DNA from: Nitrospirota bacterium | Lineage (GTDB): Bacteria > Nitrospirota > Thermodesulfovibrionia > Thermodesulfovibrionales > UBA6898 | Direction of reading: 5' to 3' | Length of the DNA stretch: 64,000 nucleotides | Assembly (NCBI GenBank): GCA_016235245.1 | Contig: JACRLO010000014.1 | Coordinates: forward strand, 1-64,000 | Part shown: positions 1 to 64,000 of the stretch, in pieces | Layout: each line of letters opens with the position of its first letter | Numbering within the stretch: the first letter of the stretch is position 1 | Translations under genes and position numbers: made by a program | The notes under the pieces: generated by a model | Told to the model about the DNA's origin: nothing | Databases searched by the model: none | What the model saw: only the letters and a program-made list of their open reading frames with translations

Positions 1-1923
1 CCTGTATTTACAAGACGAAGCCGACAAGCCATTATTAACAGTGGCGAATTAGACTGGAGTGCCATTAACCCCGATATATTTGGCTCTATGTTTCAGGCTG
101 TGATTTCCCCTGAGCAACGTGGTGGCTTGGGTATGCACTATACCAGCGTACCTAACATCATGAAAGTGATTGAGCCACTTTTTATGAATGAATTGTACGA
201 AGAATTTGAAGCAGCGAAGGGCAATAGCAAAAAACTCTATGCACTGCTTCAACGAATCCAGAACATCAAAATATTTGACCCTGCCTGTGGTAGCGGTAAC
301 TTTTTGATTATTTCCTACAAACAACTTCGCAGATTGGAAATGAAAATCTTTAAGACGATGAACAGCTTTGCCTTTTCTAATATCAGTTTGAGTAATTTTT
401 ATGGCATTGAATTAGACGACTTTGCACACGAAATAGCCATTCTGTCTCTATGGCTGGCAGAGCATCAGATGAACCAAGAGTTCCTTAAGGAATTTGGACG
501 AACCAAACCAGCCTTACCTTTAAAAGAAACAGGCAATATTGCACATGGTAATGCTTGCCGCATAGACTGGGAAAACGTTTGTCCAAAAAAGGACGGAGAT
601 GAGATTTATATTTTAGGAAATCCGCCTTACTTGGGTTTCAACGAGCGAAGCAAAGAACAGAAGGCTGATATGGATTTTGCTTTGAACAATATCGGAAATA
701 TTCAACGCTTAGATTACATAGGGTGCTGGTTTGTAAAAGCGACTGATTACATCCAAGATATTAATTCTCGTTATGCTTTTGTTTCTACAAATTCAATTTG
801 TCAAGGAGAACAAGTAAGTCTGCTATGGCCTCATATTTTCTCTAAAAAACAGGAAATTTGCTTTGCCTTTCAGCCATTCAAATGGACTAACAATGCAAAA
901 GGTAACGCAGGAGTTACTTGCGTTATACTTGGTATTCAGAATGAAAATTTAAGTAATAAATTAATTTTCTCAGAAGGCAGGAGTAAAATTGTAAAAAGTA
1001 TAAGCCCATACTTAATAGAAGGCAACCCCGTAATAATGACACAAAGAAAGTCGCCATTATCTAATTTTCCTGAAATGATTTTGGGAAGTAGTGGGATAGA
1101 TGGTGGTAATTTGATATTAAGTTCAGATGAAAAGGCAGCATTCATTAAATCAAATCCTAATTCGGGGAAATTTATAAAATCATTTATTGGTGGTGGTGAT
1201 TTTGTAGATGGAACAGAAAGATTTTGCATTTGGGTTGATGACAACGAAATAAAAGAGGCGTTAAAGATAGAATCAATCAAAGATAGAGTTGATAAATGTA
1301 GAGAATATAGATTAGGAGCAGGTAGGGATGCAAAAAAGGCTGCAAACGTACCGCATAGATTCTTCTACCGAAAACATAAAGATAAAGACGCAATTATTTT
1401 ACCAATGACAAGTTCTGAAAAAAGAACATATTTACCCGTTGGCTTCTTAACAAATAGAGCAATAGTAAGCAATGGCGTTTTTGTGGTTTACGATGCTGAA
1501 CCTTATATGATGGGTTTAATAGCATCAAAAATGCATATGTGTTGGACACAGGCCGTTTCTGGAAAACTTGAATCACGTATTAGATATTCAGTGAATCTTG
1601 CTTACAATTCATTTCCTTTTCCTGAGATTTCAGAGGAACAAAAACAACATATTACCTATGCAGTGCTTAGAGTTCTTGAAGCACGAGAACGCCACTCGGA
1701 AAAAACACTTGCTCAACTTTACGACCCTGATAAAATGCCACAGGGTTTAATGGAAGCACACCATCAATTAGACCTTGCTGTAGAACGCTGCTACCGAAGC
1801 AAACCCTTTGAAAGTGATGAGGAACGTCTTGAGTATCTGTTTAAACTCTATGAGCAAATGATAGCAGAGCGAAATGGAGATTTGATTTTTGACCAAACTA
1901 AGGCAAAAAGGAAAAGGAAATAA
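1..1923 (+). CDS. MmeI-like N6-adenine DNA methyltransferase, 5' end outside window
   Basis: The reading frame is open to the first base of the window, so the N-terminus is missing and the ATG at 88 is internal. SAM-binding motif I appears as FDPACGSGNFL and catalytic motif IV as GNPPYLGF, the NPPY signature of gamma-class N6-adenine methyltransferases. The stretch GLGMHYTS just before the methylase core is typical of the MmeI/type IIL group, which fuses methylase, target-recognition and C-terminal helical regions. The gene lies 2 bp before a helicase gene and probably forms one operon with it and the GIY-YIG gene, acting as the modification or recognition subunit of a restriction-like system. 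Whether a nuclease domain sits at the missing N-terminus cannot be seen. Confidence 0.85.
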   Translation, partial: PVFTRRSRQAIINSGELDWSAINPDIFGSMFQAVISPEQRGGLGMHYTSVPNIMKVIEPLFMNELYEEFEAAKGNSKKLYALLQRIQNIKIFDPACGSGNFLIISYKQLRRLEMKIFKTMNSFAFSNISLSNFYGIELDDFAHEIAILSLWLAEHQMNQEFLKEFGRTKPALPLKETGNIAHGNACRIDWENVCPKKDGDEIYILGNPPYLGFNERSKEQKADMDFALNNIGNIQRLDYIGCWFVKATDYIQDINSRYAFVSTNSICQGEQVSLLWPHIFSKKQEICFAFQPFKWTNNAKGNAGVTCVILGIQNENLSNKLIFSEGRSKIVKSISPYLIEGNPVIMTQRKSPLSNFPEMILGSSGIDGGNLILSSDEKAAFIKSNPNSGKFIKSFIGGGDFVDGTERFCIWVDDNEIKEALKIESIKDRVDKCREYRLGAGRDAKKAANVPHRFFYRKHKDKDAIILPMTSSEKRTYLPVGFLTNRAIVSNGVFVVYDAEPYMMGLIASKMHMCWTQAVSGKLESRIRYSVNLAYNSFPFPEISEEQKQHITYAVLRVLEARERHSEKTLAQLYDPDKMPQGLMEAHHQLDLAVERCYRSKPFESDEERLEYLFKLYEQMIAERNGDLIFDQTKAKRKRK

Positions 1924-1925
1924 TT

Positions 1926-3857
1926 ATGCCTGATATTGTGCATGTGACCTACGCTCAAACAGGGCAAAGCTCAAAAATAAATAGCTTGGGTATGCGTGAA
2001 ATGCAGGAAAAAGCATATCAGGCAAGAGATGCTCAATACCTTTTATTGAAAGCCCCACCTGCTTCTGGTAAGTCAAGAGCCTTGATGTTTATTGCTTTGG
2101 ACAAATTAGTTCACCAAGGATTGAAGAAAGTTATTGTAGCCGTTCCCGAAAAAACAATTGGCGGTTCATTTGGCAAAACCAAATTGAAAGACTTTGGCTT
2201 TTTCTCAAATTGGGAGCCAACTGATGAATATAACCTATGTACTCCTGGAATGGATGGAAGTAAAAGCAAAGTTCAGGCTTTCAAGAACTTTTTAGATAAT
2301 GATGAAAAGATATTGATTTGCACTCATGCTACTCTCCGCTTTGCATTTGAAGAAGTGGAAGAATCACAATTTAATAACACCCTTTTGGCTATAGATGAAT
2401 TTCACCACGTTTCAGCCGATGCCGACAGCCGTTTAGGTGAATTGTTACGAAGTATAATGGCTAAGTCAAATGCTCATATCGTAGCTATGACAGGTTCATA
2501 TTTTCGTGGAGACACCTTCCCCGTCCTATTGCCTGAAGATGAAGCCAAATTCACCAAAGTAACTTACAATTACTATGAGCAGCTTAACGGATACACCTAT
2601 TTAAAATCATTAGGCATTGGCTACCATTTTTATCAAGGAAGATACGCTTCTGCCATTCTTGAAATATTGGATACAGATAAAAAGACGATACTGCACATAC
2701 CAAACGTAAATTCAGGAGAATCAACCAAAGACAAGCACAATGAAGTTGATACTATCATAGATGCAATTGGAGATGTTACAAAGGTTGACCCCGAAACAGG
2801 AATCATATTTGTAAAAAGACATTCAGACGGTAAGCTTTTGAAAGTTGCCGATTTGGTAAATGATAATCCGAGAGACCGAGAGAAAGTGATTACTTATCTG
2901 CGAGAAATCAAAGTACTTGATGATATGGATTTGATAATTGCCTTAGGTATGGCAAAAGAAGGTTTTGACTGGCCTTTCTGCGAACATGCATTGACCGTAG
3001 GTTATAGAGGTTCGTTAACGGAAATCATTCAAATTATTGGGCGTTGCACTAGAGACAGCAGCAATAAAAGCCATGCTCAGTTTACTAACTTAATAGCTCA
3101 ACCAGATGCAGCAGATGATTTGGTTAGGCTATCGGTAAACAACATGTTGAAAGCTATTACTGCATCGCTGCTAATGGAACAGGTACTGGCACCCAATTTT
3201 AAGTTTAAAACTAAACTTTCTGATGATGACAAAGCCGAAGCAGGGGAAATAAAAATCAGAGGGTTTAAAACACCAAGTTCAAAGCGAGTAAAGGACATTA
3301 TTGAATCTGACCTGAATGATTTAAAGGCTACCATTCTGCAAGACGACACTATGCTGAAAGCGATGCCAGGCAATATTGACTCTGAAGTAATAAATAAGGT
3401 CTTAATCCCCAAAATCATTCAAATCAAATATCCTGATTTATCAGAGCAAGAAGTAGAAGAAGTACGCCAGTATGTAGTGGTTGATTCTGTAATTAAAAGC
3501 GGAGAAATTAAAGAAGTTGGCGATAAAAGATTTATAAGAATGGCTGGTCAGTTTGTAAACATTGATGATTTGCACATTGATTTGATAGACCGAATTAATC
3601 CATTCCAAAAGGCATTTGAGATTTTATCGAAAGATGTAACTGCAAAAGTGTTGAAAGTGATACAAGATGTCATTCAATTAACACGAATTCAAGTTAGTGA
3701 AGAAGAGGCTGTATTAATGTGGACAAAAATAAAAGATTTTTATTCTACATTCAAACGTGAGCCTAATCTTAATTCAACAGACCCTCTTGAAAAGAGAATG
3801 GCAGAAGTGTTGATTTATATAAAAGAACAAAAAAGAAAACAGAACAATGTCGGATAA
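1926..3857 (+). CDS. DEAD/DEAH-family superfamily 2 helicase or translocase of the restriction-like triad
   Basis: This 643-residue protein has superfamily 2 motifs in order: Walker A APPASGKS near residue 43, Walker B AIDEFHH near 155, motif III MTGSYF near 185, and motif VI IIGRCTRDS near 360. The DEFH box groups it with DEAD/DEAH-type ATPases. The C-terminal 250 residues are not recognised. It follows the methyltransferase after 2 bp and overlaps the GIY-YIG gene by 11 bp, so the three are probably translated together. By analogy with restriction systems it would translocate on or remodel DNA between recognition and cleavage. That role is inference from context. Confidence 0.85.
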   Translation: MPDIVHVTYAQTGQSSKINSLGMREMQEKAYQARDAQYLLLKAPPASGKSRALMFIALDKLVHQGLKKVIVAVPEKTIGGSFGKTKLKDFGFFSNWEPTDEYNLCTPGMDGSKSKVQAFKNFLDNDEKILICTHATLRFAFEEVEESQFNNTLLAIDEFHHVSADADSRLGELLRSIMAKSNAHIVAMTGSYFRGDTFPVLLPEDEAKFTKVTYNYYEQLNGYTYLKSLGIGYHFYQGRYASAILEILDTDKKTILHIPNVNSGESTKDKHNEVDTIIDAIGDVTKVDPETGIIFVKRHSDGKLLKVADLVNDNPRDREKVITYLREIKVLDDMDLIIALGMAKEGFDWPFCEHALTVGYRGSLTEIIQIIGRCTRDSSNKSHAQFTNLIAQPDAADDLVRLSVNNMLKAITASLLMEQVLAPNFKFKTKLSDDDKAEAGEIKIRGFKTPSSKRVKDIIESDLNDLKATILQDDTMLKAMPGNIDSEVINKVLIPKIIQIKYPDLSEQEVEEVRQYVVVDSVIKSGEIKEVGDKRFIRMAGQFVNIDDLHIDLIDRINPFQKAFEILSKDVTAKVLKVIQDVIQLTRIQVSEEEAVLMWTKIKDFYSTFKREPNLNSTDPLEKRMAEVLIYIKEQKRKQNNVG

Positions 3858-5040
3858 GAAGTCATTACAAGATATATTTAATGATGACCCTTTTGGTTTG
3901 CTAAATATAAAGCCTTCAACCTCGCCTTCAAGAAATGAAGATGAACGACTCATTGCTTCATTCGAAGAGATAAATGACTTCTTCGAGAAGAACAGCCGAG
4001 AACCCGAACAAGGCGGGGGCATACAAGAACATCAATTGTATTCAAGACTAAAATCACTTAGAGAGAACCCGACAAAAATGGAACTGCTCAAAAGCTATGA
4101 CAAGTTTGGTTTGTTAAACTATGAGCAAAAGCAAATCAATTCGTTAGACGACATTTTGAATGATGATACAATGGGTTTGCTTGACGATGATTCGGAAGGC
4201 CTTTTTGACTTTAAACATGTTAGAGAGCAAGACGAAAGAGCTATTGCTGATTTTATTGCAAGACGCAAACCCTGTAGAGACTTTGCCAAATATGAAGAAC
4301 AGTTTAAGGAAGTTCAAAAAGACCTGTCAAACGGTAAACGCAAGCTGCTTACTTTCACAGAGGATAATTTGAAAGCTGGTATTTTTTACGTTCACAATGG
4401 GGTCTTGCTTTTGTTAGAGAACGTAGACTTTGAAGAGGAAGTTCGGCCATTCAAAAGTGGTAGCCGTATAAGAAAAGATGGAAGAACGAGAGTTATTTTT
4501 GAAAATGGAACGGAATCCAATATGCTTTATCGTTCTTTATACAAAGCACTGTTAGCAAATGGTAAAGCAGTTTCAGAAAATATAGACAAGGTTAATGAAG
4601 GCTTCATTGAGAAATTCAGCAACATAACAGACGAAGATGAAGAAGCAGGGTTTATTTATATTCTCAAATCAAAGAGTGACAAGCAAGAAATAAGGGAAAT
4701 ACAACACCTGTACAAAATTGGTTTCTCCAAAATAGCAGTTGATGAGAGAATAAAGAATGCCAGTCAGGAACCGACTTATCTAATGGCTGACGTTAGAATT
4801 GTCATGGCTTATAAGTGTTACAACATGAACCCACAGAAGTTAGAACTATTGCTTCATAATTTTTTCGGCAACTCATGCCTAAACATTGACGTGTTTGACA
4901 AAGACGGAAACCGACACACACCAAGAGAATGGTTTATTGCTCCTTTAAGTGTCATAGAGGAGGCAGTAAAGCTTATTGTATCGGGCGATATTGTTAGATT
5001 TAGGTATGATAATACCAATGAGACGATTATAAAAAGGTGA
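3847..5040 (+). CDS. GIY-YIG (T5orf172-like) nuclease with a duplicated acidic N-terminal motif
   Basis: The C-terminal third has the GIY-YIG pattern: GFIYILKSK near residue 272, LYKIGFS near 293, the conserved arginine in VDERIKNA, and a glutamate in QKLELLLH. This matches the T5orf172/Mug113 branch of the nuclease fold. The N-terminal half contains two copies of an acidic motif, SLQDIFNDDPFGLLN at residues 6-20 and SLDDILNDDTMGLLD near residue 100. Each copy is followed by a DER-[LA]-IA segment, so an internal duplication is likely. The gene overlaps the helicase by 11 bp. It is probably the cutting subunit of the triad; the duplicated motif may be a docking element (inference). Confidence 0.82.
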   Translation: MSDKKSLQDIFNDDPFGLLNIKPSTSPSRNEDERLIASFEEINDFFEKNSREPEQGGGIQEHQLYSRLKSLRENPTKMELLKSYDKFGLLNYEQKQINSLDDILNDDTMGLLDDDSEGLFDFKHVREQDERAIADFIARRKPCRDFAKYEEQFKEVQKDLSNGKRKLLTFTEDNLKAGIFYVHNGVLLLLENVDFEEEVRPFKSGSRIRKDGRTRVIFENGTESNMLYRSLYKALLANGKAVSENIDKVNEGFIEKFSNITDEDEEAGFIYILKSKSDKQEIREIQHLYKIGFSKIAVDERIKNASQEPTYLMADVRIVMAYKCYNMNPQKLELLLHNFFGNSCLNIDVFDKDGNRHTPREWFIAPLSVIEEAVKLIVSGDIVRFRYDNTNETIIKR

Positions 5041-5085
5041 GAATTCAGCCCTGCCGAACCTAAACAATTTTCTATTCATTAAGTA

Positions 5086-5994
5086 TCATTCTATGACTTT
5101 GCTGAACCATAATTTATGCTCTCGACTAATAGCCTTTTCTGTGCTAAATATTATTTCTCTTAATTCAGCTTCTGAAGTTGAATTTAAAATTAGTTTCTTG
5201 AAATCGTTCAGTTCATCCGCTGTCACGCTATAAGTTGTTTTCAGTTCTTCGAATCTCTTGGTTTGTGTCCAAGAAAAAATACTTGCTGCAATTGTTGTAA
5301 AAAACCCCAGATACGAAAGATTAGGAATATATTTCATAAGCACCAAAATCGTTAGCAGCATTCCAGTTACCATACAAATTAGACCCGCCAAAAAATAAAC
5401 CTTGCTGTTAATAGCATTATAGTCTGCTTTCTTTGTGTACCAACGTATTTGGTCGGCAATACGCTGCTTGATATAAATATTTTTTTTATCATCAATGTTC
5501 TTATCAAATGAATTCATAATCCATTTAGGATTATCACTGTCATTGTTAGGTGTCTTTGTAATAGATAAGAATTTATTTATATCAATTTCTTTCTTCATTT
5601 CCTTTATTCTTGCATGGAAAATTAATAAGGCTTTCTCATAACTTGTATCGTAATTTTCATATTTAAAAATAAATAACCAGCAGTTGCTCATGATGCTCTC
5701 AGATAGGAATCTAGCCTTCTGCCATCCTGCCACGTAATTTTCTTTATATTGAATTACCATTAGAATTAGCACAATAACGATAAGAATTAGCTGTGCAAAT
5801 AGTTGTATATTTTCATATTTTGTTATTGGAGGAATGACTGATATACAAGCGATTCCTAACAATAATCCAATTTGCCCTTTTAGGAGTCCCATATACTTCT
5901 TTTGGCATATCTTGGAAATATCATTAAAATACTCGTAAGAATCTGGGCCTATTATTTTTCTATCAAAGTCGTTCTTCGGCACGGGTTTAGTCAT
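5086..5994 (-). CDS. SLATT-family membrane protein with two 2TM modules (DUF4231-like)
   Basis: I place the start at the ATG at 5994, whose ATGA overlaps the stop of the upstream TIR-like remnant. The 25 codons upstream in this frame are only the shadow of that gene's tail. The 302-residue product has two pairs of membrane helices, about residues 42-57 and 62-82, then 200-220 and 226-243. GWQKARFLSES after the first pair resembles SLATT_3, and the DQIRWYTKKADYN segment before the second resembles SLATT_1/DUF4231. SLATT proteins are predicted pore-forming effectors of nucleotide-signal defence systems and often pair with TIR or SLOG sensors. Here the partner is broken, so this may be an orphan effector. 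Confidence 0.75.
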   Translation of the reverse strand: MTKPVPKNDFDRKIIGPDSYEYFNDISKICQKKYMGLLKGQIGLLLGIACISVIPPITKYENIQLFAQLILIVIVLILMVIQYKENYVAGWQKARFLSESIMSNCWLFIFKYENYDTSYEKALLIFHARIKEMKKEIDINKFLSITKTPNNDSDNPKWIMNSFDKNIDDKKNIYIKQRIADQIRWYTKKADYNAINSKVYFLAGLICMVTGMLLTILVLMKYIPNLSYLGFFTTIAASIFSWTQTKRFEELKTTYSVTADELNDFKKLILNSTSEAELREIIFSTEKAISREHKLWFSKVIE

Positions 5995-6233
5995 AACCAA
6001 GCTTTTTGTAGACCCCATCGTTATATTTATAATTGCCTTTTTCGTGCATTGTGTAATCTTCAAGGGCAAATTTAATAATATACGGGGAATAAGGAATGAG
6101 AATTTATATCATCATCCAATTGACAGTCAGCAAAATCGAAGTCAATGTTCTTATTTTCCTTCCATGCTTTCATGAGCCTATAATATTTAATATCAGTGCT
6201 ACTGAAGCCGACAAAAGTTCTTGGCAAACCCAT
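5987..6233 (-). pseudogene. TIR-like (MTH538/DUF1863-type) gene with an out-of-frame internal deletion
   Basis: The ATG at 6233 has a GGAGG ribosome site 7 bp upstream. It opens a frame beginning MGLPRTFVGFSSTDIKYY and reaching DCQLDDDINS, which resembles the N-terminus of MTH538/ThsB-like TIR proteins. The frame then stops at TAA (6075-6077) after nine unrelated residues. In the next frame the family's C-terminus appears: IPYSPYIIKFALEDY and then DGVYKKLGYD, stopping at 5987. About 70 residues of the Rossmann core are missing, judged against remembered family members. The join lies near 6095-6105. The tail's stop codon overlaps the start of the SLATT gene, so the two were once a coupled pair. 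Confidence 0.72.
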
Positions 6234-6245
6234 AATAGCCTCCAT

Positions 6246-6613
6246 AAAATATTATTCAGAAGATTGTAATGTCATACTATACCGCCACATAAAAGCAATT
6301 ATCAATTATCATTGTCTTGTGAAAAACAGGTTTGCTCACGAACACACGTGGTAAAGGTTTAGACAAAAGTAACAAGCGGAGCAGGATTTTGATAGGTATT
6401 CTTGACGGTTGCATTATGAGCGAGTGGTCTCTTAAGGGTCTCTCTACAGATAGCCCTCAGACCGTTTTCACAGGGTGCATTGGCATATCTGTATGACCTG
6501 TGTGTCCAGAAACCTATGGCACCCCCTGATAGACGCATTTTAGGGCTATTACGGCAGGTGGTCTGACCCATCAGGCAGGGATTATGACCCCTTCATATAT
6601 CTCGGTGGTCATC
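6246..6613. other. Intergenic stretch of about 370 bp with no recognised gene
   Basis: This lies between the TIR-like remnant and the Mrr-like gene. It should contain the promoter of the TIR/SLATT pair on the minus strand. A minus-strand frame of 70 codons (6359-6571) is open, but it has no clear ribosome site and matches no family I know. No terminator with a T-run and no tRNA is visible. Confidence 0.4.
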
Positions 6614-7444
6614 TTATGAACTGATGCTCTTCGTGCCGTTACATTTTGGATAAGCAGAACACCCCCAAAACTGTGAACCAGCCATATTACCCTTCTTAGC
6701 TGTTCTCCTGACCATATTCGAACCGCATTTGGGACAAACAGGGCTATCTGAGGGTGCTGCTTGCTTTGTTGCCCCAGCTCTCTGAGGTGCTGTCTTCGGG
6801 GGAGTCAGATTCACATAATCCATCAGCTTTGCCCCGTCAATCAATTCAATAGGTTTATCCTCTGCAAATTGCTTGGCATCAAGGGTAAAGATACCTGTGG
6901 TAATAAAATAGCCAGCCTCATAGTTTAGGTTTGCGTTCATCGCTCCATAAAAATCACGAACCATAGAAAGGCTGACTTTGCTGACCCTATAGTTTTTGCA
7001 TTGAACTAAGGATGTCTTTCCGTCCTTCCTTACTGTCAGGTCAATGCCCCCATCTTTCAATCCCCCTGTTACTTCAACCGAGAAGCCCATTTTATCAAAC
7101 ATTGACCCTACATATTCTTCGAATTCTTTCCATGACAGGTTCTTTAAATCATCAAGGGTTCTTCTTGTTCCAAAGAAAACTGTTTGATTCTTCTTTTTAG
7201 TCGAAATCACAGCATAGCCAATACCAGTGACAATCAGGACAATAGCGGAAAAAATATAGCTGACTTTACCGAACATGTGCATAGCAGGTAGGAACATCAT
7301 CTCGCTTGATTTTGCACCAACAGGGGCTTGCTTGTTTGTCAGGTATAATCCTAACCCAACAAGAAAGAGACTTATAACAATACCAAAAATAGGATTCTTG
7401 AATGCTGCTTCTAAGATGTCTTCAACAAGGCTCTTTTTTCTCAA
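6614..7444 (-). CDS. Membrane-anchored Mrr-type restriction endonuclease with C-terminal zinc ribbon
   Basis: The 276-residue protein begins with two membrane helices, about residues 18-36 and 62-82. An Mrr catalytic domain follows at about 103-200. Key residues are visible: the acidic helix SWKEFEEYV, the metal-binding D135 in GGIDLTV, and the QCK motif at 148-150, together a PD-(D/E)XK nuclease site. The last 45 residues form a topoisomerase I-type zinc ribbon with CPKCG, a later WGCSAYPKC and conserved glycines. Mrr family members cut DNA, often modified DNA. The membrane anchor suggests action at the inner face of the membrane. It stands alone here, divergent from the small Cys-rich gene. 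Confidence 0.82.
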   Translation of the reverse strand: MRKKSLVEDILEAAFKNPIFGIVISLFLVGLGLYLTNKQAPVGAKSSEMMFLPAMHMFGKVSYIFSAIVLIVTGIGYAVISTKKKNQTVFFGTRRTLDDLKNLSWKEFEEYVGSMFDKMGFSVEVTGGLKDGGIDLTVRKDGKTSLVQCKNYRVSKVSLSMVRDFYGAMNANLNYEAGYFITTGIFTLDAKQFAEDKPIELIDGAKLMDYVNLTPPKTAPQRAGATKQAAPSDSPVCPKCGSNMVRRTAKKGNMAGSQFWGCSAYPKCNGTKSISS

Positions 7445-7612
7445 ATCAGTTACCTTCCCCTCACAGAAATCTCACGGGAAATTATAGCGTTATGTGATAG
7501 ATAAGATAAAGACAGCAGGAACAACAAAAATTAATATTTCTGTAATACTCCTGTAACCTTCTCCTTTTAAAATGTTCATAGTCATAAATCTAATAGAAAG
7601 GAGGTAGACAAA

Positions 7613-7816
7613 ATGAACCAAATAGCAAAAGACGCTACTGAAGAAGTATGCCCGTACTGTGATGATACTGCTGATGAATGCAAGGCATCCGTGACATCCC
7701 TGAAAATAGGAGCATCGTTAAGGTTGAAGCAGTGCAAGAGCGAAGCCTATGACAATTGTTCTCTGTTTTTGGCTAAGTGCTTAAGAAGCGGTTGGCAATT
7801 CCGCTACGCTTCTTAA
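7613..7816 (+). CDS. Small six-cysteine protein of unknown function
   Basis: This 67-codon gene has a very strong ribosome site, AAGGAGGT at about 7599-7606, which supports it as real. The product has six cysteines at residues 13, 16, 23, 41, 49 and 56. The opening CPYC followed by C23 looks like a possible metal or redox site. No signal peptide or membrane helix is seen, so it is probably cytoplasmic. I do not recognise a named family. Its 3' end, including the stop codon, is folded into a 12-bp inverted repeat. The C-terminal residues after about 58 may therefore have been altered by that element. Confidence 0.6.
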   Translation: MNQIAKDATEEVCPYCDDTADECKASVTSLKIGASLRLKQCKSEAYDNCSLFLAKCLRSGWQFRYAS

Positions 7817-7818
7817 GC
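7779..7818. repeat. 12-bp perfect inverted repeat spanning the stop codon of the six-Cys gene
   Basis: GCTTAAGAAGCG at 7779-7790 is exactly complementary to CGCTTCTTAAGC at 7807-7818. Part of the 16-nt loop can pair further (GCGG with CCGC). No T-run follows, so an intrinsic terminator is not well supported on the plus strand. It could protect the mRNA 3' end or mark a small repeat element. Confidence 0.6.
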
Positions 7819-7883
7819 GTTCCCGCCTCTTAGTCTAATCCCGCTTTAAAACCCTCCCCTTGCCCTTCCTTGCGTTTGAACGG

Positions 7884-8423
7884 CTATATTGTCCTCACCC
7901 TTGGTCTTGGTACTTCCACTCCTGTTAGAAGCTCCTGAAGCATCTCTATCGGGTGGAGGTGTCTGCTGCCTCTCATCAGGCTTCTGTTGATGTTCTTGTT
8001 CATCTCAAGAACTTTGACGTTCTCCAAGCCTTCTTTCATCTCAATCAGAATCTCAATTTCAAACATTAGCTGAGTCATAGCCCCTAATACCGTCTTGCTT
8101 GCCGTTTTAGCAAACCCCATGTCCGTGTACTCAGACATGACCTTAGTTATGACCTCAAGAGAGAACCCCTCTGCCTGAAGGTTCATATTGAGGTTGAACA
8201 GGAATTCATCAAAAATATTTTGTAGGTTTTCTTTTTTGACCTTTGTGATGAGGAAGGAATACAGGGTTTTCTCATTGGTGAACAGGATACACTTCCTACG
8301 GTCTATCCTCAGTAGGTTGGCGTACCAATTACCGAGACCTTCAGGGGTAGGGCTATCGGGATTTTGGAGGGGAGGGTTTCCGAGTTCCTTCAGGAGTTTG
8401 GCTGTGCAGTGGATTAAGGTCAC
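7884..8423 (-). CDS. DUF6933 family protein
   Basis: This 179-residue protein starts at GTG 8423, three bases after the stop of the AbiU2-like gene, so the two form an operon. The N-terminal part, with IHCTAKLLKELG, LGNWYANLL and DRRKCILFTNEKTLYSFL, fits DUF6933 as I remember it. The fold and activity of this family are unknown to me. No membrane helix or signal peptide is visible. Because it is coupled to a HEPN-type gene, it could be an antitoxin, a regulator or a second effector subunit. That is inference from position only. Confidence 0.65.
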   Translation of the reverse strand: MTLIHCTAKLLKELGNPPLQNPDSPTPEGLGNWYANLLRIDRRKCILFTNEKTLYSFLITKVKKENLQNIFDEFLFNLNMNLQAEGFSLEVITKVMSEYTDMGFAKTASKTVLGAMTQLMFEIEILIEMKEGLENVKVLEMNKNINRSLMRGSRHLHPIEMLQELLTGVEVPRPRVRTI

Positions 8424-8426
8424 TTG

Positions 8427-9149
8427 TTACGAAGTCTCTCTTCTTACCAGTTTATTCAGAACGTCTTCCACATCTTGAATAATTATGTTTCTAAAGTCGC
8501 TTGAGGGAGTGGTATTGGCTATGTTCAAAGTGCGACCATTATTGTAAAGTTCCCAAATGCTTATACTGGTCTTATTAAGAAATTCAATCATAGATTCGAT
8601 TTCAGAGATTGATGTTCTGGCAAATAAATTATCCTCATTACCGACTACTCTCAAGCTCTTATGTCCAAAGATAGCACTTCTAATCTGAATATAGTTCCGC
8701 CTGTATATGTCTCGTTGACCATTTATTTCTTGCTCAAGCTCATCAAATTCGTTGGCTCTAACAATCTGTTCAGGGATGTCTCGCATGTATTCGACTACTT
8801 GGTCAGGGGTTAAGTCCTTGCTTTTTCTAACCGCCAACTGCTCTTTCGAAAATATCGCTAAATTGTTCTTGCAGTAAGCCACCAACTGATAAATAGAAAA
8901 TGAATCATCACGTGAGTCAAATATTCTTCCTAATGTCATGAAGAAATTAACCTGAAAAGAGTTCAACACTCTCTGCCAAAAGAATCCGTTCCCATTGACT
9001 GCTCGGTGAATATTGCCATTTTCAGAAAGAATTTTATAAACAGTTCTTGGAGCAAAGTAACTATCTTCTAAACATAGCACTTCATCCATGAATATATGCA
9101 ATTTGCCTTCAAACTCAGCACAAATCTCTTTAATGTCAATTTTTGGCAT
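8427..9149 (-). CDS. AbiU2-like HEPN-domain protein, possible RNase toxin
   Basis: The 240-residue all-helical protein contains FFMTLGRIFDSRDDSFSIYQL near residues 69-89, a segment typical of AbiU2-type proteins. It also has R157-SAIFG-H163, an R-x5-H arrangement compatible with a HEPN RNase active site. AbiU is a phage-abortive-infection system of lactococci, and HEPN proteins usually cleave RNA. The start ATG at 9149 has a GAGG ribosome site. The DUF6933 gene follows after three bases. The pair is the promoter-distal end of the island nearest to tRNA-Pro. The family call rests on motif memory; cleavage activity is inferred. Confidence 0.62.
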   Translation of the reverse strand: MPKIDIKEICAEFEGKLHIFMDEVLCLEDSYFAPRTVYKILSENGNIHRAVNGNGFFWQRVLNSFQVNFFMTLGRIFDSRDDSFSIYQLVAYCKNNLAIFSKEQLAVRKSKDLTPDQVVEYMRDIPEQIVRANEFDELEQEINGQRDIYRRNYIQIRSAIFGHKSLRVVGNEDNLFARTSISEIESMIEFLNKTSISIWELYNNGRTLNIANTTPSSDFRNIIIQDVEDVLNKLVRRETS

Positions 9150-9224
9150 AAGGACCTCAGTTAAGTAATTGCTTCATTGACTGTAACATTTAAGTGAAAT
9201 ATTGCATAAGATTTTTTGTTAAGT

Positions 9225-9246
9225 CCATGCAACTGCCATGCAACTG
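9225..9246. repeat. Two tandem copies of CCATGCAACTG, candidate recombinase arm sites
   Basis: CCATGCAACTG occurs at 9225-9235 and again at 9236-9246 without a gap. It lies 50 bp beyond the 3' end of tRNA-Pro. Short tandem repeats next to a tRNA end are typical of the arm-type binding sites of tyrosine recombinases. This supports, but does not prove, that the region to the left was integrated here. Confidence 0.45.
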
Positions 9247-9295
9247 AATTTAGGGGGTTTTGGAAGGGGAAATCCTTTAAAATCAATGGGAGGAA

Positions 9296-9373
<78 letters not shown>

Positions 9374-9381
9374 AACTATTT

Positions 9382-9411
9382 AAAATACAGGAGACAAAAA
9401 GGAAATGTCAA
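9382..9411 (-). promoter_or_regulatory. Sigma-70-type promoter of tRNA-Pro
   Basis: On the minus strand TTGACA (9406-9411) is separated by 18 bp from TATTTT (9382-9387), and transcription would begin a few bases before the mature tRNA 5' end at 9373. The -35 box lies inside the first unit of a 36-bp tandem repeat, so the repeat carries a second, unused copy of it. Confidence 0.55.
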
Positions 9412-9472
9412 TAAAAGGCTAAAAGATTTCGGAATGGGAAATGTCAATAAAAGGCTAAAAGATTTCGGAATG
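9401..9472. repeat. Perfect tandem duplication of a 36-bp unit
   Basis: The 36 bases at 9401-9436 are repeated exactly at 9437-9472. The identity of the copies suggests a recent duplication. Each copy carries the TTGACA element of the tRNA-Pro promoter on the minus strand. The unit lies between the tRNA and the end of the TPR lipoprotein gene. Confidence 0.9.
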
Positions 9473-9485
9473 CAGTCAAAAGAGA

Positions 9486-10202
9486 TCAATATTTCAGTAT
9501 TTCAAGGTAGTCAGCGTAGTCTTTCTGGTCATAGCCCGTTGCGCCGAGCTTGCGTATTAAAAAATCATCGGCAGCCATTTTGATGTTCCCTCTGTACTGA
9601 TTACTTAGGGTTATGGCGTGAGAAAGTGCGGCTGAAGCATCGCCATATTTGCCTGCTGCATTGTAACAAAGCGCAAGACCTAAATAGGGAAGATCAAAAT
9701 TCGGAGCCCGCTTGATCGCCTCCTTATACGCTGCCGCAGCTTCATCGTGTCTGCCCAGTCGATAATAGGCTTTCCCCATGTTGACAAATGCCTTTTCAGG
9801 GGAGGGATAAAAAAGGTTTGATACGGCTTTTTTATAATAAGGGATTGCGGCATCAAACTTGCCGATTTTTGCATGTGCATAGCCCAGGTTGTTATAGGCA
9901 TCTGAATAGTCAGGGTCAATCCTTACCGCCCTTTCGAAAAACTCGATTGCCTTTATTGTTTCATCAAAATCAAGCAGATAGATTATGCCTATCCCATAGA
10001 CGGCTTCCTTGTTTTGCGGGTTCATTTCGTAAGCATGCTGGAACTCCACAAACGCCTGCTGGACCTTGCCTTCACTATAATAGCCGACTCCTATTTTATA
10101 GCGCGCGGCTGAATTTTGCGTAGCGCTATCCGTAACGAATGAAGCGCAGGAAATCGTGAAGATGAGAAAAAAGAGAAAAAACATACGCATGGGCAGTTTC
10201 AT
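9486..10202 (-). CDS. TPR-repeat lipoprotein
   Basis: Starting at ATG 10202, the product opens with a lipoprotein signal: a short basic start MKLPMR, a hydrophobic stretch, and a lipobox ending in TISC. An in-frame ATG at 10229 would only add nine residues before the signal, so I prefer 10202. The mature part has at least five tetratricopeptide repeats, for example the AYNNLGYAHAKIGKFDAAI and VNMGKAYYRLGRHDEAA units. Such lipoproteins serve as scaffolds in the envelope, as PilF/PilW does in type IV pilus assembly. Neighbours give no further hint of its partner. Confidence 0.8.
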   Translation of the reverse strand: MKLPMRMFFLFFLIFTISCASFVTDSATQNSAARYKIGVGYYSEGKVQQAFVEFQHAYEMNPQNKEAVYGIGIIYLLDFDETIKAIEFFERAVRIDPDYSDAYNNLGYAHAKIGKFDAAIPYYKKAVSNLFYPSPEKAFVNMGKAYYRLGRHDEAAAAYKEAIKRAPNFDLPYLGLALCYNAAGKYGDASAALSHAITLSNQYRGNIKMAADDFLIRKLGATGYDQKDYADYLEILKY

Positions 10203-10301
10203 TGCCTCGGTATTCAGGACAATCATCATAAGTAAGTTACCCTAACAGATGCCGGAGGGCAAGTAAAGAAGAAACTGCCTTTCGGACATGCTGCCGAATT
10301 C

Positions 10302-10868
10302 CTAATGATCTTTATTTTTAAGAGCATAATACGTAATAAGTTCGGCTGCATCCCAGGGCAGGCAGCTGAGTCTGCTGAAGCCCAGGGTTTCAGCGCAGCC
10401 GTATATGGTTTCTATGTCCCCTCCCTCTATCTCAAGGAATTCAGGAATGAAGGCATGCTCGCCGCAATAATGGTCAAGCTCGCAGCGTGTGCCCCCATAT
10501 TCGTAGCTTGTCCTGTGCTTCTGCATCTCAAGCCACGGCGTATACCCGAGGCCTTCGAGGAGCGTTTTCATCTCCTCAAATCCGGAGACCTCAACCTCGA
10601 TCTCGGCGCGCTCTTTTGCCAACCTGTTTTCCCTATGAACCTTGAGTGCAAGGATTGTTCTTTTGCCTTCTTTTCTCAGTCTGAGCGCTTTCCCGGCCTT
10701 TTTCAGTCTGTCATCCTGCAGATCATAGTAAATGGCATGCATTTCATCGTCAAAAGTCATTTTTGCCCCAAGGGCAATAAGCTTCTGTTCAACCGACTCT
10801 CTGTTAATCTCGAGGATTTTGACCTCTATCTCTGTCATCGTGGAGTTCATGTTATTATCGTGGTTCAT
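10302..10868 (-). CDS. CYTH-domain protein (class IV adenylate cyclase/thiamine triphosphatase-like)
   Basis: The protein carries the CYTH signature EIEVKI near its start. It also has charged strands such as ALRLRKEGKRTILALK and the acidic EIEVEV and EFLEIEGG, which line the triphosphate tunnel in this fold. CYTH enzymes hydrolyse or cyclise nucleoside triphosphates or inorganic triphosphate with divalent metal; the substrate cannot be read from sequence. Length (188 residues) is normal. ATGs at 10868, 10850 and 10838 are all possible starts. A TATAAT box at 10875-10880 on the minus strand lies so close that a later start, perhaps 10838, may be the real one. Confidence 0.8.
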   Translation of the reverse strand: MNHDNNMNSTMTEIEVKILEINRESVEQKLIALGAKMTFDDEMHAIYYDLQDDRLKKAGKALRLRKEGKRTILALKVHRENRLAKERAEIEVEVSGFEEMKTLLEGLGYTPWLEMQKHRTSYEYGGTRCELDHYCGEHAFIPEFLEIEGGDIETIYGCAETLGFSRLSCLPWDAAELITYYALKNKDH

Positions 10869-10982
10869 TCGCTATAATTATATACCGTTGGATAATCAAA
10901 ATGCAGATAGAGGCCGGAGATATTTTTATGACGATGTTGCTCTGTTTTCTGTTTTCACCGCTGTTTTGAACGAGGCAGGTAT

Positions 10983-11594
10983 ATGGACGAACTTTCAAAA
11001 GAATATGTGATTTCATTCTTTGACAAGAATCTGCAGCTCCATGGAGACAGACCTGAGGCTGTCCGGTGGAGTGATCAGGGGCAGCGTTTGCATTATGAAT
11101 GTCTGCTCGATATTGGCAGACTTGACCAGGCGAAGATCCTGGATTTTGGCTGCGGGAAGGGCGATCTTTGTCAGTTTCTTGCTGACCGAGGCATAGAGGT
11201 CGATTACACCGGGTATGATATTAATGAAAAACTCATTTCCCTTGCAAAAACGAAGCACCCCTCTGCCCGCTTTAGGGTGTTTGATCTTGCCTGTGATACC
11301 CTTGCCGAAGATTTTGACTATATTTTTCTCTGTGGCGTATTCAATCTCAGAATGGCCGGGCTTGATGAGGATATACGGAACACTTTGACCAGGCTTTTTC
11401 AGCATTGCCGCAGAGGGTTGGCTTTTAATGCGCTCTCAGACCTGAATCCGAAAAAAGACTTTGAACTCTACTACACTTCGCCCCAGGATATCTTCGGCTT
11501 TGCTGTCAGGAATCTCTCTCCATTTGTTGCACTCAGGCATGACCGGATTTTGTACGATTTTACGATGTTTATATACAAAACGCCCTTTCAGTGA
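10983..11594 (+). CDS. Class I SAM-dependent methyltransferase
   Basis: The 203-residue protein has motif I ILDFGCGKGDLCQFL near residue 50, with an acidic residue following in DYTGYDINEKLI, the two elements that bind S-adenosylmethionine. The later strand DYIFLCGVFNL corresponds to motif IV. The substrate is unknown and no neighbouring gene points to one. It is divergent from the CYTH gene and stands as a single gene. Length and domain layout are typical for small cytoplasmic methyltransferases. Confidence 0.8.
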   Translation: MDELSKEYVISFFDKNLQLHGDRPEAVRWSDQGQRLHYECLLDIGRLDQAKILDFGCGKGDLCQFLADRGIEVDYTGYDINEKLISLAKTKHPSARFRVFDLACDTLAEDFDYIFLCGVFNLRMAGLDEDIRNTLTRLFQHCRRGLAFNALSDLNPKKDFELYYTSPQDIFGFAVRNLSPFVALRHDRILYDFTMFIYKTPFQ

Positions 11595-11913
11595 AAAGAA
11601 GAAGAATGTACATAAAAAGAGCCATTCCAGGATATAGCTTGGTAAAACCGCGACGCTTAAAATGCTCTGCCGTCACAGAATGCCCACAATCCTTTTATGG
11701 CTCCCTAACGCTCTTTTAAGCTCCGAACCAGAGGTCGATTTATGTCCTGCGGGGGAGCCGTCCTTGACGTTAACATCGGAATCTTCTCCCGTGTTTAACT
11801 CACCAACCGCTCAACCTCCGGCTCAGAGTTTCCTATGTCTTCTTCCTGATTTCATCTTAGCGCTCTTTTGACTGTCCGTCAATATCTATTTTTGTTTATC
11901 AGGCGTCTTCGTA
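11595..11913. other. Gene-free stretch of about 320 bp between convergent genes
   Basis: This lies between the methyltransferase (plus) and the ferredoxin (minus). A 69-codon open frame at 11662-11871 has no ribosome site and low-complexity content, so I do not call it. No convincing terminator with a T-run is visible. Confidence 0.4.
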
Positions 11914-12093
11914 CTACTCGATAACAATAGCGCGGAAGGGGCAGGAGTAAATGATATTGCCATGTTCAGCATAAATAAACTTTTCAAAATTAATGAACCA
12001 TGCTCTGTCATCTCTCATCTCGAAAAACAGGGGATATAATTCAGCACAGGCGGAGCAGCCCGTGCATTTGCTGTAATCAATATAGGGGATCAA
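11914..12093 (-). CDS. Small single-cluster [4Fe-4S] ferredoxin
   Basis: A 59-codon gene starts at TTG 12093, preceded by GGGAGG four bases upstream. The product has YSKCTGCSACAELYP, giving three cluster cysteines at residues 10, 13 and 16, and a fourth in YSCPFRAIVIE near the end. This is the Cx2Cx2C...CP layout of single-cluster ferredoxins, with the extra cysteine of two-cluster types replaced by tyrosine. It sits about 80 bp after nifA on the same strand and may be co-transcribed with it. Its partner is unknown. An electron-carrier role linked to the NifA-controlled programme is inference. Confidence 0.8.
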   Translation of the reverse strand: MIPYIDYSKCTGCSACAELYPLFFEMRDDRAWFINFEKFIYAEHGNIIYSCPFRAIVIE

Positions 12094-12174
12094 TCTTCCT
12101 CCCGTTTTCTTTCAGACTCATGTGATGTGACGCAGCATGGGCGCAGGATAATCAGCCGCAGAATGCAGGAATGA

Positions 12175-13707
12175 TCACGACTGTTTAAGGTTGTACTTCT
12201 TTATCTTGTAACCGATCTGTCGCGGGGTGATGCCGAGGATGCGGGCGGCCTTTGCCTGATTCCAGCCGGTCCGCGAGAGCACCTCAATGAGTTTTGTTTT
12301 TTCAATATTCTCAATGGCAGAGGGCAGCGCATCCTTCATCTGCGCGGCAAACTTTACCTTAAAGGAGTGGTCCCGGATATTGACCGGCAGGTCGGCCCTG
12401 GTCGCTGCTTTGCCTCCACTCATGACGACGAGGCGTTCTACCGTATTTTCAAGCTCCCGCACATTGCCGGGCCAGTCATAGTTCATGATGATGTTCAGCA
12501 CCTCTGGCGTGATCTGCACAGCCCTGTTATTTTCCTGGTTGTATTTATCGAGGAAGTATTCCTGGAGCAGAGGTATGTCCTCTCTGCGCTGGCGAAGCGC
12601 AGGCAGATAAATAGGCACAACGTTCAACCGGTAGTACAGGTCTTCCCTGAAAGCGCCTTCTCTTACCAGGTCTTCGAGGTTTCTGCTTGTTGCCGCGACA
12701 AGACGGACATCGACCTTAATCGTCTTTTCTCCCCCCACGCGCTCGAACTCCTTTTCCTGGAGCACCCGAAGGATTTTGGGCTGGAGCGCAAGGGGCAGGT
12801 CTCCGATCTCGTCAAGGAAGATCGTTCCGCTGTCCGCAAGCTCGAACCGTCCCTTGCGCAATGCAGCCGCGCCGGTGAACGAACCTTTTTCATGGCCGAA
12901 CAGCTCCGATTCAAGCAGCCCCTCGGGGATGGACGCACAGTTGAATTTGATGAACGGGCCCTTGGCGCGGGGGCTCATGAAATGGATGGCCTTGGCAACG
13001 AGTTCCTTGCCGGTGCCGCTTTCCCCGCGCAGAAGAACGTTTGCCTTAGACGGTGACACCCGGTGTATCGCTTCAAATACCTCCTGCATGCTGTCAGACT
13101 GCCCTATGATGTTTTCTACCTTATATCTGGACTTGAGCTGCTGCTTAAGCAGTTCCTTCTCTTCCTGCATGGCCTCGCGCTCTTTCTCCACTTCCAGATG
13201 GAGCTTGACGGACTGGGCCATGAGCGATGCAATGATCTTCAGAAGCCTCAGGTCTTCTTCAAAGGAGACGCCCTTTGCGCCGAAGAGCCTGTCAACACTC
13301 AGCACGCCGAGGACTTCGTTTTTGAACTTGATCGGAACACAGAGGAACGCAACATTCTCCTTCCTGATCATCTGGCGGGCGCCGGTCTTGTTCAAAAAGA
13401 GCGGCTCGTCTCCGATATTCGGGATAACGATCGGCGAGCCGAGCTTGGCAACACGGCCAATGATCCCTTCTCCAAGCTTGTATCTGCCTCGTTTGATCTC
13501 TTCCTCTGACATGCCGTGAGCGGCAAGAATCGAGACCTCGTTATTATTTCTGAGAGCGACGGTGCCGCGCTTCATATCGAGGTATTCCGACAGCACGCGC
13601 ATTACGCCCCTGAAGTTCTGCTTCAGGTTGAGCGATGAACCGAGGAGTTTGCTGATCTCGTAGAGCGCTGTCAGTTCAAGGGTCTTATCGTTTTTCATGA
13701 TGGTCAT
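12175..13707 (-). CDS. nifA: NifA-type sigma-54-dependent transcriptional activator
   Basis: I start this at ATG 13707 (or 13698). The frame is open much further upstream, but that part is antisense to the transporter gene and has a non-protein-like composition. The 510-residue product has a GAF domain (about 20-165), then an AAA+ domain with GESGTGKE (Walker A), ESELFGHEKGSFTGA and FLDEIGDLP (Walker B). It ends with a Fis-type helix-turn-helix, WNQAKAARILGITPRQIGYK. The GSFTGA loop contacts sigma-54; the common form is GAFTGA. NifA switches on nitrogen-fixation genes, none of which lies in this window. Confidence 0.87.
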   Translation of the reverse strand: MTIMKNDKTLELTALYEISKLLGSSLNLKQNFRGVMRVLSEYLDMKRGTVALRNNNEVSILAAHGMSEEEIKRGRYKLGEGIIGRVAKLGSPIVIPNIGDEPLFLNKTGARQMIRKENVAFLCVPIKFKNEVLGVLSVDRLFGAKGVSFEEDLRLLKIIASLMAQSVKLHLEVEKEREAMQEEKELLKQQLKSRYKVENIIGQSDSMQEVFEAIHRVSPSKANVLLRGESGTGKELVAKAIHFMSPRAKGPFIKFNCASIPEGLLESELFGHEKGSFTGAAALRKGRFELADSGTIFLDEIGDLPLALQPKILRVLQEKEFERVGGEKTIKVDVRLVAATSRNLEDLVREGAFREDLYYRLNVVPIYLPALRQRREDIPLLQEYFLDKYNQENNRAVQITPEVLNIIMNYDWPGNVRELENTVERLVVMSGGKAATRADLPVNIRDHSFKVKFAAQMKDALPSAIENIEKTKLIEVLSRTGWNQAKAARILGITPRQIGYKIKKYNLKQS

Positions 13708-13788
13708 GGTATTGGGAAACGCTCTAAAATAATACACTATATCGATGAACTGCTGCACACTCTGCACAAAAGGCGGTAGAATGTCAGC

Positions 13789-15039
13789 ATGAACCCGAAG
13801 TCCCTGTTCGGCAGGCACAGTCCAAAGCTCGGTGCGCTGGAGATCCTCAAATATATCGGCCCCGGATTTCTGGTGACCGTAGGTTTTATCGATCCCGGCA
13901 ACTGGGCCTCTAATGTCGCTGCCGGCTCGCAATACGGCTATTCGCTGCTCTGGATGGTTACACTCTCGACCTTCATGCTCATTGTGCTCCAACATAACGC
14001 AGCGCATCTGGGGATAGCCACCGGTCTCTGCCTTTCCGAGTCGGCGACATTGCATTTCCCGAAACCCGCAAGCAGGATATTCCTCGGAAGCGCCATGCTG
14101 GCCTCTGTCTCGACCGCCCTTGCCGAGATCCTGGGCGCTGCCATCGGCCTGAACATGCTTTTTGGGCTGCCGCTTACGATCGGCGCAACGATTACCGCGG
14201 TCCTGGCCTGCATCATGCTGATCACAAACAGTTACAAAAGGCTTGAGGTATGGATCATCGGTTTTGTCTCTCTTATCGGCCTTGCCTTTATCTTTGAACT
14301 GAGTCTGGTTCCTGTGCAGTGGGGCGAGGCAGCAAAGGGCTGGGTTGTGCCTGCACTGCCTGCCGGCTCGCTGCCGATTATGATGAGCGTGCTGGGGGCT
14401 GTTGTGATGCCTCATAACATTTTTCTCCATTCAGAGATCATACAGAGCAGACAATGGAATATTGAGGGCGAAGAAGTGATAAAAAAGCAGCTCAAGTATG
14501 AGTTCATTGATACCCTGGCTGCCATGCTTGTGGGCTGGGCAATCAACAGCGCCATAATACTGGTGGCTGCTGCGGTCTTTCATGCAAACGACACTGTAGT
14601 TACGGACCTGCCCCAGGCCCAGGCAACGCTGAAACCGCTCCTGGGCAATGCCAGCGGAGTGGTATTTGCGCTTGCTCTTTTGCTGGCAGGTTTCTCGTCT
14701 TCAATCACTGCTGCCATGGCAGGCGGCAGCATCTTTGCCGGCATGTTCCGGGAACCCTTTGATATGGCAGACTCCCATTCCCGCATCGGCATCATCATCA
14801 CCTTTGCCGGTGCCCTTCTGATTGTTTTTTTTCTGAAAGACCCTTTTCAGGGCATTATCTGGAGCCAGATCGCCCTGAGTCTGCAATTGCCCTGGACCAT
14901 CTTCTCTCTTATTGCTCTGACCTCTTCCAGAAGCGTGATGGGCAAGTTTTCAAACTCCAGCCGGGACAAGATCGTGCTCTGGGTCTCGGCAGTGATCGTT
15001 TCTGTCCTGAATATCATGCTGCTGATCAAGGTGCTTTGA
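13789..15039 (+). CDS. mntH: NRAMP-family divalent metal (Mn/Fe) transporter
   Basis: This 416-residue inner-membrane protein has about eleven hydrophobic helices. The metal-site motifs are intact: GFIDPGNW in helix 1 and VVMPHNIFLHS in helix 6, where the methionine favours transition metals over Mg. These proteins import Mn(II) or Fe(II) with protons. The gene is divergent from nifA, 81 bp apart. A link to iron supply for nitrogenase or Fe-S proteins is tempting but only inferred. Manganese versus iron preference cannot be decided from sequence. Confidence 0.87.
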   Translation: MNPKSLFGRHSPKLGALEILKYIGPGFLVTVGFIDPGNWASNVAAGSQYGYSLLWMVTLSTFMLIVLQHNAAHLGIATGLCLSESATLHFPKPASRIFLGSAMLASVSTALAEILGAAIGLNMLFGLPLTIGATITAVLACIMLITNSYKRLEVWIIGFVSLIGLAFIFELSLVPVQWGEAAKGWVVPALPAGSLPIMMSVLGAVVMPHNIFLHSEIIQSRQWNIEGEEVIKKQLKYEFIDTLAAMLVGWAINSAIILVAAAVFHANDTVVTDLPQAQATLKPLLGNASGVVFALALLLAGFSSSITAAMAGGSIFAGMFREPFDMADSHSRIGIIITFAGALLIVFFLKDPFQGIIWSQIALSLQLPWTIFSLIALTSSRSVMGKFSNSSRDKIVLWVSAVIVSVLNIMLLIKVL

Positions 15040-15084
15040 GCCGGGTTCCCAAGCATTGCCCGGTGCCTGTTTTTTATACAGATA

Positions 15085-15101
15085 TGCCTGAATATCAGGC
15101 A
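15085..15101. repeat. 17-bp inverted repeat after the NRAMP gene
   Basis: TGCCTGA-ATA-TCAGGCA is a perfect palindrome with 7-bp arms. It is not followed by a T-run on either strand, so it may be an operator or a weak mRNA-end hairpin between mntH and the amidotransferase gene. Confidence 0.45.
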
Positions 15102-15194
15102 ATTATGGCATGGCAATGGACGATAACCGATTGTTTTTAAAGAAAAGAGACTATGGCAGCTATATTGCACTACTTAGAAATCAGGAATACTCTT

Positions 15195-15863
15195 ATGTCC
15201 ATATTGATATTAAAGAACATTTCGACCGAAGGCCCGGGCACTATCGAGGATTTTCTCGTGCATAACAATATGCACCATACGACTATAGACCTTGCGCGTC
15301 ACGCAATCGATTCTGCCGCAGGCTATGATACCCTGCTTATGCTGGGCGGGCCGATGAGCGTCAACGATGAGGCTGAGTATCCTTATCTGACTCAGGAGAT
15401 GAAGCTTGCCGAGCAGTTCATGAAAGACGGCAAAAAAGTTTTTGGTGTCTGCCTCGGCGCGCAGCTCATGGCAAAGGCGCTCGGTGCAAGAGTATACCCT
15501 GGAAGGGAAAAAGAGATCGGCTGGTATGATATTGAGCTGAAAGATGCCGGTACACAGGACCCGCTTATGGCTTATCTTGCGCCTGACAGCAGCAGTTGCA
15601 AAGTCTTCCACTGGCATGGAGAGACCTTTGACATACCACAGGGGGCAGAGCGGCTCGCAGCATCTGACCTGTATCCGAACCAGGCGTTCAGGTATGGCAA
15701 TAATGCCTACGCGTTTCAGTTCCATATCGAAGTGTCCAGACAGATGATCTCCGATTGGTTGAAAAATGAGCCTGTTGATCTGAAGAAGCTCGATCAGGAG
15801 ACCGAAGCATATTACGCAGACTATGCTGCAAGGGCAGAGAATTTCTATAAGGCATTCTTTTAA
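15195..15863 (+). CDS. Class I glutamine amidotransferase-like protein (GuaA-type GATase domain)
   Basis: The product has the class I GATase nucleophile elbow FGVCLGAQL and the histidine strand YAFQFHIEV, the Cys-His part of the triad. It consists of this domain alone, about 222 residues. I choose ATG 15195 (MSILILKN) because the family begins with this strand; a frame-consistent ATG at 15153 adds 14 residues. Stand-alone proteins of this type usually release ammonia from glutamine or a gamma-glutamyl compound. The true substrate is unknown. The next gene, glnB, suggests a nitrogen-metabolism context. Confidence 0.8.
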   Translation: MSILILKNISTEGPGTIEDFLVHNNMHHTTIDLARHAIDSAAGYDTLLMLGGPMSVNDEAEYPYLTQEMKLAEQFMKDGKKVFGVCLGAQLMAKALGARVYPGREKEIGWYDIELKDAGTQDPLMAYLAPDSSSCKVFHWHGETFDIPQGAERLAASDLYPNQAFRYGNNAYAFQFHIEVSRQMISDWLKNEPVDLKKLDQETEAYYADYAARAENFYKAFF

Positions 15864-15910
15864 AATACCGGGGCTGGGCTTTAGAGTTTGGGTTTTAGTA
15901 TTGATACTGA

Positions 15911-15938
15911 TCCCTGAGCCCTAATCCCTAACACCTGA
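15911..15938. repeat. CCCTAA-rich microrepeat upstream of glnB
   Basis: The run TCCCTGAGCCCTAATCCCTA and its continuation repeat a CCCTAA-like unit. A related run, CCCCTAACCCCTAACCCC, occurs inside carA at 37462, so this is probably a dispersed short repeat. Confidence 0.5.
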
Positions 15939-15951
15939 ACACAGGAGGTGA

Positions 15952-16293
<342 letters not shown>

Positions 16294-16300
16294 CGGCAGT

Positions 16301-16412
16301 AATGCGTGATCAGTGTGATGCGTGATAAGATATTTTCTCGTTACGCGTGAGCAAGACTATAGTGATGCGTGATAAGTTTTTAACTCATTACTCATTACCC
16401 ATAACTCATTAC
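16301..16412. repeat. Short repeats in both orientations between glnB and glnA
   Basis: GTGATGCGTGATAAG occurs at 16315-16329 and 16362-16376, with a partial copy at about 16301. ACTCATTACTCATTACCCAT and further ATTAC units follow at 16383-16412. The two groups are roughly complementary, so the mRNA could fold into a long hairpin between the genes. Similar ATTAC-type runs lie before pyrR and at the start of the PP-loop gene at 43090. Confidence 0.65.
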
Positions 16413-16428
16413 TTATATAGGAGGAGCA

Positions 16429-17702
16429 ATGACAGCAAAAGACGTAATCAAGTTAGCGCAGGAAAACAAGGCAGTAATGGCGAACTTCAAGTTCCTTGAC
16501 TATCCCGGAATTTGGCAGCACTTCGCAGTGCCCATTGCAGAGCTGAAGGAAGAAGTATTCGAAGAAGGCCTCGGCTTTGACGGTTCATCCATCAGGGGCT
16601 GGCAGGCGATCAACACCTCGGACATGCTTATCGTGCCTGATGCAGAGACCGCGTTCATGGACCCGTTCATGGAATACCCGACTATCAGCCTTATCTGCAA
16701 CATCGTTGACCCGATTACCAAGGAGCAGTACACCAGAGACCCCCGTTTCATAGCCCAGAAGGCAGAGGCATATCTCAAGTCCACCGGCCTTGGCGACACC
16801 GCGTACTTTGGCCCTGAGGCAGAGTTCTTTATCTTCGACGGCATCCAGTTCGATCAGAACGCACATAGCGGGTACTACTTCATCGACTCGATGGAAGGAT
16901 CTATGTTGAGCGCGAGCACCATGAGGTTGCAACCGCAGGTCAGGCAGAGATCGACATGCGGTTTGACTCACTCGTAAAGATGGCTGACAAAAACATGCTC
17001 TTTAAATACATCGTCAAGAACGTAGCGCGCAGGCATAACAAGACCGCAACCTTTATGCCGAAGCCGCTCTTCGGCGACAACGGTTCCGGCATGCACGTGC
17101 ACCAGTCGATCTGGAAGAAGGGCAAACCCCTCTTCGCAGGCAATGGATACGCAGGCCTCAGCGAGATGGCGCTTTATTACATCGGCGGCGTGCTGAAGCA
17201 TGCACATGCCCTCGCAGCGCTGACCAACCCGACCACTAACTCATACAAGAGACTCACCCCCGGCTTTGAAGCTCCGGTCAACCTTGCCTACTCTGCAAGA
17301 AACCGTTCTGCATCGATCCGTATCCCGACCTATTCAGCAAACCCGAAGGCAAAGAGGGTCGAGGTAAGGTTCCCTGATCCTTCCTGCAACACGTATCTTG
17401 CCTTCTCTGCAATGCTGATGGCAGGTCTTGACGGTATCGAGAACAAGATCCACCCAGGGGAGCCTCTTGACAAGGACATCTATGATCTTGGACCGGAGGA
17501 GCTGGCATCAGTTCCGACCATGCCGGGCAGCCTTGATGAGGCACTCGATGCGCTTGAGGCAGACCATGAATTCCTTCTTAAGGGCAATGTCTTTACCCAG
17601 GATGCGATCGATACCTGGATTGCATACAAGAGGAAGAATGAAGTGGACGCATTGAGGCTCCGCCCTCATCCTTATGAGTTCTTCCTGTATTACGACATCT
17701 AA
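16429..17702 (+). pseudogene. glnA: Glutamine synthetase, split by an out-of-frame internal deletion
   Basis: The first 157 residues are normal type I glutamine synthetase: LGFDGSSIRGW, then GPEAEFFIFD with two metal-binding glutamates. After FIDSMEG (16899) the frame runs into unrelated residues and stops at 16977. In another frame from 16905 the family resumes with [17 protein letters not shown] and continues intact to 17702, including [15 protein letters not shown] and the ATP/adenylylation region. About 52 residues, by comparison with E. coli GlnA, are missing, including the GGNxGxxPxxKGGYFPVPP segment. Either the gene is inactive or the assembly lost about 155-160 bp here. The gene follows glnB. 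Confidence 0.85.
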
Positions 17703-17727
17703 GCCATATTCAGGAGACGGTCAGTCG

Positions 17728-17759
17728 AAAGGGGAAGGCAGTTATCTGCCTTCCCCTTT
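17728..17759 (+). terminator. Intrinsic terminator after glnA
   Basis: AAAGGGGAAGGCAG pairs perfectly with CTGCCTTCCCCTTT across a 4-base loop, and the 3' arm runs into TTTGTTAT. It closes the glnB-glnA unit. Confidence 0.8.
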
Positions 17760-17856
17760 GTTATGTACTCCCGGCGGAGTGTATTCCGCTCTGAAAGCCT
17801 CTATTGCGCATCGAGACCTGTGATATAATGTCGATATTTTTCAGAAGGAGATTCAT

Positions 17857-18345
17857 ATGAATATATGCCCCTGCGGATCAACCCTGGCGTATGATGCATG
17901 CTGCCAGGCAATAATTAAAGGTGAAAGACCGGCAGAAACTGCTGAACAGCTTATGCGTTCCCGGTACAGCGCTTACGTCATGAAGGAAATAGACTATCTC
18001 CGCACCTCTTTGCATCCTGACCACAGGGCCGACTTCAACGAAAAGACGACCCGTGCCTGGGCAGAGGGCGCTGAATGGCATAACCTTGAGATCATCGAAA
18101 CCATCGGCGGCGGCCCTGACGACAGTGAAGGGAAGGTTGCCTTTGCCGTAACCTATACCGAGCAGGGGAGCAAAAAGGACTATCGCGAGCGGGCTCTGTT
18201 TAGCAAAAAAAACGGTATGTGGTATCTGGTCAGCGGCGAGCCGCTGCCTGCAAAGCAGGTTGTCCGTGAAGCGCCGAAGACCGGGCGGAATGATCCATGC
18301 CCCTGTGGCAGCGGCAAAAAATATAAGAAATGCTGCGGTCTCTAA
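17857..18345 (+). CDS. YchJ-family protein with two SEC-C-type zinc motifs
   Basis: The 162-residue protein begins with CPCGS...YDACC and ends with [20 protein letters not shown], the SEC-C zinc-binding motif also found at the end of SecA. The middle, [20 protein letters not shown], matches the YchJ/UPF0225 NTF2-like domain. Length matches the family. A good ribosome site (AGAAGGAG) precedes ATG 17857. Its role is not established; the SEC-C motif suggests a protein or ribosome contact. Confidence 0.87.
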
Positions 18346-18351
18346 CAGGAT

Positions 18352-18732
18352 ATGAAACGGTCGAAAGCCATATCCCTAACGCTCATTGCCACGGTCTCTC
18401 TCTGCCTCCAGGGCTGCAGTCATAAGCAGGCAACCAACAGGGAGCTTTACGAGTCCAAACAGAAGTGTATTGAGGACTGGGGTTCTGAGCAGGAGTGTGA
18501 AGAGGACAAGAATACCCGGTATTACTACGGCCCCCATTACTATTATCGTGGCGGCAGACCCCTCTACTTCCCCCGCGGGGGTGACGATCCTGTCCCGGTT
18601 GCTGACAGCGCCAAATTCTCGAAGGTAGCCGAAGGTGCAAAGTCCGGCTCTTCACTGAGTCGGGTAACTTCAACACATGTCAGCCGGGGCGGCTTCGGCA
18701 GGCTCGGCTCTTTTCACGGTTCAGGTTCATAA
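18352..18732 (+). CDS. YgiB/YjfM-like (DUF1190-type) lipoprotein
   Basis: A lipoprotein signal is clear: MKRSKAISLTLIATVSLCLQ followed by GC at the lipobox. The mature part has paired cysteines (KCIEDWGSEQEC) and an aromatic YYYGPHYYYRGG stretch, then a Ser/Gly-rich tail with GGFG repeats. This composition and its place just before a glutathionylspermidine synthase-like gene match E. coli YgiB-YgiC and YjfM-YjfC. It starts six bases after ychJ and ends three bases before the next gene. Its exact function is unknown. Confidence 0.7.
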   Translation: MKRSKAISLTLIATVSLCLQGCSHKQATNRELYESKQKCIEDWGSEQECEEDKNTRYYYGPHYYYRGGRPLYFPRGGDDPVPVADSAKFSKVAEGAKSGSSLSRVTSTHVSRGGFGRLGSFHGSGS

Positions 18733-18735
18733 GCC

Positions 18736-19905
18736 ATGAAGCGCCTGACTGTCTCTCCCCGGAATAACTGGCAGCAGCGCATGGAGGAGATCGGCTTTAC
18801 CTTTCATACCCCCGGCAGCACCTATTGGCAAGAGGACGCATACTACGAATTTTCGAATGATCAGGTTGATCATCTGGAGGCAGTTACAGAAGATCTCCAC
18901 GCCATCTGTCTTGAGGCAGTCGATCATGTGGTCAAGAATAATCTTTTCCTGAAAATGGGTATCACCGAGGCAGGCGCAGCCCTTGTCAGAGATTCGTGGA
19001 GCAGAGCTGATCGCTCATTATATGGGCGGTTCGACCTGGTCTATGACAGCAAACAGGAGTTGAAGCTTCTTGAATATAATGCCGACACGCCGACCGCACT
19101 TTTTGAGACAGCAGTTGTCCAGTGGGTCTGGCTGCAGGAGCGGTTTCCTGAGATGGACCAGTTCAATTCGGTCCATGAAAAGCTGATGGACGCCTTTGGT
19201 GCTGTCGCCTCTTCCAGGGGCATATTGCAGCCCTTCTATTTTGCCTGTGCCAAAGACCACGAAGAGGATTTTGTTACCGTAGAATATTTGAGAGACGTTG
19301 CGTTTCAGACAGGGTTTGATGCCCGGCATATATTCATGGAAGATATCGGTTATAGCAGCGAGACGAACAGGTTCTATGACCTTGAAGAAAACGAGATACG
19401 CTGCCTTTTTAAGCTGTATCCCTGGGAGTGGCTTCTGGCCGAGGATTTCGGCCCTCATATTTCTGGTGCATCAGTTGCATTTTTCGAGCCTGCATGGAAA
19501 ATGGTGCTCTCGAACAAGGGGACCCTTGCAGTCCTCTGGGAAATGTATCCGGATCATCCGAACCTGCTGCCCGCATTCTTTGAGCCTGAAAGGCTGAAGG
19601 ATGGTTATGTGCGCAAGCCGCTCTTTTCCCGGGAGGGGGCCAATATCCTTATGCAGGACAGTCGTATGAGCTACCGGGAAGAGACTGACGGTACCTACGG
19701 GCAGGAAGGATATATTTATCAGAAGATAGCCAAACCGCCCTGTTTCGACGGCAACTATGCGATCATCGGGTCATGGGTAGTTAACGGCCTGCCTGCAGGC
19801 ATTGGCATACGCGAGGACGATACGCCCATCACAAAGAACACCAGCCGGTTTGTGCCGCATCTGTTCCGGCCAAACGCACCAACAGTAGGCGCCCTGGAGG
19901 CGTAA
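18736..19905 (+). CDS. YgiC/YjfC-type glutathionylspermidine synthase-like ATP-grasp enzyme
   Basis: The 389-residue protein aligns with the synthetase half of glutathionylspermidine synthase. Visible features are RFDLVYDSKQELKLLEYNAD, which contributes to the ATP-grasp site, LFKLYPWEW, and the C-terminal IIGSWVVNGLPAGIGIRED. Like E. coli YgiC it lacks the amidase domain. The family joins a peptide to an amine using ATP, but the natural substrate of the YgiC branch is not settled. It is flanked by a YgiB-like lipoprotein and a DUF350 membrane protein, the same trio as yjfL-yjfM-yjfC in E. coli. Confidence 0.85.
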   Translation: MKRLTVSPRNNWQQRMEEIGFTFHTPGSTYWQEDAYYEFSNDQVDHLEAVTEDLHAICLEAVDHVVKNNLFLKMGITEAGAALVRDSWSRADRSLYGRFDLVYDSKQELKLLEYNADTPTALFETAVVQWVWLQERFPEMDQFNSVHEKLMDAFGAVASSRGILQPFYFACAKDHEEDFVTVEYLRDVAFQTGFDARHIFMEDIGYSSETNRFYDLEENEIRCLFKLYPWEWLLAEDFGPHISGASVAFFEPAWKMVLSNKGTLAVLWEMYPDHPNLLPAFFEPERLKDGYVRKPLFSREGANILMQDSRMSYREETDGTYGQEGYIYQKIAKPPCFDGNYAIIGSWVVNGLPAGIGIREDDTPITKNTSRFVPHLFRPNAPTVGALEA

Positions 19906-19922
19906 AAAGGAGAAATAAAGGA

Positions 19923-20339
19923 ATGATCACAGGAACCATTGGCACATCACTGGCAGGCATGACAGCCTTTCTCGCATACTTCGGCGCGTCTGTCCTGCTT
20001 GTTCTGCTCTTTCTCGTCGTGTATGGAAGGGTCACGCCCTACAGGGAGTTTGCCCTTATATCTGGCGGTAACCTTGCGGCGGCACTGAGCTATGGCGGAG
20101 CCTTGCTCGGGTTCGCCTTTCCCCTTTCGAGCGCCATCTCCCACAGCGTCAGTCTTTTCGACATGGTCATATGGGGCATTGTGGCCCTCGTTGTTCAGAT
20201 CGTTACCTTTCTGGCGGTGAGGCTCTCGATGCCCGGGATCGTCTCTGACATTCCGGCCAACAAGGTGGCTGCAGGCTGTTTCCTCGGGATCGTCTCTGTC
20301 GCAACCGGCATCATCAACGCAGCCTGCATGACGTATTAG
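19923..20339 (+). CDS. DUF350 (YjfL/UPF0719) inner-membrane protein
   Basis: The 138-residue protein has four hydrophobic helices, about residues 14-36, 47-69, 79-100 and 115-135. The polar FALISGGNLAAALSYGGALLG stretch resembles DUF350 repeats. A ribosome site (AAAGGAG) stands 10 bp before the ATG. It ends the YgiB-YgiC-DUF350 set, a grouping conserved across distant bacteria. Function is unknown; a membrane partner of the YgiC enzyme is the usual inference. Confidence 0.8.
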   Translation: MITGTIGTSLAGMTAFLAYFGASVLLVLLFLVVYGRVTPYREFALISGGNLAAALSYGGALLGFAFPLSSAISHSVSLFDMVIWGIVALVVQIVTFLAVRLSMPGIVSDIPANKVAAGCFLGIVSVATGIINAACMTY

Positions 20340-20517
20340 GAGGGTAACGCCGAGCAGTTGAGGACCTGCCGGACCCCGCGGACCGCAGATGCGGGCAATT
20401 TATTTTTCGCCTGTGTTATTCTTTTTTATAAGGATAAACCGCGTTTTTGACTGTTCTGTCAGCAGAGGTCTGTTCCGGTTATTAAGAAATTAAGCTATGA
20501 ATGCTAAGGAGTAAAGT

Positions 20518-21693
20518 ATGTTACATCTAAAACGTCAATTGCCTTACCGGCCCACAGAGCGGATGAATGTGGTGAGCTATCCGATCCGGGACATTGTGAT
20601 GGAGGCAAAACGCGAAGAGGCCAAGGGCAAGAAGATGATCTACCTCAATATCGGCGACCCCCCCCAATACGGGTTTGAGCCGTTTAAGGTGATAGCGGAT
20701 AGGGTAAAGAGCTCGCTTGACGAAAACTGGAAGGGCTATGCCCCTTCTGAGGGCGACGAAGAGCTCAGGACCACAGTGGCCAAAATCGAGAAATGCAGGC
20801 CTGAAGATGTCTTTGCTGTTGCAGGCCTCACCGAGGGCATAGATTTCTTTTTCCATTCATTTATCGGGTTTGGTGAGAAGGTGCTCCTTCCCAATCCGGT
20901 ATATCCGCTTTATTTGAGCAAGGCCAAACAGTTCGAGGGTGAGAGCGTCTTTTACCGGCACGATTCTGACGGCCAGATTGATGTGGCATATCTGGCAAAG
21001 AAGATCGAGGGCGCCAAGGCGATGGTGATCATCAACCCCAACAATCCCCTGGGCTCGGTCTATTCTGAAAAGAACCTTGCCGAGGTTGTTGCGCTCTGCG
21101 CTGAATACGACGTGCCAATATTTTATGATGGGTCATACGATCAGCTTATCCTTGAAGGCAAGATCGTGGACTTCAGAAAAATAGCCAGAAACAAGATACC
21201 GTTCATATATGGAAGCTCGCTTTCGAAAGATTTTTGCTACACCGGAGCGCGGATAGGATGGGTAACGTTTCATGGAGACAAATGGTCAGAGGTGAAGAAT
21301 GCATTTTTCCTCCTCTGCAACCAGCGCCTGTCTGTAAATTGGGAATACCAGAAGGCAGCAGCCGCAGCCCTTGTCGATCCCTCTTACCCGGCCTATATTG
21401 CTGATATGAAGAAGAGACTGCTTGAGAGACGGGACACCTTTATAAAGATGGCAAAGAAGATGCCGCTTTCGTTTCCGGTCCCTATGGGTGCCTTCTATGC
21501 GTTTATGAAGATTGAGACGCCGAAATGGCGGAAGGATATCGAGTTCGTGCGCGCTGCTCTGAAGGAAGGTGTTGTCTTCGTGCCTGGCTCGGGGTTTGGC
21601 AGGCAGGAAGACGGTGTCTATTTCAGGACAACATTTCTGCCGGAACCGAAGATCATCGAAGAGGCATTCAGCAAGATCAAGAAACTGCTGTAA
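20518..21693 (+). CDS. PLP-dependent class I/II aminotransferase (AlaA-like)
   Basis: The 391-residue protein has the fold I aminotransferase pattern: INPNNPLGSVYS, the aspartate in IFYDGSYD that contacts the pyridine nitrogen, and SSLSKDFCYTGARIGW with the PLP-binding lysine. The C-terminal arginine that holds the substrate carboxylate is in YFRTTFL. It resembles AlaA-type alanine-forming aminotransferases and related branched enzymes, but the amino-acid pair cannot be fixed from sequence. The ribosome site is AAGGAG. A strong terminator follows, so it is a single-gene unit. Confidence 0.83.
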   Translation: MLHLKRQLPYRPTERMNVVSYPIRDIVMEAKREEAKGKKMIYLNIGDPPQYGFEPFKVIADRVKSSLDENWKGYAPSEGDEELRTTVAKIEKCRPEDVFAVAGLTEGIDFFFHSFIGFGEKVLLPNPVYPLYLSKAKQFEGESVFYRHDSDGQIDVAYLAKKIEGAKAMVIINPNNPLGSVYSEKNLAEVVALCAEYDVPIFYDGSYDQLILEGKIVDFRKIARNKIPFIYGSSLSKDFCYTGARIGWVTFHGDKWSEVKNAFFLLCNQRLSVNWEYQKAAAAALVDPSYPAYIADMKKRLLERRDTFIKMAKKMPLSFPVPMGAFYAFMKIETPKWRKDIEFVRAALKEGVVFVPGSGFGRQEDGVYFRTTFLPEPKIIEEAFSKIKKLL

Positions 21694-21713
21694 TAAGTAT
21701 TTTGCCTGAGTTC

Positions 21714-21748
21714 AGAAGGGGCTGAAGAGAATATCTTCAGCCCCTTCT
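21714..21748 (+). terminator. Intrinsic terminator after the aminotransferase gene
   Basis: AGAAGGGGCTGAAGA pairs perfectly over 15 bp with TCTTCAGCCCCTTCT across a 5-base loop, followed by TGTTTGTG. It can also stop minus-strand transcription because the stem is symmetric. Confidence 0.8.
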
Positions 21749-21854
21749 TGTTTGTGATAGAAAGCTTGACATGGAGAGGCGAATCCGCTGAAAAGCCCTG
21801 CAATGCGACATGATTCCACTCCGTGAACGTCAGATGGGTAGGTGAATGTGAGGC

Positions 21855-22658
21855 TTATCGCATGTAATAGCCAGGAGGATAGGGTGCATATTCGTCACGA
21901 TCCCACAAGCGGTTTTTGGGCTCAGGTCTGCACGGGATAATGCCTTTTTTGCAGAGTTCCTCACGCCATTCGTATTTGACAAGAAACTTTTCAACAGGAA
22001 TACTCTCCGGTTCAAACTCGACCTTCACGACCGGTGAATACTGCTCATTGCCGAAGCCTGTGCCTGCCTCGTCCCTTGCTGCCCTTTTTGCCTCACTCCT
22101 TGCCGCAGAAGGCGCAGCAGGTGCTCCCTGAGCCTTGCCAAGTGACCTTTCCTGCTCATAGAGCACAGCAGGCCTCTGCTTTTCGCGGTACACCGCAACA
22201 GCAATTACGCCCATGGCAGAAGTATCGCTGAAGGTCCTGACAGAATAGGAATCAGCGCTGCTGGTGAAATAGAACCTGTTTACCTTGTCGTCACTTGTCC
22301 TCCAGCCTTCAAGTCGTGCCTGTCCGTATGGTTCGACTATATACATCATCTCGCTGCTGCCCAGATATGACTTCTTGCCGGTTATGATGTTTCTGCCGTC
22401 AACGGCGACTACGACCCCGATCCTTTCTGATAAGTGATTTCTGATCCGGATATTGTAGTTCTCTCCTTTCCGTGCTTCGAGATACTGTTTGAATACATAG
22501 GTGCCGCCGGTGCTGAATTCCTTGTGCGGTATGAGCTGAAACACATTACCCCTGTCTGAGACAACCTCCACATCTACGTTTCTGCCCCGTGATGCAAATA
22601 CCGGCACTGCCATTAATACCATAACGATCCCCAGGATTACTGCCTTTACCGTTTTCAT
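21855..22658 (-). CDS. Exported protein of unknown function
   Basis: The 267-residue product starts with a signal peptide (MKTVKAVILGIVMVLMAVPV) cleaved near VFA-SR. The exported part begins with a beta-rich region, including NYNIRIRNHLSERIGVVVAV and DGRNIITGKKSYLG, then an Ala/Arg-rich linker near residues 170-200. A C-terminal segment has KYEWREELCKKGIIPC and a Pro/Tyr-rich tail. I do not recognise a named family. AAGGAGAAGGAC before the ATG is a good ribosome site. It is divergent from purB and probably periplasmic. Confidence 0.65.
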   Translation of the reverse strand: MKTVKAVILGIVMVLMAVPVFASRGRNVDVEVVSDRGNVFQLIPHKEFSTGGTYVFKQYLEARKGENYNIRIRNHLSERIGVVVAVDGRNIITGKKSYLGSSEMMYIVEPYGQARLEGWRTSDDKVNRFYFTSSADSYSVRTFSDTSAMGVIAVAVYREKQRPAVLYEQERSLGKAQGAPAAPSAARSEAKRAARDEAGTGFGNEQYSPVVKVEFEPESIPVEKFLVKYEWREELCKKGIIPCRPEPKNRLWDRDEYAPYPPGYYMR

Positions 22659-22927
22659 GTCCTTCTCCTTTTTGTGATGGTCTTTGATGCGTTAGACAGA
22701 AGGGGAGAGAAAAAAGTTCCCGTAACGGACAGATGCGCTGTCAATGCAGGCATGGTTAAGAGAATGCACATATATGCAGAAAAAGCGTCTTCCTGTTGTC
22801 GGGACGAATAGTTTTCATTATCTTTTCGATATTGTTAAAATAGAAACCCTCATTCTCTCTGTCTGAAAGTGCAACGAACCAGTTGCTGAGGCGAGAGTAT
22901 GAAAAATAATCGAAGAGGTAATAATTC

Positions 22928-24226
22928 ATGATCGAACGATATACACGAAAAGAGATGGGAAAGCTCTGGGAGCCTGAAAACAGGTTCCAGAAATGGCTCG
23001 ATGTCGAGATCGCGGCCTGTGAAGCCTGGGCCGAGCTCGGCAAGATCCCGAAGGCTGCACTTGCGGTGATAAAGAAGAACGCCGGTTTTGATGTCAGACG
23101 CATTGACGAAATAGAGGCAGTGGTGAAGCATGACGTGATCGCGTTTCTCACCTCGGTTGCTGAGAAGGTCGGACCTGAATCCCGGTATGTGCATAAAGGG
23201 CTCACCTCTTCTGATATTGTGGACACTGCACAGTCCCTGCTGATGAAAGAAGCTGCGGGCATTATTATCAAGGACCTCAAGGTCCTCATTGCAGTGTTAA
23301 AGGAGCAGGCATTTAAATATAAAAACACGGTCTGTATCGGCAGAAGCCATGGCGTGCATGCAGAGCCGATGACCTTTGGCCTGAAATTCACCCTTTGGTA
23401 TGAAGAGGCGAAAAGGAACCTTGAGAGGATGGAGCGGGCGCGGAAGGTTATCAGTATCGGCAAGTTTTCCGGAGCTGTGGGGACCTTCTCAAACATTCCT
23501 GTTGCGATCGAAGAAAAGGTCTGCGCCAGGCTTGGTCTGAAGCCCGAGCCGATTGCGACCCAGGTGGTGCAGAGGGACAGGCATGCTGAATATCTCTCGA
23601 CCCTTGCGATCATCGCGGCATCCATAGAGAAAATCGTCGTGGAGATCAGACATCTCCAGAGAACAGAAGTGCTTGAGGCAGAGGAGCCTTTTGCAAAAGG
23701 CCAGAAAGGGTCATCTGCAATGCCGCATAAGCGCAATCCGGTCGGCTGCGAGAACCTCTCAGGCCTCGCGCGCGTGGTGCGGACTAACGCACTTGCCGCA
23801 ATGGAAAACGTTGCCCTCTGGCATGAACGGGATATATCACATTCCTCGGTCGAGCGCGTGATCATACCAGACAGTACGATCCTTGTTGACTATATGCTCC
23901 ACAGACTGACCGGCATCCTGTCAGATCTTCAGGTATATCCTGAACGGATGATGGAGAACCTAAACAGGAGCTACGGCCTGTACAACTCCCAAAATATGCT
24001 GATCAGTCTCACGGAAAAGGGCATGACGCGTGAGGATGCATACGCACTGGTGCAGAAGAATGCGATGATGAGCTGGAAGACCAGAAAACAGTTCAAGGCA
24101 CTACTGGCAAAGGACAAAGAAGTAAAGAAACACCTCTCGTCAAAAGAGCTGAATGACATTTTCGATCTGAAAAACTATTTCAGGAATATTGATTATATTT
24201 TTAAGCGCGTATTCGGCAAGGCCTGA
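22928..24226 (+). CDS. purB: Adenylosuccinate lyase
   Basis: The 432-residue enzyme contains the fumarase/aspartase superfamily signature SSAMPHKRNPVGCENLSG, with the catalytic serine loop. It also has HKGLTSSDIVDTA and GRSHGVHAEPMTFG, which carry the other active-site residues. It splits adenylosuccinate to AMP and SAICAR to AICAR in purine synthesis. The gene lies 11 bp upstream of purL, so the two form an operon. Length is normal for bacterial PurB of this type. Confidence 0.95.
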   Translation: MIERYTRKEMGKLWEPENRFQKWLDVEIAACEAWAELGKIPKAALAVIKKNAGFDVRRIDEIEAVVKHDVIAFLTSVAEKVGPESRYVHKGLTSSDIVDTAQSLLMKEAAGIIIKDLKVLIAVLKEQAFKYKNTVCIGRSHGVHAEPMTFGLKFTLWYEEAKRNLERMERARKVISIGKFSGAVGTFSNIPVAIEEKVCARLGLKPEPIATQVVQRDRHAEYLSTLAIIAASIEKIVVEIRHLQRTEVLEAEEPFAKGQKGSSAMPHKRNPVGCENLSGLARVVRTNALAAMENVALWHERDISHSSVERVIIPDSTILVDYMLHRLTGILSDLQVYPERMMENLNRSYGLYNSQNMLISLTEKGMTREDAYALVQKNAMMSWKTRKQFKALLAKDKEVKKHLSSKELNDIFDLKNYFRNIDYIFKRVFGKA

Positions 24227-24237
24227 GAAGAAAATAC

Positions 24238-27200
24238 ATGCCCCTGATATATCGATACAAAACACCTGCTGTTTCTGAAGCAAAGAAGAAAGACCTTCTT
24301 GCCCGGGCAAAAAAGGCGATCTCCGGCTCCATCCGGAACATCGAAACAGAGTTCTGTTTTTATATCGATGCCTCAGCACCTCTTACGGCGGATGAGTCGG
24401 AACTTCTGCGCTGGCTTTTGAGCGAGACCTTCGAGCCTGACCAGTATTCTGAAGTCAGCTTTTTAACTAATCTCCAATCCTCAGCCCCCAATAGCTGCCT
24501 TATCGAGATCGGCCCCCGCATGAACTTTACGACTGCCTGGTCGGCCAATGCTGTTGCCGTATGTCATTCCTGCGGCCTTAATAAGATAACGAGAATGGAG
24601 CGGTCCCGCTGCTACTGGATTGAATCAGCAAAGAAATTGGATGCTGCACGCATTGCGAAATTCGCTGAAAGCCTCCATGACCGTATGACAGAGTGTATGT
24701 ATCCCGAGCAGCTCAAAACTTTTGAAACAGGCATAAGGCCTGAGCCGGTCATATCGATCCCCCTGATAGAGGAAGGCAGGGCAGCGCTTGAGAAGATCAA
24801 CCGGGAGATGGGGCTGGGCCTCGATGACTGGGACATTGACTATTACTACAATCTCTTTGTGAAGGATATAGGCAGAAACCCGACCAATGTGGAATGCTTT
24901 GATCTGAGCCAGTCCAACAGCGAACACTCGCGCCACTGGTTCTTCAGGGGCAGGCTTGTGGTTGACGGCAATGAAGTGCCGGGCAACCTCATGAAGATCA
25001 TCAAACAGACCCTTGATGCGCGTCCGGGCAATAGTGTCATAGCATTCAAGGACAACTCAAGTGCGATCAGAGGCTATGCGATTGAGACGATAATCCCTGA
25101 AAAGCCGGGAAATGTATCCCGATTCAAAAAGGTGAAGCGTGACTATAACATTATTTTTACGGCAGAGACGCATAATTTCCCCAGCGGCGTAGCCCCTTTT
25201 CCGGGGGCTGAAACAGGGACTGGCGGCAGGATCAGGGACGTGCAGGCAACAGGGACCGGCTCCCTGTTTATTGCAGGAACTGCTGCCTACTGTGTCGGAA
25301 ACCTGAACATCCCCGGATATGCGCTGCCGTGGGAAGACAGCTCCTTTGCATACCCGTCAAACCTTGCCAGCCCTCTGGCGATCGAGATCCAGGCGAGCGA
25401 TGGTGCATCAGACTACGGCAATAAGTTTGGCGAGCCTATGATCCAGGGGTTTACCCGTTCACTCGGCATGAGGCTGCCTGACCATGAGCGGAGAGAATGG
25501 CTCAAACCGATCATGTTCACTGCCGGGGTCGGCCAGATGGATGCGAGACATTCGGAAAAGAACGAGCCTGCAAAAGGCATGTTCGTTACCAAGGTGGGCG
25601 GACCTGCCTATCGAATCGGCATGGGCGGCGGCGCAGCTTCAAGCATGATCCAGGGACAGAATGTTGCTGAACTTGATTTCAATGCGGTGCAGCGCGGCGA
25701 TGCCGAGATGGAACAGAAGATGAACAGGGTGATCCGGGCATGTGTTGAGCTTGGCGACCGTAACCCGATCGTGTCCATCCATGACCAGGGCGCAGGTGGA
25801 AACTGCAATGTGGTGAAGGAGATCATCTATCCTGCAGGTGCGAAGATAGAGATCAGAAAGGTGCAGCTCGGCGACAATACGCTTTCGGTGCTCGAAATAT
25901 GGGGCGCGGAGTATCAGGAGCAGAACGCCCTGCTTATCAGCCCTGAGCGGTCAGAGGAGTTTCTCAGCCTCTGCAGAAGGGAGAAGGTCCCCTGTGCATT
26001 TATCGGTGAGATATCGGGCGACGGATATATTGTGCTTCACGACGAGACAGACGGCAGCACGCCGGTCAACCTGCACCTCGAAAAGATCTTGGGCAGCATG
26101 CCCCAAAAAACGTTTGTCCTCGACCGGATAAAGCGGGAAAGAGTGCCTCTTGCACTGCCTGAAGGGCTTACGGTGAGAGATGCCCTTGACCGTGTGCTCA
26201 GGCTTATTTCGGTCGGTTCCAAGAGATTCCTCGCCAGTAAGGTCGACCGGTCAGTTACCGGGCTGATCGCACAGCAGCAGTGCGTCGGTCCTCTCCAGCT
26301 TACCGTATCGGATGTTGCAGTCATTGCGCAGAGCCATTTTGGAACGACTGGTGCTGCCATCTCGATCGGCGAGCAGCCGCTGAAAGGCCTCATCGATCCT
26401 GCTGCCATGGCAAGGATGTCTGTGGCAGAAGCTGTTACGAATATTATGTGGGCAAAGATAAGCAGCCTTGAGGACATCAAATGCTCTGGCAACTGGATGT
26501 GGGCGCCCAAGCTTCCGGGGGAGGGCGCTGATCTGTATGACGCGGCAATTGCGATGCGGGATATCATGATAGGCCTCGGCATTGCAATCGACGGCGGCAA
26601 GGACAGCCTCTCCATGGCAGCAAAGGTCACGAATGCTGACGGCACGACCGAGATCGTCAAGTCACCCGGGACGCTGGTCATCTCTGCGTACGCGACCTGT
26701 CAGGACATTCAAAAGATCGTAACCCCTGACATAAAGCAGCCGGGCAAGAGCAGGCTCATCTTTATTGATATGAGCAATGGCAGGCACAGGACCGGCGGAT
26801 CAGCTCTTGCGCAGTGCTATGGCCAGGTCGGCAATGAGTCGCCTGACGTTGATGACGTTGCCATGTTGAAGAACGGTTTTGCTGCGATCCAGGAATGTAT
26901 CGATAAAGGACTGATATTGTCAGGCCATGACCGGAGCGACGGCGGTCTTGCTGCCACGCTTCTTGAAATGGCCTTTGCAGGCAATTGTGGGATAGAGATA
27001 AAAATGACTTCACCTGATGGAGGAGGGGATGCCCTGTCAGTGCTCTTTGCTGAAGAACTCGGCATAGTGATCGAATATCAGCCGAAGCATATGAGGAAGA
27101 TCAGGAAGATTCTTGAAGAAAAGAACGTCTCGTATCAGCAGATAGGCAGGACAACGCGGAAAAAAGAGATCAGCATCTCGATTGATGGAGAATCCGTGCT

Positions 27201-28182
27201 GCTTGAAGATATGAGAAGGCTCAGGGGTGTCTGGGAGGAGACGAGTTATCAGTTAGACAGGCTCCAGAGAAATCCTGCATCTGCATGGCAGGAGAAGGAG
27301 ACTGTCTATAACAGGAAGGGGCAGACGTTCAGTCTTTCTTTTGTTCCAGAGGATACTGCTCAGGAGATTCTGGAACGAAACGGCAAGCCCAAAGTTGCTA
27401 TTATCCGCGACGAGGGCAGCAACGGAGACCGGGAGATGACCTCAGCCTTTTTCCAGGCAGGGTTCGAGACCTGGGATGTTACCATGACCGATTTTCTTGA
27501 GCAGAAGGTGAGCCTTGAGAATTTCAGAGGCGTGGTCTTTGTCGGCGGGTTCAGTTATGCGGACGTGCTCGATTCTGCAAAGGGATGGGCAGGCGTCATA
27601 CGCTTCAATAAGGAGATCTATCAGCAGTTTCAGACCTTCTATAACAGGCCTGATACCTTCAGCCTCGGCGTATGCAATGGATGCCAGCTTTCGGCACTCC
27701 TTGGCTGGGTGCCGTGGCAGGGCATAGATAACGAGAAGCAGCCGCGCTTTATCCATAATACCTCCGGCAGGTTTGAATCACGCTTCTCATCCCTGAAGAT
27801 ACTGGAAAGTCCGTCAATCATGCTGAAGGGCATGGAGAACTCTGTGCTTGGCGTCTGGGTTGCTCATGGCGAAGGTCATGCTTATTTCCCGGACAGTTCA
27901 ATAAAAGAGCGGGTCCTTCGCGAAGGCCTCGCGCCTGCGCGCTATGCCGATGATAACGGCAACCCTACCGAGGTCTATCCCTTTAACCCCAACGGCTCTC
28001 CTGAAGGCATTGCAGCGCTCTGTTCGCCAGACGGCAGACATCTTGCCATCATGCCGCACCCGGAGCGTGTATTTCTGAAATGGCAGTGGGCATATATGCC
28101 TGAGCAGTGGAAAAGGGAACTTGATGCATCGCCGTGGCTCAGGATGTTCCAGAATGCCAGAAACTGGTGCGAACGGCCCTGA
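24238..28182 (+). CDS. purL: Phosphoribosylformylglycinamidine synthase, large single-chain form
   Basis: At 1314 residues this is the long form that fuses PurS-like, PurL and PurQ parts, as in E. coli. The ATP-site region has FTAETHNFPSGVAPFPGAET, and a second half-repeat follows around residue 680. The C-terminal glutaminase domain (about 1055-1310) has the nucleophile in LGVCNGCQL and the histidine and glutamate in MPHPERV. It converts FGAR, glutamine and ATP to FGAM. Position directly after purB supports a purine operon; many related anaerobes use split PurS/L/Q instead. Confidence 0.95.
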   Translation: MPLIYRYKTPAVSEAKKKDLLARAKKAISGSIRNIETEFCFYIDASAPLTADESELLRWLLSETFEPDQYSEVSFLTNLQSSAPNSCLIEIGPRMNFTTAWSANAVAVCHSCGLNKITRMERSRCYWIESAKKLDAARIAKFAESLHDRMTECMYPEQLKTFETGIRPEPVISIPLIEEGRAALEKINREMGLGLDDWDIDYYYNLFVKDIGRNPTNVECFDLSQSNSEHSRHWFFRGRLVVDGNEVPGNLMKIIKQTLDARPGNSVIAFKDNSSAIRGYAIETIIPEKPGNVSRFKKVKRDYNIIFTAETHNFPSGVAPFPGAETGTGGRIRDVQATGTGSLFIAGTAAYCVGNLNIPGYALPWEDSSFAYPSNLASPLAIEIQASDGASDYGNKFGEPMIQGFTRSLGMRLPDHERREWLKPIMFTAGVGQMDARHSEKNEPAKGMFVTKVGGPAYRIGMGGGAASSMIQGQNVAELDFNAVQRGDAEMEQKMNRVIRACVELGDRNPIVSIHDQGAGGNCNVVKEIIYPAGAKIEIRKVQLGDNTLSVLEIWGAEYQEQNALLISPERSEEFLSLCRREKVPCAFIGEISGDGYIVLHDETDGSTPVNLHLEKILGSMPQKTFVLDRIKRERVPLALPEGLTVRDALDRVLRLISVGSKRFLASKVDRSVTGLIAQQQCVGPLQLTVSDVAVIAQSHFGTTGAAISIGEQPLKGLIDPAAMARMSVAEAVTNIMWAKISSLEDIKCSGNWMWAPKLPGEGADLYDAAIAMRDIMIGLGIAIDGGKDSLSMAAKVTNADGTTEIVKSPGTLVISAYATCQDIQKIVTPDIKQPGKSRLIFIDMSNGRHRTGGSALAQCYGQVGNESPDVDDVAMLKNGFAAIQECIDKGLILSGHDRSDGGLAATLLEMAFAGNCGIEIKMTSPDGGGDALSVLFAEELGIVIEYQPKHMRKIRKILEEKNVSYQQIGRTTRKKEISISIDGESVLLEDMRRLRGVWEETSYQLDRLQRNPASAWQEKETVYNRKGQTFSLSFVPEDTAQEILERNGKPKVAIIRDEGSNGDREMTSAFFQAGFETWDVTMTDFLEQKVSLENFRGVVFVGGFSYADVLDSAKGWAGVIRFNKEIYQQFQTFYNRPDTFSLGVCNGCQLSALLGWVPWQGIDNEKQPRFIHNTSGRFESRFSSLKILESPSIMLKGMENSVLGVWVAHGEGHAYFPDSSIKERVLREGLAPARYADDNGNPTEVYPFNPNGSPEGIAALCSPDGRHLAIMPHPERVFLKWQWAYMPEQWKRELDASPWLRMFQNARNWCERP

Positions 28183-28279
28183 TCAGCATTGCTTTGACCT
28201 GGTTGTGCATCAAGACAGCGGGTGATAAATTTACGCTGCTTCAGACATAAGTTATTATTATAAAAAAATAAGCGGCAGC

Positions 28280-28309
28280 TTGACAGATCACGCATTGTCA
28301 TGGTATCAA
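28280..28309 (+). promoter_or_regulatory. Candidate promoter of the rnf operon
   Basis: TTGACA (28280-28285) and TATCAA (28304-28309) are 18 bp apart, about 45 bp upstream of the rnfC start. The -10 box departs from TATAAT at two positions. Confidence 0.45.
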
Positions 28310-28355
28310 ATAGTGTTTTTTGTTCTCCCAAAATCCCAAGGAGGAAATCTTCATA

Positions 28356-29663
28356 ATGGGCACAGCAACGTTTAAAGGCGGGATACATCCGCCTGACAAG
28401 AAGGAATTGGCTGCCAACTCACCTATCATTGATGCAAAAGCCCCCAAGATCGTGGTCATTCCTCTCAGCCAGCATATCGGCGCACCCTGTAACGCTGTCG
28501 TATCAATCGGGCAGGAAGTGAAGAAAGGAGAGGTTGTGGGAGAAGCGTCAGCCTTTGTCTCATCGCCTGTTCATGCTTCGGTTTCCGGCAAGGTGGTTGC
28601 GATCGGCGAGTTCCCCAATGCCATGGGCAGGATGATCAATTCTATTGTTATAGAGAATGACAACAAAGAAGAATGGGCAGTGCTCAGGGACAACCCTGAT
28701 TATATGAGTCTTTCGGCGGATGAGCTCAAGGACAAGGTTAAAGCAGCAGGCATTGTCGGCATGGGCGGCGCAGCCTTTCCGACTGTCGTTAAATTATCAC
28801 CGCCCAAGGAAAAGACCATTGATGCGATCCTTCTGAACGGCGCAGAGTGCGAGCCGTATCTTACGGCAGACTACCGGCTCATGCTCGAAAAGCCCCGGGA
28901 GATCATCGAGGGCCTCAAGATCACGATGAGGATCCGCGGTGTGCAGAAGGGATATATAGGGATTGAGGACAACAAGCCTGAGGCAATAGCAAAGATGAAG
29001 GAAGCTGCCGCAGGAGAATCGGACATCAGCATCATTACCTGCGAGGTGAAATATCCGCAGGGTGCCGAGAAGATGCTTATTAAGGCAGCGTTGGGTCGAG
29101 AAGTCCCCCCCAGGGCGCTCCCCATGGATGTCGGCGTTGTTGTCCAGAATGTGGGCACAGCGCTTGCGATCTATGAGGCGGCGCGGTTCGGCAAGCCCCT
29201 GATCGAAAGGGTCGTGACCGTGACCGGGGAAGGCATAAAACAGCCGAAGAACCTTATGGCCAGGATCGGTTCAAAGGTCGGCGATCTGATCGAAGAATGC
29301 GGCGGATTGAAAAACGGCGTTGCAAAGGTCATCTCAGGCGGCCCGATGATGGGATTTGCCCTTTCTTCCCTCGATGTTGCTGTTACAAAGGGCACGTCCG
29401 GTATTCTGGTCATTCCGGATGAGATCGTTACGCATACCGAGGAGTTCGGTCCTTGTATCCGTTGCGGCAGGTGCATCGACATCTGCCCTATGGGCCTGAT
29501 GCCCTCCATGCTGAGCGTGCTCTCGGAAAAAGGGTTTTACGAAGATGCAAAGGAATATAATCTGTTCGACTGTTTTGAGTGCGGCTCCTGCGCGTATGTA
29601 TGCCCGTCAAAGAGGCCGATCGTTCAGCTCGTAAGATTAGCGAAATCCATGGTAAAGCCGTAA
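28356..29663 (+). CDS. rnfC: Rnf complex subunit C, Fe-S/NADH-binding
   Basis: The start is ATG 28356, eight bases after AAGGAGGA; the frame extends 12 codons further upstream without a ribosome site. The 435-residue protein has GGAAFPTVVKL and LNGAECEPYLTADYRLM, typical of the NADH/FMN-binding region shared with NuoF. Two [4Fe-4S] motifs near the C-terminus follow: CIRCGRCIDICP and CFECGSCAYVCP. It passes electrons between NADH and the membrane part of Rnf. It opens the operon rnfCDGEAB, the order found in Acetobacterium. Confidence 0.95.
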   Translation: MGTATFKGGIHPPDKKELAANSPIIDAKAPKIVVIPLSQHIGAPCNAVVSIGQEVKKGEVVGEASAFVSSPVHASVSGKVVAIGEFPNAMGRMINSIVIENDNKEEWAVLRDNPDYMSLSADELKDKVKAAGIVGMGGAAFPTVVKLSPPKEKTIDAILLNGAECEPYLTADYRLMLEKPREIIEGLKITMRIRGVQKGYIGIEDNKPEAIAKMKEAAAGESDISIITCEVKYPQGAEKMLIKAALGREVPPRALPMDVGVVVQNVGTALAIYEAARFGKPLIERVVTVTGEGIKQPKNLMARIGSKVGDLIEECGGLKNGVAKVISGGPMMGFALSSLDVAVTKGTSGILVIPDEIVTHTEEFGPCIRCGRCIDICPMGLMPSMLSVLSEKGFYEDAKEYNLFDCFECGSCAYVCPSKRPIVQLVRLAKSMVKP

Positions 29664-29673
29664 GGAGATATAG

Positions 29674-30729
29674 ATGGAGGCAACGAAAAAAGAACAATTG
29701 ATCGTATCGGTAAGTCCCCATGTGAGGAGCGACGAGACCACAAGCCGCATCATGTGGACCGTGAGTATTGCGCTCATGCCTGCCATGCTCGCGGGCGTTT
29801 ATTTCTTCGGTCTCAAGGGGATCTTCGTCACCGCACTCTGCATTATCAGCTGTATGATATCCGAGCAGTGGTATCTGAAGATGGTCGGCAAAAAGTCGGT
29901 CGTAAGCGACGGCAGCGCCTTTCTTACGGGACTGCTCCTTGGCATGAACATGCCGGCGTCTCTCTGGTCATTTTCGCCTTTTACCCTACATGTGCCGGTC
30001 ATCGCTTCGTTTGTTGCGATCGTCATAACCAAGCAGCTCTTTGGCGGACTTGGCTTCAATGTCTTCAATCCTGCTCTGATCGGAAGGGCGTTTGCCCTCA
30101 TATCCTGGCCAAAGGCAATGACCATCTGGAACGAACCGGCTGCCGCTTTTTTTGCCATGGACGCAAAAACGACGGCGACCCCGCTGGGCGTATTAAAGGA
30201 AGAAGGAATAACCAAGCTGATCGAGGTGTTCGGTGACAAGATGAATCTGTATATGCATCTGCTGACCGGCAACAGGGCAGGCTCGATCGGCGAGGTGTCA
30301 GCCATTGCCATCCTGATCGGCGGCCTTTTTCTCCTGTACAAGAAATATATAACCTGGCATATTCCTGTGTCATTCCTTGGTACGGTGGCAGTAATGGCAT
30401 ATGTGTTTGGCGGCAAGGACCCTGCAACCGGCAAGATGATCCTGATGGCCGGCGATCCGATCATTCATCTTTTGAGCGGAGGTCTGATGTTAGGTGCCTG
30501 GTTCATGGCAACCGACTATGTCACTTCGCCGTCTGTCAGAAATGGCCAGATTCTCTTCGGTATCGGCTGCGGTTTCCTTACCATGCTCATCCGGCTTAAA
30601 GGCGGGTTTCCCGAAGGCGTCATGTTCGCGATACTTATCATGAACTGCTTTGCTCCCCTGATCGACCGCAGCTTCCAGTCAAAGGTCTTCGGTGCCGTGA
30701 AGCAGGTAACGGCAAAGGAGAGCAAATAA
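29674..30729 (+). CDS. rnfD: Rnf complex subunit D, FMN-carrying membrane protein
   Basis: The 351-residue protein has eight or more membrane helices. GGLGFNVFNPALIGRAF is the NqrB/RnfD signature. The threonine-containing DAKTTATPLG segment corresponds to the site that carries covalently bound FMN through a phosphoester bond. It forms part of the ion-pumping core. The stop codon overlaps the ATG of rnfG by one base (TAATG), so the two are translationally coupled. Confidence 0.93.
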   Translation: MEATKKEQLIVSVSPHVRSDETTSRIMWTVSIALMPAMLAGVYFFGLKGIFVTALCIISCMISEQWYLKMVGKKSVVSDGSAFLTGLLLGMNMPASLWSFSPFTLHVPVIASFVAIVITKQLFGGLGFNVFNPALIGRAFALISWPKAMTIWNEPAAAFFAMDAKTTATPLGVLKEEGITKLIEVFGDKMNLYMHLLTGNRAGSIGEVSAIAILIGGLFLLYKKYITWHIPVSFLGTVAVMAYVFGGKDPATGKMILMAGDPIIHLLSGGLMLGAWFMATDYVTSPSVRNGQILFGIGCGFLTMLIRLKGGFPEGVMFAILIMNCFAPLIDRSFQSKVFGAVKQVTAKESK

Positions 30730-31319
30730 TGACCGGCAAGGACATTTTCAAGATAACCTTAAACCTCGTCATCGTCTATCTTATCGGCGGCTTTATTCTT
30801 GCATTTGTCTACGCAAATGCTTCGCCGAAGATCTTTCAGAATAATGAAAAGGCTGAGCAGGATGCGCTGAAGCTCCTGATCCCCGGAGCTGACTTTAAGA
30901 AGCTCGGGGACTGGACGATCCACGATAAGCATGCCAAATACTTTGAAGCCAAAAAAGGCGGCGAAACCGTCGGGTATGTTATCCAGTCTTTTGGTAAAGG
31001 ATATTCAAGCTACATAAATACCTTTGTTGCGGTGGACAAGGATTTCAAGGTCCAGAAGATCAATATCCTCGGTCACGGTGAGACGCCGGGACTGGGCGAT
31101 GAGATCGAGACCGATTCTTTCAAGGCGCAGTTTGCGGGCAAGGACATTGAACATCTGAAAGTAATGAAAACAGAGACCACGGAATATATCCAGGCCATCT
31201 CGGGGGCAACGATCTCGACCCGTGCCGTTTCTGAAGACGCGGTAAAGAATGGTGTAGCTTTTCTCATAAAGACGATCAGGGAAGGAGGCAATACGGATGT
31301 CCAGCACCAGCACAATTAA
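30729..31319 (+). CDS. rnfG: Rnf complex subunit G, periplasmic FMN-binding protein
   Basis: One N-terminal membrane helix (about residues 10-28) anchors the 196-residue protein. The FMN-binding domain ends with AISGATISTRAVSEDAVKNG, where the second threonine of SGATxST carries covalent FMN. It belongs to the NqrC/RnfG family and relays electrons on the outer face of the membrane. The gene overlaps rnfD by one base and rnfE by 23 bases. Confidence 0.94.
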   Translation: MTGKDIFKITLNLVIVYLIGGFILAFVYANASPKIFQNNEKAEQDALKLLIPGADFKKLGDWTIHDKHAKYFEAKKGGETVGYVIQSFGKGYSSYINTFVAVDKDFKVQKINILGHGETPGLGDEIETDSFKAQFAGKDIEHLKVMKTETTEYIQAISGATISTRAVSEDAVKNGVAFLIKTIREGGNTDVQHQHN

Positions 31320-31950
31320 TCTCAAAGAGCTGTTTCTTAACGGGATCGTTAAAGAGAATACGATCTTCAAACTCGCGCTGAGCCTATGCCCTTCGATTGC
31401 GGTTACGAACAATTTAAAGAACGGGATATTTATGGGACTGGCAGTACTGTTTGTCCAGACGATGGTGAACCTTACCATCTCCCTGATGAGAAAAGTCATA
31501 CAGCCGAAGGTACGATTACCGATCTTTATGCTCGTTATCTCAGGGTGGGTCACGATAACCCAGATGTTGATGGCTGCTTTTGTGCCGGATGTCTATGCCA
31601 AGGTAGGTCTCTATGTTGCCCTGATCGTTGCTTTTGCATCGATCCTGGCAAGGGCAGAGATGTTCGCGTCCAAAAACAGCATTGTACCCTCCATGGTTGA
31701 CGGTCTTGGCATGGGTGTCGGATTTTTATTTGCTCTTACGGTGATCAGCTTCTTCAGAGAACTGGTCGGCAAAGGGTCATTGACTGTTCCCACGGGACTC
31801 TCGACCCAGCATGTTTTTACGTTTATCAATACAAAGCCTGTTCTGATCATGGTTCTGCCTGCAGGCGGCTTCCTTGCGGTCGGAATACTCATGGCCCTCT
31901 TCAACTGGATCGATATCCGGTACATGAAGAAGGGCGCGGTTTCGCATTAG
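31297..31950 (+). CDS. rnfE: Rnf complex subunit E, membrane protein
   Basis: The 217-residue protein has six hydrophobic helices and the opening NGIVKENTIFKLALSLCPSI, a hallmark of NqrD/RnfE. The cysteine in LCPS belongs to the intramembrane Fe-S site formed with RnfA. The start ATG 31297 lies within the end of rnfG and has AAGGAGGC upstream, so I keep the 23-bp overlap. RnfE with RnfA forms the pseudo-symmetric core of the ion pump. Confidence 0.94.
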   Translation: MSSTSTINLKELFLNGIVKENTIFKLALSLCPSIAVTNNLKNGIFMGLAVLFVQTMVNLTISLMRKVIQPKVRLPIFMLVISGWVTITQMLMAAFVPDVYAKVGLYVALIVAFASILARAEMFASKNSIVPSMVDGLGMGVGFLFALTVISFFRELVGKGSLTVPTGLSTQHVFTFINTKPVLIMVLPAGGFLAVGILMALFNWIDIRYMKKGAVSH

Positions 31951-31962
31951 AAGGAGATAACA

Positions 31963-32556
31963 ATGGAAAGCGAATTCATTAAATATTTTGAACTAATCGT
32001 TTCGGCATCGCTCATTAATAATTTCGTTTTTACGCGGTTCCTCGGCCTCTGCATCTTTTTCGGCGTGTCGAAAAAGATGGAGACAGCGGTCGGCATGAGC
32101 ATTACCTTTACCGCGGTCATGATGATCAGTGCGGCAGTCAGCTGGGTTGTGTACACCAAGGTGATGGTGCCTCTTGAAATCGCATATCTGGAGATTATAG
32201 TCTTTATCGGGATCATCGCCGGCCTTGTCCAGGCATCTGATACGATCATGAGGAAAGTATCTCCCGGTCTATACTACAAGTTGGGGATTTACCTTGCGCT
32301 AATCTCGACGAACTGTATCATTCTTGCTGTTCCGCTTGTGAATGCCGGAGAGAAATATACCTTTATTCAGAGCCTTGCCTTTGGACTTGGCTCAGGATTG
32401 GGCTTTGCGCTTGCCTTGATCATTATGGCAAGCATCCGCGAAAAGCTTGAGCTTGCCGATGTACCCGTTGCCTTCAAGGGTCTGCCGATGGCATTTGTGA
32501 TCACCGGCCTGATAGCCCTTGCATTTACCGGATTTTCAGGTCTCATTACGCTGTAA
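31963..32556 (+). CDS. rnfA: Rnf complex subunit A, membrane protein
   Basis: The 197-residue protein has six membrane helices. LINNFVFTRFLGLCIFFGVS near the start and LISTNCIILAVPL in helix 4 carry the two cysteines that bind the shared Fe-S cluster with RnfE. It belongs to the NqrE/RnfA family. AAGGAGATAACA before the ATG is a strong ribosome site. It follows rnfE after 12 bp. Confidence 0.94.
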   Translation: MESEFIKYFELIVSASLINNFVFTRFLGLCIFFGVSKKMETAVGMSITFTAVMMISAAVSWVVYTKVMVPLEIAYLEIIVFIGIIAGLVQASDTIMRKVSPGLYYKLGIYLALISTNCIILAVPLVNAGEKYTFIQSLAFGLGSGLGFALALIIMASIREKLELADVPVAFKGLPMAFVITGLIALAFTGFSGLITL

Positions 32557-32641
32557 ATTTATTGTGCCAGTGTCAGTTATTAGCGGCAGTTTTTCTGACA
32601 CAGACACTTGTTACTGACACTAATTGTTAAGGAGTGATACG

Positions 32642-33814
32642 ATGCTTAATGCTTCTATGATAAGAAAAATATGTGTCTTTGCACTGGCACTGACACTGAC
32701 ACTATTCACCGTCGTCTTTGCAGGTGTTGGCGGCGGGATCGAGGCAAAAGAGAAAATCGATATTGTTCCCCTTGTCAAATGGACGCTCGTCTTCCTGGCA
32801 GGGCTTGGGACTGTTTTCGGCGCCAGCCTTGCCATTGCCGCAAAGAGGTTTGCCGTTGAAGTCGATCCGCGGGTAGAGAAAGTTTTAGACGTGCTTTCCC
32901 ATGCGCATTGCGGAGCCTGCGGATATGCGGGATGCGAGCAGTATGCCGAGGCTGTGGTGAAAAACGCGGATGTTGCGCCGAACCTCTGTACCCCTGCAGG
33001 GGCAAAAGGTGCTGAGGCGGTTGCCCTGATTACCGGGAAAAAGGCTGATATAAAAGAGCCGATCTTTGCACGGATCATGTGCCAGGGTTCGACCAGCAGG
33101 TCAAGAAGGAAGTTTATCTACGAAGGCGTTATTGACTGCAGGGCAGCAGTGCTTGCCGGAGGCGGAGACAAGTCCTGCGCAAATGGCTGTCTCGGGTACG
33201 GCACCTGCACTCGGGTCTGCCCCTTCGATGCCCTGCATATGGGCACTGAAGGCCTTCCGGTTGTTGATATCACAAAATGCACCGGCTGCCGGAAATGCGA
33301 ACAGGCGTGCCCCAAGAAGGTCATCGAGGTTCTTCCTGCATCAAAGATGGTGCTTGTTGGCTGCCATTCAAGGGACAAAGGCGGGGATACCAGAAAAAAC
33401 TGCGATCTTGGCTGCATCGCCTGCGGCGCATGCGTGAAGGTCTGTCCGTTTGACGCGCCGTCCGTACAGAATAACTTCTCGCGTATCGACCCTGCCAAGT
33501 GCAAGGTCTGCGGCCTCTGCGTTGCCAAGTGTCCGACAAAGGCTATTGTGGATCTGCTGCCCATCCGTCCGAAGGCATTTATTACTGAAAAATGTATTGG
33601 CTGTCAGATCTGCACCAAGGTATGCCCCGTTGATGCCCCTGCCGGAGAATTGAAGAAGAAACATGAGATCGATCAGGTAAAGTGCATCGGCTGCGGCATC
33701 TGCACCGCCAAATGCCCTGCACAGGCGATTGACGGGACCTTCAATGCACGGGAAGTATTTGAAGCGGCAGCGGCAAAGAAGGCGAAACAGGCGGCTGCAG
33801 CACCGGCTGCATAA
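32642..33814 (+). CDS. rnfB: Rnf complex subunit B with six ferredoxin-type cluster motifs
   Basis: The start is ATG 32642 after AAGGAGTG. A first hydrophobic segment, about residues 5-25, and a second near 43-63 precede the Fe-S domain AHCGACGYAGCEQYAE. Six further cysteine motifs follow: CANGCLGYGTCTRVCP, CTGCRKCEQACP, CDLGCIACGACVKVCP, CKVCGLCVAKCP, CIGCQICTKVCP and CIGCGICTAKCP. That is more than in short proteobacterial RnfB (about 190 residues) but like the long clostridial and acetogen forms. RnfB takes electrons from ferredoxin. It closes the operon, separated from rnfA by a repeat-rich 85 bp. Confidence 0.94.
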   Translation: MLNASMIRKICVFALALTLTLFTVVFAGVGGGIEAKEKIDIVPLVKWTLVFLAGLGTVFGASLAIAAKRFAVEVDPRVEKVLDVLSHAHCGACGYAGCEQYAEAVVKNADVAPNLCTPAGAKGAEAVALITGKKADIKEPIFARIMCQGSTSRSRRKFIYEGVIDCRAAVLAGGGDKSCANGCLGYGTCTRVCPFDALHMGTEGLPVVDITKCTGCRKCEQACPKKVIEVLPASKMVLVGCHSRDKGGDTRKNCDLGCIACGACVKVCPFDAPSVQNNFSRIDPAKCKVCGLCVAKCPTKAIVDLLPIRPKAFITEKCIGCQICTKVCPVDAPAGELKKKHEIDQVKCIGCGICTAKCPAQAIDGTFNAREVFEAAAAKKAKQAAAAPAA

Positions 33815-33942
33815 AGCAGAACGTTCGTTATTTGACAGAACAGACGAGTTATTACGGATCGCGATTTCGGCATATCAATGCGACATGAGCGTCGTTTCCC
33901 TCGCCGGGGATCTTGCACCCGTCGTAATTTGATATTGTTTTT

Positions 33943-33972
33943 TTGACATCGTTTTATTGTCTGTGGTTTAAT
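33943..33972 (+). promoter_or_regulatory. Promoter of the pyr operon
   Basis: TTGACA (33943-33948) and TTTAAT (33967-33972) are 18 bp apart. Transcription would begin near 33980, so the PyrR-type site at 33990 would lie within the first 25 nucleotides of the RNA. Confidence 0.65.
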
Positions 33973-33989
33973 ATTTTCGCTTTAATAAT

Positions 33990-34003
33990 AGCCCTGTGAG
34001 GCT
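33990..34003 (+). promoter_or_regulatory. PyrR-binding RNA element
   Basis: AGCCCTGTGAGGCT matches the PyrR consensus ARUCCNGNGAGGYU at all but one position. It forms a small hairpin, AGCC with GGCT, with the conserved purine-rich loop. It lies just after the promoter and eight bases before the ribosome site of the 44-codon leader ORF. pyrR itself is the first enzyme gene downstream, so the operon is probably controlled by PyrR and UMP. Confidence 0.72.
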
Positions 34004-34022
34004 AAAAAGCAAAGGAGTCAGC

Positions 34023-34157
34023 GTGAGCTGCATTCGCTACAAAATACCCTTCTCATACACTTTATTAATACCACAGTCAGCTATTCCCTTTTTTGTGATA
34101 TTTTTTCTTTCTCATTACTCATCACCCATTACGCATTACGGTATTCATTATGCCTAA
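34023..34157 (+). CDS. 44-codon leader peptide ORF upstream of pyrR
   Basis: GTG 34023 is preceded by AAAGGAG (34011-34017) at good spacing. The frame runs 44 codons and its stop overlaps the pyrR start (TATGCCTAA). pyrR has no ribosome site of its own, so it probably depends on translation of this ORF. The peptide is rich in Phe and Ile because the RNA is U-rich, with two T6 runs. Length and some residues (CIR near the start, PFF in the middle) resemble the 44-residue E. coli PyrL leader as I remember it. The 3' third is a dispersed ATTAC repeat. Confidence 0.55.
   Translation: MSCIRYKIPFSYTLLIPQSAIPFFVIFFLSHYSSPITHYGIHYA
34111..34140. repeat. ATTAC-type dispersed repeat before pyrR
   Basis: The run at 34111-34140, starting CTCATTACTCATCACCCATT, is closely related to 16383-16412 (before glnA) and 43097-43132. 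All three lie in the same orientation directly before or at the start of a gene. Confidence 0.6.
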
Positions 34158-34674
34158 AGAACTTCTGGATAAAAAAGATATAGAACGGGCAATCACGCGT
34201 ATGGCCCATGAAATCATTGAAAAGAACAAGGGCGTCCGGGACATCTGCCTGGTCGGCATTCAGCGCGGAGGTGTACACATAGCGCATCGGCTGAGCGCAA
34301 AACTGAAGGAGATAGAAGGAAGCGACCTGCCGGTAGGCACCCTTGATATATCTCTTTACCGCGACGATCTGAATGTCAGGGCAGAACAGCCTGTGGTCCG
34401 CCGGACCCAGGTGCCCTGTGAGATCAATGACCAGAAGATCGTGCTTATTGATGATGTGCTCTTTACCGGCAGATCGATCCGCGCTGCCATGGATGCGATC
34501 ATGGACCTCGGCAGGCCCTCTGCAATACAGCTGGCCGTGCTGGTGGACAGAGGCCACAGGGAACTGCCCATCAAGGCCGACTATGTTGGGAAGAACATCC
34601 CGACCTCAATGAACGAAACCGTAAAGGTTCAACTGACCGAGGACGGAGAAGAAGACCGGGTGGTGCTCGCATGA
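34150..34674 (+). CDS. pyrR: Bifunctional pyr operon regulator / uracil phosphoribosyltransferase
   Basis: The 174-residue protein has the phosphoribosyltransferase signature [20 protein letters not shown] and [12 protein letters not shown], as in PyrR. PyrR binds a hairpin in its own operon's RNA when UMP is high, and has weak uracil phosphoribosyltransferase activity. A matching RNA site lies 147 bp upstream. No ribosome site precedes the ATG; the leader ORF overlaps it instead. Its last four bases overlap pyrB. Confidence 0.94.
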
Positions 34675-35594
34675 GCCTCACGTCCAAAGACCTTATCAGC
34701 ATCAAGGACATCAGCCCTGAGGAGATTGAACTTATCCTTGAAACAGCCGCAGGATTTAAGGATGTGCTCGGCAGGGACATCAAAAAGGTGCCTGCACTCC
34801 GGGGCAAGACGACCGTCAACCTCTTTTATGAACCTTCAACGCGCACGCGGACATCTTTTGAGGTTGCCGCAAAAAGGCTCAGCACTGATGTCATCAACAT
34901 AGCCACCTCAACCAGCAGCGTGGTTAAGGGCGAAACCCTGCTCGATACAGCCAAAACAGTACTGGCGCTTGGTGCGGATATTGTAGTGATCAGGCATAGC
35001 TGCTCGGGAACACCGCATTTCCTTGCAAGAAATATTGAGGCCTCTGTGGTGAATGCGGGTGACGGCACAAATGAACATCCCACGCAGGCACTGCTCGATC
35101 TCTTCACCATTCAGGAGAAGAAAGGCAGCATCAAGGGCCTTGAGGTGGCGATCGTCGGAGACATACTGCATAGCAGGGTCGCAAAATCGGATATCTATGC
35201 GCTCACAAAGCTCGGTGCTAACGTGCGGCTCATTGGTCCTCCGACGCTTGTGCCTGACTGTCTGAAAGACCTCGGCGTCAGCGTTTATTTTGACATGAAT
35301 GCAGGGCTTGAAGGCGTTGATGTGATCATGATGCTCAGGATCCAGCTTGAGCGGCAGGGCAAGGGGTTCTTTCCTTCCACCCACGAATATTTCAGGAATT
35401 GGGGCCTAACTGCTGCCAGGGTCTCCCGGGCAAAAGAAGATGCGATCATCATGCATCCCGGCCCCATGAACCGGGGCATCGAAATAGCGTCAGAGGTTGC
35501 TGACAGCGACCGATCGGTAATCCTCGATCAGGTGACCAACGGCATCGCCGTGCGCATGGCAGTGCTCTATCTGGTTTCAGGAGTCAAGTCATGA
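34671..35594 (+). CDS. pyrB: Aspartate carbamoyltransferase catalytic chain
   Basis: The 307-residue enzyme has the carbamoyl-phosphate motif [12 protein letters not shown] and the second site [26 protein letters not shown] corresponds to the aspartate-binding loop region. It joins carbamoyl phosphate and aspartate to form carbamoyl-aspartate. No pyrI regulatory chain is nearby, so it may work as the unregulated trimer or with PyrC. It overlaps pyrR by four bases (ATGA) and pyrC by four bases. Confidence 0.96.
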
Positions 35595-36913
35595 CCACAC
35601 TTATCAGGAACGGGCATCTCATAGACCCGATGCAGAAGATCGACGAAATCTGCGACATCCTTATTGAGGACGGCAAAATCAAAGAGATCCAGAGGCAGAA
35701 GACCAAAGGCAAAGCGCAGAAGAACGGTTCGGAGCGGAAAGCCGCAGATGAAGGACAGGAAGTTATCGACGCAGCAGGCATGCTGGTAATACCCGGACTG
35801 GTGGACATGCATGTTCATTTAAGAGAGCCGGGGTTTGAATATAAGGAGACGATAAAAACAGGCACTGAAGCGGCTGTAAGGGGAGGCATCACTTCGGTCT
35901 GCTGCATGCCCAATACAAATCCGGTAAACGACAACCCAGGGATCACCGAGTTCATCCTGAGAAAGGCGATACTGGAGGGTTCGTGCACGGTATTTCCTAT
36001 TGGCGCTATTTCCAAGGGCCAAAAAGGCGAGGAGCTTGCAGAACTCGGCATGATGTATGATGCCGGCTGCGTGGCTTTCTCTGATGACGGCAGGCCGGTT
36101 ATGGACTCCCTTCTGATGCGCCGGGCCCTTGAGTATGCACGGATCAGAAAGGCCCTCATCATATCCCACGCTGAAGACATGTCCCTGGCAGCCGGCGGCG
36201 TGATGAATGAAGGTCTCCTTTCGATCACCCTTGGGCTGAAAGGTATCCCTGCACAGGCAGAGGAGGTCATGATCAGCCGCGATATCGCACTTGCTGAACT
36301 GACCGGCGGCAGGCTCCACATAGCGCATGTATCAACTGCGGGCTCAGTCGAACTCCTGAGGCAGGCAAAGAAGCGGGGAGTTGCCGATATCACTGCCGAG
36401 ACCTGTCCCCATTACTTCTCGATCACTGAGGAGGCGGTCATTGGTTACAACGCTAATGCAAAAGTAAACCCGCCTCTCCGCAGACAGGCAGACCTCGAGG
36501 CGATTAAAGAAGGCCTGCAGGACGGGACCATAGATGTTATCGCAACAGACCATGCGCCTCACCACAAAGACGAGAAGTCCGGCGAATTTGATAATGCGCC
36601 TTCAGGCATTTCAGGCTTCGAGACCTCGCTCGGCCTGAGTATGAGGCTTGTGGATGAGAAGATCCTTACCATCGCCCAGCTCGTCGAAAAAATGTGCGCG
36701 GCGCCTGCAAAGATCCTCGGCATCACTGATAAAAAGGGCTCGCTCAGGCCCGGGGCAGATGCAGATATCTCTATCATAAATACAAAAAAAGAATATGTAG
36801 TCAGTGGAGCAGACTTCAGGTCAAAGGGCAGGAATACTCCCTTTGAAGGCTGGATGCTGAACGCAGCACCTGCAGTCACCATTGCAAAGGGAAGGATATA
36901 CCGATGGGAGTAA
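35591..36913 (+). CDS. pyrC: Dihydroorotase, class I
   Basis: The zinc ligands are present: [11 protein letters not shown] at the start of the barrel, ETCPHYF, and the catalytic aspartate in ATDHAPHHK. The full set indicates an active enzyme, not the inactive PyrC' type. It closes carbamoyl-aspartate to dihydroorotate. Residues about 34-58 form a Lys/Gln-rich insertion ([17 protein letters not shown]) before [13 protein letters not shown] that I do not expect in the family. The gene overlaps pyrB by four bases and carA by ten. Confidence 0.95.
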
Positions 36914-38040
36914 AAACGCTGCTCGTCCTCGCGGACGGCACAGTCTTTGAGGGAAAGAGCTTTGGTGCAGAAGGAGAGACGATCGGTGAGGTGGTCTTCA
37001 ACACTTCAATGACCGGATACCAGGAGATCCTGACTGACCCTTCATACAAGGGACAGATCGTCACCATGACCTATACACAGATGGGAAACTACGGCGTGAA
37101 TGATGAAGACATCGAGTCTGCAGGCGGGATCAAGGCTGAAGGCTTTGTCGTGAAAGAGGCCTGTGAATATCCCTCAAACTGGCGGTCGTCGTCAAGTCTG
37201 ACGGAATACATGAAAAAGTCCAATATAGTAGGCATACAGGCCATTGACACCAGGGCCCTCACACGCCATCTGAGGAACCACGGTGCACAGATGGGCATCA
37301 TCTCTACGGAGGGCAGTGATCCGCATAAGCTTCTGGAAAAGGTGATGGCTCATCCCGGCATCTCCGCCTTTGACTACGTAAAAGAGGTCTCCACCAAGGA
37401 GATCTATACCTGGGATGAAGGCTGCTGGAAATGGGGTGTCTGCACCAAAGGGATCCCCCAGCCCCTAACCCCTAACCCCCGCATGGTTGTCTATGATTTC
37501 GGGGTAAAGATGAATATTCTGCGGAATCTCGCTGACGCAGGATTCAGCCTGACCGTAGTGCCTGCCCAAACACCGGCAGAGGCAGTGCTTGAGATGAAGC
37601 CTGACGCAGTGCTTCTGAGCAACGGGCCGGGCGATCCGGAAAGGATCACCTATGGGATCGATAACGCGCGCAAGCTCATCGGCAGACTGCCGGTCTTCGG
37701 CATATGCCTTGGCCACCAGATCCTCGGCCTCGCATTGGGCGGAAAGACCTATAAACTGAAATTTGGCCATCACGGAGGCAACCACCCGGTCAAGGACCTC
37801 GCAACCGGGAAGGTCGAAATCACCTCGCAGAACCACAACTATTGCGTTGACATCAGCAGCCTCAAGGGCAAAGTGGAACTGACGCACCGAAATCTGTTCG
37901 ACGGGTCTGAAGAGGGCATGCATCATGTCGAGCTCCCGGTCTTTTCTGTGCAGCACCACCCTGAGGCCGGACCCGGCCCCAATGATTCAACGCACCTATT
38001 TACGCAGTTCAGGCAGATGATAGAGAAAGGTGCGGCTTGA
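36904..38040 (+). CDS. carA: Carbamoyl-phosphate synthase small chain
   Basis: The 378-residue protein has the N-terminal domain (ADGTVFEGKSFGAEGE...FNTSMTGYQEI) and a C-terminal class I glutaminase. The nucleophile is in VFGICLGHQILGLALGG, and QHHPEAGPG carries the histidine and glutamate. It supplies ammonia from glutamine to CarB. The linker between the domains contains PQPLTPNPR, encoded by a CCCCTAACCCCTAACC run (37462-37480) that looks like an inserted repeat. It overlaps pyrC by ten bases and the next gene by four. Confidence 0.96.
   Translation: MGVKTLLVLADGTVFEGKSFGAEGETIGEVVFNTSMTGYQEILTDPSYKGQIVTMTYTQMGNYGVNDEDIESAGGIKAEGFVVKEACEYPSNWRSSSSLTEYMKKSNIVGIQAIDTRALTRHLRNHGAQMGIISTEGSDPHKLLEKVMAHPGISAFDYVKEVSTKEIYTWDEGCWKWGVCTKGIPQPLTPNPRMVVYDFGVKMNILRNLADAGFSLTVVPAQTPAEAVLEMKPDAVLLSNGPGDPERITYGIDNARKLIGRLPVFGICLGHQILGLALGGKTYKLKFGHHGGNHPVKDLATGKVEITSQNHNYCVDISSLKGKVELTHRNLFDGSEEGMHHVELPVFSVQHHPEAGPGPNDSTHLFTQFRQMIEKGAA
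37462..37480. repeat. CCCCTAA microrepeat inside carA
   Basis: CCCCTAACCCCTAACCCCC sits in frame in the linker between the two CarA domains. It matches the type of repeat found upstream of glnB at 15911. Confidence 0.6.
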
Positions 38041-38648
38041 TTGAAAAACAGACCGGTACATACAGCCTGTCAAAAGACGAAAAAAGGCTCATCCTCAGGA
38101 CAGCCAGCTTTATCGCCGGCCAGGCAAGTGTGCTGCATAGCGGGGTGTACAACAGGGAGTTTTCATCCTGGCTTGCATCCTTTACCCTTGCCGGTATCGC
38201 CTATTTTATTCTGGTGATGAGTTTTGGAAAAGAGATGGTTTTTTATGCAATCTTTATGCTTCTGTTCATCGGGACCTTTCCGCTCTTCAGAAAATTTGTA
38301 TTCAGGGAACAATTTCTTGAGACGGTATTCGACAGGGCAGAAGCAAAGGCCGTAATAACCCGACAGGGCATCCGAAAGAAGGTCCTGGAAACGGTCCCGC
38401 TGGCAGAAATTACCGGCCTCCGGATAGATACGCAGAAGACAGAGGTCACAAACCGTGACGGCGTCGAATTTGTGCAGAAGATCTCGGCGCAGCACAATGC
38501 GGCGATACCCGGATTCGGCGAAGAAACGATCTTCTACTGCCTCAAGTTCAGGCATGCTGACGGGACTGACAGTATACTATTTGCTGACAGTGCGATGCAG
38601 GATGTGATTACTGTTTATGATGAGATAAAGGAATTTCTGAAAATCTAA
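38037..38648 (+). CDS. Membrane protein of unknown function between carA and carB
   Basis: The frame starts at TTG 38037, overlapping the carA stop by four bases. The 203-residue product has two membrane helices close together, about residues 47-63 and 69-84. A soluble C-terminal domain of about 115 residues contains EITGLRIDTQKTEVTNRDG, which looks like a PH-like beta domain. I do not recognise a family. Tight coupling within the operon suggests regular co-expression with carbamoyl-phosphate synthase, but no pyrimidine role can be read from it. Confidence 0.7.
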   Translation: MIEKQTGTYSLSKDEKRLILRTASFIAGQASVLHSGVYNREFSSWLASFTLAGIAYFILVMSFGKEMVFYAIFMLLFIGTFPLFRKFVFREQFLETVFDRAEAKAVITRQGIRKKVLETVPLAEITGLRIDTQKTEVTNRDGVEFVQKISAQHNAAIPGFGEETIFYCLKFRHADGTDSILFADSAMQDVITVYDEIKEFLKI

Positions 38649-38670
38649 TATAGAGAGCTGAGAGGTAATT

Positions 38671-41600
38671 GTGCCCAAGAGAGAAGACATCAAAAAGATA
38701 CTGCTTATCGGTTCAGGCCCGATCGTGATCGGCCAGGCATGCGAATTTGACTATTCCGGCACCCAGGCGTGCAAGGCGCTGCGCGACGAGGGCTACCAGG
38801 TAGTTCTCGTCAACTCAAACCCTGCCACGATCATGACAGACCCTGAGACTGCTGATGTGACGTATATCGAGCCGCTGACCGTCGAGATCCTCGAGATGAT
38901 CATAGAAAAAGAACGGCCTGATGCCATTTTGCCGACCATGGGCGGACAGACCGCGCTGAATCTGGCAGTGAAACTTGCAGAAGGCGGCATCCTTGATAAA
39001 TACAAGGTGGAACTTATCGGCGCAAAGCTCCATGCGATCAAAAAGGCTGAGGACAGAGAACTCTTCAAACAGGCCATGCTCAAGATCGGGCTTGATCTTC
39101 CGAAGAGCTCTACGGTCTCGACACTCAAAGAAGGTCTTGATGCTATCGACCAGATCGGCTTCCCTGCGATCATGCGGCCTGCCTTCACGCTCGGCGGCAC
39201 AGGCGGTGGTATTGCCTACAACATCGAGGAGTATACGGAGCTGCTTGATAAAGGGCTGAAGCTCAGCCCGGTAAGCCAGATACTGGTCGAGGAATCGTGC
39301 CTCGGGTGGAAGGAATATGAACTCGAGGTGATGCGCGATACAAAAGACAACGTGGTGATCATCTGCTCGATTGAGAATTTCGATCCCATGGGCGTGCATA
39401 CCGGCGATTCGATAACCGTTGCCCCTGCCCAGACGCTGACAGACAAGGAATATCAGCGCATGCGGGACGCCTCGATCGCGATCATACGCGAAATCGGTGT
39501 TGACACCGGAGGATCGAACATCCAGTTTGCACTTAATCCGGACACCGGCCGCATGATCATCATAGAGATGAATCCTCGCGTCTCGCGCAGTTCTGCGCTT
39601 GCGTCCAAGGCAACGGGCTTTCCGATTGCCAAGATCGCGGCAAAATTGGCAGTGGGGCTCACGCTTGATGAGATCAGGAACGACATCACGCGTGAAACGC
39701 CTGCGTCATTTGAACCGACCATTGACTATGTGGTCACAAAGTTCCCGAGGTTCGCCTTTGAAAAGTTCCCTGAGGCTGATCCGCTGCTGACTACGCAGAT
39801 GAAGTCAGTCGGAGAGGCCATGTCCATAGGCAGGACCTTTAAGGAATCCCTCCAGAAGGCACTGCGGAGCCTTGAAAACGGCAGCTACGGCCTTGAAGAG
39901 GTCACCGGCGATTTTGAGAAGATCAAGAAGAAACTGAAGATCCCGAGCGCTGAGCGCATGTGGTACGTTGCACAGGCCCTGCGCACAGGCATGACCGTCC
40001 AGGAGATCTACGAACATTCGATGATCGATCCCTGGTTCCTGAACAATCTGAGAGAGATCATTGAGTTTGAGGAAGAGATGAAACGGTCAGCTATCAGTGA
40101 TCAGCTTTCGGCAAAGGCAGACCTCGTGCGGCAGGCAAAGGAATACGGGTTCTCTGACAAGAGACTTGGCCAACTCCTCGGACTGCAGGAGGCTGAGATC
40201 AGAAATTTCAGAAGAGAAAATAATATCCGGCCTGTGTATAAAATGGTCGATACTTGCGCTGCAGAATTTGCTGCATATACGCCATACCTGTATTCAACAT
40301 ATGAAAGGCCATACTACAAGATAACAGGTGACTCTTTACCAATTTTTGACTCTGAAGCCAACCCAACCGAAAAACAGAAGATCATTATCCTCGGTTCCGG
40401 CCCCAACAGGATCGGGCAGGGGATAGAATTTGACTATTGCTGCGTACATGCTGTGTATGCCCTGCGCGAATTAGGCTATGAGACTATCATGGTCAACTGT
40501 AATCCCGAGACCGTCAGCACAGACTATGACACTGCTGACAGGCTCTATTTTGAGCCGCTCACGATCGAGGATGTCCTTAATATCATTGATGCAGAAAAGC
40601 CGATCGGCGTGATCGTTCAGTTTGGCGGCCAGACACCGCTCAAGCTTGCTGTTCCCCTTGAAAAGGAGGGCATTAAAATATTAGGCACATCTCCTGATGC
40701 GATCGACAGGGCTGAAGACAGGAAACGTTTTAAGGCACTCCTTCACAAACTGAATTTGAAACAGCCGGAAAGTGACACGGTCATGTCAGTTGAAGAGGCT
40801 GTGGCAGCGGCAAAGATCATAGGGTATCCGGTCATGGTAAGGCCGTCCTATGTGCTTGGGGGAAGGGCGATGGAGATCGTGTACGACGAAGACACCATCA
40901 GAAATTATATGGAGCGCATGGTCAAGGCGTCGCCTGAACACCCGATCCTTGTTGATAAATATCTTGACGATGCCATCGAAGTTGACGTTGATGCGCTCTC
41001 TGACGGCACAGACGTTATCATCGGCGGTGTCATGGAACATATTGAAGAGGCCGGCATACACTCAGGCGACTCCGCCTGCTCATTGCCGCCTTATTCCCTG
41101 AGCAAAGAGATCATAGATGAGATAAAAAGGCAGTCAAAAGAGCTTGCCCTTGAACTGGGCGTTATCGGCCTTATGAATGTGCAGTTCGCTGTAAAGAAGG
41201 ACGAGATCTATATCCTTGAGGTAAACCCCCGCGGCTCAAGGACCGTGCCGTTTGTTTCGAAGGCTACCGGTGTCCCGCTTGCAAAGATCGCTGCCAAGGT
41301 GATGACCGGCAAGACCCTGAAAGAGCTTGGCATCACAACTGAGGTGCAGATAAAGCATGTTGCGGTCAAAGAAGCAGTATTTCCCTTTGACAAGTTCCCG
41401 GGCGTCGACACCATACTGGGGCCTGAGATGAAGTCTACCGGTGAGGTAATGGGAATTGATAATGATTTTGGGAGGGCGTACGCAAAGGCCCAGGCAGCGA
41501 GCAACAATAAGCTCCCGCTATCCGGCAAGATTGTGATAAGCATCAGGGACAAGGACAAAATTGGAATTTGTGATCTTGTGAGCAGGCTCTATGCCGCAAG

Positions 41601-41922
41601 CTTTACCGTAGTTGCGACAAAAGGCACAGCAGCGTTCCTTAACGAAAAGGGACATGATGTTGAGGTGATCAATAAAGTAACGGAAGGCAGGCCGCATATC
41701 GTGGATCTTATTAAAAACAAAGAGGTCGTTTTTGTGATAAACACGGTAAGCGGAGCGCAGGCGAAGATGGACTCCATGTCGATCAGGCGAAGCGCACTCC
41801 AGTATGGCGTGCCGTATACCACCACCGTATCAGGCGCTAAGGCGGTCGTCACCGCGATCGAACAGCTCCAGAAAAAGAAGATCAATATTAAATCGATACA
41901 GGAATATCACCGCGACGTATAG
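38671..41922 (+). CDS. carB: Carbamoyl-phosphate synthase large chain
   Basis: The 1083-residue protein has the two homologous ATP-grasp halves, beginning [20 protein letters not shown] and, near residue 570, [20 protein letters not shown]. Both have the matching [13 protein letters not shown] and [13 protein letters not shown] loops. The C-terminal MGS-like allosteric domain (about 945-1083) binds UMP or ornithine-type effectors. It starts at GTG after AGAGGTAATT. A palindromic microrepeat, TCAGCTATCAGTGATCAGC (40087-40105), is read as SAISDQLSA in the variable linker after residue 472. Confidence 0.96.
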
Positions 41923-42102
41923 GTGATTAACGGGATAGCCTGGTCCAGAAATGGTTGCAGGATCGTTTCAAAAGGGCAGGCCGCATATCGTTCAGGGTAT
42001 TAATCCGGGAGAATGGCGAACCCGAAGATGATACCCTTAAGCAAGGGTGGTCTGCGTTCCTGTTGTTCATTTTTCTTACGCCGCTCAGGTATCATAAATG
42101 AT

Positions 42103-43062
42103 ATGAATTATCAGAAAATCATTAAGAATTTCAAGAACAGGAAGATATTGGTCATCGGCGACATTATCCTTGACCATTATATCCTGGGGAAAGTGAACAG
42201 GATATCCCCTGAGGCCCCTGTGCCGGTTGTTGAGGTGACACGGGAGACCTTCCTGCTTGGGGGGGCTGCCAATGTTGCCCACAACATTGTTTCGTTAGGT
42301 GCGCATGCCGCAGTAATCGGCATCAATGGCGAGGACATGGCAGGAGAGGCTTTGAAAAGCATTCTGCAGCAGAAGGGCGTTGACTGCAGCGGCCTTTTTA
42401 CGGAGAACAGGCCGACAACGGTAAAGACGCGTGTTATTGCCCATAACCAGCAGGTGGTCAGGTTCGACCGCGAGGACAGCAAATATGTTGTCGGCAGGAT
42501 ATTAAAAGGCATACTTTCCCATATCCACTCCATTCTGAATGACTATGACGCGGTGATCATATCTGACTATAAGAAGGGCATGGTCACTGCAGATCTTGTC
42601 AAAGGCATTCTGAAAAAGACACGGGCAAAGAATATGTTCGTCGCGGTTGATCCCAAGGTCGGCCACTTCGATTTTTATAAGGGTGTCTCGCTCATTACGC
42701 CGAACCTTATGGAGGCTGCCTTTGGAGCCGGACTTGATATCAGGGACGATAAATCTCTGAACAGGGCAGGCCAGGCGCTCCTGAGAAAATTGTCTTTGAA
42801 GGCTGCTCTTATTACGAGAGGAGAGCAGGGGATGAGTCTGTTTGAGAAGAACAAGGTCACCCATATCCCGACCGTTGCGCGGCAAGTCTATGACGTTACC
42901 GGCGCCGGCGATACGGTCATCTCTGCGTTTACGCTTGCCACGGCATCAGGCGCAAGCCTCGAGGATTCTGCGGTGATCGCCAATCATGCAGCCGGTATTG
43001 TTGTCGGTGAGGTCGGGACAGCGGTAGCTACTCCGGAACAGTTGCTGGAATCGTTCGAGTAA
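42103..43062 (+). CDS. rfaE1: D-glycero-beta-D-manno-heptose-7-phosphate kinase
   Basis: This is a PfkB/ribokinase-family protein. GGAANVAHNIVSLGA near the start and DVTGAGDTVISAFTLA near the end form the sugar and ATP sites, with the catalytic aspartate in GAGD. INRISPEAPVPVVEV near residue 30 is typical of the RfaE1/HldE kinase domain. The cytidylyltransferase half of HldE is absent, so this is the single-domain form. I start at ATG 42103 (MNYQKI); the frame extends 30 codons upstream without family similarity. It makes heptose 1,7-bisphosphate for the lipopolysaccharide core. Confidence 0.88.
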   Translation: MNYQKIIKNFKNRKILVIGDIILDHYILGKVNRISPEAPVPVVEVTRETFLLGGAANVAHNIVSLGAHAAVIGINGEDMAGEALKSILQQKGVDCSGLFTENRPTTVKTRVIAHNQQVVRFDREDSKYVVGRILKGILSHIHSILNDYDAVIISDYKKGMVTADLVKGILKKTRAKNMFVAVDPKVGHFDFYKGVSLITPNLMEAAFGAGLDIRDDKSLNRAGQALLRKLSLKAALITRGEQGMSLFEKNKVTHIPTVARQVYDVTGAGDTVISAFTLATASGASLEDSAVIANHAAGIVVGEVGTAVATPEQLLESFE

Positions 43063-43089
43063 CGAATCAGGAATATCGTTTAGACAATC

Positions 43090-44163
43090 ATGGAAAACTC
43101 ATCACTCATTACTCGTAACCCATCACGACCCGTAAAGGCCATTGCCCTGTACTCAGGCGGTCTTGACAGCACGCTTGCAATCCTGACGGTGATGAAGCAG
43201 GGGATTGAGGTGAAGGCTGTCACCTTCCTGAACCACTTCGGCTGCGACATCACCGACAAGTCATCATGCTCGAAAAACCCCTTTGCCGCAGCGCAGCAGT
43301 TCGGCTTTGAGGTGAAGCTCTGCCATCTTTCAGACAAGTTTATCGATATTGTAAAAAATCCGAAGTTCGGCCATGGTAAAAACATGAACCCCTGCATGGA
43401 CTGCAGGATATTGATGCTGAATGAGGCAAAGGTATTCATGAAAATGGTCAACGCCGATTTCATCATCACCGGTGAGGTGCTGGGACAGAGGCCCATGAGC
43501 CAGCGCAGGGATGCCCTCGATATCATCGACCGGGAAACAGGCCTGCGGGGCCGCATCCTGAGGCCGCTTACCGCAAAGCTGCTGAAGCCTACCATTGCCG
43601 AACAGGAGGGGCTTGTGGACCGCGATATGTTATACGGATTTGGCGGCCGCACGAGAAAACCGCAGATGGCGCTTGCTGCAGAGTTCGGCCTGACTGACTA
43701 TCCTTTGCCGGCCAGCGGCTGTCTTCTTACGGAGCCGAACTATTCCTATCGCTTAAGCGAATCACTTGCATACGACAGGGACCCATCTCTTGACGACCTG
43801 AACCTGCTCCGTGTCGGCAGGCATTTCAGGCTGTCCGATACCTGTAAAGTTATCGTCGGAAGGGATGAAGCAGAAAACAACGCTATTCTTCTGATCCTTG
43901 GAGAAAAGGGTACCTTTATGAAGGCAGAGGACCATGCCAGTCCGATTACGGTGATCAGGGGAGATGCGGATGAAGAGATGACAAGGATCGCTGCTTCACT
44001 CTGCGCACGCTATTCCGATGGTAAACATCTGGCCGAAGTTAAGGTGAAGATCTGGAACGGGGACGACGTCCGCTATCTCACGGTGCACCCTGCTGATCAG
44101 TCCACTATTGACCAGTATAAGATAGAGCGGAAAGACAAAAGCAAGGTGCCGCAGAAGGTTTGA
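43090..44163 (+). CDS. PP-loop ATPase, ThiI/MnmA-like RNA-thiolation-type protein
   Basis: The PP-loop motif IALYSGGLDSTLAI near residue 20 binds ATP. Two cysteines in MNPCMDCRILM and one in PASGCLLTEP sit where ThiI and MnmA carry their catalytic residues. GRTRKPQMALAAEFGL follows. The C-terminal 120 residues resemble an NFACT-R/DUF814-like domain. Related genes are often labelled tRNA-thiouridine enzymes; the exact product is unsettled. The first 12 codons are an ATTAC-type dispersed repeat (43097-43132), so the real start is uncertain or was supplied by the repeat. Confidence 0.75.
   Translation: MENSSLITRNPSRPVKAIALYSGGLDSTLAILTVMKQGIEVKAVTFLNHFGCDITDKSSCSKNPFAAAQQFGFEVKLCHLSDKFIDIVKNPKFGHGKNMNPCMDCRILMLNEAKVFMKMVNADFIITGEVLGQRPMSQRRDALDIIDRETGLRGRILRPLTAKLLKPTIAEQEGLVDRDMLYGFGGRTRKPQMALAAEFGLTDYPLPASGCLLTEPNYSYRLSESLAYDRDPSLDDLNLLRVGRHFRLSDTCKVIVGRDEAENNAILLILGEKGTFMKAEDHASPITVIRGDADEEMTRIAASLCARYSDGKHLAEVKVKIWNGDDVRYLTVHPADQSTIDQYKIERKDKSKVPQKV
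43097..43132. repeat. ATTAC-type dispersed repeat covering the start of the PP-loop gene
   Basis: ACTCATCACTCATTACTCGT and its continuation match the runs before glnA and pyrR. Here the repeat is translated as the N-terminus of the protein. Confidence 0.6.
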
Positions 44164-44361
44164 GTTATTCTTCTTTCGGACATTCACAGTTGCACGTGCT
44201 TCCTGTAGTCGACTTTGAACGTCTGTAGCTATCAGTGTTACTTACTCTTGTAACTCATCAGTGACAAAATTCCGATGTTTTACCCTGCCGGCTTTTAGTC
44301 CGTAATAACAGCAAATACCATTTGCCGGAAATATTACCCGTTGATTTAGTTAACTTTATTC

Positions 44362-44390
44362 TTCACAAGGCAAGGGGGCTATGCTATCAT
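44362..44390 (+). promoter_or_regulatory. Candidate promoter of the exported-protein gene at 44450
   Basis: TTCACA (44362-44367) and TATCAT (44385-44390) are 17 bp apart, 60 bp before the ATG. The rest of the 44164-44449 gap holds an AGCTATCAGTG microrepeat at 44227 and nothing else I recognise. Confidence 0.5.
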
Positions 44391-44449
44391 TTCGCTTATG
44401 AGCCAAGAAAAAGCCCTCGGGGTATATTAGTTGTTGTACGCAAAGTAAA

Positions 44450-45499
44450 ATGAAGATACTAATAATATTCTGCTTTGTCGCCATTTGCTTTCTGATTTCT
44501 CCTGCCGCCGTTCTGGCAAAAGAAAGAAACTATTCTACTGAAGATGCTATGTTTCATCATGCAAGTGACATGGCTAACATCGGCGAATGCGAAAGCGATA
44601 TTGATTGCCATTTACGCCGGGCAATTAATGCATTTTCGCCCTTTATTGTTAAGTACCCAAAGAATTCAAATGTGCGCCAGGCTATCGATGAAATAAACCA
44701 GCAATTACGAATGCTTACCTGGAATCCTAAAGAGAATGGACTTTCGGAAATATTTGATTTAGAAGATACAACTGTTTTACTGAAGAATTACAAGTCTGTT
44801 ATAACGAAATTACCAGATGCTGATATGCGGGCGGATTCGTTCTACCTCCTTGCCCGCGCATTTATAAGTCTTGGGCAGTTTGAAGTTGCGAAGCAGATTT
44901 ATAATGATCTTGAATCGCATTACACAAAGTACCGAAATGCTAAAAGTCGTGCATCTTACTTGCTCATCGATTATTCACAAAACGGAAAAGGTCAAGTGCT
45001 TAATACTGCTAACCTTACAAAGTATACCGTCCATCTATCAGACACTTCCGTAAGGAAACGACTAAAGGCGCTGGATAGGATAAAGGATGCAAATATACAG
45101 GATCGCCCCCTGCTCTTTTCGTTGCTGCTTGCTGTGGGCAATCTCTCAGAAAAAGATGTCTCGCCGATAGTTCGGCGGCATTCTATTTATATTATTGGTA
45201 AACTTGCATCACAAACCTCTTTTTTTAGGGCAGCCGTCGGCTATTGTGTCATTCATGAGCCTGACAAGAGAAATCAGTATTACTGCGCAGACCTCGGCAT
45301 CAACCACCCTGATCTAAAATCTACTGATTTTTATGCATATAATAGTGAACGGATTAACACAATAATATCGGAGGCAACGGGGAAAAAATATCCGAGCGAA
45401 GAACAGCTTGACGAATGGCAGAATCGAGCAATTCAAAGAGACGAGGAAGTAGCTGAGGAATTGCAGCGACGCATGAAAGAGATCAAAGAGAGAAAATAA
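44450..45499 (+). CDS. Exported helical-repeat protein of unknown function
   Basis: The 349-residue product has a signal peptide (MKILIIFCFVAICFLISPAA, cleaved near VLAKE). The mature part is helical. FYLLARAFISLGQFEVAKQIYNDL is TPR-like, and a later part (RPLLFSLLLAVGNLSEKDVS...IYIIGKLASQ) looks HEAT-like. Four cysteines occur in two pairs. The C-terminus is a charged helix rich in Glu, Arg and Lys. I know no family. Base composition is more A/T-rich than its neighbours, so it may be a recent arrival together with the higBA remnant. Confidence 0.65.
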   Translation: MKILIIFCFVAICFLISPAAVLAKERNYSTEDAMFHHASDMANIGECESDIDCHLRRAINAFSPFIVKYPKNSNVRQAIDEINQQLRMLTWNPKENGLSEIFDLEDTTVLLKNYKSVITKLPDADMRADSFYLLARAFISLGQFEVAKQIYNDLESHYTKYRNAKSRASYLLIDYSQNGKGQVLNTANLTKYTVHLSDTSVRKRLKALDRIKDANIQDRPLLFSLLLAVGNLSEKDVSPIVRRHSIYIIGKLASQTSFFRAAVGYCVIHEPDKRNQYYCADLGINHPDLKSTDFYAYNSERINTIISEATGKKYPSEEQLDEWQNRAIQRDEEVAEELQRRMKEIKERK

Positions 45500-45601
45500 T
45501 AACGCAAGCAATACAGCGTACAGCAATCGCATCCAGCCGAGTCGCATTAAGCGCAGTTTTTTCACTTTGGCTATACGCTCCCGGCTGATGCACGGCGTTG
45601 T

Positions 45602-45714
45602 GTGAGGGATAGGAAAGGACAGTATTCAATCTCGGTTAACGATCAATGGCGTATCTGCTTCCGGTTCGTTGATAAAGATGCATATGATGTCGAACTGACA
45701 GATTACCATTAAGG
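45602..45714 (+). pseudogene. higB: Decayed HigB-type toxin, N-terminus lost and frame shifted
   Basis: VRDRKGQYSISVNDQWRIC at 45602-45658 and then FRFVDKDAYDVELTDYH ending at the TAA at 45712 are the C-terminal half of a HigB/RelE-type toxin. The two parts are in different frames; two extra T's near 45659-45662 cause the shift. The N-terminal half is not found upstream. The stop lies 11 bp before higA, the normal toxin-antitoxin order for this family. Confidence 0.75.
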
Positions 45715-45725
45715 AGAGGTGCCCT

Positions 45726-46040
45726 ATGAGTATTCCTAACAAGAAAGAACGGAGCATTCGGCCTGTCCATCCCGGCGAGATGCTGCGTGAGGATTTCCTG
45801 CCGGATTTCGGACTGACTGTGGCCGGTTTTGCTAAAGCCCTTGGTGTGTCGCGCCAGACAGTAAATGAACTTCTCAGGGAGCGGCGGGCTCTGAGCCCGG
45901 CCATGGCATTACGCCTTGCAAAGTTGTTCGGCAATACCCCTGAATTTTGGCTGAATGCACAGCGTGCCATCGATCTCTGGGAGGCAGCGCGTGCAATGAA
46001 AAAAACAATAGAACGCATTGCTCCGCTTCATGCAGCATAG
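45726..46040 (+). CDS. higA: HigA-type antitoxin, XRE-family
   Basis: The 104-residue protein begins with RPVHPGEMLREDFLPDFGLT and has the helix-turn-helix AKALGVSRQTVNELLRERRALSPAMALRLAKLFG, followed by TPEFWLNAQ, all standard for HigA antitoxins. AAGGAGAGG precedes the start. HigA binds the HigB toxin and represses the pair's promoter. The toxin upstream is broken, so this is now an orphan antitoxin that may only act as a regulator. Confidence 0.9.
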   Translation: MSIPNKKERSIRPVHPGEMLREDFLPDFGLTVAGFAKALGVSRQTVNELLRERRALSPAMALRLAKLFGNTPEFWLNAQRAIDLWEAARAMKKTIERIAPLHAA

Positions 46041-46112
46041 CAGTAAGCTTTAGCGATAGAATTTCTGCACTGAGGGGAAGTGGTCCTAATTTGTTAATTG
46101 GGGAAGAAGGTA

Positions 46113-46967
46113 CTAAAGTCTTATCGGCACGTTTCGTTCTCTGAGGTATTCCTTTGCTTCCCTGACTGAATATTCCCTGAAGTGAAAGATCGAGGCTGCC
46201 AGAGCTGCATCTGCCTTTCCTGCAGTAAGACCCTCATAAATATGTTCAAGATTGCCTACGCCACCTGACGCAATGACCGGGATCGAGACTGCCTCTGAGA
46301 TAGTCCTGGTCAGCTCGATATCGTAACCATCTTTGGTCCCGTCCTTGTCCATGGAGGTGAGCATGAACTCTCCTGCACCAAGCTCCTCCATCTTCTTCGC
46401 CCATTTCACGGCATTGATAAGCTTCATCTGACGGCCGCCATGGGTCGAGATCGCCCAGGTGAGATCGCCCCCTTCTTTTGAGAGGGCATTCATATCGAGG
46501 ATTACATCTTTGAGCGATGCATCGGAAAACCAGTCTTCACCAGTAGCATTGGCCATATTGTCAGCGACCCTCTTTGCATCGATCGCAACAACAATGCACT
46601 GGCTGCCGAACTTCTCTGCAGCGCGGCTGATGAAATGCGGGTCTTTCACTGCGGTTGTATTGATCGAGACCTTGTCGCAGCCTGAATTGAGCAGGTTGCG
46701 TATGTCCTCAATCGTCTTGATCCCGCCGCCGACTGTCAGAGGCATGAATACGTCTTCAGCGGTCCTTTCGACAATATCAAGGATGATTTTGCGTTTCTCG
46801 TGGGATGCGGTTATATCAAGGAAGATGAGTTCGTCAGCGCCCTGTTCGTCATAGAACTTTGCGTTTTCAACCGGGTCTCCGGCGTCGCGGAGATTGACGA
46901 AGCTGACGCCTTTTACGACGCGGCCGTCCTTGACATCGAGACAGGGGATTATGCGCTTAGCAAGCAT
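46113..46967 (-). CDS. hisF: Imidazole glycerol phosphate synthase cyclase subunit
   Basis: The (beta/alpha)8 enzyme shows [20 protein letters not shown] with the catalytic aspartate, [12 protein letters not shown] and [12 protein letters not shown] with the second catalytic aspartate. It uses ammonia from HisH to form IGP and AICAR. At 284 residues it is about 30 longer than usual. The extra part, residues about 133-163 ([20 protein letters not shown]...), lies between IDAKR and STHGGR. hisA lies one base upstream; hisH is not in the window. Confidence 0.93.
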
Positions 46968-46968
46968 A

Positions 46969-47694
46969 TCAATGACCGGCTTCTGTCAGCCGTATTGCTT
47001 CTTTGAGGTCAAGGGAACCGGAATAGATCGCCTTGCCGGTGATTGCGCCCCAGAGGTTCGGGATCTTCAGGAGGTTCTTTATGTCATCGATGGTTGCGAT
47101 GCCGCCTGATGCAATAACAGGGATCTTTACCGTTTTTGCCATTTCTTCCTGGGCAGGGATATTCGGACCGGTCAGCATGCCGTCACGGGCAATGTCAGTA
47201 TAAATAATGCCACCCACGCCTATGGTCTCGACCCTTTTTGCAAGCTCTATCGCATCGATTGCGCTCACCTCTTCCCAGCCCTTGACCGCTACCTTGCCGT
47301 CCTTTGCATCGATGCCGATAAAGATCTTGCCGGGGAACTGTCTGCATGCCTCTATCAGCAACGAGGGGTCTTCGATTGCCGCGGTGCCGATGATGACACG
47401 GTTGATGCCTGCCGAAATAAGCCGGTCTACAGTGACGATGTCCCTGATGCCGCCGCCCACCTCGATGATCATTTTGACGTTCTTCCTGATCTCCAGGATC
47501 TTGCTGAGGTTCTTCTGGCTGCCGGTGAAGGCGCCGTCAAGGTCTACGACATGGAGCACTTTAGCTCCCATTGCCTCCCATTTTTTCGCTGTACCTGCGG
47601 CATCGTCGGAATAGACCGTGACAGCCTCTTTCCGCCCCTGCTGCAGCCTGACGCAGACGCCGTCCTTTAAATCTATTGCAGGAATAATAAGCAT
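46969..47694 (-). CDS. hisA: Phosphoribosylformimino-AICAR ribotide isomerase (ProFAR isomerase)
   Basis: The 241-residue barrel has [15 protein letters not shown] with the catalytic aspartate, EVGGGIRDI, and [14 protein letters not shown] with the second aspartate. It isomerises ProFAR to PRFAR in histidine synthesis, the step before HisF. It is followed by hisF after a one-base gap, so the two are one operon. Length matches the family. Confidence 0.95.
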
Positions 47695-47751
47695 GTATTA
47701 CTATACCAAAAACCTTTTTTAAATTATAGTGTTAAGCAAGTTATAACCATC

Positions 47752-48549
47752 ATGAAAAGAAAATCTGAATATAGCGCAGCAGAGATGCAATTTCCCCTGA
47801 AAATGGTCGTAGCAGGGTATTGTCTGCTTGCATGCCTTATCTGCATCATGCTGTTTTCCCCGGCTGATTCGTCTGCGTTTTCAATGCCGGAAAAGCTCAT
47901 CTTCGATCTGACCTGGACAGGCGTGAAAGCAGGGAATGCGGTCCTTGAGGTGGTGGAAGAAAAAGAGGCGATACGGGTGATATCTACGGCGAACTCCGCT
48001 GCATGGGTTTCCGTATTCTATACGGTCGACGACCGGGTTGAGTCGGTACTCGCCAGGGGCAAGTCCTCCATTTTTATTGGGCAGACCAAAAACTTCAGGC
48101 TGAAGATCAGGGAAGGCAAGCACAGAAGAGACAAGGAGATTATATTCGACCATGTCAAGCACACCGCCCAGTTTATCGATCATCTTGAAAAAGAGAAGGA
48201 CCGGAAAGAATATCCTGTGCACGAAAATGTCTTTGATCCCCTTTCAGTCCTCTATTATGTGAGGACCCTGAAACTTGAAGTGGGGAAACCGGTCTATGTT
48301 GATATATTTGACAGTAAAAAAATTTGGAATGTCGAGGTCCAGGTAGTCAGAAAAGAAAAGATCAGCACGATCCTCGGCGAGGTGGAGACCATAGTCATCA
48401 AGCCGCTGATGAAGTCGGAGGGCATCTTCAACCGGAAGGGCGAAATGCTCATCTGGCTGACCGACGACCAAAAGAGGACCCCGGTCAAAATGCAGACAAA
48501 AGTCGCTGTCGGTGCCATAACCGCCACACTGGTCGGCGGTAATTATTAA
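47752..48549 (+). CDS. DUF3108 family exported protein
   Basis: After an N-terminal hydrophobic segment (about residues 16-36) the 265-residue protein begins a beta-rich domain with LIFDLTWTGVKAGNAVLEV, the usual opening of DUF3108. FDPLSVLYYVRTLKLEVGKP in the middle and MLIWLTDDQKRTPVKMQTK near the end fit too. The family is periplasmic and often sits near lipopolysaccharide or outer-membrane genes, as here before msbA. Its function is unknown. Confidence 0.8.
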   Translation: MKRKSEYSAAEMQFPLKMVVAGYCLLACLICIMLFSPADSSAFSMPEKLIFDLTWTGVKAGNAVLEVVEEKEAIRVISTANSAAWVSVFYTVDDRVESVLARGKSSIFIGQTKNFRLKIREGKHRRDKEIIFDHVKHTAQFIDHLEKEKDRKEYPVHENVFDPLSVLYYVRTLKLEVGKPVYVDIFDSKKIWNVEVQVVRKEKISTILGEVETIVIKPLMKSEGIFNRKGEMLIWLTDDQKRTPVKMQTKVAVGAITATLVGGNY

Positions 48550-48570
48550 GTGTACCTGCTTTGGCAATAG

Positions 48571-48589
48571 TCCGAAATTGTTCGGATTT
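48571..48589 (+). terminator. Weak terminator-like hairpin after the DUF3108 gene
   Basis: TCCGAA pairs with TTCGGA across ATTG and is followed by TTT. The stem is only six pairs long, so termination would be partial. Confidence 0.35.
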
Positions 48590-48648
48590 GAGAGATCATA
48601 ACCTGATGGCGCTGCCGGCCGCCGCTGACCTAATGGAGATATAGTTTA

Positions 48649-50364
48649 TTGGAAGATTACAGGAAAATTATTCAACTCGTAAAACCGTACTGGCACAGGG
48701 TTGCCCTCGCGGGCATAATCAGTGTAATCGTGTCAGGTCTCAACGGGTCTCTTGCCTGGCTGGTGAAGCCTATGATGGACGATATCCTGATCAAGAAGAA
48801 CACGACGATGCTGTGGCTGCTCCCTGCCGCAATATTTCTTATCTTCCTGCTTAAAGGCGTGTTTCTCTTTTTCCATGAATATCTCATGAAATCTGCGGCA
48901 CAGAAAATGGTGATGAACCTCAGGAATAACCTGTATGCTCATATCCTGGATCTGCCGATAGGATATTTCGGCAAAACGTCCAGTGGGGAACTCATATCAA
49001 AAACCATTAACGATACCTCTATCCTGCAGGGAGTTATCTCCCTGACGGTCAAGGACCTGTTTATCGAGAGCACCACTGTGGTCGCGCTTTCAGCCGTCGC
49101 TTTCTGGCGGAGATGGGACCTGACCCTTATTGCGCTGCTGATTTTGCCTACCGCATTTTATGGCGTTGGACGACTGGGCAAGAGAATAAAGCTTATCAGC
49201 CGGCGCACACAGGAAAAAATATCTATTATTACGGCATTCCTGAATGAGAGTTTTTCAGGCATCAAGATCATAAAGGCCTTTTCCCGACAGGCAGATGACC
49301 TGGAGCGCTTTAAGCGCATTAACAAAGATTTCTACCGGGAAAATATGCGTGCGACCAGGGTCTCTGAATTTGCCGGCCTGATCATGGAGGCGGTTGGCGG
49401 GATTGGTATTGGATTTGTCATCTGGTATGGCGGCAGGCTTATTACCCAGAATGTCATTACGGTCGGAGATTTTATCTCATTTCTGACGGCCATTTTTTTG
49501 GTGTATACGCCGGCAAAGAGACTTGCCAAGGTAAATGTAGGTATTCAGCAGACGCGCGGGCCGCTGGAGAGGATATATTCCTTATTGGCGGAAAACAGGG
49601 AATCCGAAGGCCGTGAAGAACTAAAGCCGATTGCGAAAGAGATCGATTTTAAAGGGGTTTCTTTTATCTATCCGGCAGCCAAACATGAGGCGTTGCGCAA
49701 TATAGACCTGCACGTGGAGAAGGGCGCGGTACTTGCCATTGTCGGCAAGAGCGGCGGAGGCAAGACTACCCTTATTAATCTGCTGCCCAGATTTTATCTG
49801 CCGACAGAAGGCGCTATTTATATCGACGGGATGGATATATCTTCGGCCACATTTCATTCATTAAGAAACCAGTTCGGCATCGTGAGCCAGGAAGTGATAC
49901 TTTTCGATGACACTATTTTTGCCAATATCGCCTATGGGAAACCCGGCTCAGATATGACCGATGTGATATCTGCAGCAAAGGCCGCATACGCGCACGATTT
50001 TATTATGGAACTTCCGCAAGGCTACGAGACCATGATCGGTGAAAGGGGGGTGAGGCTTTCCGGAGGGCAGCGGCAGAGACTCTCAATCGCCCGGGCCATA
50101 CTCAAGAATCCCCCTATCCTTATCCTCGACGAAGCGACCTCATCTCTTGATACGTCCTCTGAGATGATGGTGCAGAAGGCCCTCGAAAACCTCATGGAAA
50201 ACAGGACGACCTTTGTGATCGCTCACCGGCTTTCGACGGTGAAAAAAGCTGACCGGATCATTGTCCTGGACAAGGGAATGATTGTAGAATCCGGAAACCA
50301 TCAGGAGCTCTTTGATAAAAACGGCATCTACCGGGAGCTCTATGAGCTTCAGTTCAGCAGATAG
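48649..50364 (+). CDS. msbA: MsbA-type lipid A/phospholipid ABC exporter
   Basis: The 571-residue half-transporter has six membrane helices (about 1-310) and an ATPase domain. The latter contains VGKSGGGKTTL (Walker A), LSGGQRQRLSIARAI (signature), and PPILILDEATSSLD (Walker B). The layout matches MsbA, which flips core-lipid A across the inner membrane. Translation starts at TTG 48649 with GGAGATAT upstream. Its place next to glycosyltransferase and O-antigen genes supports the lipid A role. Confidence 0.88.
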   Translation: MEDYRKIIQLVKPYWHRVALAGIISVIVSGLNGSLAWLVKPMMDDILIKKNTTMLWLLPAAIFLIFLLKGVFLFFHEYLMKSAAQKMVMNLRNNLYAHILDLPIGYFGKTSSGELISKTINDTSILQGVISLTVKDLFIESTTVVALSAVAFWRRWDLTLIALLILPTAFYGVGRLGKRIKLISRRTQEKISIITAFLNESFSGIKIIKAFSRQADDLERFKRINKDFYRENMRATRVSEFAGLIMEAVGGIGIGFVIWYGGRLITQNVITVGDFISFLTAIFLVYTPAKRLAKVNVGIQQTRGPLERIYSLLAENRESEGREELKPIAKEIDFKGVSFIYPAAKHEALRNIDLHVEKGAVLAIVGKSGGGKTTLINLLPRFYLPTEGAIYIDGMDISSATFHSLRNQFGIVSQEVILFDDTIFANIAYGKPGSDMTDVISAAKAAYAHDFIMELPQGYETMIGERGVRLSGGQRQRLSIARAILKNPPILILDEATSSLDTSSEMMVQKALENLMENRTTFVIAHRLSTVKKADRIIVLDKGMIVESGNHQELFDKNGIYRELYELQFSR

Positions 50365-50452
50365 CCTGCGGGAGTCTCCCTATGGCCAGCTCTCCATAAG
50401 AAGATAATAGGTGAGCAGGGCAGCGACCGGGTCTTAGGCTTGTTTCGTGATA

Positions 50453-51601
50453 TCAACAGGGCACGTCTTCAGAAAGACAGCCGTCGACTATCTTTCCTAA
50501 CTGTCCCTCGAACTCAAGATGTCTTACCGATTCTCTGATTTCCGTTTTTGACCGGTGTTTCTGCATTGCGGTGCTCATGGCCCCGGCAACAGATCCGATA
50601 TTTTTCAGGTCTTTGATTATTGCCCCTGCCCCCTCCTGTATGACCTCTGAACAGCCGTTTGAGTTGCTGGTCACCGTATAAAGTCCCATGGCCAATGCCT
50701 CCAGAGAGGCGTTCGAAAACGGATCGTAGATTGTCGGCAGCACAAAGGCATCGGCCGACTGGAAAAAAGGGATGACGTTTTTTTGCGGCCCGCAGAAGAT
50801 GACCCTCGCAGAAAGTCCCAGCCTGCTGGCCAGCCCTCGATACTGCTTTTCATTCCTGTCTTTTCCTACTACGATCAGTCCCGTCTTTTCGGGGAGCATT
50901 TTCAGGGCTTCTATCGACTTTGCGACTCCTTTCCTCTCATAACCGCTCCCCACATGGAGAAAGTAAAACATTTCGTTTTGTAACGAGAGCCCTCTGCGCA
51001 GAGTATCCTTTTCTCTTAGACCCTGTTCAAAGACCCCGGAGAACTCGTTCCATTCTACCCCGTTATGCACCACGGTCAGTTTTCCGGCTGCGGCGGGATA
51101 ATACCTGAGCATCTCGTCGCGCACAAAAAAAGAATTACAGAATATCTTTTTTAAATTTTCTGAAAGAAAAGCCCTCTTCTCAATCCGGAGCATCATCCGG
51201 TGAAAGGGGTTGAGGCGGAAGCTGAGGCATCTGAGGGCTGAGCTTTCAGTGCATCTCCTGTCGAGCCACGCTGCATGGCATCCTCCCCCGGCACGCAGGT
51301 GCGTCTGATAATCTGTGCGGTCCATACCGAGTACGCAATCGTATCTTGTGGCTTTAAAATGCCTGTTGGCCGAGGCGTTAAAAGAGAGAAGCCTGAGCAG
51401 GTTATTGTATCTGAACTGCTTCAGAGGCACCCAGTTGACATGCGGGGAGGTCTTTTCCCATCGCACAGATTCCGCGGTGACGACATCAACGACAATATCC
51501 CTTTTTGCAAAGGCATCGATCAGCCGTGTGGTATATTTCTCCCCGCCGCCATAGGGGGTATAGTTGCTCTTGATTATCGCTACCCGCATAAGAGGATTCA
51601 T
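50453..51601 (-). CDS. GT4 glycosyltransferase, WaaG-like
   Basis: The 382-residue protein has the GT-B fold. The N-terminal half shows IKSNYTPYGGGEKYTTRLIDA, close to the WaaG acceptor domain. FLHVGSGYERKGVAKSIEAL and FVLPTIYDPFSNASLEALAMG with the E-x7-E pattern mark the nucleotide-sugar site. LRAGGGCHAAWL is also characteristic of WaaG. WaaG adds the first glucose to the inner-core heptose of lipopolysaccharide. The donor and acceptor here are inferred from family and context. It is convergent with msbA and divergent from the sulfatase gene. Confidence 0.83.
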   Translation of the reverse strand: MNPLMRVAIIKSNYTPYGGGEKYTTRLIDAFAKRDIVVDVVTAESVRWEKTSPHVNWVPLKQFRYNNLLRLLSFNASANRHFKATRYDCVLGMDRTDYQTHLRAGGGCHAAWLDRRCTESSALRCLSFRLNPFHRMMLRIEKRAFLSENLKKIFCNSFFVRDEMLRYYPAAAGKLTVVHNGVEWNEFSGVFEQGLREKDTLRRGLSLQNEMFYFLHVGSGYERKGVAKSIEALKMLPEKTGLIVVGKDRNEKQYRGLASRLGLSARVIFCGPQKNVIPFFQSADAFVLPTIYDPFSNASLEALAMGLYTVTSNSNGCSEVIQEGAGAIIKDLKNIGSVAGAMSTAMQKHRSKTEIRESVRHLEFEGQLGKIVDGCLSEDVPC

Positions 51602-51693
51602 AAAACAGGTCTGTATAGGTTATTGGGAGCCATTCTTTTAGTATAATAGCATATGCGCAAACGCAACGTTTTCCTTCCCGCAGGAACGGAACC

Positions 51694-53583
51694 ATGAAAA
51701 AACATTTCATCCCGCCGCTGTTTTTTACGTCTCTGTTTCCTGTTGTGGCGGCCAACACTATTCTTTCAATGTGCATTTCTTACCCTCTGTTTGCCTTCGG
51801 GGCGAAGTATGGTACCCTGTTTGGCCTGATGGTAAGCCTTGTATCGTTTGCAGGCCACTATTTGCTGCTTAACCTCGCCGCAGGGATGATAATACTGCTG
51901 TTTACCGGATTTCTTCCCCGAAGGGCAATGATTGTGCTCAGGATAGTGCTCTTTTCCCTTTTGCAGATACTCCTCCTTGTGGATACGAAGCTCTATGAGA
52001 TCTTCCGCTACCATATTAATTCCCTTGTGCTGAATATTGTGACTACGGAAGGGGTGAGGGATTCTGTCATCCTTGGTATGGGCACGATAGCGCTGCTTTC
52101 TTTCTGGAGCGCGGTAATATTCTCTCTGGAGTTTGTCATTAATGCATACCTGGCCAGTGTCTACAGAACATTTGTTCCTGCCAGACTTTCCCATACGATA
52201 AGGATTTCCCGGGCGGTCTTTGTTGCCTGTCTGCTGCTCATTGTTGCGGATAAAGGGCTTTATGCCTATGGAGATCTTTTTAATGTAACTGACATCATTG
52301 GCAACGCCAAGCTTTACCCTCTGTATCAGCCGCTGACCATAAGGAGATTTGCCTCAAAAGTCCTTCATATCCAGGTGAACAGGGAGGCCGGGTTCAAGTT
52401 TTCACCCTCGGATTCAACTCTGAATTATCCCCGGAAGCCGCCGGTATTTGACCCTGGAACCGGTCGCAATTACAACATTGTTGTTGTCGTTCTCGACGGT
52501 CTCCGCTTTGACATGCTTGATGAGGAGGTCATGCCGAACCTCTCGGCCTTTGCAAAGGAAAGCATCGTTTATGCCGACAACTACAGCGGAGGCAACGGCA
52601 CGAGGTTTGGCATATTTTCGCTTCTGTACGGGGTACACGGGTCATACTGGCATACCTTTCTTGCCCAGCGCAGATCCCCGGTCCTGCTGGATACCCTTCA
52701 GGAGAAGGGATATGATTTTACTATCCTGTCGAGCACCCGGCTGACATTCCCTGAATTCAGAAAGACTGCCTTCATAAAGATTCCCGACAGCATAAAGGAT
52801 ACCTATAATGCTGATACCATACCGAAACGGGACGAGCTGTTGACCAGGGATTTTGAGGACTATCTCGGAAACAGGAGTCCTCAGCAGCCGTTTTTTGCCT
52901 TCCTCTACTACAATTCCTCCCATGAGCCGTTTGCCTTTCCGGATGAATTTACAAAGTTCAGGCCGGTGCTCAAAGGTGAGATCAATTATTTCAGGGACGT
53001 TGAGAAGTCAAAAGTCCCGCTGCTGAAGAATATGTATAAAAATGCCGTCTTCTATGAGGACCACCTGCTTGGTAAGGTCATCAGGTCTTTGAAGGAGAGG
53101 CGTCTGCTGGACAATACGATCGTCGTAATAACCGGCGATCATGGAGAGGAGTTCTTCGAAAACGGCTTTTGGGGCCATACGTCGTCTTTTGATGACTACC
53201 AGCTGAAGACTGCCTTTGTGATGCATTACCCCGGCATCAGCCACCGGGTCGTCCGGAGGATCAGTTCGCATCATGACCTCGTGCCGACCCTGATGGAGTC
53301 CCTTGGATGTGTCTCCCCTCCCGGCGAATACTCCCAGGGGATTTCCCTGCTGAGAGAAGAACCCCACTCCTATATAACGGCAGCCAATTGGGATACAGCT
53401 GTCATGATCGACCACGAACTGAAGATTGTCTACTCTACCGAGATGTATAACATGGGCTCCTTTACCGTGCATAAAAAAGAAGACTATGCTGTTATCAGTG
53501 CCCCCGGTCAGCTGCTGAAGCAAAAAAATGCCCAGCTTCGAGATGTCCTGGTAAGGATGTCAGAATTCTACAAGAAAATGTAG
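51694..53583 (+). CDS. Inner-membrane sulfatase-fold protein, YejM/PbgA-like
   Basis: Five membrane helices fill about residues 10-190. A sulfatase/alkaline phosphatase-type domain follows: NIVVVVLDGLRFDMLDEEV, NYSGGNGTRFGIFSLLYG, and VVITGDHGEEFFENGFWGH with the metal-ligand aspartate and histidine. The order of parts matches YejM/PbgA, which controls lipopolysaccharide synthesis or moves lipids, and also phosphoethanolamine transferases. The threonine at GTRFG occupies the nucleophile position, so catalysis is possible. The gene stands opposite to the surrounding glycosyltransferases. Confidence 0.75.
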   Translation: MKKHFIPPLFFTSLFPVVAANTILSMCISYPLFAFGAKYGTLFGLMVSLVSFAGHYLLLNLAAGMIILLFTGFLPRRAMIVLRIVLFSLLQILLLVDTKLYEIFRYHINSLVLNIVTTEGVRDSVILGMGTIALLSFWSAVIFSLEFVINAYLASVYRTFVPARLSHTIRISRAVFVACLLLIVADKGLYAYGDLFNVTDIIGNAKLYPLYQPLTIRRFASKVLHIQVNREAGFKFSPSDSTLNYPRKPPVFDPGTGRNYNIVVVVLDGLRFDMLDEEVMPNLSAFAKESIVYADNYSGGNGTRFGIFSLLYGVHGSYWHTFLAQRRSPVLLDTLQEKGYDFTILSSTRLTFPEFRKTAFIKIPDSIKDTYNADTIPKRDELLTRDFEDYLGNRSPQQPFFAFLYYNSSHEPFAFPDEFTKFRPVLKGEINYFRDVEKSKVPLLKNMYKNAVFYEDHLLGKVIRSLKERRLLDNTIVVITGDHGEEFFENGFWGHTSSFDDYQLKTAFVMHYPGISHRVVRRISSHHDLVPTLMESLGCVSPPGEYSQGISLLREEPHSYITAANWDTAVMIDHELKIVYSTEMYNMGSFTVHKKEDYAVISAPGQLLKQKNAQLRDVLVRMSEFYKKM

Positions 53584-53629
53584 ACAGCAGGCCCTATGGC
53601 CGGGATTGTCCCGGTATTTCGACTGCTCA

Positions 53630-54616
53630 TCAGGTCATCCTGAGCAGCAGGTCTGCAAGTTGCCTGCCGATAGCCTCGACAGAATAATACGCTTCTGTTT
53701 TTTTTCTGGCATTCTCCCCAAATTCTATCCTCTGTTTTTCGCTCTGTATTAAAGAGCGCAGGGCATCATAAAAACCTTCACGGGTCGATATCACAAGCCC
53801 CTCTTTGCCGTGCTCAACGATCTCCCTGTTGATGCCCACATCAGAGACGACCGGCGGTACCCCTGCCGCCATATACTGCAGCGCCTTGTATCCGCACTTG
53901 CCTTCGCTCCATTTATTTGAGGGAAGGGGCATGACGCCGATGTCAAAGAGGGCGATCTCTCTTTCCTGTGTGGTAAGACTCCAGGGCACGAAATCAACCT
54001 GCACGCCGGGTATTTGAATCGTGTCGCTGCAGATCACTCTCACCCGGATATTGTTGCTGCGGGCAAGGTTTTGAAATGTTTCCGAGAGCATTGCCAGATG
54101 GCGCAGATTCCCTTTCCCGCCGATCCAGCCGATAACCATATCCCTGTTTCGGACGGAATGATCCTTGACAGGAATACTGCGGGTCTCAACTGCCGAAGGC
54201 AGCACGACCACATTTTTATTGAATTTATTTGCGTAGTCGGCCAGTACCCGGTTGCCGGCAATAACGAGGTCTGCTGCTCCCGTAATTTGTTTGAACTTTG
54301 AAAGTCTCGCCATGCTTTCAAAGGACGCGTGTGAATCATCCCGGTAATAAATGGCGTCATCAAAATCAAAAATAAGCTTCCGGGCGCAGGACCTGAGCAG
54401 TTTTACTTCGAAGGGGGAGAGCAGTTTCTTCTGAAGAAATACGACATTGAACCTTCCGAGTTTCCGAAACAGGCGCATTCTGTCAGAGATGCTTTTTGGA
54501 TAGGCCCTGGCTTCAACACAAACCCCAGCTTTTTGTATTTCAGGAAGGAGGTTCAAGACCCTGATCCTGCTGCTTGGCATCAGCTCATCCTGGTATAAAA
54601 AAAGCACGGTATACAC
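53630..54616 (-). CDS. GT4-type glycosyltransferase
   Basis: The 328-residue protein is a GT-B fold enzyme. LIFDFDDAIYYRDDSH in the N-terminal half and IGWIGGKGNLRHLAML at the start of the second half are typical of this group. The C-terminal PLPSNKWSEGKCGYKALQYMAAGVPPVV holds the sugar-nucleotide glutamate. It is part of the minus-strand run of saccharide genes (53630-59337). Which sugar it adds is unknown. The neighbours suggest lipopolysaccharide core or O-chain. Confidence 0.8.
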   Translation of the reverse strand: MYTVLFLYQDELMPSSRIRVLNLLPEIQKAGVCVEARAYPKSISDRMRLFRKLGRFNVVFLQKKLLSPFEVKLLRSCARKLIFDFDDAIYYRDDSHASFESMARLSKFKQITGAADLVIAGNRVLADYANKFNKNVVVLPSAVETRSIPVKDHSVRNRDMVIGWIGGKGNLRHLAMLSETFQNLARSNNIRVRVICSDTIQIPGVQVDFVPWSLTTQEREIALFDIGVMPLPSNKWSEGKCGYKALQYMAAGVPPVVSDVGINREIVEHGKEGLVISTREGFYDALRSLIQSEKQRIEFGENARKKTEAYYSVEAIGRQLADLLLRMT

Positions 54617-54655
54617 GTTACCATCTCCTGAAGGCGCAACGGTTCTGCGGCATGG

Positions 54656-55648
54656 TCAGTCCCTGACCGCAAAGACCGTCATTCTTCCGGTCCTCCAGAA
54701 CCTGGCGATAAATTTCAGCATTAATCGTATGAAGATTTTAATAACCCCTGATTGCATGAAAGACAAAAGCCGCATTGAGGACCCGCCTTCGGATGCGTTC
54801 TTCAGACTGCCATAGAAATCAGCATCGGTAGTATGATGGACGGTCTTTACCGTCCTGAATCCCGAGGATTTTAAATAGGCGCCAAGGGTCTCAGGGGTGA
54901 AGTGATAGAGGTGGTTTGGAAGATGAAGACCATAAAAATAGTTCCGGAACAGCCTTGACTCAATACCTGAGACATCCGGCACACTGATAATAAGCTGTCC
55001 CTGCGGCCTGAGCCAGCGGGCAGCCTTCTCCAGGATCCTCCGCGGAGAAGGAGCATGCTCAAGAAACATCCTCATGATAATTACATCGAAGGAGGCCTGA
55101 GCAGGGTCAAACTCATCAATATCAGCATTGATCAGCGGAAGGCCGAAGACCTTTCTGCCGGTCGATACAGCCTCTTCGCTCATGTCGGTTCCCTGAACCT
55201 CCCAGCCGAGCTGCTTCATTTCGTGGAGGAATTTGCCGTATGAACATCCTATCTCCAATAACCTTCCCCTTTGCTGGTAGTGTGGTATTCCTTCAATATC
55301 AAATTTGATTTTCCTTGAGAGATAGACCGGATAGAGCAGGCATTGGATGAGACGACTCCTGTTTTTTTCCGGGAAATATCCACGGAAATACTGCAGAAGA
55401 ATTCTATAGATGCCTTTCACGGTTTTTATCGGGACAAAAGCGGCGTTGCTTAAGACATAATAATGGGTTGTCTCAGGATAATATGACCTGATTTCATGCT
55501 TGTCCGGACGCGGATTGGTATAGATCAGACCACATGCCCTGCATTGAACAACGGAAAATTCCCCCTCTTTCTTGTTTATGTAATCTTTTGAACGTACATA
55601 GGGCCGACAGTCCAAGCGGCCGCACAGATCACATGAAACCGTCTCCAT
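54656..55648 (-). CDS. SAM-dependent methyltransferase with N-terminal Cys-rich (zinc-type) motif
   Basis: The protein begins with CDLCGRLDC and CRACGLIYTNPRPD, four cysteines in two CxxC pairs that likely bind zinc. The SAM domain has LLEIGCSYGKFLHEM (motif I) and DVIIMRMFLEHAPSP. The Cys motif plus methyltransferase layout is seen in sugar C-methyltransferases and in many capsule or O-antigen clusters. Methylation of a nucleotide sugar or glycan end is likely but not proven. It lies between two glycosyltransferase genes. Confidence 0.8.
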   Translation of the reverse strand: METVSCDLCGRLDCRPYVRSKDYINKKEGEFSVVQCRACGLIYTNPRPDKHEIRSYYPETTHYYVLSNAAFVPIKTVKGIYRILLQYFRGYFPEKNRSRLIQCLLYPVYLSRKIKFDIEGIPHYQQRGRLLEIGCSYGKFLHEMKQLGWEVQGTDMSEEAVSTGRKVFGLPLINADIDEFDPAQASFDVIIMRMFLEHAPSPRRILEKAARWLRPQGQLIISVPDVSGIESRLFRNYFYGLHLPNHLYHFTPETLGAYLKSSGFRTVKTVHHTTDADFYGSLKNASEGGSSMRLLSFMQSGVIKIFIRLMLKFIARFWRTGRMTVFAVRD

Positions 55649-55675
55649 GGGGCAATTACCGGTTATCCCGATGGC

Positions 55676-56446
55676 TTAGCCATCGCGGTGCTGACTGCGC
55701 TGCAGCTCAAGGAGTTTGGCATATTTCAGGAAGGACCCCCCTGCTCTGGTAATCGCAATGATAAACCCGTCAAGGCCGTTGAGAAACCCCAGCTTTAGGA
55801 TATAGACCTGCATGAACATTGTGGCCCCATGCAGGAAGGGAGTAACCGCATTAACGCGTTTGCCTGCATCAAAGAGTTCCTTTGCCATGTCCGTAGATCT
55901 TCCCTCCATGATCCTCAGCATGTCAGAGTAGGAGAAAAAGCTGAAATGTTCTATCGGTGCATGAGTCCTGGTCAACGTGCCGTTTGTGGCCCATATGCCG
56001 TGGGTTATGGATTTATAACGCCCCTTGCTCTTCTTGACGAGACGTATTATTCTGTCTGGCCACCATCCGCAGTGTCTGATCCACCTGCCATGAAAGTAGT
56101 TTTTTCTTGGGAAGCTGTAAGCGTCCGCGCCCTGGTCATTGTCCAGAAGTCTCTTGATCTCGGCCTTCGTCTCCTCTGGAATTCTTTCATCCGCATCAAC
56201 GATGAGAACCCATTCATGTCTGCATTTATCAATGGCACTGTTCTTTTGGGGGCCGTCGCCTTTCCAGTCTTCTACAAAGACCCGGCAGCCAAAATCACGA
56301 GCTATGGCCACCGTCTTATCGGTACTCCCGGAATCGACGACTATAATTTCATCTGCAAAGGAGACGCTTCTGAGGCAGTCCGGCAGATTTCTCTCCTCGT
56401 TTTTCGTGATGATCGCAACAGAAAGAGGAGTTTTTTCAGGAGACAT
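55676..56446 (-). CDS. GT2 glycosyltransferase, WaaE/KdtX-like
   Basis: The 256-residue GT-A fold protein opens with LSVAIITKNEERNLPDCLRS and has ADEIIVVDSGSTDKT and WVLIVDADERIPEET with the DxD-type metal site. FPRKNYFHGRWIRHCGWWPD is typical of WaaE/KdtX-type core glucosyltransferases. It would add a sugar to the inner core. Its start overlaps the end of the O-antigen ligase-like gene by 11 bases, consistent with one operon. Confidence 0.85.
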   Translation of the reverse strand: MSPEKTPLSVAIITKNEERNLPDCLRSVSFADEIIVVDSGSTDKTVAIARDFGCRVFVEDWKGDGPQKNSAIDKCRHEWVLIVDADERIPEETKAEIKRLLDNDQGADAYSFPRKNYFHGRWIRHCGWWPDRIIRLVKKSKGRYKSITHGIWATNGTLTRTHAPIEHFSFFSYSDMLRIMEGRSTDMAKELFDAGKRVNAVTPFLHGATMFMQVYILKLGFLNGLDGFIIAITRAGGSFLKYAKLLELQRSQHRDG

Positions 56447-57617
56447 CTATTGCCTCGGACTGTCCGGCAAAGAGAGAAAACGCGATTGCCGTTGCAAAGG
56501 TAAGCACCTGGGTATCGGTCAGGCTGCCGATGATGAAAACTGCGGTAAACGCAAATACCGAGAACCCGAGGGTAGAATGCCGGCCATGCCAGCCTTTTTT
56601 GAGCAGCAGAAAGAGAAGGTAACAGAAGGCGGCCAGACCTACGATGCCGTAACTTACCATCATATGGAGAAAACTGTTATGGGGGTGGTCATGAAAAGGA
56701 AGCAAAGGATCTCCCTTGAAGTTTTCCCAGGACTTTCTGAAGCCTCCCGTGCCAATTCCTGTCAGGGGGCTTTTCTTTATTTCCGATATCGCAATCTCCC
56801 ACATATGAAACCGCAACCCTACGGAGGTATTAATAGCACCAGCCTGATAATAAACGATATCCTCCCCGGCTTTCATGAAGCGCGAACGTATGACAGGGGA
56901 AACGAACAGCAGGGAGACGGCAATAATGCTGACCGCGATTATCTTCACGATATGCTTTTGCCCCATGATGTTGTATACGACAAAAGGGGACAGGATAATC
57001 AGGGCGATATAGCCGCTCCTGCCGCCGACGTACCCGATGGTAAAGAGATACTGGAGCATGAGCGCTGAGTACAACAGACGCTCTCTTTTCGATTCTGATT
57101 TCAGGACGCCGAAGGACGCAAGAAGTATCCCGGTCGTAAGGAGCAGGGAATAGGTAATGTGAGGCGAGCTTCCCCCAAGAAGTCCGGTGGCGAGCCCTTT
57201 CTTCAGAGAAACGATCCCCGCAAACTGCAGCACGGAGATAATACTGTTGACTGAGAGTCCGGCGAGAAACATCCTGAAAGTCAGGTCAGGATATTTTTCG
57301 TCACCAGGGAGTGTTGCAAGTGCTATCGCATACAACCAGTAATGGGTTTTGAGGGCGATAGAGAGGCCGTCTGCAGGAGAGGGACAATAGAGAAGACCGA
57401 TCCAGGGAAGCGTAACAAGAATGGCGACAGGTAACATCAGGTCAGATTTATAGAATTCCTGTGCGCTTGCCAGAAATTTGCCTGACAATACCCAGACGAT
57501 AAGGACAAAGGTCCCGCAGACCACCGTTGGAGAAGTCGCCAGGGGAAGAGAAAAAAACATGCCCGCGTATCCTGCCCGGAGCAGCGCCTCAGTGCTGATT
57601 TCTTTTAAAAATGCCAT
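56436..57617 (-). CDS. O-antigen ligase/polymerase-like membrane protein
   Basis: The protein has about 11-12 membrane helices and a large external loop near residues 265-320 with GLRFHMWEIAISEIKKSPLTGIGTG, then HDHPHNSFLHMMVSYG. These are the arginine and histidine signatures of WaaL-type O-antigen ligases (Wzy_C family). It would attach O-chain to lipid A-core on the outer face of the inner membrane; a polymerase role cannot be excluded. I choose ATG 57617; ATG 57635 is also in frame. Either start overlaps the upstream glycosyltransferase gene. Confidence 0.8.
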   Translation of the reverse strand: MAFLKEISTEALLRAGYAGMFFSLPLATSPTVVCGTFVLIVWVLSGKFLASAQEFYKSDLMLPVAILVTLPWIGLLYCPSPADGLSIALKTHYWLYAIALATLPGDEKYPDLTFRMFLAGLSVNSIISVLQFAGIVSLKKGLATGLLGGSSPHITYSLLLTTGILLASFGVLKSESKRERLLYSALMLQYLFTIGYVGGRSGYIALIILSPFVVYNIMGQKHIVKIIAVSIIAVSLLFVSPVIRSRFMKAGEDIVYYQAGAINTSVGLRFHMWEIAISEIKKSPLTGIGTGGFRKSWENFKGDPLLPFHDHPHNSFLHMMVSYGIVGLAAFCYLLFLLLKKGWHGRHSTLGFSVFAFTAVFIIGSLTDTQVLTFATAIAFSLFAGQSEAIDVS

Positions 57618-58383
57618 TTTCACAAAAGTATGCATCCGAACTGATCGTGTCGTCCAGAAGTTTTTTGTTCAGGTCCCCTATGGTTTTGTTTGTCGGATGC
57701 CACAGATGAAAGCAGATGGCCCCGAAGGGAGAGGTTTTTTTTGTCAGTCCGTATTTAACAAATCTGCAGGCAAGGTCGGAGTCTTCATTGCCCCATCCGA
57801 TGTAATTTTCATTGAAGCCGTTGACTGCCATTACATCCTTCCTGAAAAAACTCATGTTGCATGATTTTATCCCTACGAGCTTCTTGTTTTTGATCGACAT
57901 GCCATAAGGGAGGCGTATCAAATGGTGGATATTGGAAAGACTGCCGGTCAACGCCATATTCCAGAGCGTCAGAAAAGAATTGGCATGGTGATGATCAAAA
58001 AAATCCATGGCGTCTTTATCTACGAGAACCCTTTTGCCCTGCACGAAATATCCCGCTTCCGCAAGCGAAAGATGATCTGACACAAAGTTCCGATTAACGA
58101 CGCAATCGCCGTCAAGGAGGATAATATAATCGCCCGAAGACCGGGCAATCCCGCCGTTGCGGATTTTTCCTGCCCGGAAGCCTTTATTTTCCTGCCATAC
58201 ATGCAGAAGCGGGAAGCTGAAAAGCGCGGATGACTTTTGTATCAACTCCGCGGTATCACTCCCTGAACCGTCATCGGCGATGATAATCTCATCGGGTGTT
58301 GTTTTTTGGCAGAGAAACCCATCGAGCACCTTCTTTAAATACGCAGGACTGTTATAGGTCGATATGATAACTGATACTTTCAA
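57589..58383 (-). CDS. GT2 glycosyltransferase with C-terminal galactosyltransferase-type region
   Basis: The 264-residue GT-A protein starts with VSVIISTYNSPAYLKKVLDG and has EIIIADDGSGSD and IILLDGDCVVN. The C-terminal half contains NMSFFRKDVMAVNGFNENYIGWGNEDSDLACR, the GWGxEDxD pattern of the Glyco_transf_7C region. Translation starts at TTG 58383, immediately after the stop of the reductase-like gene. Sugar and acceptor are unknown; lipopolysaccharide core assembly is the likely setting. Confidence 0.83.
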   Translation of the reverse strand: MKVSVIISTYNSPAYLKKVLDGFLCQKTTPDEIIIADDGSGSDTAELIQKSSALFSFPLLHVWQENKGFRAGKIRNGGIARSSGDYIILLDGDCVVNRNFVSDHLSLAEAGYFVQGKRVLVDKDAMDFFDHHHANSFLTLWNMALTGSLSNIHHLIRLPYGMSIKNKKLVGIKSCNMSFFRKDVMAVNGFNENYIGWGNEDSDLACRFVKYGLTKKTSPFGAICFHLWHPTNKTIGDLNKKLLDDTISSDAYFCENGIFKRNQH

Positions 58384-59337
58384 TTATTTTCCCCAGTCGA
58401 GCCGGGTTTTTGTCCTGTGGTGCAGAAATTTTTCTGCAGAGAGGGCTGCTTTGGCGCCGTCTGAAACGGCTGCTACGACCTGACGCACCTCAGTGCATAT
58501 CACGTCGCCCGCAGCGAAGACGCCTGCAAGGGAGGTTTCCATCATTCTGTTTGTATCGACACATTCTTCTTCCGTAAGAGGCACTGCGCCATACAGGAAA
58601 TCAACGATCGGCTTGGAGCCCTGTATATAGACAAATACTCCTGCCATGGCAAGCTGAAATTCTTTCTTCTCACCATCGAGAAGGCTGATCTTCTCGACCG
58701 TGTCTCCGCCTTCGATGGATATGACTGTGTGGCCAGGGAGCACCTTCAGGTTCTCTGCGGCAAGGGCAGGGTGGTCTTCGACCTTCAGTTTCGGGGTTGG
58801 CGAGATGAGATAGACGGTCTCGGCAAAGCGGGTGAGGTATCCCGCTTCCTTGATCGCCTCTTCCGAACTGCCGATTACGCATACCGTTTTGCCCTTGAAA
58901 AAGGCCGCATCGCAGACTGCACAGTAGCTTACTCCTCTGCCCAGGAACTCGGCCTCTCCCTTGATCGAAGGCTTCCTGCCCATGGAGCCTGTTGCAATGA
59001 TAACGCTTTTGCCTTTATAGCTGCCTTCCATGGTGAAGGCTTCCTTGATATCGCCGCCAAGATTTACGCCTACTACCTGAGCTTCTACATACTGTGCACC
59101 GAACGCGATCGCCTGGTTCCGAAACAGATCGAGCAGTTCCCTGCCTGAAACAGGCCCGGGCACCCCCGGATAGTTCTCAATATGGCCGGTGTAGGCAAGC
59201 GCCCCGGCGGTCTTTGATTTATCCAGCACGATGGTTTTGAGTTTGGACCGCGATGCATACTGGGCGGCAGAGAGTCCGGCCGGGCCGCCGCCGATGATCA
59301 AAACGTCATATAGGTTTTCCGTATCGGTATTGGTCAT
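58384..59337 (-). CDS. Thioredoxin reductase-like FAD flavoprotein
   Basis: The 317-residue protein has the FAD motif VLIIGGGPAGLSAAQYAS, the redox-active pair in SYCAVCDAAFF, and the NAD(P) region CVIGSSEEAIKEAGYL. FAAGDVICTEVRQVVAAVSDG ends the FAD domain. The CxxC and length match thioredoxin reductase (TrxB). It transfers electrons from NAD(P)H to thioredoxin or a similar protein. The pyridine motif lacks the usual GxGxxA/G form (GSSEEA), so the cofactor preference is uncertain. It is the first gene of the saccharide run, an odd neighbour. Confidence 0.82.
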   Translation of the reverse strand: MTNTDTENLYDVLIIGGGPAGLSAAQYASRSKLKTIVLDKSKTAGALAYTGHIENYPGVPGPVSGRELLDLFRNQAIAFGAQYVEAQVVGVNLGGDIKEAFTMEGSYKGKSVIIATGSMGRKPSIKGEAEFLGRGVSYCAVCDAAFFKGKTVCVIGSSEEAIKEAGYLTRFAETVYLISPTPKLKVEDHPALAAENLKVLPGHTVISIEGGDTVEKISLLDGEKKEFQLAMAGVFVYIQGSKPIVDFLYGAVPLTEEECVDTNRMMETSLAGVFAAGDVICTEVRQVVAAVSDGAKAALSAEKFLHHRTKTRLDWGK

Positions 59338-59472
59338 TATGCCTCCCTGACAGAATGCTTGTGATCAATTATTTAAACATAGTAGAGAACGGCTTGTCAG
59401 TATCGCAATGCCCGGGAAAGGAGGCTGGAGTGAGCAGGGCAGGTCTTGTCGTCGCATACCGCGGCAGTCAGA

Positions 59473-61146
59473 TTACGTGTTGTCCTGCCGGTCATCGATT
59501 TTGAACCAGTCCATATAGCCCTGAATTTCTGCGGACAGATGGGCAAGGTCGCGTGCTGACTGACTAATCTGGTCCGTAGCCTCGGCAGAACGGTTGATCA
59601 GGCCGGAGATGCCCTCCATGTTCTGTGTTACCTCTTCCGTTGCTGCCGACTGCTCTTCCGTGGCAACAGCGATTTTCCTTACCATATCTACAACGTCGGA
59701 TGAAGACATCACAATCGACTCCATCGATTGGCTGGCTTCCCGCGCAATCGAAACGCCCCTGCCGACTTCGTCGTTGCCCTTCTGCATGGCCTGCACCGAC
59801 TGCGCGGCCTCTGCCTGAATAGTCGTTATCCGCTGTTTTATATCATGGGTTGCCCTTGCAGTCCTTTCTGCGAGCTTTCTCACTTCGTCGGCCACTATGG
59901 CGAAGCCTCTGCCCTGCTCTCCTGCCCGGGCAGCCTCGATAGCGGCATTCAGGGCAAGGAGGTTTGTCTGATCTGCTATATCATTGATCACGGCCACAAT
60001 TTCGCCGATCTGGGCGGCGCTCCTGTCCAGTCGTTGAATGGTATCCATTGCCTCTTTGACTTCGTCTGCTATCTTCAGCATGGTGCTGACGGTTAATTCT
60101 ACGGTCTCTTTGCCGCTTAGTGCCTGTCCGGATGAATCTTTCGTCTTGTCCGCAGCCTGTCCTGCGTTTCGGGCCACTTCAATGATAGTCTGTGACATCT
60201 CGGATATTGCCCTGACGACTTCATTGCCCTGACGGGATTGTTCCTGAGATCCTTTGTTCAGGCCATCGGCAGTTGCCGACAGCTCCTCTGAGGCCGACGA
60301 AAGATTCAGAACCCCGGTTTTTATCCGTCCGGCCATTATGCTGATCTTCTCTGACATCGTTGTGAAATCCTTCATCATCATGCCGATCTCATCATTTCTG
60401 GATATGGTGTTAAATGCAGATCGGAAGTTTCCCTCGGCCATACCCCTGGATTGATTCGATACCATGAGGATCGGCGAAATGATCGTTTTGGCAAAGATCC
60501 TTGCCAGGACGACAAGGAACCCAATAAAGAGGCCTCCGCCTGCTATATATGCCCATTTCACCACGGCAGATTCTCTCTTCATCTTGTCGACCATGACCGT
60601 GATCCTGGTATTTACCCTGGCATCGGCTTCTGCTGTGGCACCGGACATGGCAAGGACTCTTTCTCTCTGGATTCCTTCACCGATCTCTCTGGCCTGCTGG
60701 AGGTCGCCATCGAGAATGAGGGGGATAACCTTGTTATCTCTGGTCTCTTTCATGGCGGTCCATGACTTGTCCGCAGTTGAGATCAGTGCCACAACATCGG
60801 CAAGTCCGCTTTCTGCCACAGAAGCTCCTATCGCGCTGAACAGGGCGTCAATGCGGGCAGTCTGCTCCTTGATGACTTCAATGTGCTCCATCTGTCTGCT
60901 GCGGTCTTTTTCGGCCATAAGGGCCGCAACTCTTCCTCTTGTCAGGTTAATGTTAAGGAGCAGTTTTGTGATATCATTTGCGGTCTGCATGTTGCGCATT
61001 ATCTCTGTATAGGCTTTTCCGCCGACCTGTACCCTTGCAAGCAATAATTGCCCGATAACAATGCCTGATACCGCACCGACAACCATGATGCAGAATACCG
61101 TATAGAATTTTTTCCTGAGACTTATGCCGCTAAGACGGTCAAACAT
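59473..61146 (-). CDS. Methyl-accepting chemotaxis protein
   Basis: The 557-residue receptor has two membrane helices (about 12-34 and 198-219) around a helical-bundle sensor of about 160 residues. A HAMP domain (about 220-272) and a signalling domain follow. The conserved hairpin tip IADQTNLLALNAAIEAARAG contacts CheA and CheW. The sensor resembles four-helix-bundle types, so its ligand is unknown. No CheR pentapeptide tail is seen. It neighbours a flagellar rod protein gene, supporting motility. Confidence 0.92.
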   Translation of the reverse strand: MFDRLSGISLRKKFYTVFCIMVVGAVSGIVIGQLLLARVQVGGKAYTEIMRNMQTANDITKLLLNINLTRGRVAALMAEKDRSRQMEHIEVIKEQTARIDALFSAIGASVAESGLADVVALISTADKSWTAMKETRDNKVIPLILDGDLQQAREIGEGIQRERVLAMSGATAEADARVNTRITVMVDKMKRESAVVKWAYIAGGGLFIGFLVVLARIFAKTIISPILMVSNQSRGMAEGNFRSAFNTISRNDEIGMMMKDFTTMSEKISIMAGRIKTGVLNLSSASEELSATADGLNKGSQEQSRQGNEVVRAISEMSQTIIEVARNAGQAADKTKDSSGQALSGKETVELTVSTMLKIADEVKEAMDTIQRLDRSAAQIGEIVAVINDIADQTNLLALNAAIEAARAGEQGRGFAIVADEVRKLAERTARATHDIKQRITTIQAEAAQSVQAMQKGNDEVGRGVSIAREASQSMESIVMSSSDVVDMVRKIAVATEEQSAATEEVTQNMEGISGLINRSAEATDQISQSARDLAHLSAEIQGYMDWFKIDDRQDNT

Positions 61147-61184
61147 GGTATGTCCCCCAATGATTTCTGTGAAACGGGAAGTTT

Positions 61185-61490
61185 CTAACCCTTGATATCG
61201 AGAATGCTGCCGGTAATCTCGTCTTCCATGCGGATGGCTTTGATGTTTGCCTTAAATGCGATTTCCGTGACGATGAGGTCGACCATTTCCCCTGCAAGGT
61301 CCACTTCAGGGACGTCGAGCTGTCTGATCGTGGCAGAAACGCCACCATCAGACATTGTATTTAACATGGCGTTCGAGGGCTTGAAGCCCTCGGTGTTCAT
61401 ATTGGCCACATTGTTTGCCGTGACATTCAGCCGGGTGAGGTATGCGCTGAGCGCACTGACGGATATGCCGAAGATGTTACCGGTATGCAT
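61185..61490 (-). CDS. FlgC/FlgG-type flagellar basal-body rod protein, short form
   Basis: The 101-residue protein has the N-terminal rod motif ISVSALSAYLTRLNVTANNVANMNTEGFK and the C-terminal helix VDLAGEMVDLIVTEIAFKANIKAIRMEDE, the two ends shared by all rod and hook proteins. The middle domain is almost absent. Such short orphan rod-like proteins occur apart from main flagellar operons in several phyla. It lies between the chemoreceptor and mqnC. Whether it is built into the basal body is unknown. Confidence 0.8.
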   Translation of the reverse strand: MHTGNIFGISVSALSAYLTRLNVTANNVANMNTEGFKPSNAMLNTMSDGGVSATIRQLDVPEVDLAGEMVDLIVTEIAFKANIKAIRMEDEITGSILDIKG

Positions 61491-61559
61491 GCATTACTCC
61501 TTAACAGGAAATACGTGGGTCCTTTTATGTCTTTCTTATCGGAAAAGGAAGAAAAATCT

Positions 61560-62645
61560 TTAGAAATGGCGAAGAAGGTTGTAGCAGGTGTCACGCTGGG
61601 CAGGGACAAAGCCTGCCATACGGATGGCGCTGATGATGTCATTCATGGTGACGGCATAGCTTATCCCGGTAGAGGCTACGACGTTTTCCTCGATCATGGT
61701 TGACCCGAAGTCATTGGCGCCGAAACGAAGTGCCACCTGGGCCATCTTCAACCCCTGAGTCACCCACGATGCCTGTATATTTTCGATGTTTTCGAGATAG
61801 ATCCTCGAAAGCGCCAGCACTCTGAGATATTCGACTGCAGTTGCCGGCCCCTGAACCTTCTGCCCGGAACGATGAGTTTTTTTGCCTTTTGCCTGCAGTT
61901 CAGTATTGCCCGGCTGGAATGACCATGGGATAAAGGCGGTAAATCCTCCTGTCCGGTCCTGGAGCTGTCTGATGGCATCAAGGTGGGTGATGATGTCCTC
62001 CGGCGTCTCGATGCTCCCAAACATCATGGTGGCTGTTGTCCTCATGCCGAGTCCGTGTGCTGCTTCCATCACCTCAAGCCAGCGGGAAGACTTGATCTTC
62101 TTTGGGCTCAGCACCTCACGCACCCTGTCAGAAAGTATTTCTGCACCGCCGCCGGGGATCGAGTCCAGCCCTGCAGCCCTCAGTATCCTGAGCGTTTCCC
62201 GTATGGTCAAATCGGATGCATCTGCTATATAGCAGACCTCCGGAGGTGAAAAACCGTGGACATTAATATTGAACCGCTCTTTAATCGATGAAAGGAGATC
62301 GGCGTAATAGAAAATATCAAGCGCCGGATGGAGGCCCCCCTGAATCAGTATCTGCGTGCCTCCAAGGGCTATGGTTTCATCAATCTTTCTGAAGATCGTA
62401 TCTTTGTCCAGAAGATAGGCATCTGCATCATCTTCATCGCGCCAGAAGGCGCAGAAGGTGCATTTGTTGATGCAGACGTTTGTGTAGTTGATGTTCCTGT
62501 CCACCACAAAGGTGCAGGCCCCTTCAGGATGGAGCGCTTTTCTGATGCTGTCCGCCCAGAGGCCGAGGCCCAGCAGGTCAGCATTGTTGAATAACGCAAG
62601 GGCCTCTTTTCTGCTTATCCGCTCTTTTGCCGAATGCGCCTTCAT
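61560..62645 (-). CDS. mqnC: Cyclic dehypoxanthinyl futalosine synthase
   Basis: This is a radical-SAM enzyme with the cluster motif CINKCTFCAFWRDEDDADAY near residue 56. GGLHPALDIFYYADLLSSIK and the C-terminal GANDFGSTMIEENVVASTG are typical of MqnC. It closes dehypoxanthinyl futalosine to the spiro compound in the futalosine route to menaquinone. A basic stretch, AKGKKTHRSGQKVQG, interrupts the usual region before AVEYLRVLALSRI. The ATG overlaps the mqnE stop by four bases. Confidence 0.93.
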   Translation of the reverse strand: MKAHSAKERISRKEALALFNNADLLGLGLWADSIRKALHPEGACTFVVDRNINYTNVCINKCTFCAFWRDEDDADAYLLDKDTIFRKIDETIALGGTQILIQGGLHPALDIFYYADLLSSIKERFNINVHGFSPPEVCYIADASDLTIRETLRILRAAGLDSIPGGGAEILSDRVREVLSPKKIKSSRWLEVMEAAHGLGMRTTATMMFGSIETPEDIITHLDAIRQLQDRTGGFTAFIPWSFQPGNTELQAKGKKTHRSGQKVQGPATAVEYLRVLALSRIYLENIENIQASWVTQGLKMAQVALRFGANDFGSTMIEENVVASTGISYAVTMNDIISAIRMAGFVPAQRDTCYNLLRHF

Positions 62646-63745
62646 GTATATACCCTGATGGTCTTATAAAATGAATCCCGCTCTACTGCGGTCCTGCCTG
62701 CCTTCTGTATCAGGGTTACCAGCTGTTCTGCCGTCAGTTTTTCACTGGTCAGTGCCCCTGCAGCATGGGTGATCTTCTCTTCGATAATCGTGCCGTCAAT
62801 ATCGTCAGCGCCGAACATCAGCGCCAGCTGGGATATCTTTTCTCCCAGCATGATCCAGTAGGCCTTGATATGGGCAAAATTATCGAGGAAGATGCGGCTC
62901 ACCGCAACAGTCCTGAGGTCGTCGATGCCGGAGGTATAGCTGCCCTCGATCTCGGTGTTTTTGGGGTGATAGGCAAGGGGAATGAACGCCTGGAACCCCT
63001 TTGTCCTGTCCTGCAGGCTTCTGAGGCGGGAAAGATGATCGACCCGGTCGGCAAGGCTTTCTACATGTCCATAGAGCATGGTCGCATTTGTCCTGAGGCC
63101 GACCCTGTGTGCTGCTTCCATCACCTCGATCCAGCGGTCACCAGGGATCTTTTCCGGGCAGAGCCGGTTTCGTATGCCTTCGCTGAAGATCTCTGCACCG
63201 CCGCCCGGCATGGAGCCGAGACCGTTCTTTTTGAGGGCTTTAAGCGTATCGATAAGTGTATGACCGCTGATCTTTGAGAAATAGTCGATCTCCACTGCGG
63301 TGAAGGCCTTGATATGGAGTTTTGGGAAATGTTTTTTTATGGCAGAGACCATGTTGAGATAGTGCTCAAAAGGCCAGTCAGGATGCAGGCCGCCAACGAT
63401 ATGTACCTCGGAAATGCGGTGCTGAGTGACTGCTGATGGTTTTTTGCCTCTTCTGTTCTGTCCTTCGCCTATCTTTTTAATGATTTCGTCAATCGTGAGT
63501 TCGAACGCGCCTTCCTGTCCCTGCGACCTGCTGAATGCGCAGAACTTGCAGCGGTTCACACAGATATTCGTCGGGTTGACATGCCTGTTCCGGATGAAAA
63601 AGGCCTTTCCGCCGTTTTTCTTCGCAGCCACATGGGAGGCAAGCGCTCCTAAAGTAAAAATGTCGTCAGTTTCGAAAAGACGCAGGGCGTCCGCTTCGGT
63701 GATGCGTCTGCCTGCGAGGACTTTCTTCCGTATTCCAGAGAGCAT
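62642..63745 (-). CDS. mqnE: Aminofutalosine synthase
   Basis: A radical-SAM enzyme of 367 residues. CVNRCKFCAFSRSQGQEGAF near residue 62 is the Cx3Cx2C cluster motif with the sequence typical of MqnE. HIVGGLHPDWPFEHYLNM and GADDIDGTIIEEKITHAAG follow. It joins carboxyvinyloxy-benzoate to SAM to make aminofutalosine, the entry to the futalosine pathway. A basic insertion, GEGQNRRGKKPSAVTQHR, precedes SEVHIVGG. It overlaps mqnC by four bases and is divergent from rpsF. Confidence 0.93.
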   Translation of the reverse strand: MLSGIRKKVLAGRRITEADALRLFETDDIFTLGALASHVAAKKNGGKAFFIRNRHVNPTNICVNRCKFCAFSRSQGQEGAFELTIDEIIKKIGEGQNRRGKKPSAVTQHRISEVHIVGGLHPDWPFEHYLNMVSAIKKHFPKLHIKAFTAVEIDYFSKISGHTLIDTLKALKKNGLGSMPGGGAEIFSEGIRNRLCPEKIPGDRWIEVMEAAHRVGLRTNATMLYGHVESLADRVDHLSRLRSLQDRTKGFQAFIPLAYHPKNTEIEGSYTSGIDDLRTVAVSRIFLDNFAHIKAYWIMLGEKISQLALMFGADDIDGTIIEEKITHAAGALTSEKLTAEQLVTLIQKAGRTAVERDSFYKTIRVYT

Positions 63746-63831
63746 AGACCATTATAAATCAAAACCTCTCGTAAAGACCAAAAGCATAGGGGATGTGTCC
63801 CTGCTTAAAAAGTCTTACGGAGCTGCTTTTG

Positions 63832-63861
63832 TTGACCTGTTGCCGCTGCCTGTGGTATAAC
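63832..63861 (+). promoter_or_regulatory. Sigma-70-type promoter of rpsF
   Basis: TTGACC (63832-63837) and TATAAC (63856-63861) are separated by 18 bp and lie about 75 bp before the rpsF start. Confidence 0.65.
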
Positions 63862-63873
63862 AATTAGCTCCTT

Positions 63874-63914
63874 GCTCTTCCCTTGGGGAAGGGCTTTAAT
63901 CCTGAATCTTCAGG
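63874..63914 (+). promoter_or_regulatory. Two hairpins in the rpsF leader
   Basis: GCTCTTCCC pairs with GGGAAGGGC (63874-63894, loop TTG), and CCTGAA pairs with TTCAGG (63901-63914). Ribosomal-protein S6 operons often have leader structures bound by S6-S18. These could serve that role or as an attenuator, but I cannot match the known motif. Confidence 0.4.
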
Positions 63915-63938
63915 AACAATCCATAAGGAGGTGTTTGC

Positions 63939-64000
63939 ATGAACATCTACGAGAACGTCGTAATCCTCAACGCCTCACTCCCCGATGAAGAGATCAATGC
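63939..64000 (+). CDS. rpsF: Ribosomal protein S6, 3' part outside window
   Basis: Only 20 complete codons are present. They read MNIYENVVILNASLPDEEIN, the standard start of bacterial S6, a protein of the small-subunit platform that pairs with S18. AAGGAGG at 63924-63930 is a strong ribosome site eight bases before the ATG. A promoter and two hairpins lie upstream. rpsR and rplI normally follow, which would be outside this window. Confidence 0.85.
   Translation, partial: MNIYENVVILNASLPDEEIN

Follow-up and report, generated by a model that had tools for sequence, protein, structure and literature searches.

A dnmA-yeeB-yeeC-type operon for a methylase, a helicase and a GIY-YIG protein at the contig end of a Nitrospirota bacterium

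The dnmA(yeeA)-yeeB-yeeC operon has been described as encoding an MmeI-like methylase, a superfamily-2 helicase and a T5orf172/GIY-YIG protein (PMC7261158, PMC9973331), and its gene order is conserved across species (PMC9973331). In Bacillus subtilis DnmA methylates GACGAG in vivo, and the trio was proposed to be a Type I-like or an inactive restriction-modification system (PMC7261158). The B. subtilis YeeB and YeeC are reported to be without stretches in their C-terminal domains that the Vibrio proteins have (PMC9973331). This kind of operon is already known, widespread and little studied, and phage restriction by it is disputed between two hosts, B. subtilis and Vibrio crassostreae (the latter as cited in PMC9973331).

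The window analysed here, 64,000 nucleotides from base 1 of contig JACRLO010000014.1 of a Nitrospirota bacterium (class Thermodesulfovibrionia), begins with three genes on the same strand:

1..1923, plus strand, MmeI-like (DnmA-type) gamma-class N6-adenine DNA methyltransferase with its 5' end missing (Pfam; alignment to relatives)
1926..3857, plus strand, YeeB-like superfamily-2 helicase/translocase of 643 aa (DEAD, ResIII; close relatives in plasmids and genomes)
3847..5040, plus strand, YeeC-like T5orf172/GIY-YIG putative nuclease of 397 aa (MUG113, T5orf172)

A gap of 2 nt separates the methylase stop from the helicase start, and the start of the GIY-YIG gene overlaps the helicase stop by 11 nt. 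The Pfam matches were MmeI_Mtase (3.8e-109), MmeI_TRD (1.2e-72) and MmeI_C (3.6e-24) for the methylase, DEAD (8.7e-08) and ResIII (2.5e-06) for the helicase, and MUG113 (5.4e-14) and T5orf172 (2.5e-11) for the GIY-YIG protein, which bears out the triad of overlapping or adjacent genes claimed in a preliminary description of this DNA. That description could give the triad no established system name. Assigned by families, gene order and published description, the trio is identified as a dnmA(yeeA)-yeeB-yeeC operon, and so matches a system already named (PMC7261158, PMC9973331), an identity that the description itself had set down beforehand as speaking against its claim. Scanning 1800-5300 for promoters and terminators yielded no more matches than chance would.

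The methylase frame is open at the window edge and 640 aa of it are visible. Because the window begins at the first base of the contig, the truncation is an artefact of the assembly. The window copy aligns with relatives of about 895 aa from their residue 250-257 onward, which leaves about 253 N-terminal residues missing and agrees with the cut gene reported earlier. When the missing N-terminus was searched for in the bacterium's own genome (MmeI_N, MmeI_hel and the N-terminus of a relative), only a 26-residue overlap at the contig edge was obtained.

It had been suspected that this unseen part could hold a nuclease domain, which is unlikely, as the relatives retain the N-terminal region without the D...ExK motif. 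A profile of the N-termini of 42 intact relatives matches MmeI (5hr4) at 4.6e-49 and covers its cleavage region, and in it D70 of MmeI is mostly replaced by E, E80 by K or R (in 38 of the 42) and K82 by a gap. Cutting by MmeI requires each of D70, E80 and K82 (PMC4833311). As a positive control, five stand-alone MmeI-like enzymes of the same class were aligned, and at this same position all five were found to keep the motif (ID, then EHK nine residues further on). The MmeI nuclease motif was thus lost in the clade of the trio, a loss inferred for the window copy from its relatives because those residues are missing here and were not recovered from the rest of the genome. For a model of the methylase N-terminus, the Foldseek match to MmeI spans only about 139 columns, and it is uninformative on the nuclease because the cleavage domain of MmeI is not ordered in the crystal.

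These sequences also bear on the possibility of a self-contained Type IIL/IIG enzyme placed beside two unrelated neighbours. PADLOC assigns the methylase to REase_MTase_IIG (6.8e-246), a label in line with such an enzyme; the relatives contradict it, since they are without the motif that the stand-alone enzymes keep, and for the 42 relatives the self-contained reading was rejected. As the helicase and GIY-YIG genes are moreover conserved partners of the methylase, we consider this explanation scarcely credible for the present locus. In PADLOC-DB 2.0 the helicase and the nuclease gave weak matches only. Given the motif's absence from the relatives and its presence in the stand-alone enzymes, cutting, if it occurs, would most likely be the task of the GIY-YIG protein.

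The visible part of the methylase carries the following elements:

277..297, plus strand, motif I DPACGSG (SAM binding) at residues 93-99, with every position conserved in 58-59 of 59 sequences
619..630, plus strand, motif IV NPPY (adenine methylation), residues 207-210, NPP in 59 of 59 sequences
1570..1584, plus strand, specificity residues equivalent to MmeI E806-S-R808-I-R810 (by alignment; code from PMC4833311)

The target recognition domain (TRD) is more divergent than the methyltransferase domain (33-60% against 48-69% identity with nine relatives), as would be expected of a specificity element. In the MmeI family E806 and R808 exclusively specify C:G at base 6 (PMC4833311), and the window methylase has E and R at the corresponding positions. 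It also has the equivalent of R810 and a small residue (G) at that of MmeI 774, a position placed by eye from the alignments, and this combination fits a purine at base 4 (PMC4833311). Because the specificity residues follow the MmeI code, C is predicted at position 6 and a purine at position 4, suggesting 5'-NNNRAC-3' as target with the A of base 5 methylated. Among the aligned methylases the pairs at 806/808 were K/D (27), E/R (22) and a few others.

In the helicase and the GIY-YIG protein the following elements were recognized:

2052..2075, plus strand, Walker A, APPASGKS (PPASGKS kept in at least 95% of 84 helicases)
2394..2405, plus strand, helicase motif II, DEFH (kept in at least 95% of the 84)
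3030..3053, plus strand, helicase motif VI, QIIGRCTR (QIIGR.TR kept in at least 95% of the 84)
3720..3827, plus strand, C-terminal helical module of the helicase, residues 599-634 (hhalign against the nuclease N-terminus)
3961..4065, plus strand, N-terminal helical module of the GIY-YIG protein, residues 39-73 (hhalign against the helicase tail)
4648..4974, plus strand, GIY-YIG-type catalytic domain (invariant residues in 51 sequences)

The helicase motif MTGS is intact beside APPASGKS, DEFH and QIIGRCTR. In the GIY-YIG domain G268, Y271, K290, I291, G292, R301, E333, H337 and E361-W362-F363 are invariant in the 51 sequences. Foldseek of the YeeC model returned no significant solved relative (the pTM of the model is low, 0.39), and we found no published report of cleavage by YeeC. 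Some relatives encode the GIY-YIG protein in two parts, a short N-terminal ORF (about 92-126 aa) and a second ORF for the C-terminal nuclease part, with the split ORFs at 7936-9138 in locus L002, 7930-9133 in L003, 7919-9094 in L051 and 6588-7824 in L072.

The invariance of R301, E333 and the GIY/KIG residues argues for catalysis by the GIY-YIG protein. It speaks against a BREX-like exclusion, in which the methylase would mark self, and the motor and the GIY-YIG protein would block the replication of unmarked phage DNA without cutting. BREX, too, relies on methylating a non-palindromic six-base site, and the methylase shows a weak similarity to PglX models (38.7 bits, the cut-off being 500). 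On the other hand no PglZ, BrxC or BrxL family was found among the seven proteins scanned, and we regard an exclusion of this kind as improbable.

The helicase tail and the N-terminus of the nuclease are related to each other at an E of about 1e-6 in the hhalign profile comparison, the controls (non-overlapping windows, reversed) giving E values of 0.06 or worse. No earlier report of this common helical module was found in the open papers searched. We would guess that it may be a docking element between motor and nuclease.

The recurrence of the triad was evaluated in two ways. Among the loci of the 80 best helicase relatives on genome contigs, together with six on plasmids, nearly all have the GIY-YIG gene after the helicase and most have the methylase before it. 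On one short contig (L049, 1156-7013) the order is helicase, GIY-YIG and then methylase. As the 80 loci had been selected by their helicase, a second test queried 230 genomes of the class for each of the three proteins independently. The helicase and the GIY-YIG protein turned up in the same three of the 230 genomes and in no others of them, always as neighbours, and MmeI-like methylases without the two partners were found in 14 further genomes. The recurrence claimed earlier is thereby upheld, with a gene order kept in most of the loci and a helicase and GIY-YIG protein that are linked in the class.

The operon is widespread, since loci with relatives of the trio belong to many bacterial phyla and to one Methanosarcinaceae archaeon (a MAG), and hundreds of plasmid records contain a relative of the helicase (263) or of the nuclease (229). 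No match was found in E. coli genomes searched at megablast sensitivity, phage records contained no YeeC relative, and the methylase relatives in phage records are all below 60% identity. Compared with a same-order relative (G039), dN/dS was 0.18 for the methylase, 0.04 for the helicase and 0.06 for the nuclease, values that are rough because dS is saturated at 1.6-2.2. Judged from these ratios the three genes are under purifying selection, and together with the many phyla this indicates an association far beyond chance. As far as it is visible the trio of the window is no decayed copy.

The published tests of function do not agree with each other. In B. subtilis, deletions of dnmA, yeeB and yeeC left phage plating unchanged (PMC9973331), transformation was unchanged by deletion of dnmA (PMC7261158, PMC9973331) and phages show no avoidance of the DnmA motif (PMC7261158, PMC9973331). 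In V. crassostreae, deleting dnmA or yeeB raised the sensitivity to some phages (as cited in PMC9973331). Of the complete restriction-like defence unit proposed in the preliminary description, the restriction-like composition stands, and the complete defence unit is unproven, the result being negative in one host and, as far as the citing paper reports it, positive in the other.

The B. subtilis deletions, with no effect on phage or DNA uptake, are in accordance with a relict restriction system, of the kind proposed for the DnmA of B. subtilis, in which the methylase has come to serve as an orphan epigenetic regulator, and in B. subtilis m6A at GACGAG does affect gene expression (PMC7261158, PMC9973331). 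However, the genes of the window are all open, their catalytic motifs are kept, and the motor and the nuclease have dN/dS ratios of 0.04-0.06. Helicase and nuclease also persist together in each genome of the class that has either, and the proteins tested in B. subtilis are those reported without the stretches present in Vibrio. A relict is in our view unlikely.

Intact motifs, conserved linkage and the loss of the MmeI nuclease motif in relatives favour instead a restriction system made by the whole trio, and we think it probable that operons of the DnmA-YeeB-YeeC type work as a multi-subunit, ATP-dependent, Type I/III-like restriction-modification system, which would probably destroy unmarked foreign DNA. 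The methylase would read an asymmetric site ending in RAC and mark the A on one strand. At unmarked sites it would act as the specificity subunit that loads the YeeB motor, and YeeB would translocate and bring in or activate the YeeC nuclease to cut. With the mark confined to one strand of an asymmetric site, replication yields at each site one daughter that carries no mark at all, a problem that MmeI-type, Type III and Type ISP enzymes must each get round. One way to protect the host could be a translocating motor that requires two sites in opposite orientation to come into contact, as Type III and Type ISP enzymes do. Since one-strand marking needs a workaround and a site-contact motor is one, we favour this division into methylase specificity, YeeB translocase and YeeC nuclease. 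With an apparently intact operon and a partly predicted target (NNNRAC), the locus offers a direct test of restriction.

Another feature of these operons concerns the junction between methylase and helicase, which contains more than 250 bp of extra sequence in 36 of the 67 genome loci having both genes in order, a fraction that is descriptive because the 67 loci are phylogenetically non-independent. Such a gap is present at the helicase-nuclease junction in only one of 79 loci. The ORFs of at least 80 aa in this slot are on the operon strand in 69 of 72 cases, often overlapping or abutting a neighbour. Their families include AlbA_2/Schlafen, RhuM, BRO-N, Fic, PDC-S06 ATPases and one complete Gabija pair. 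Examples of filled slots, from the range L008-L087, are as follows:

2265-5955, in locus L034
1793-5998, in locus L042
4199-5050, in locus L089

In the window the slot is empty, with two bases only, and a same-order relative with a helicase 88% identical has a BRO-N gene there. In a same-order relative (L089) an ORF at 411-1463, directly 5' of an intact methylase, has a SIR2-like GAGFS motif recognized by eye and no Pfam match. The cargo slot looks new, no earlier report having been found in the open papers searched, and rlo/mlo genes occupy a similar position in the Type I hsd regions of Campylobacter (PMC2928727, PMC9769813). We tentatively suggest, as a possibility and with some doubt, that the dnmA-yeeB junction is a dedicated integration slot into which unrelated defence or regulatory genes are repeatedly exchanged, the operon serving as their carrier, and that the module common to motor and nuclease is the docking interface of a separate-nuclease, Type I-like machine meriting its own restriction type.

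The GC content is 35-37% over 1-6000 and about 51% further in, and helicase and nuclease were absent from seven genomes of the same genus. Most likely the trio was horizontally acquired and lies in a defence island at the contig end. It is followed by a defence-like run:

5086-9149, minus strand, SLATT double-domain membrane protein, Mrr-like nuclease with zinc ribbon, DUF6933 (PDC-S63) and AbiU2 HEPN

Further in, a glutamine synthetase at 16429-17702 is broken into two overlapping frames of 182 and 248 aa, which suggests a frameshift or a sequencing error.

Among the known systems, two were rejected by their missing families. For BREX no PglZ or BrxC match was found among the seven proteins scanned and the PglX models stayed far below cut-off; a 2026 BREX survey, searched by a set of terms, gave no mention of the trio. 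For DISARM there was no match to DrmA, DrmB (DUF1998) or DrmC (PLD), only a weak DrmMI similarity of the methylase. MmeI, a Type IIL enzyme (PDB 5hr4, PMC4833311), is alike in its N-terminal region and spacer, gamma-class methyltransferase, TRD, C-terminal bundle and specificity positions, but it carries D70/E80/K82 and cuts on its own, needing neither a motor nor a second nuclease. The Type I (hsd) operons likewise combine a methylase, a superfamily-2 motor and a nuclease, and may have accessory genes inside the operon (Campylobacter rlo/mlo; PMC2928727, PMC9769813). The trio differs from Type I proper, which was rejected, in having its TRD within the methylase, no HsdS among the proteins scanned, and as nuclease a GIY-YIG protein encoded by a separate gene and not fused to the motor. 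The homologues of V. crassostreae, where deletion raised the sensitivity to some phages, form by description the same trio (cited in PMC9973331). The DnmA-YeeB-YeeC of B. subtilis shares the gene order, the three families and, in close relatives of the window methylase, an N-terminus without the endonuclease motif, whereas its target GACGAG ends in G and that of the window methylase is predicted, from E806/R808, to end in C.
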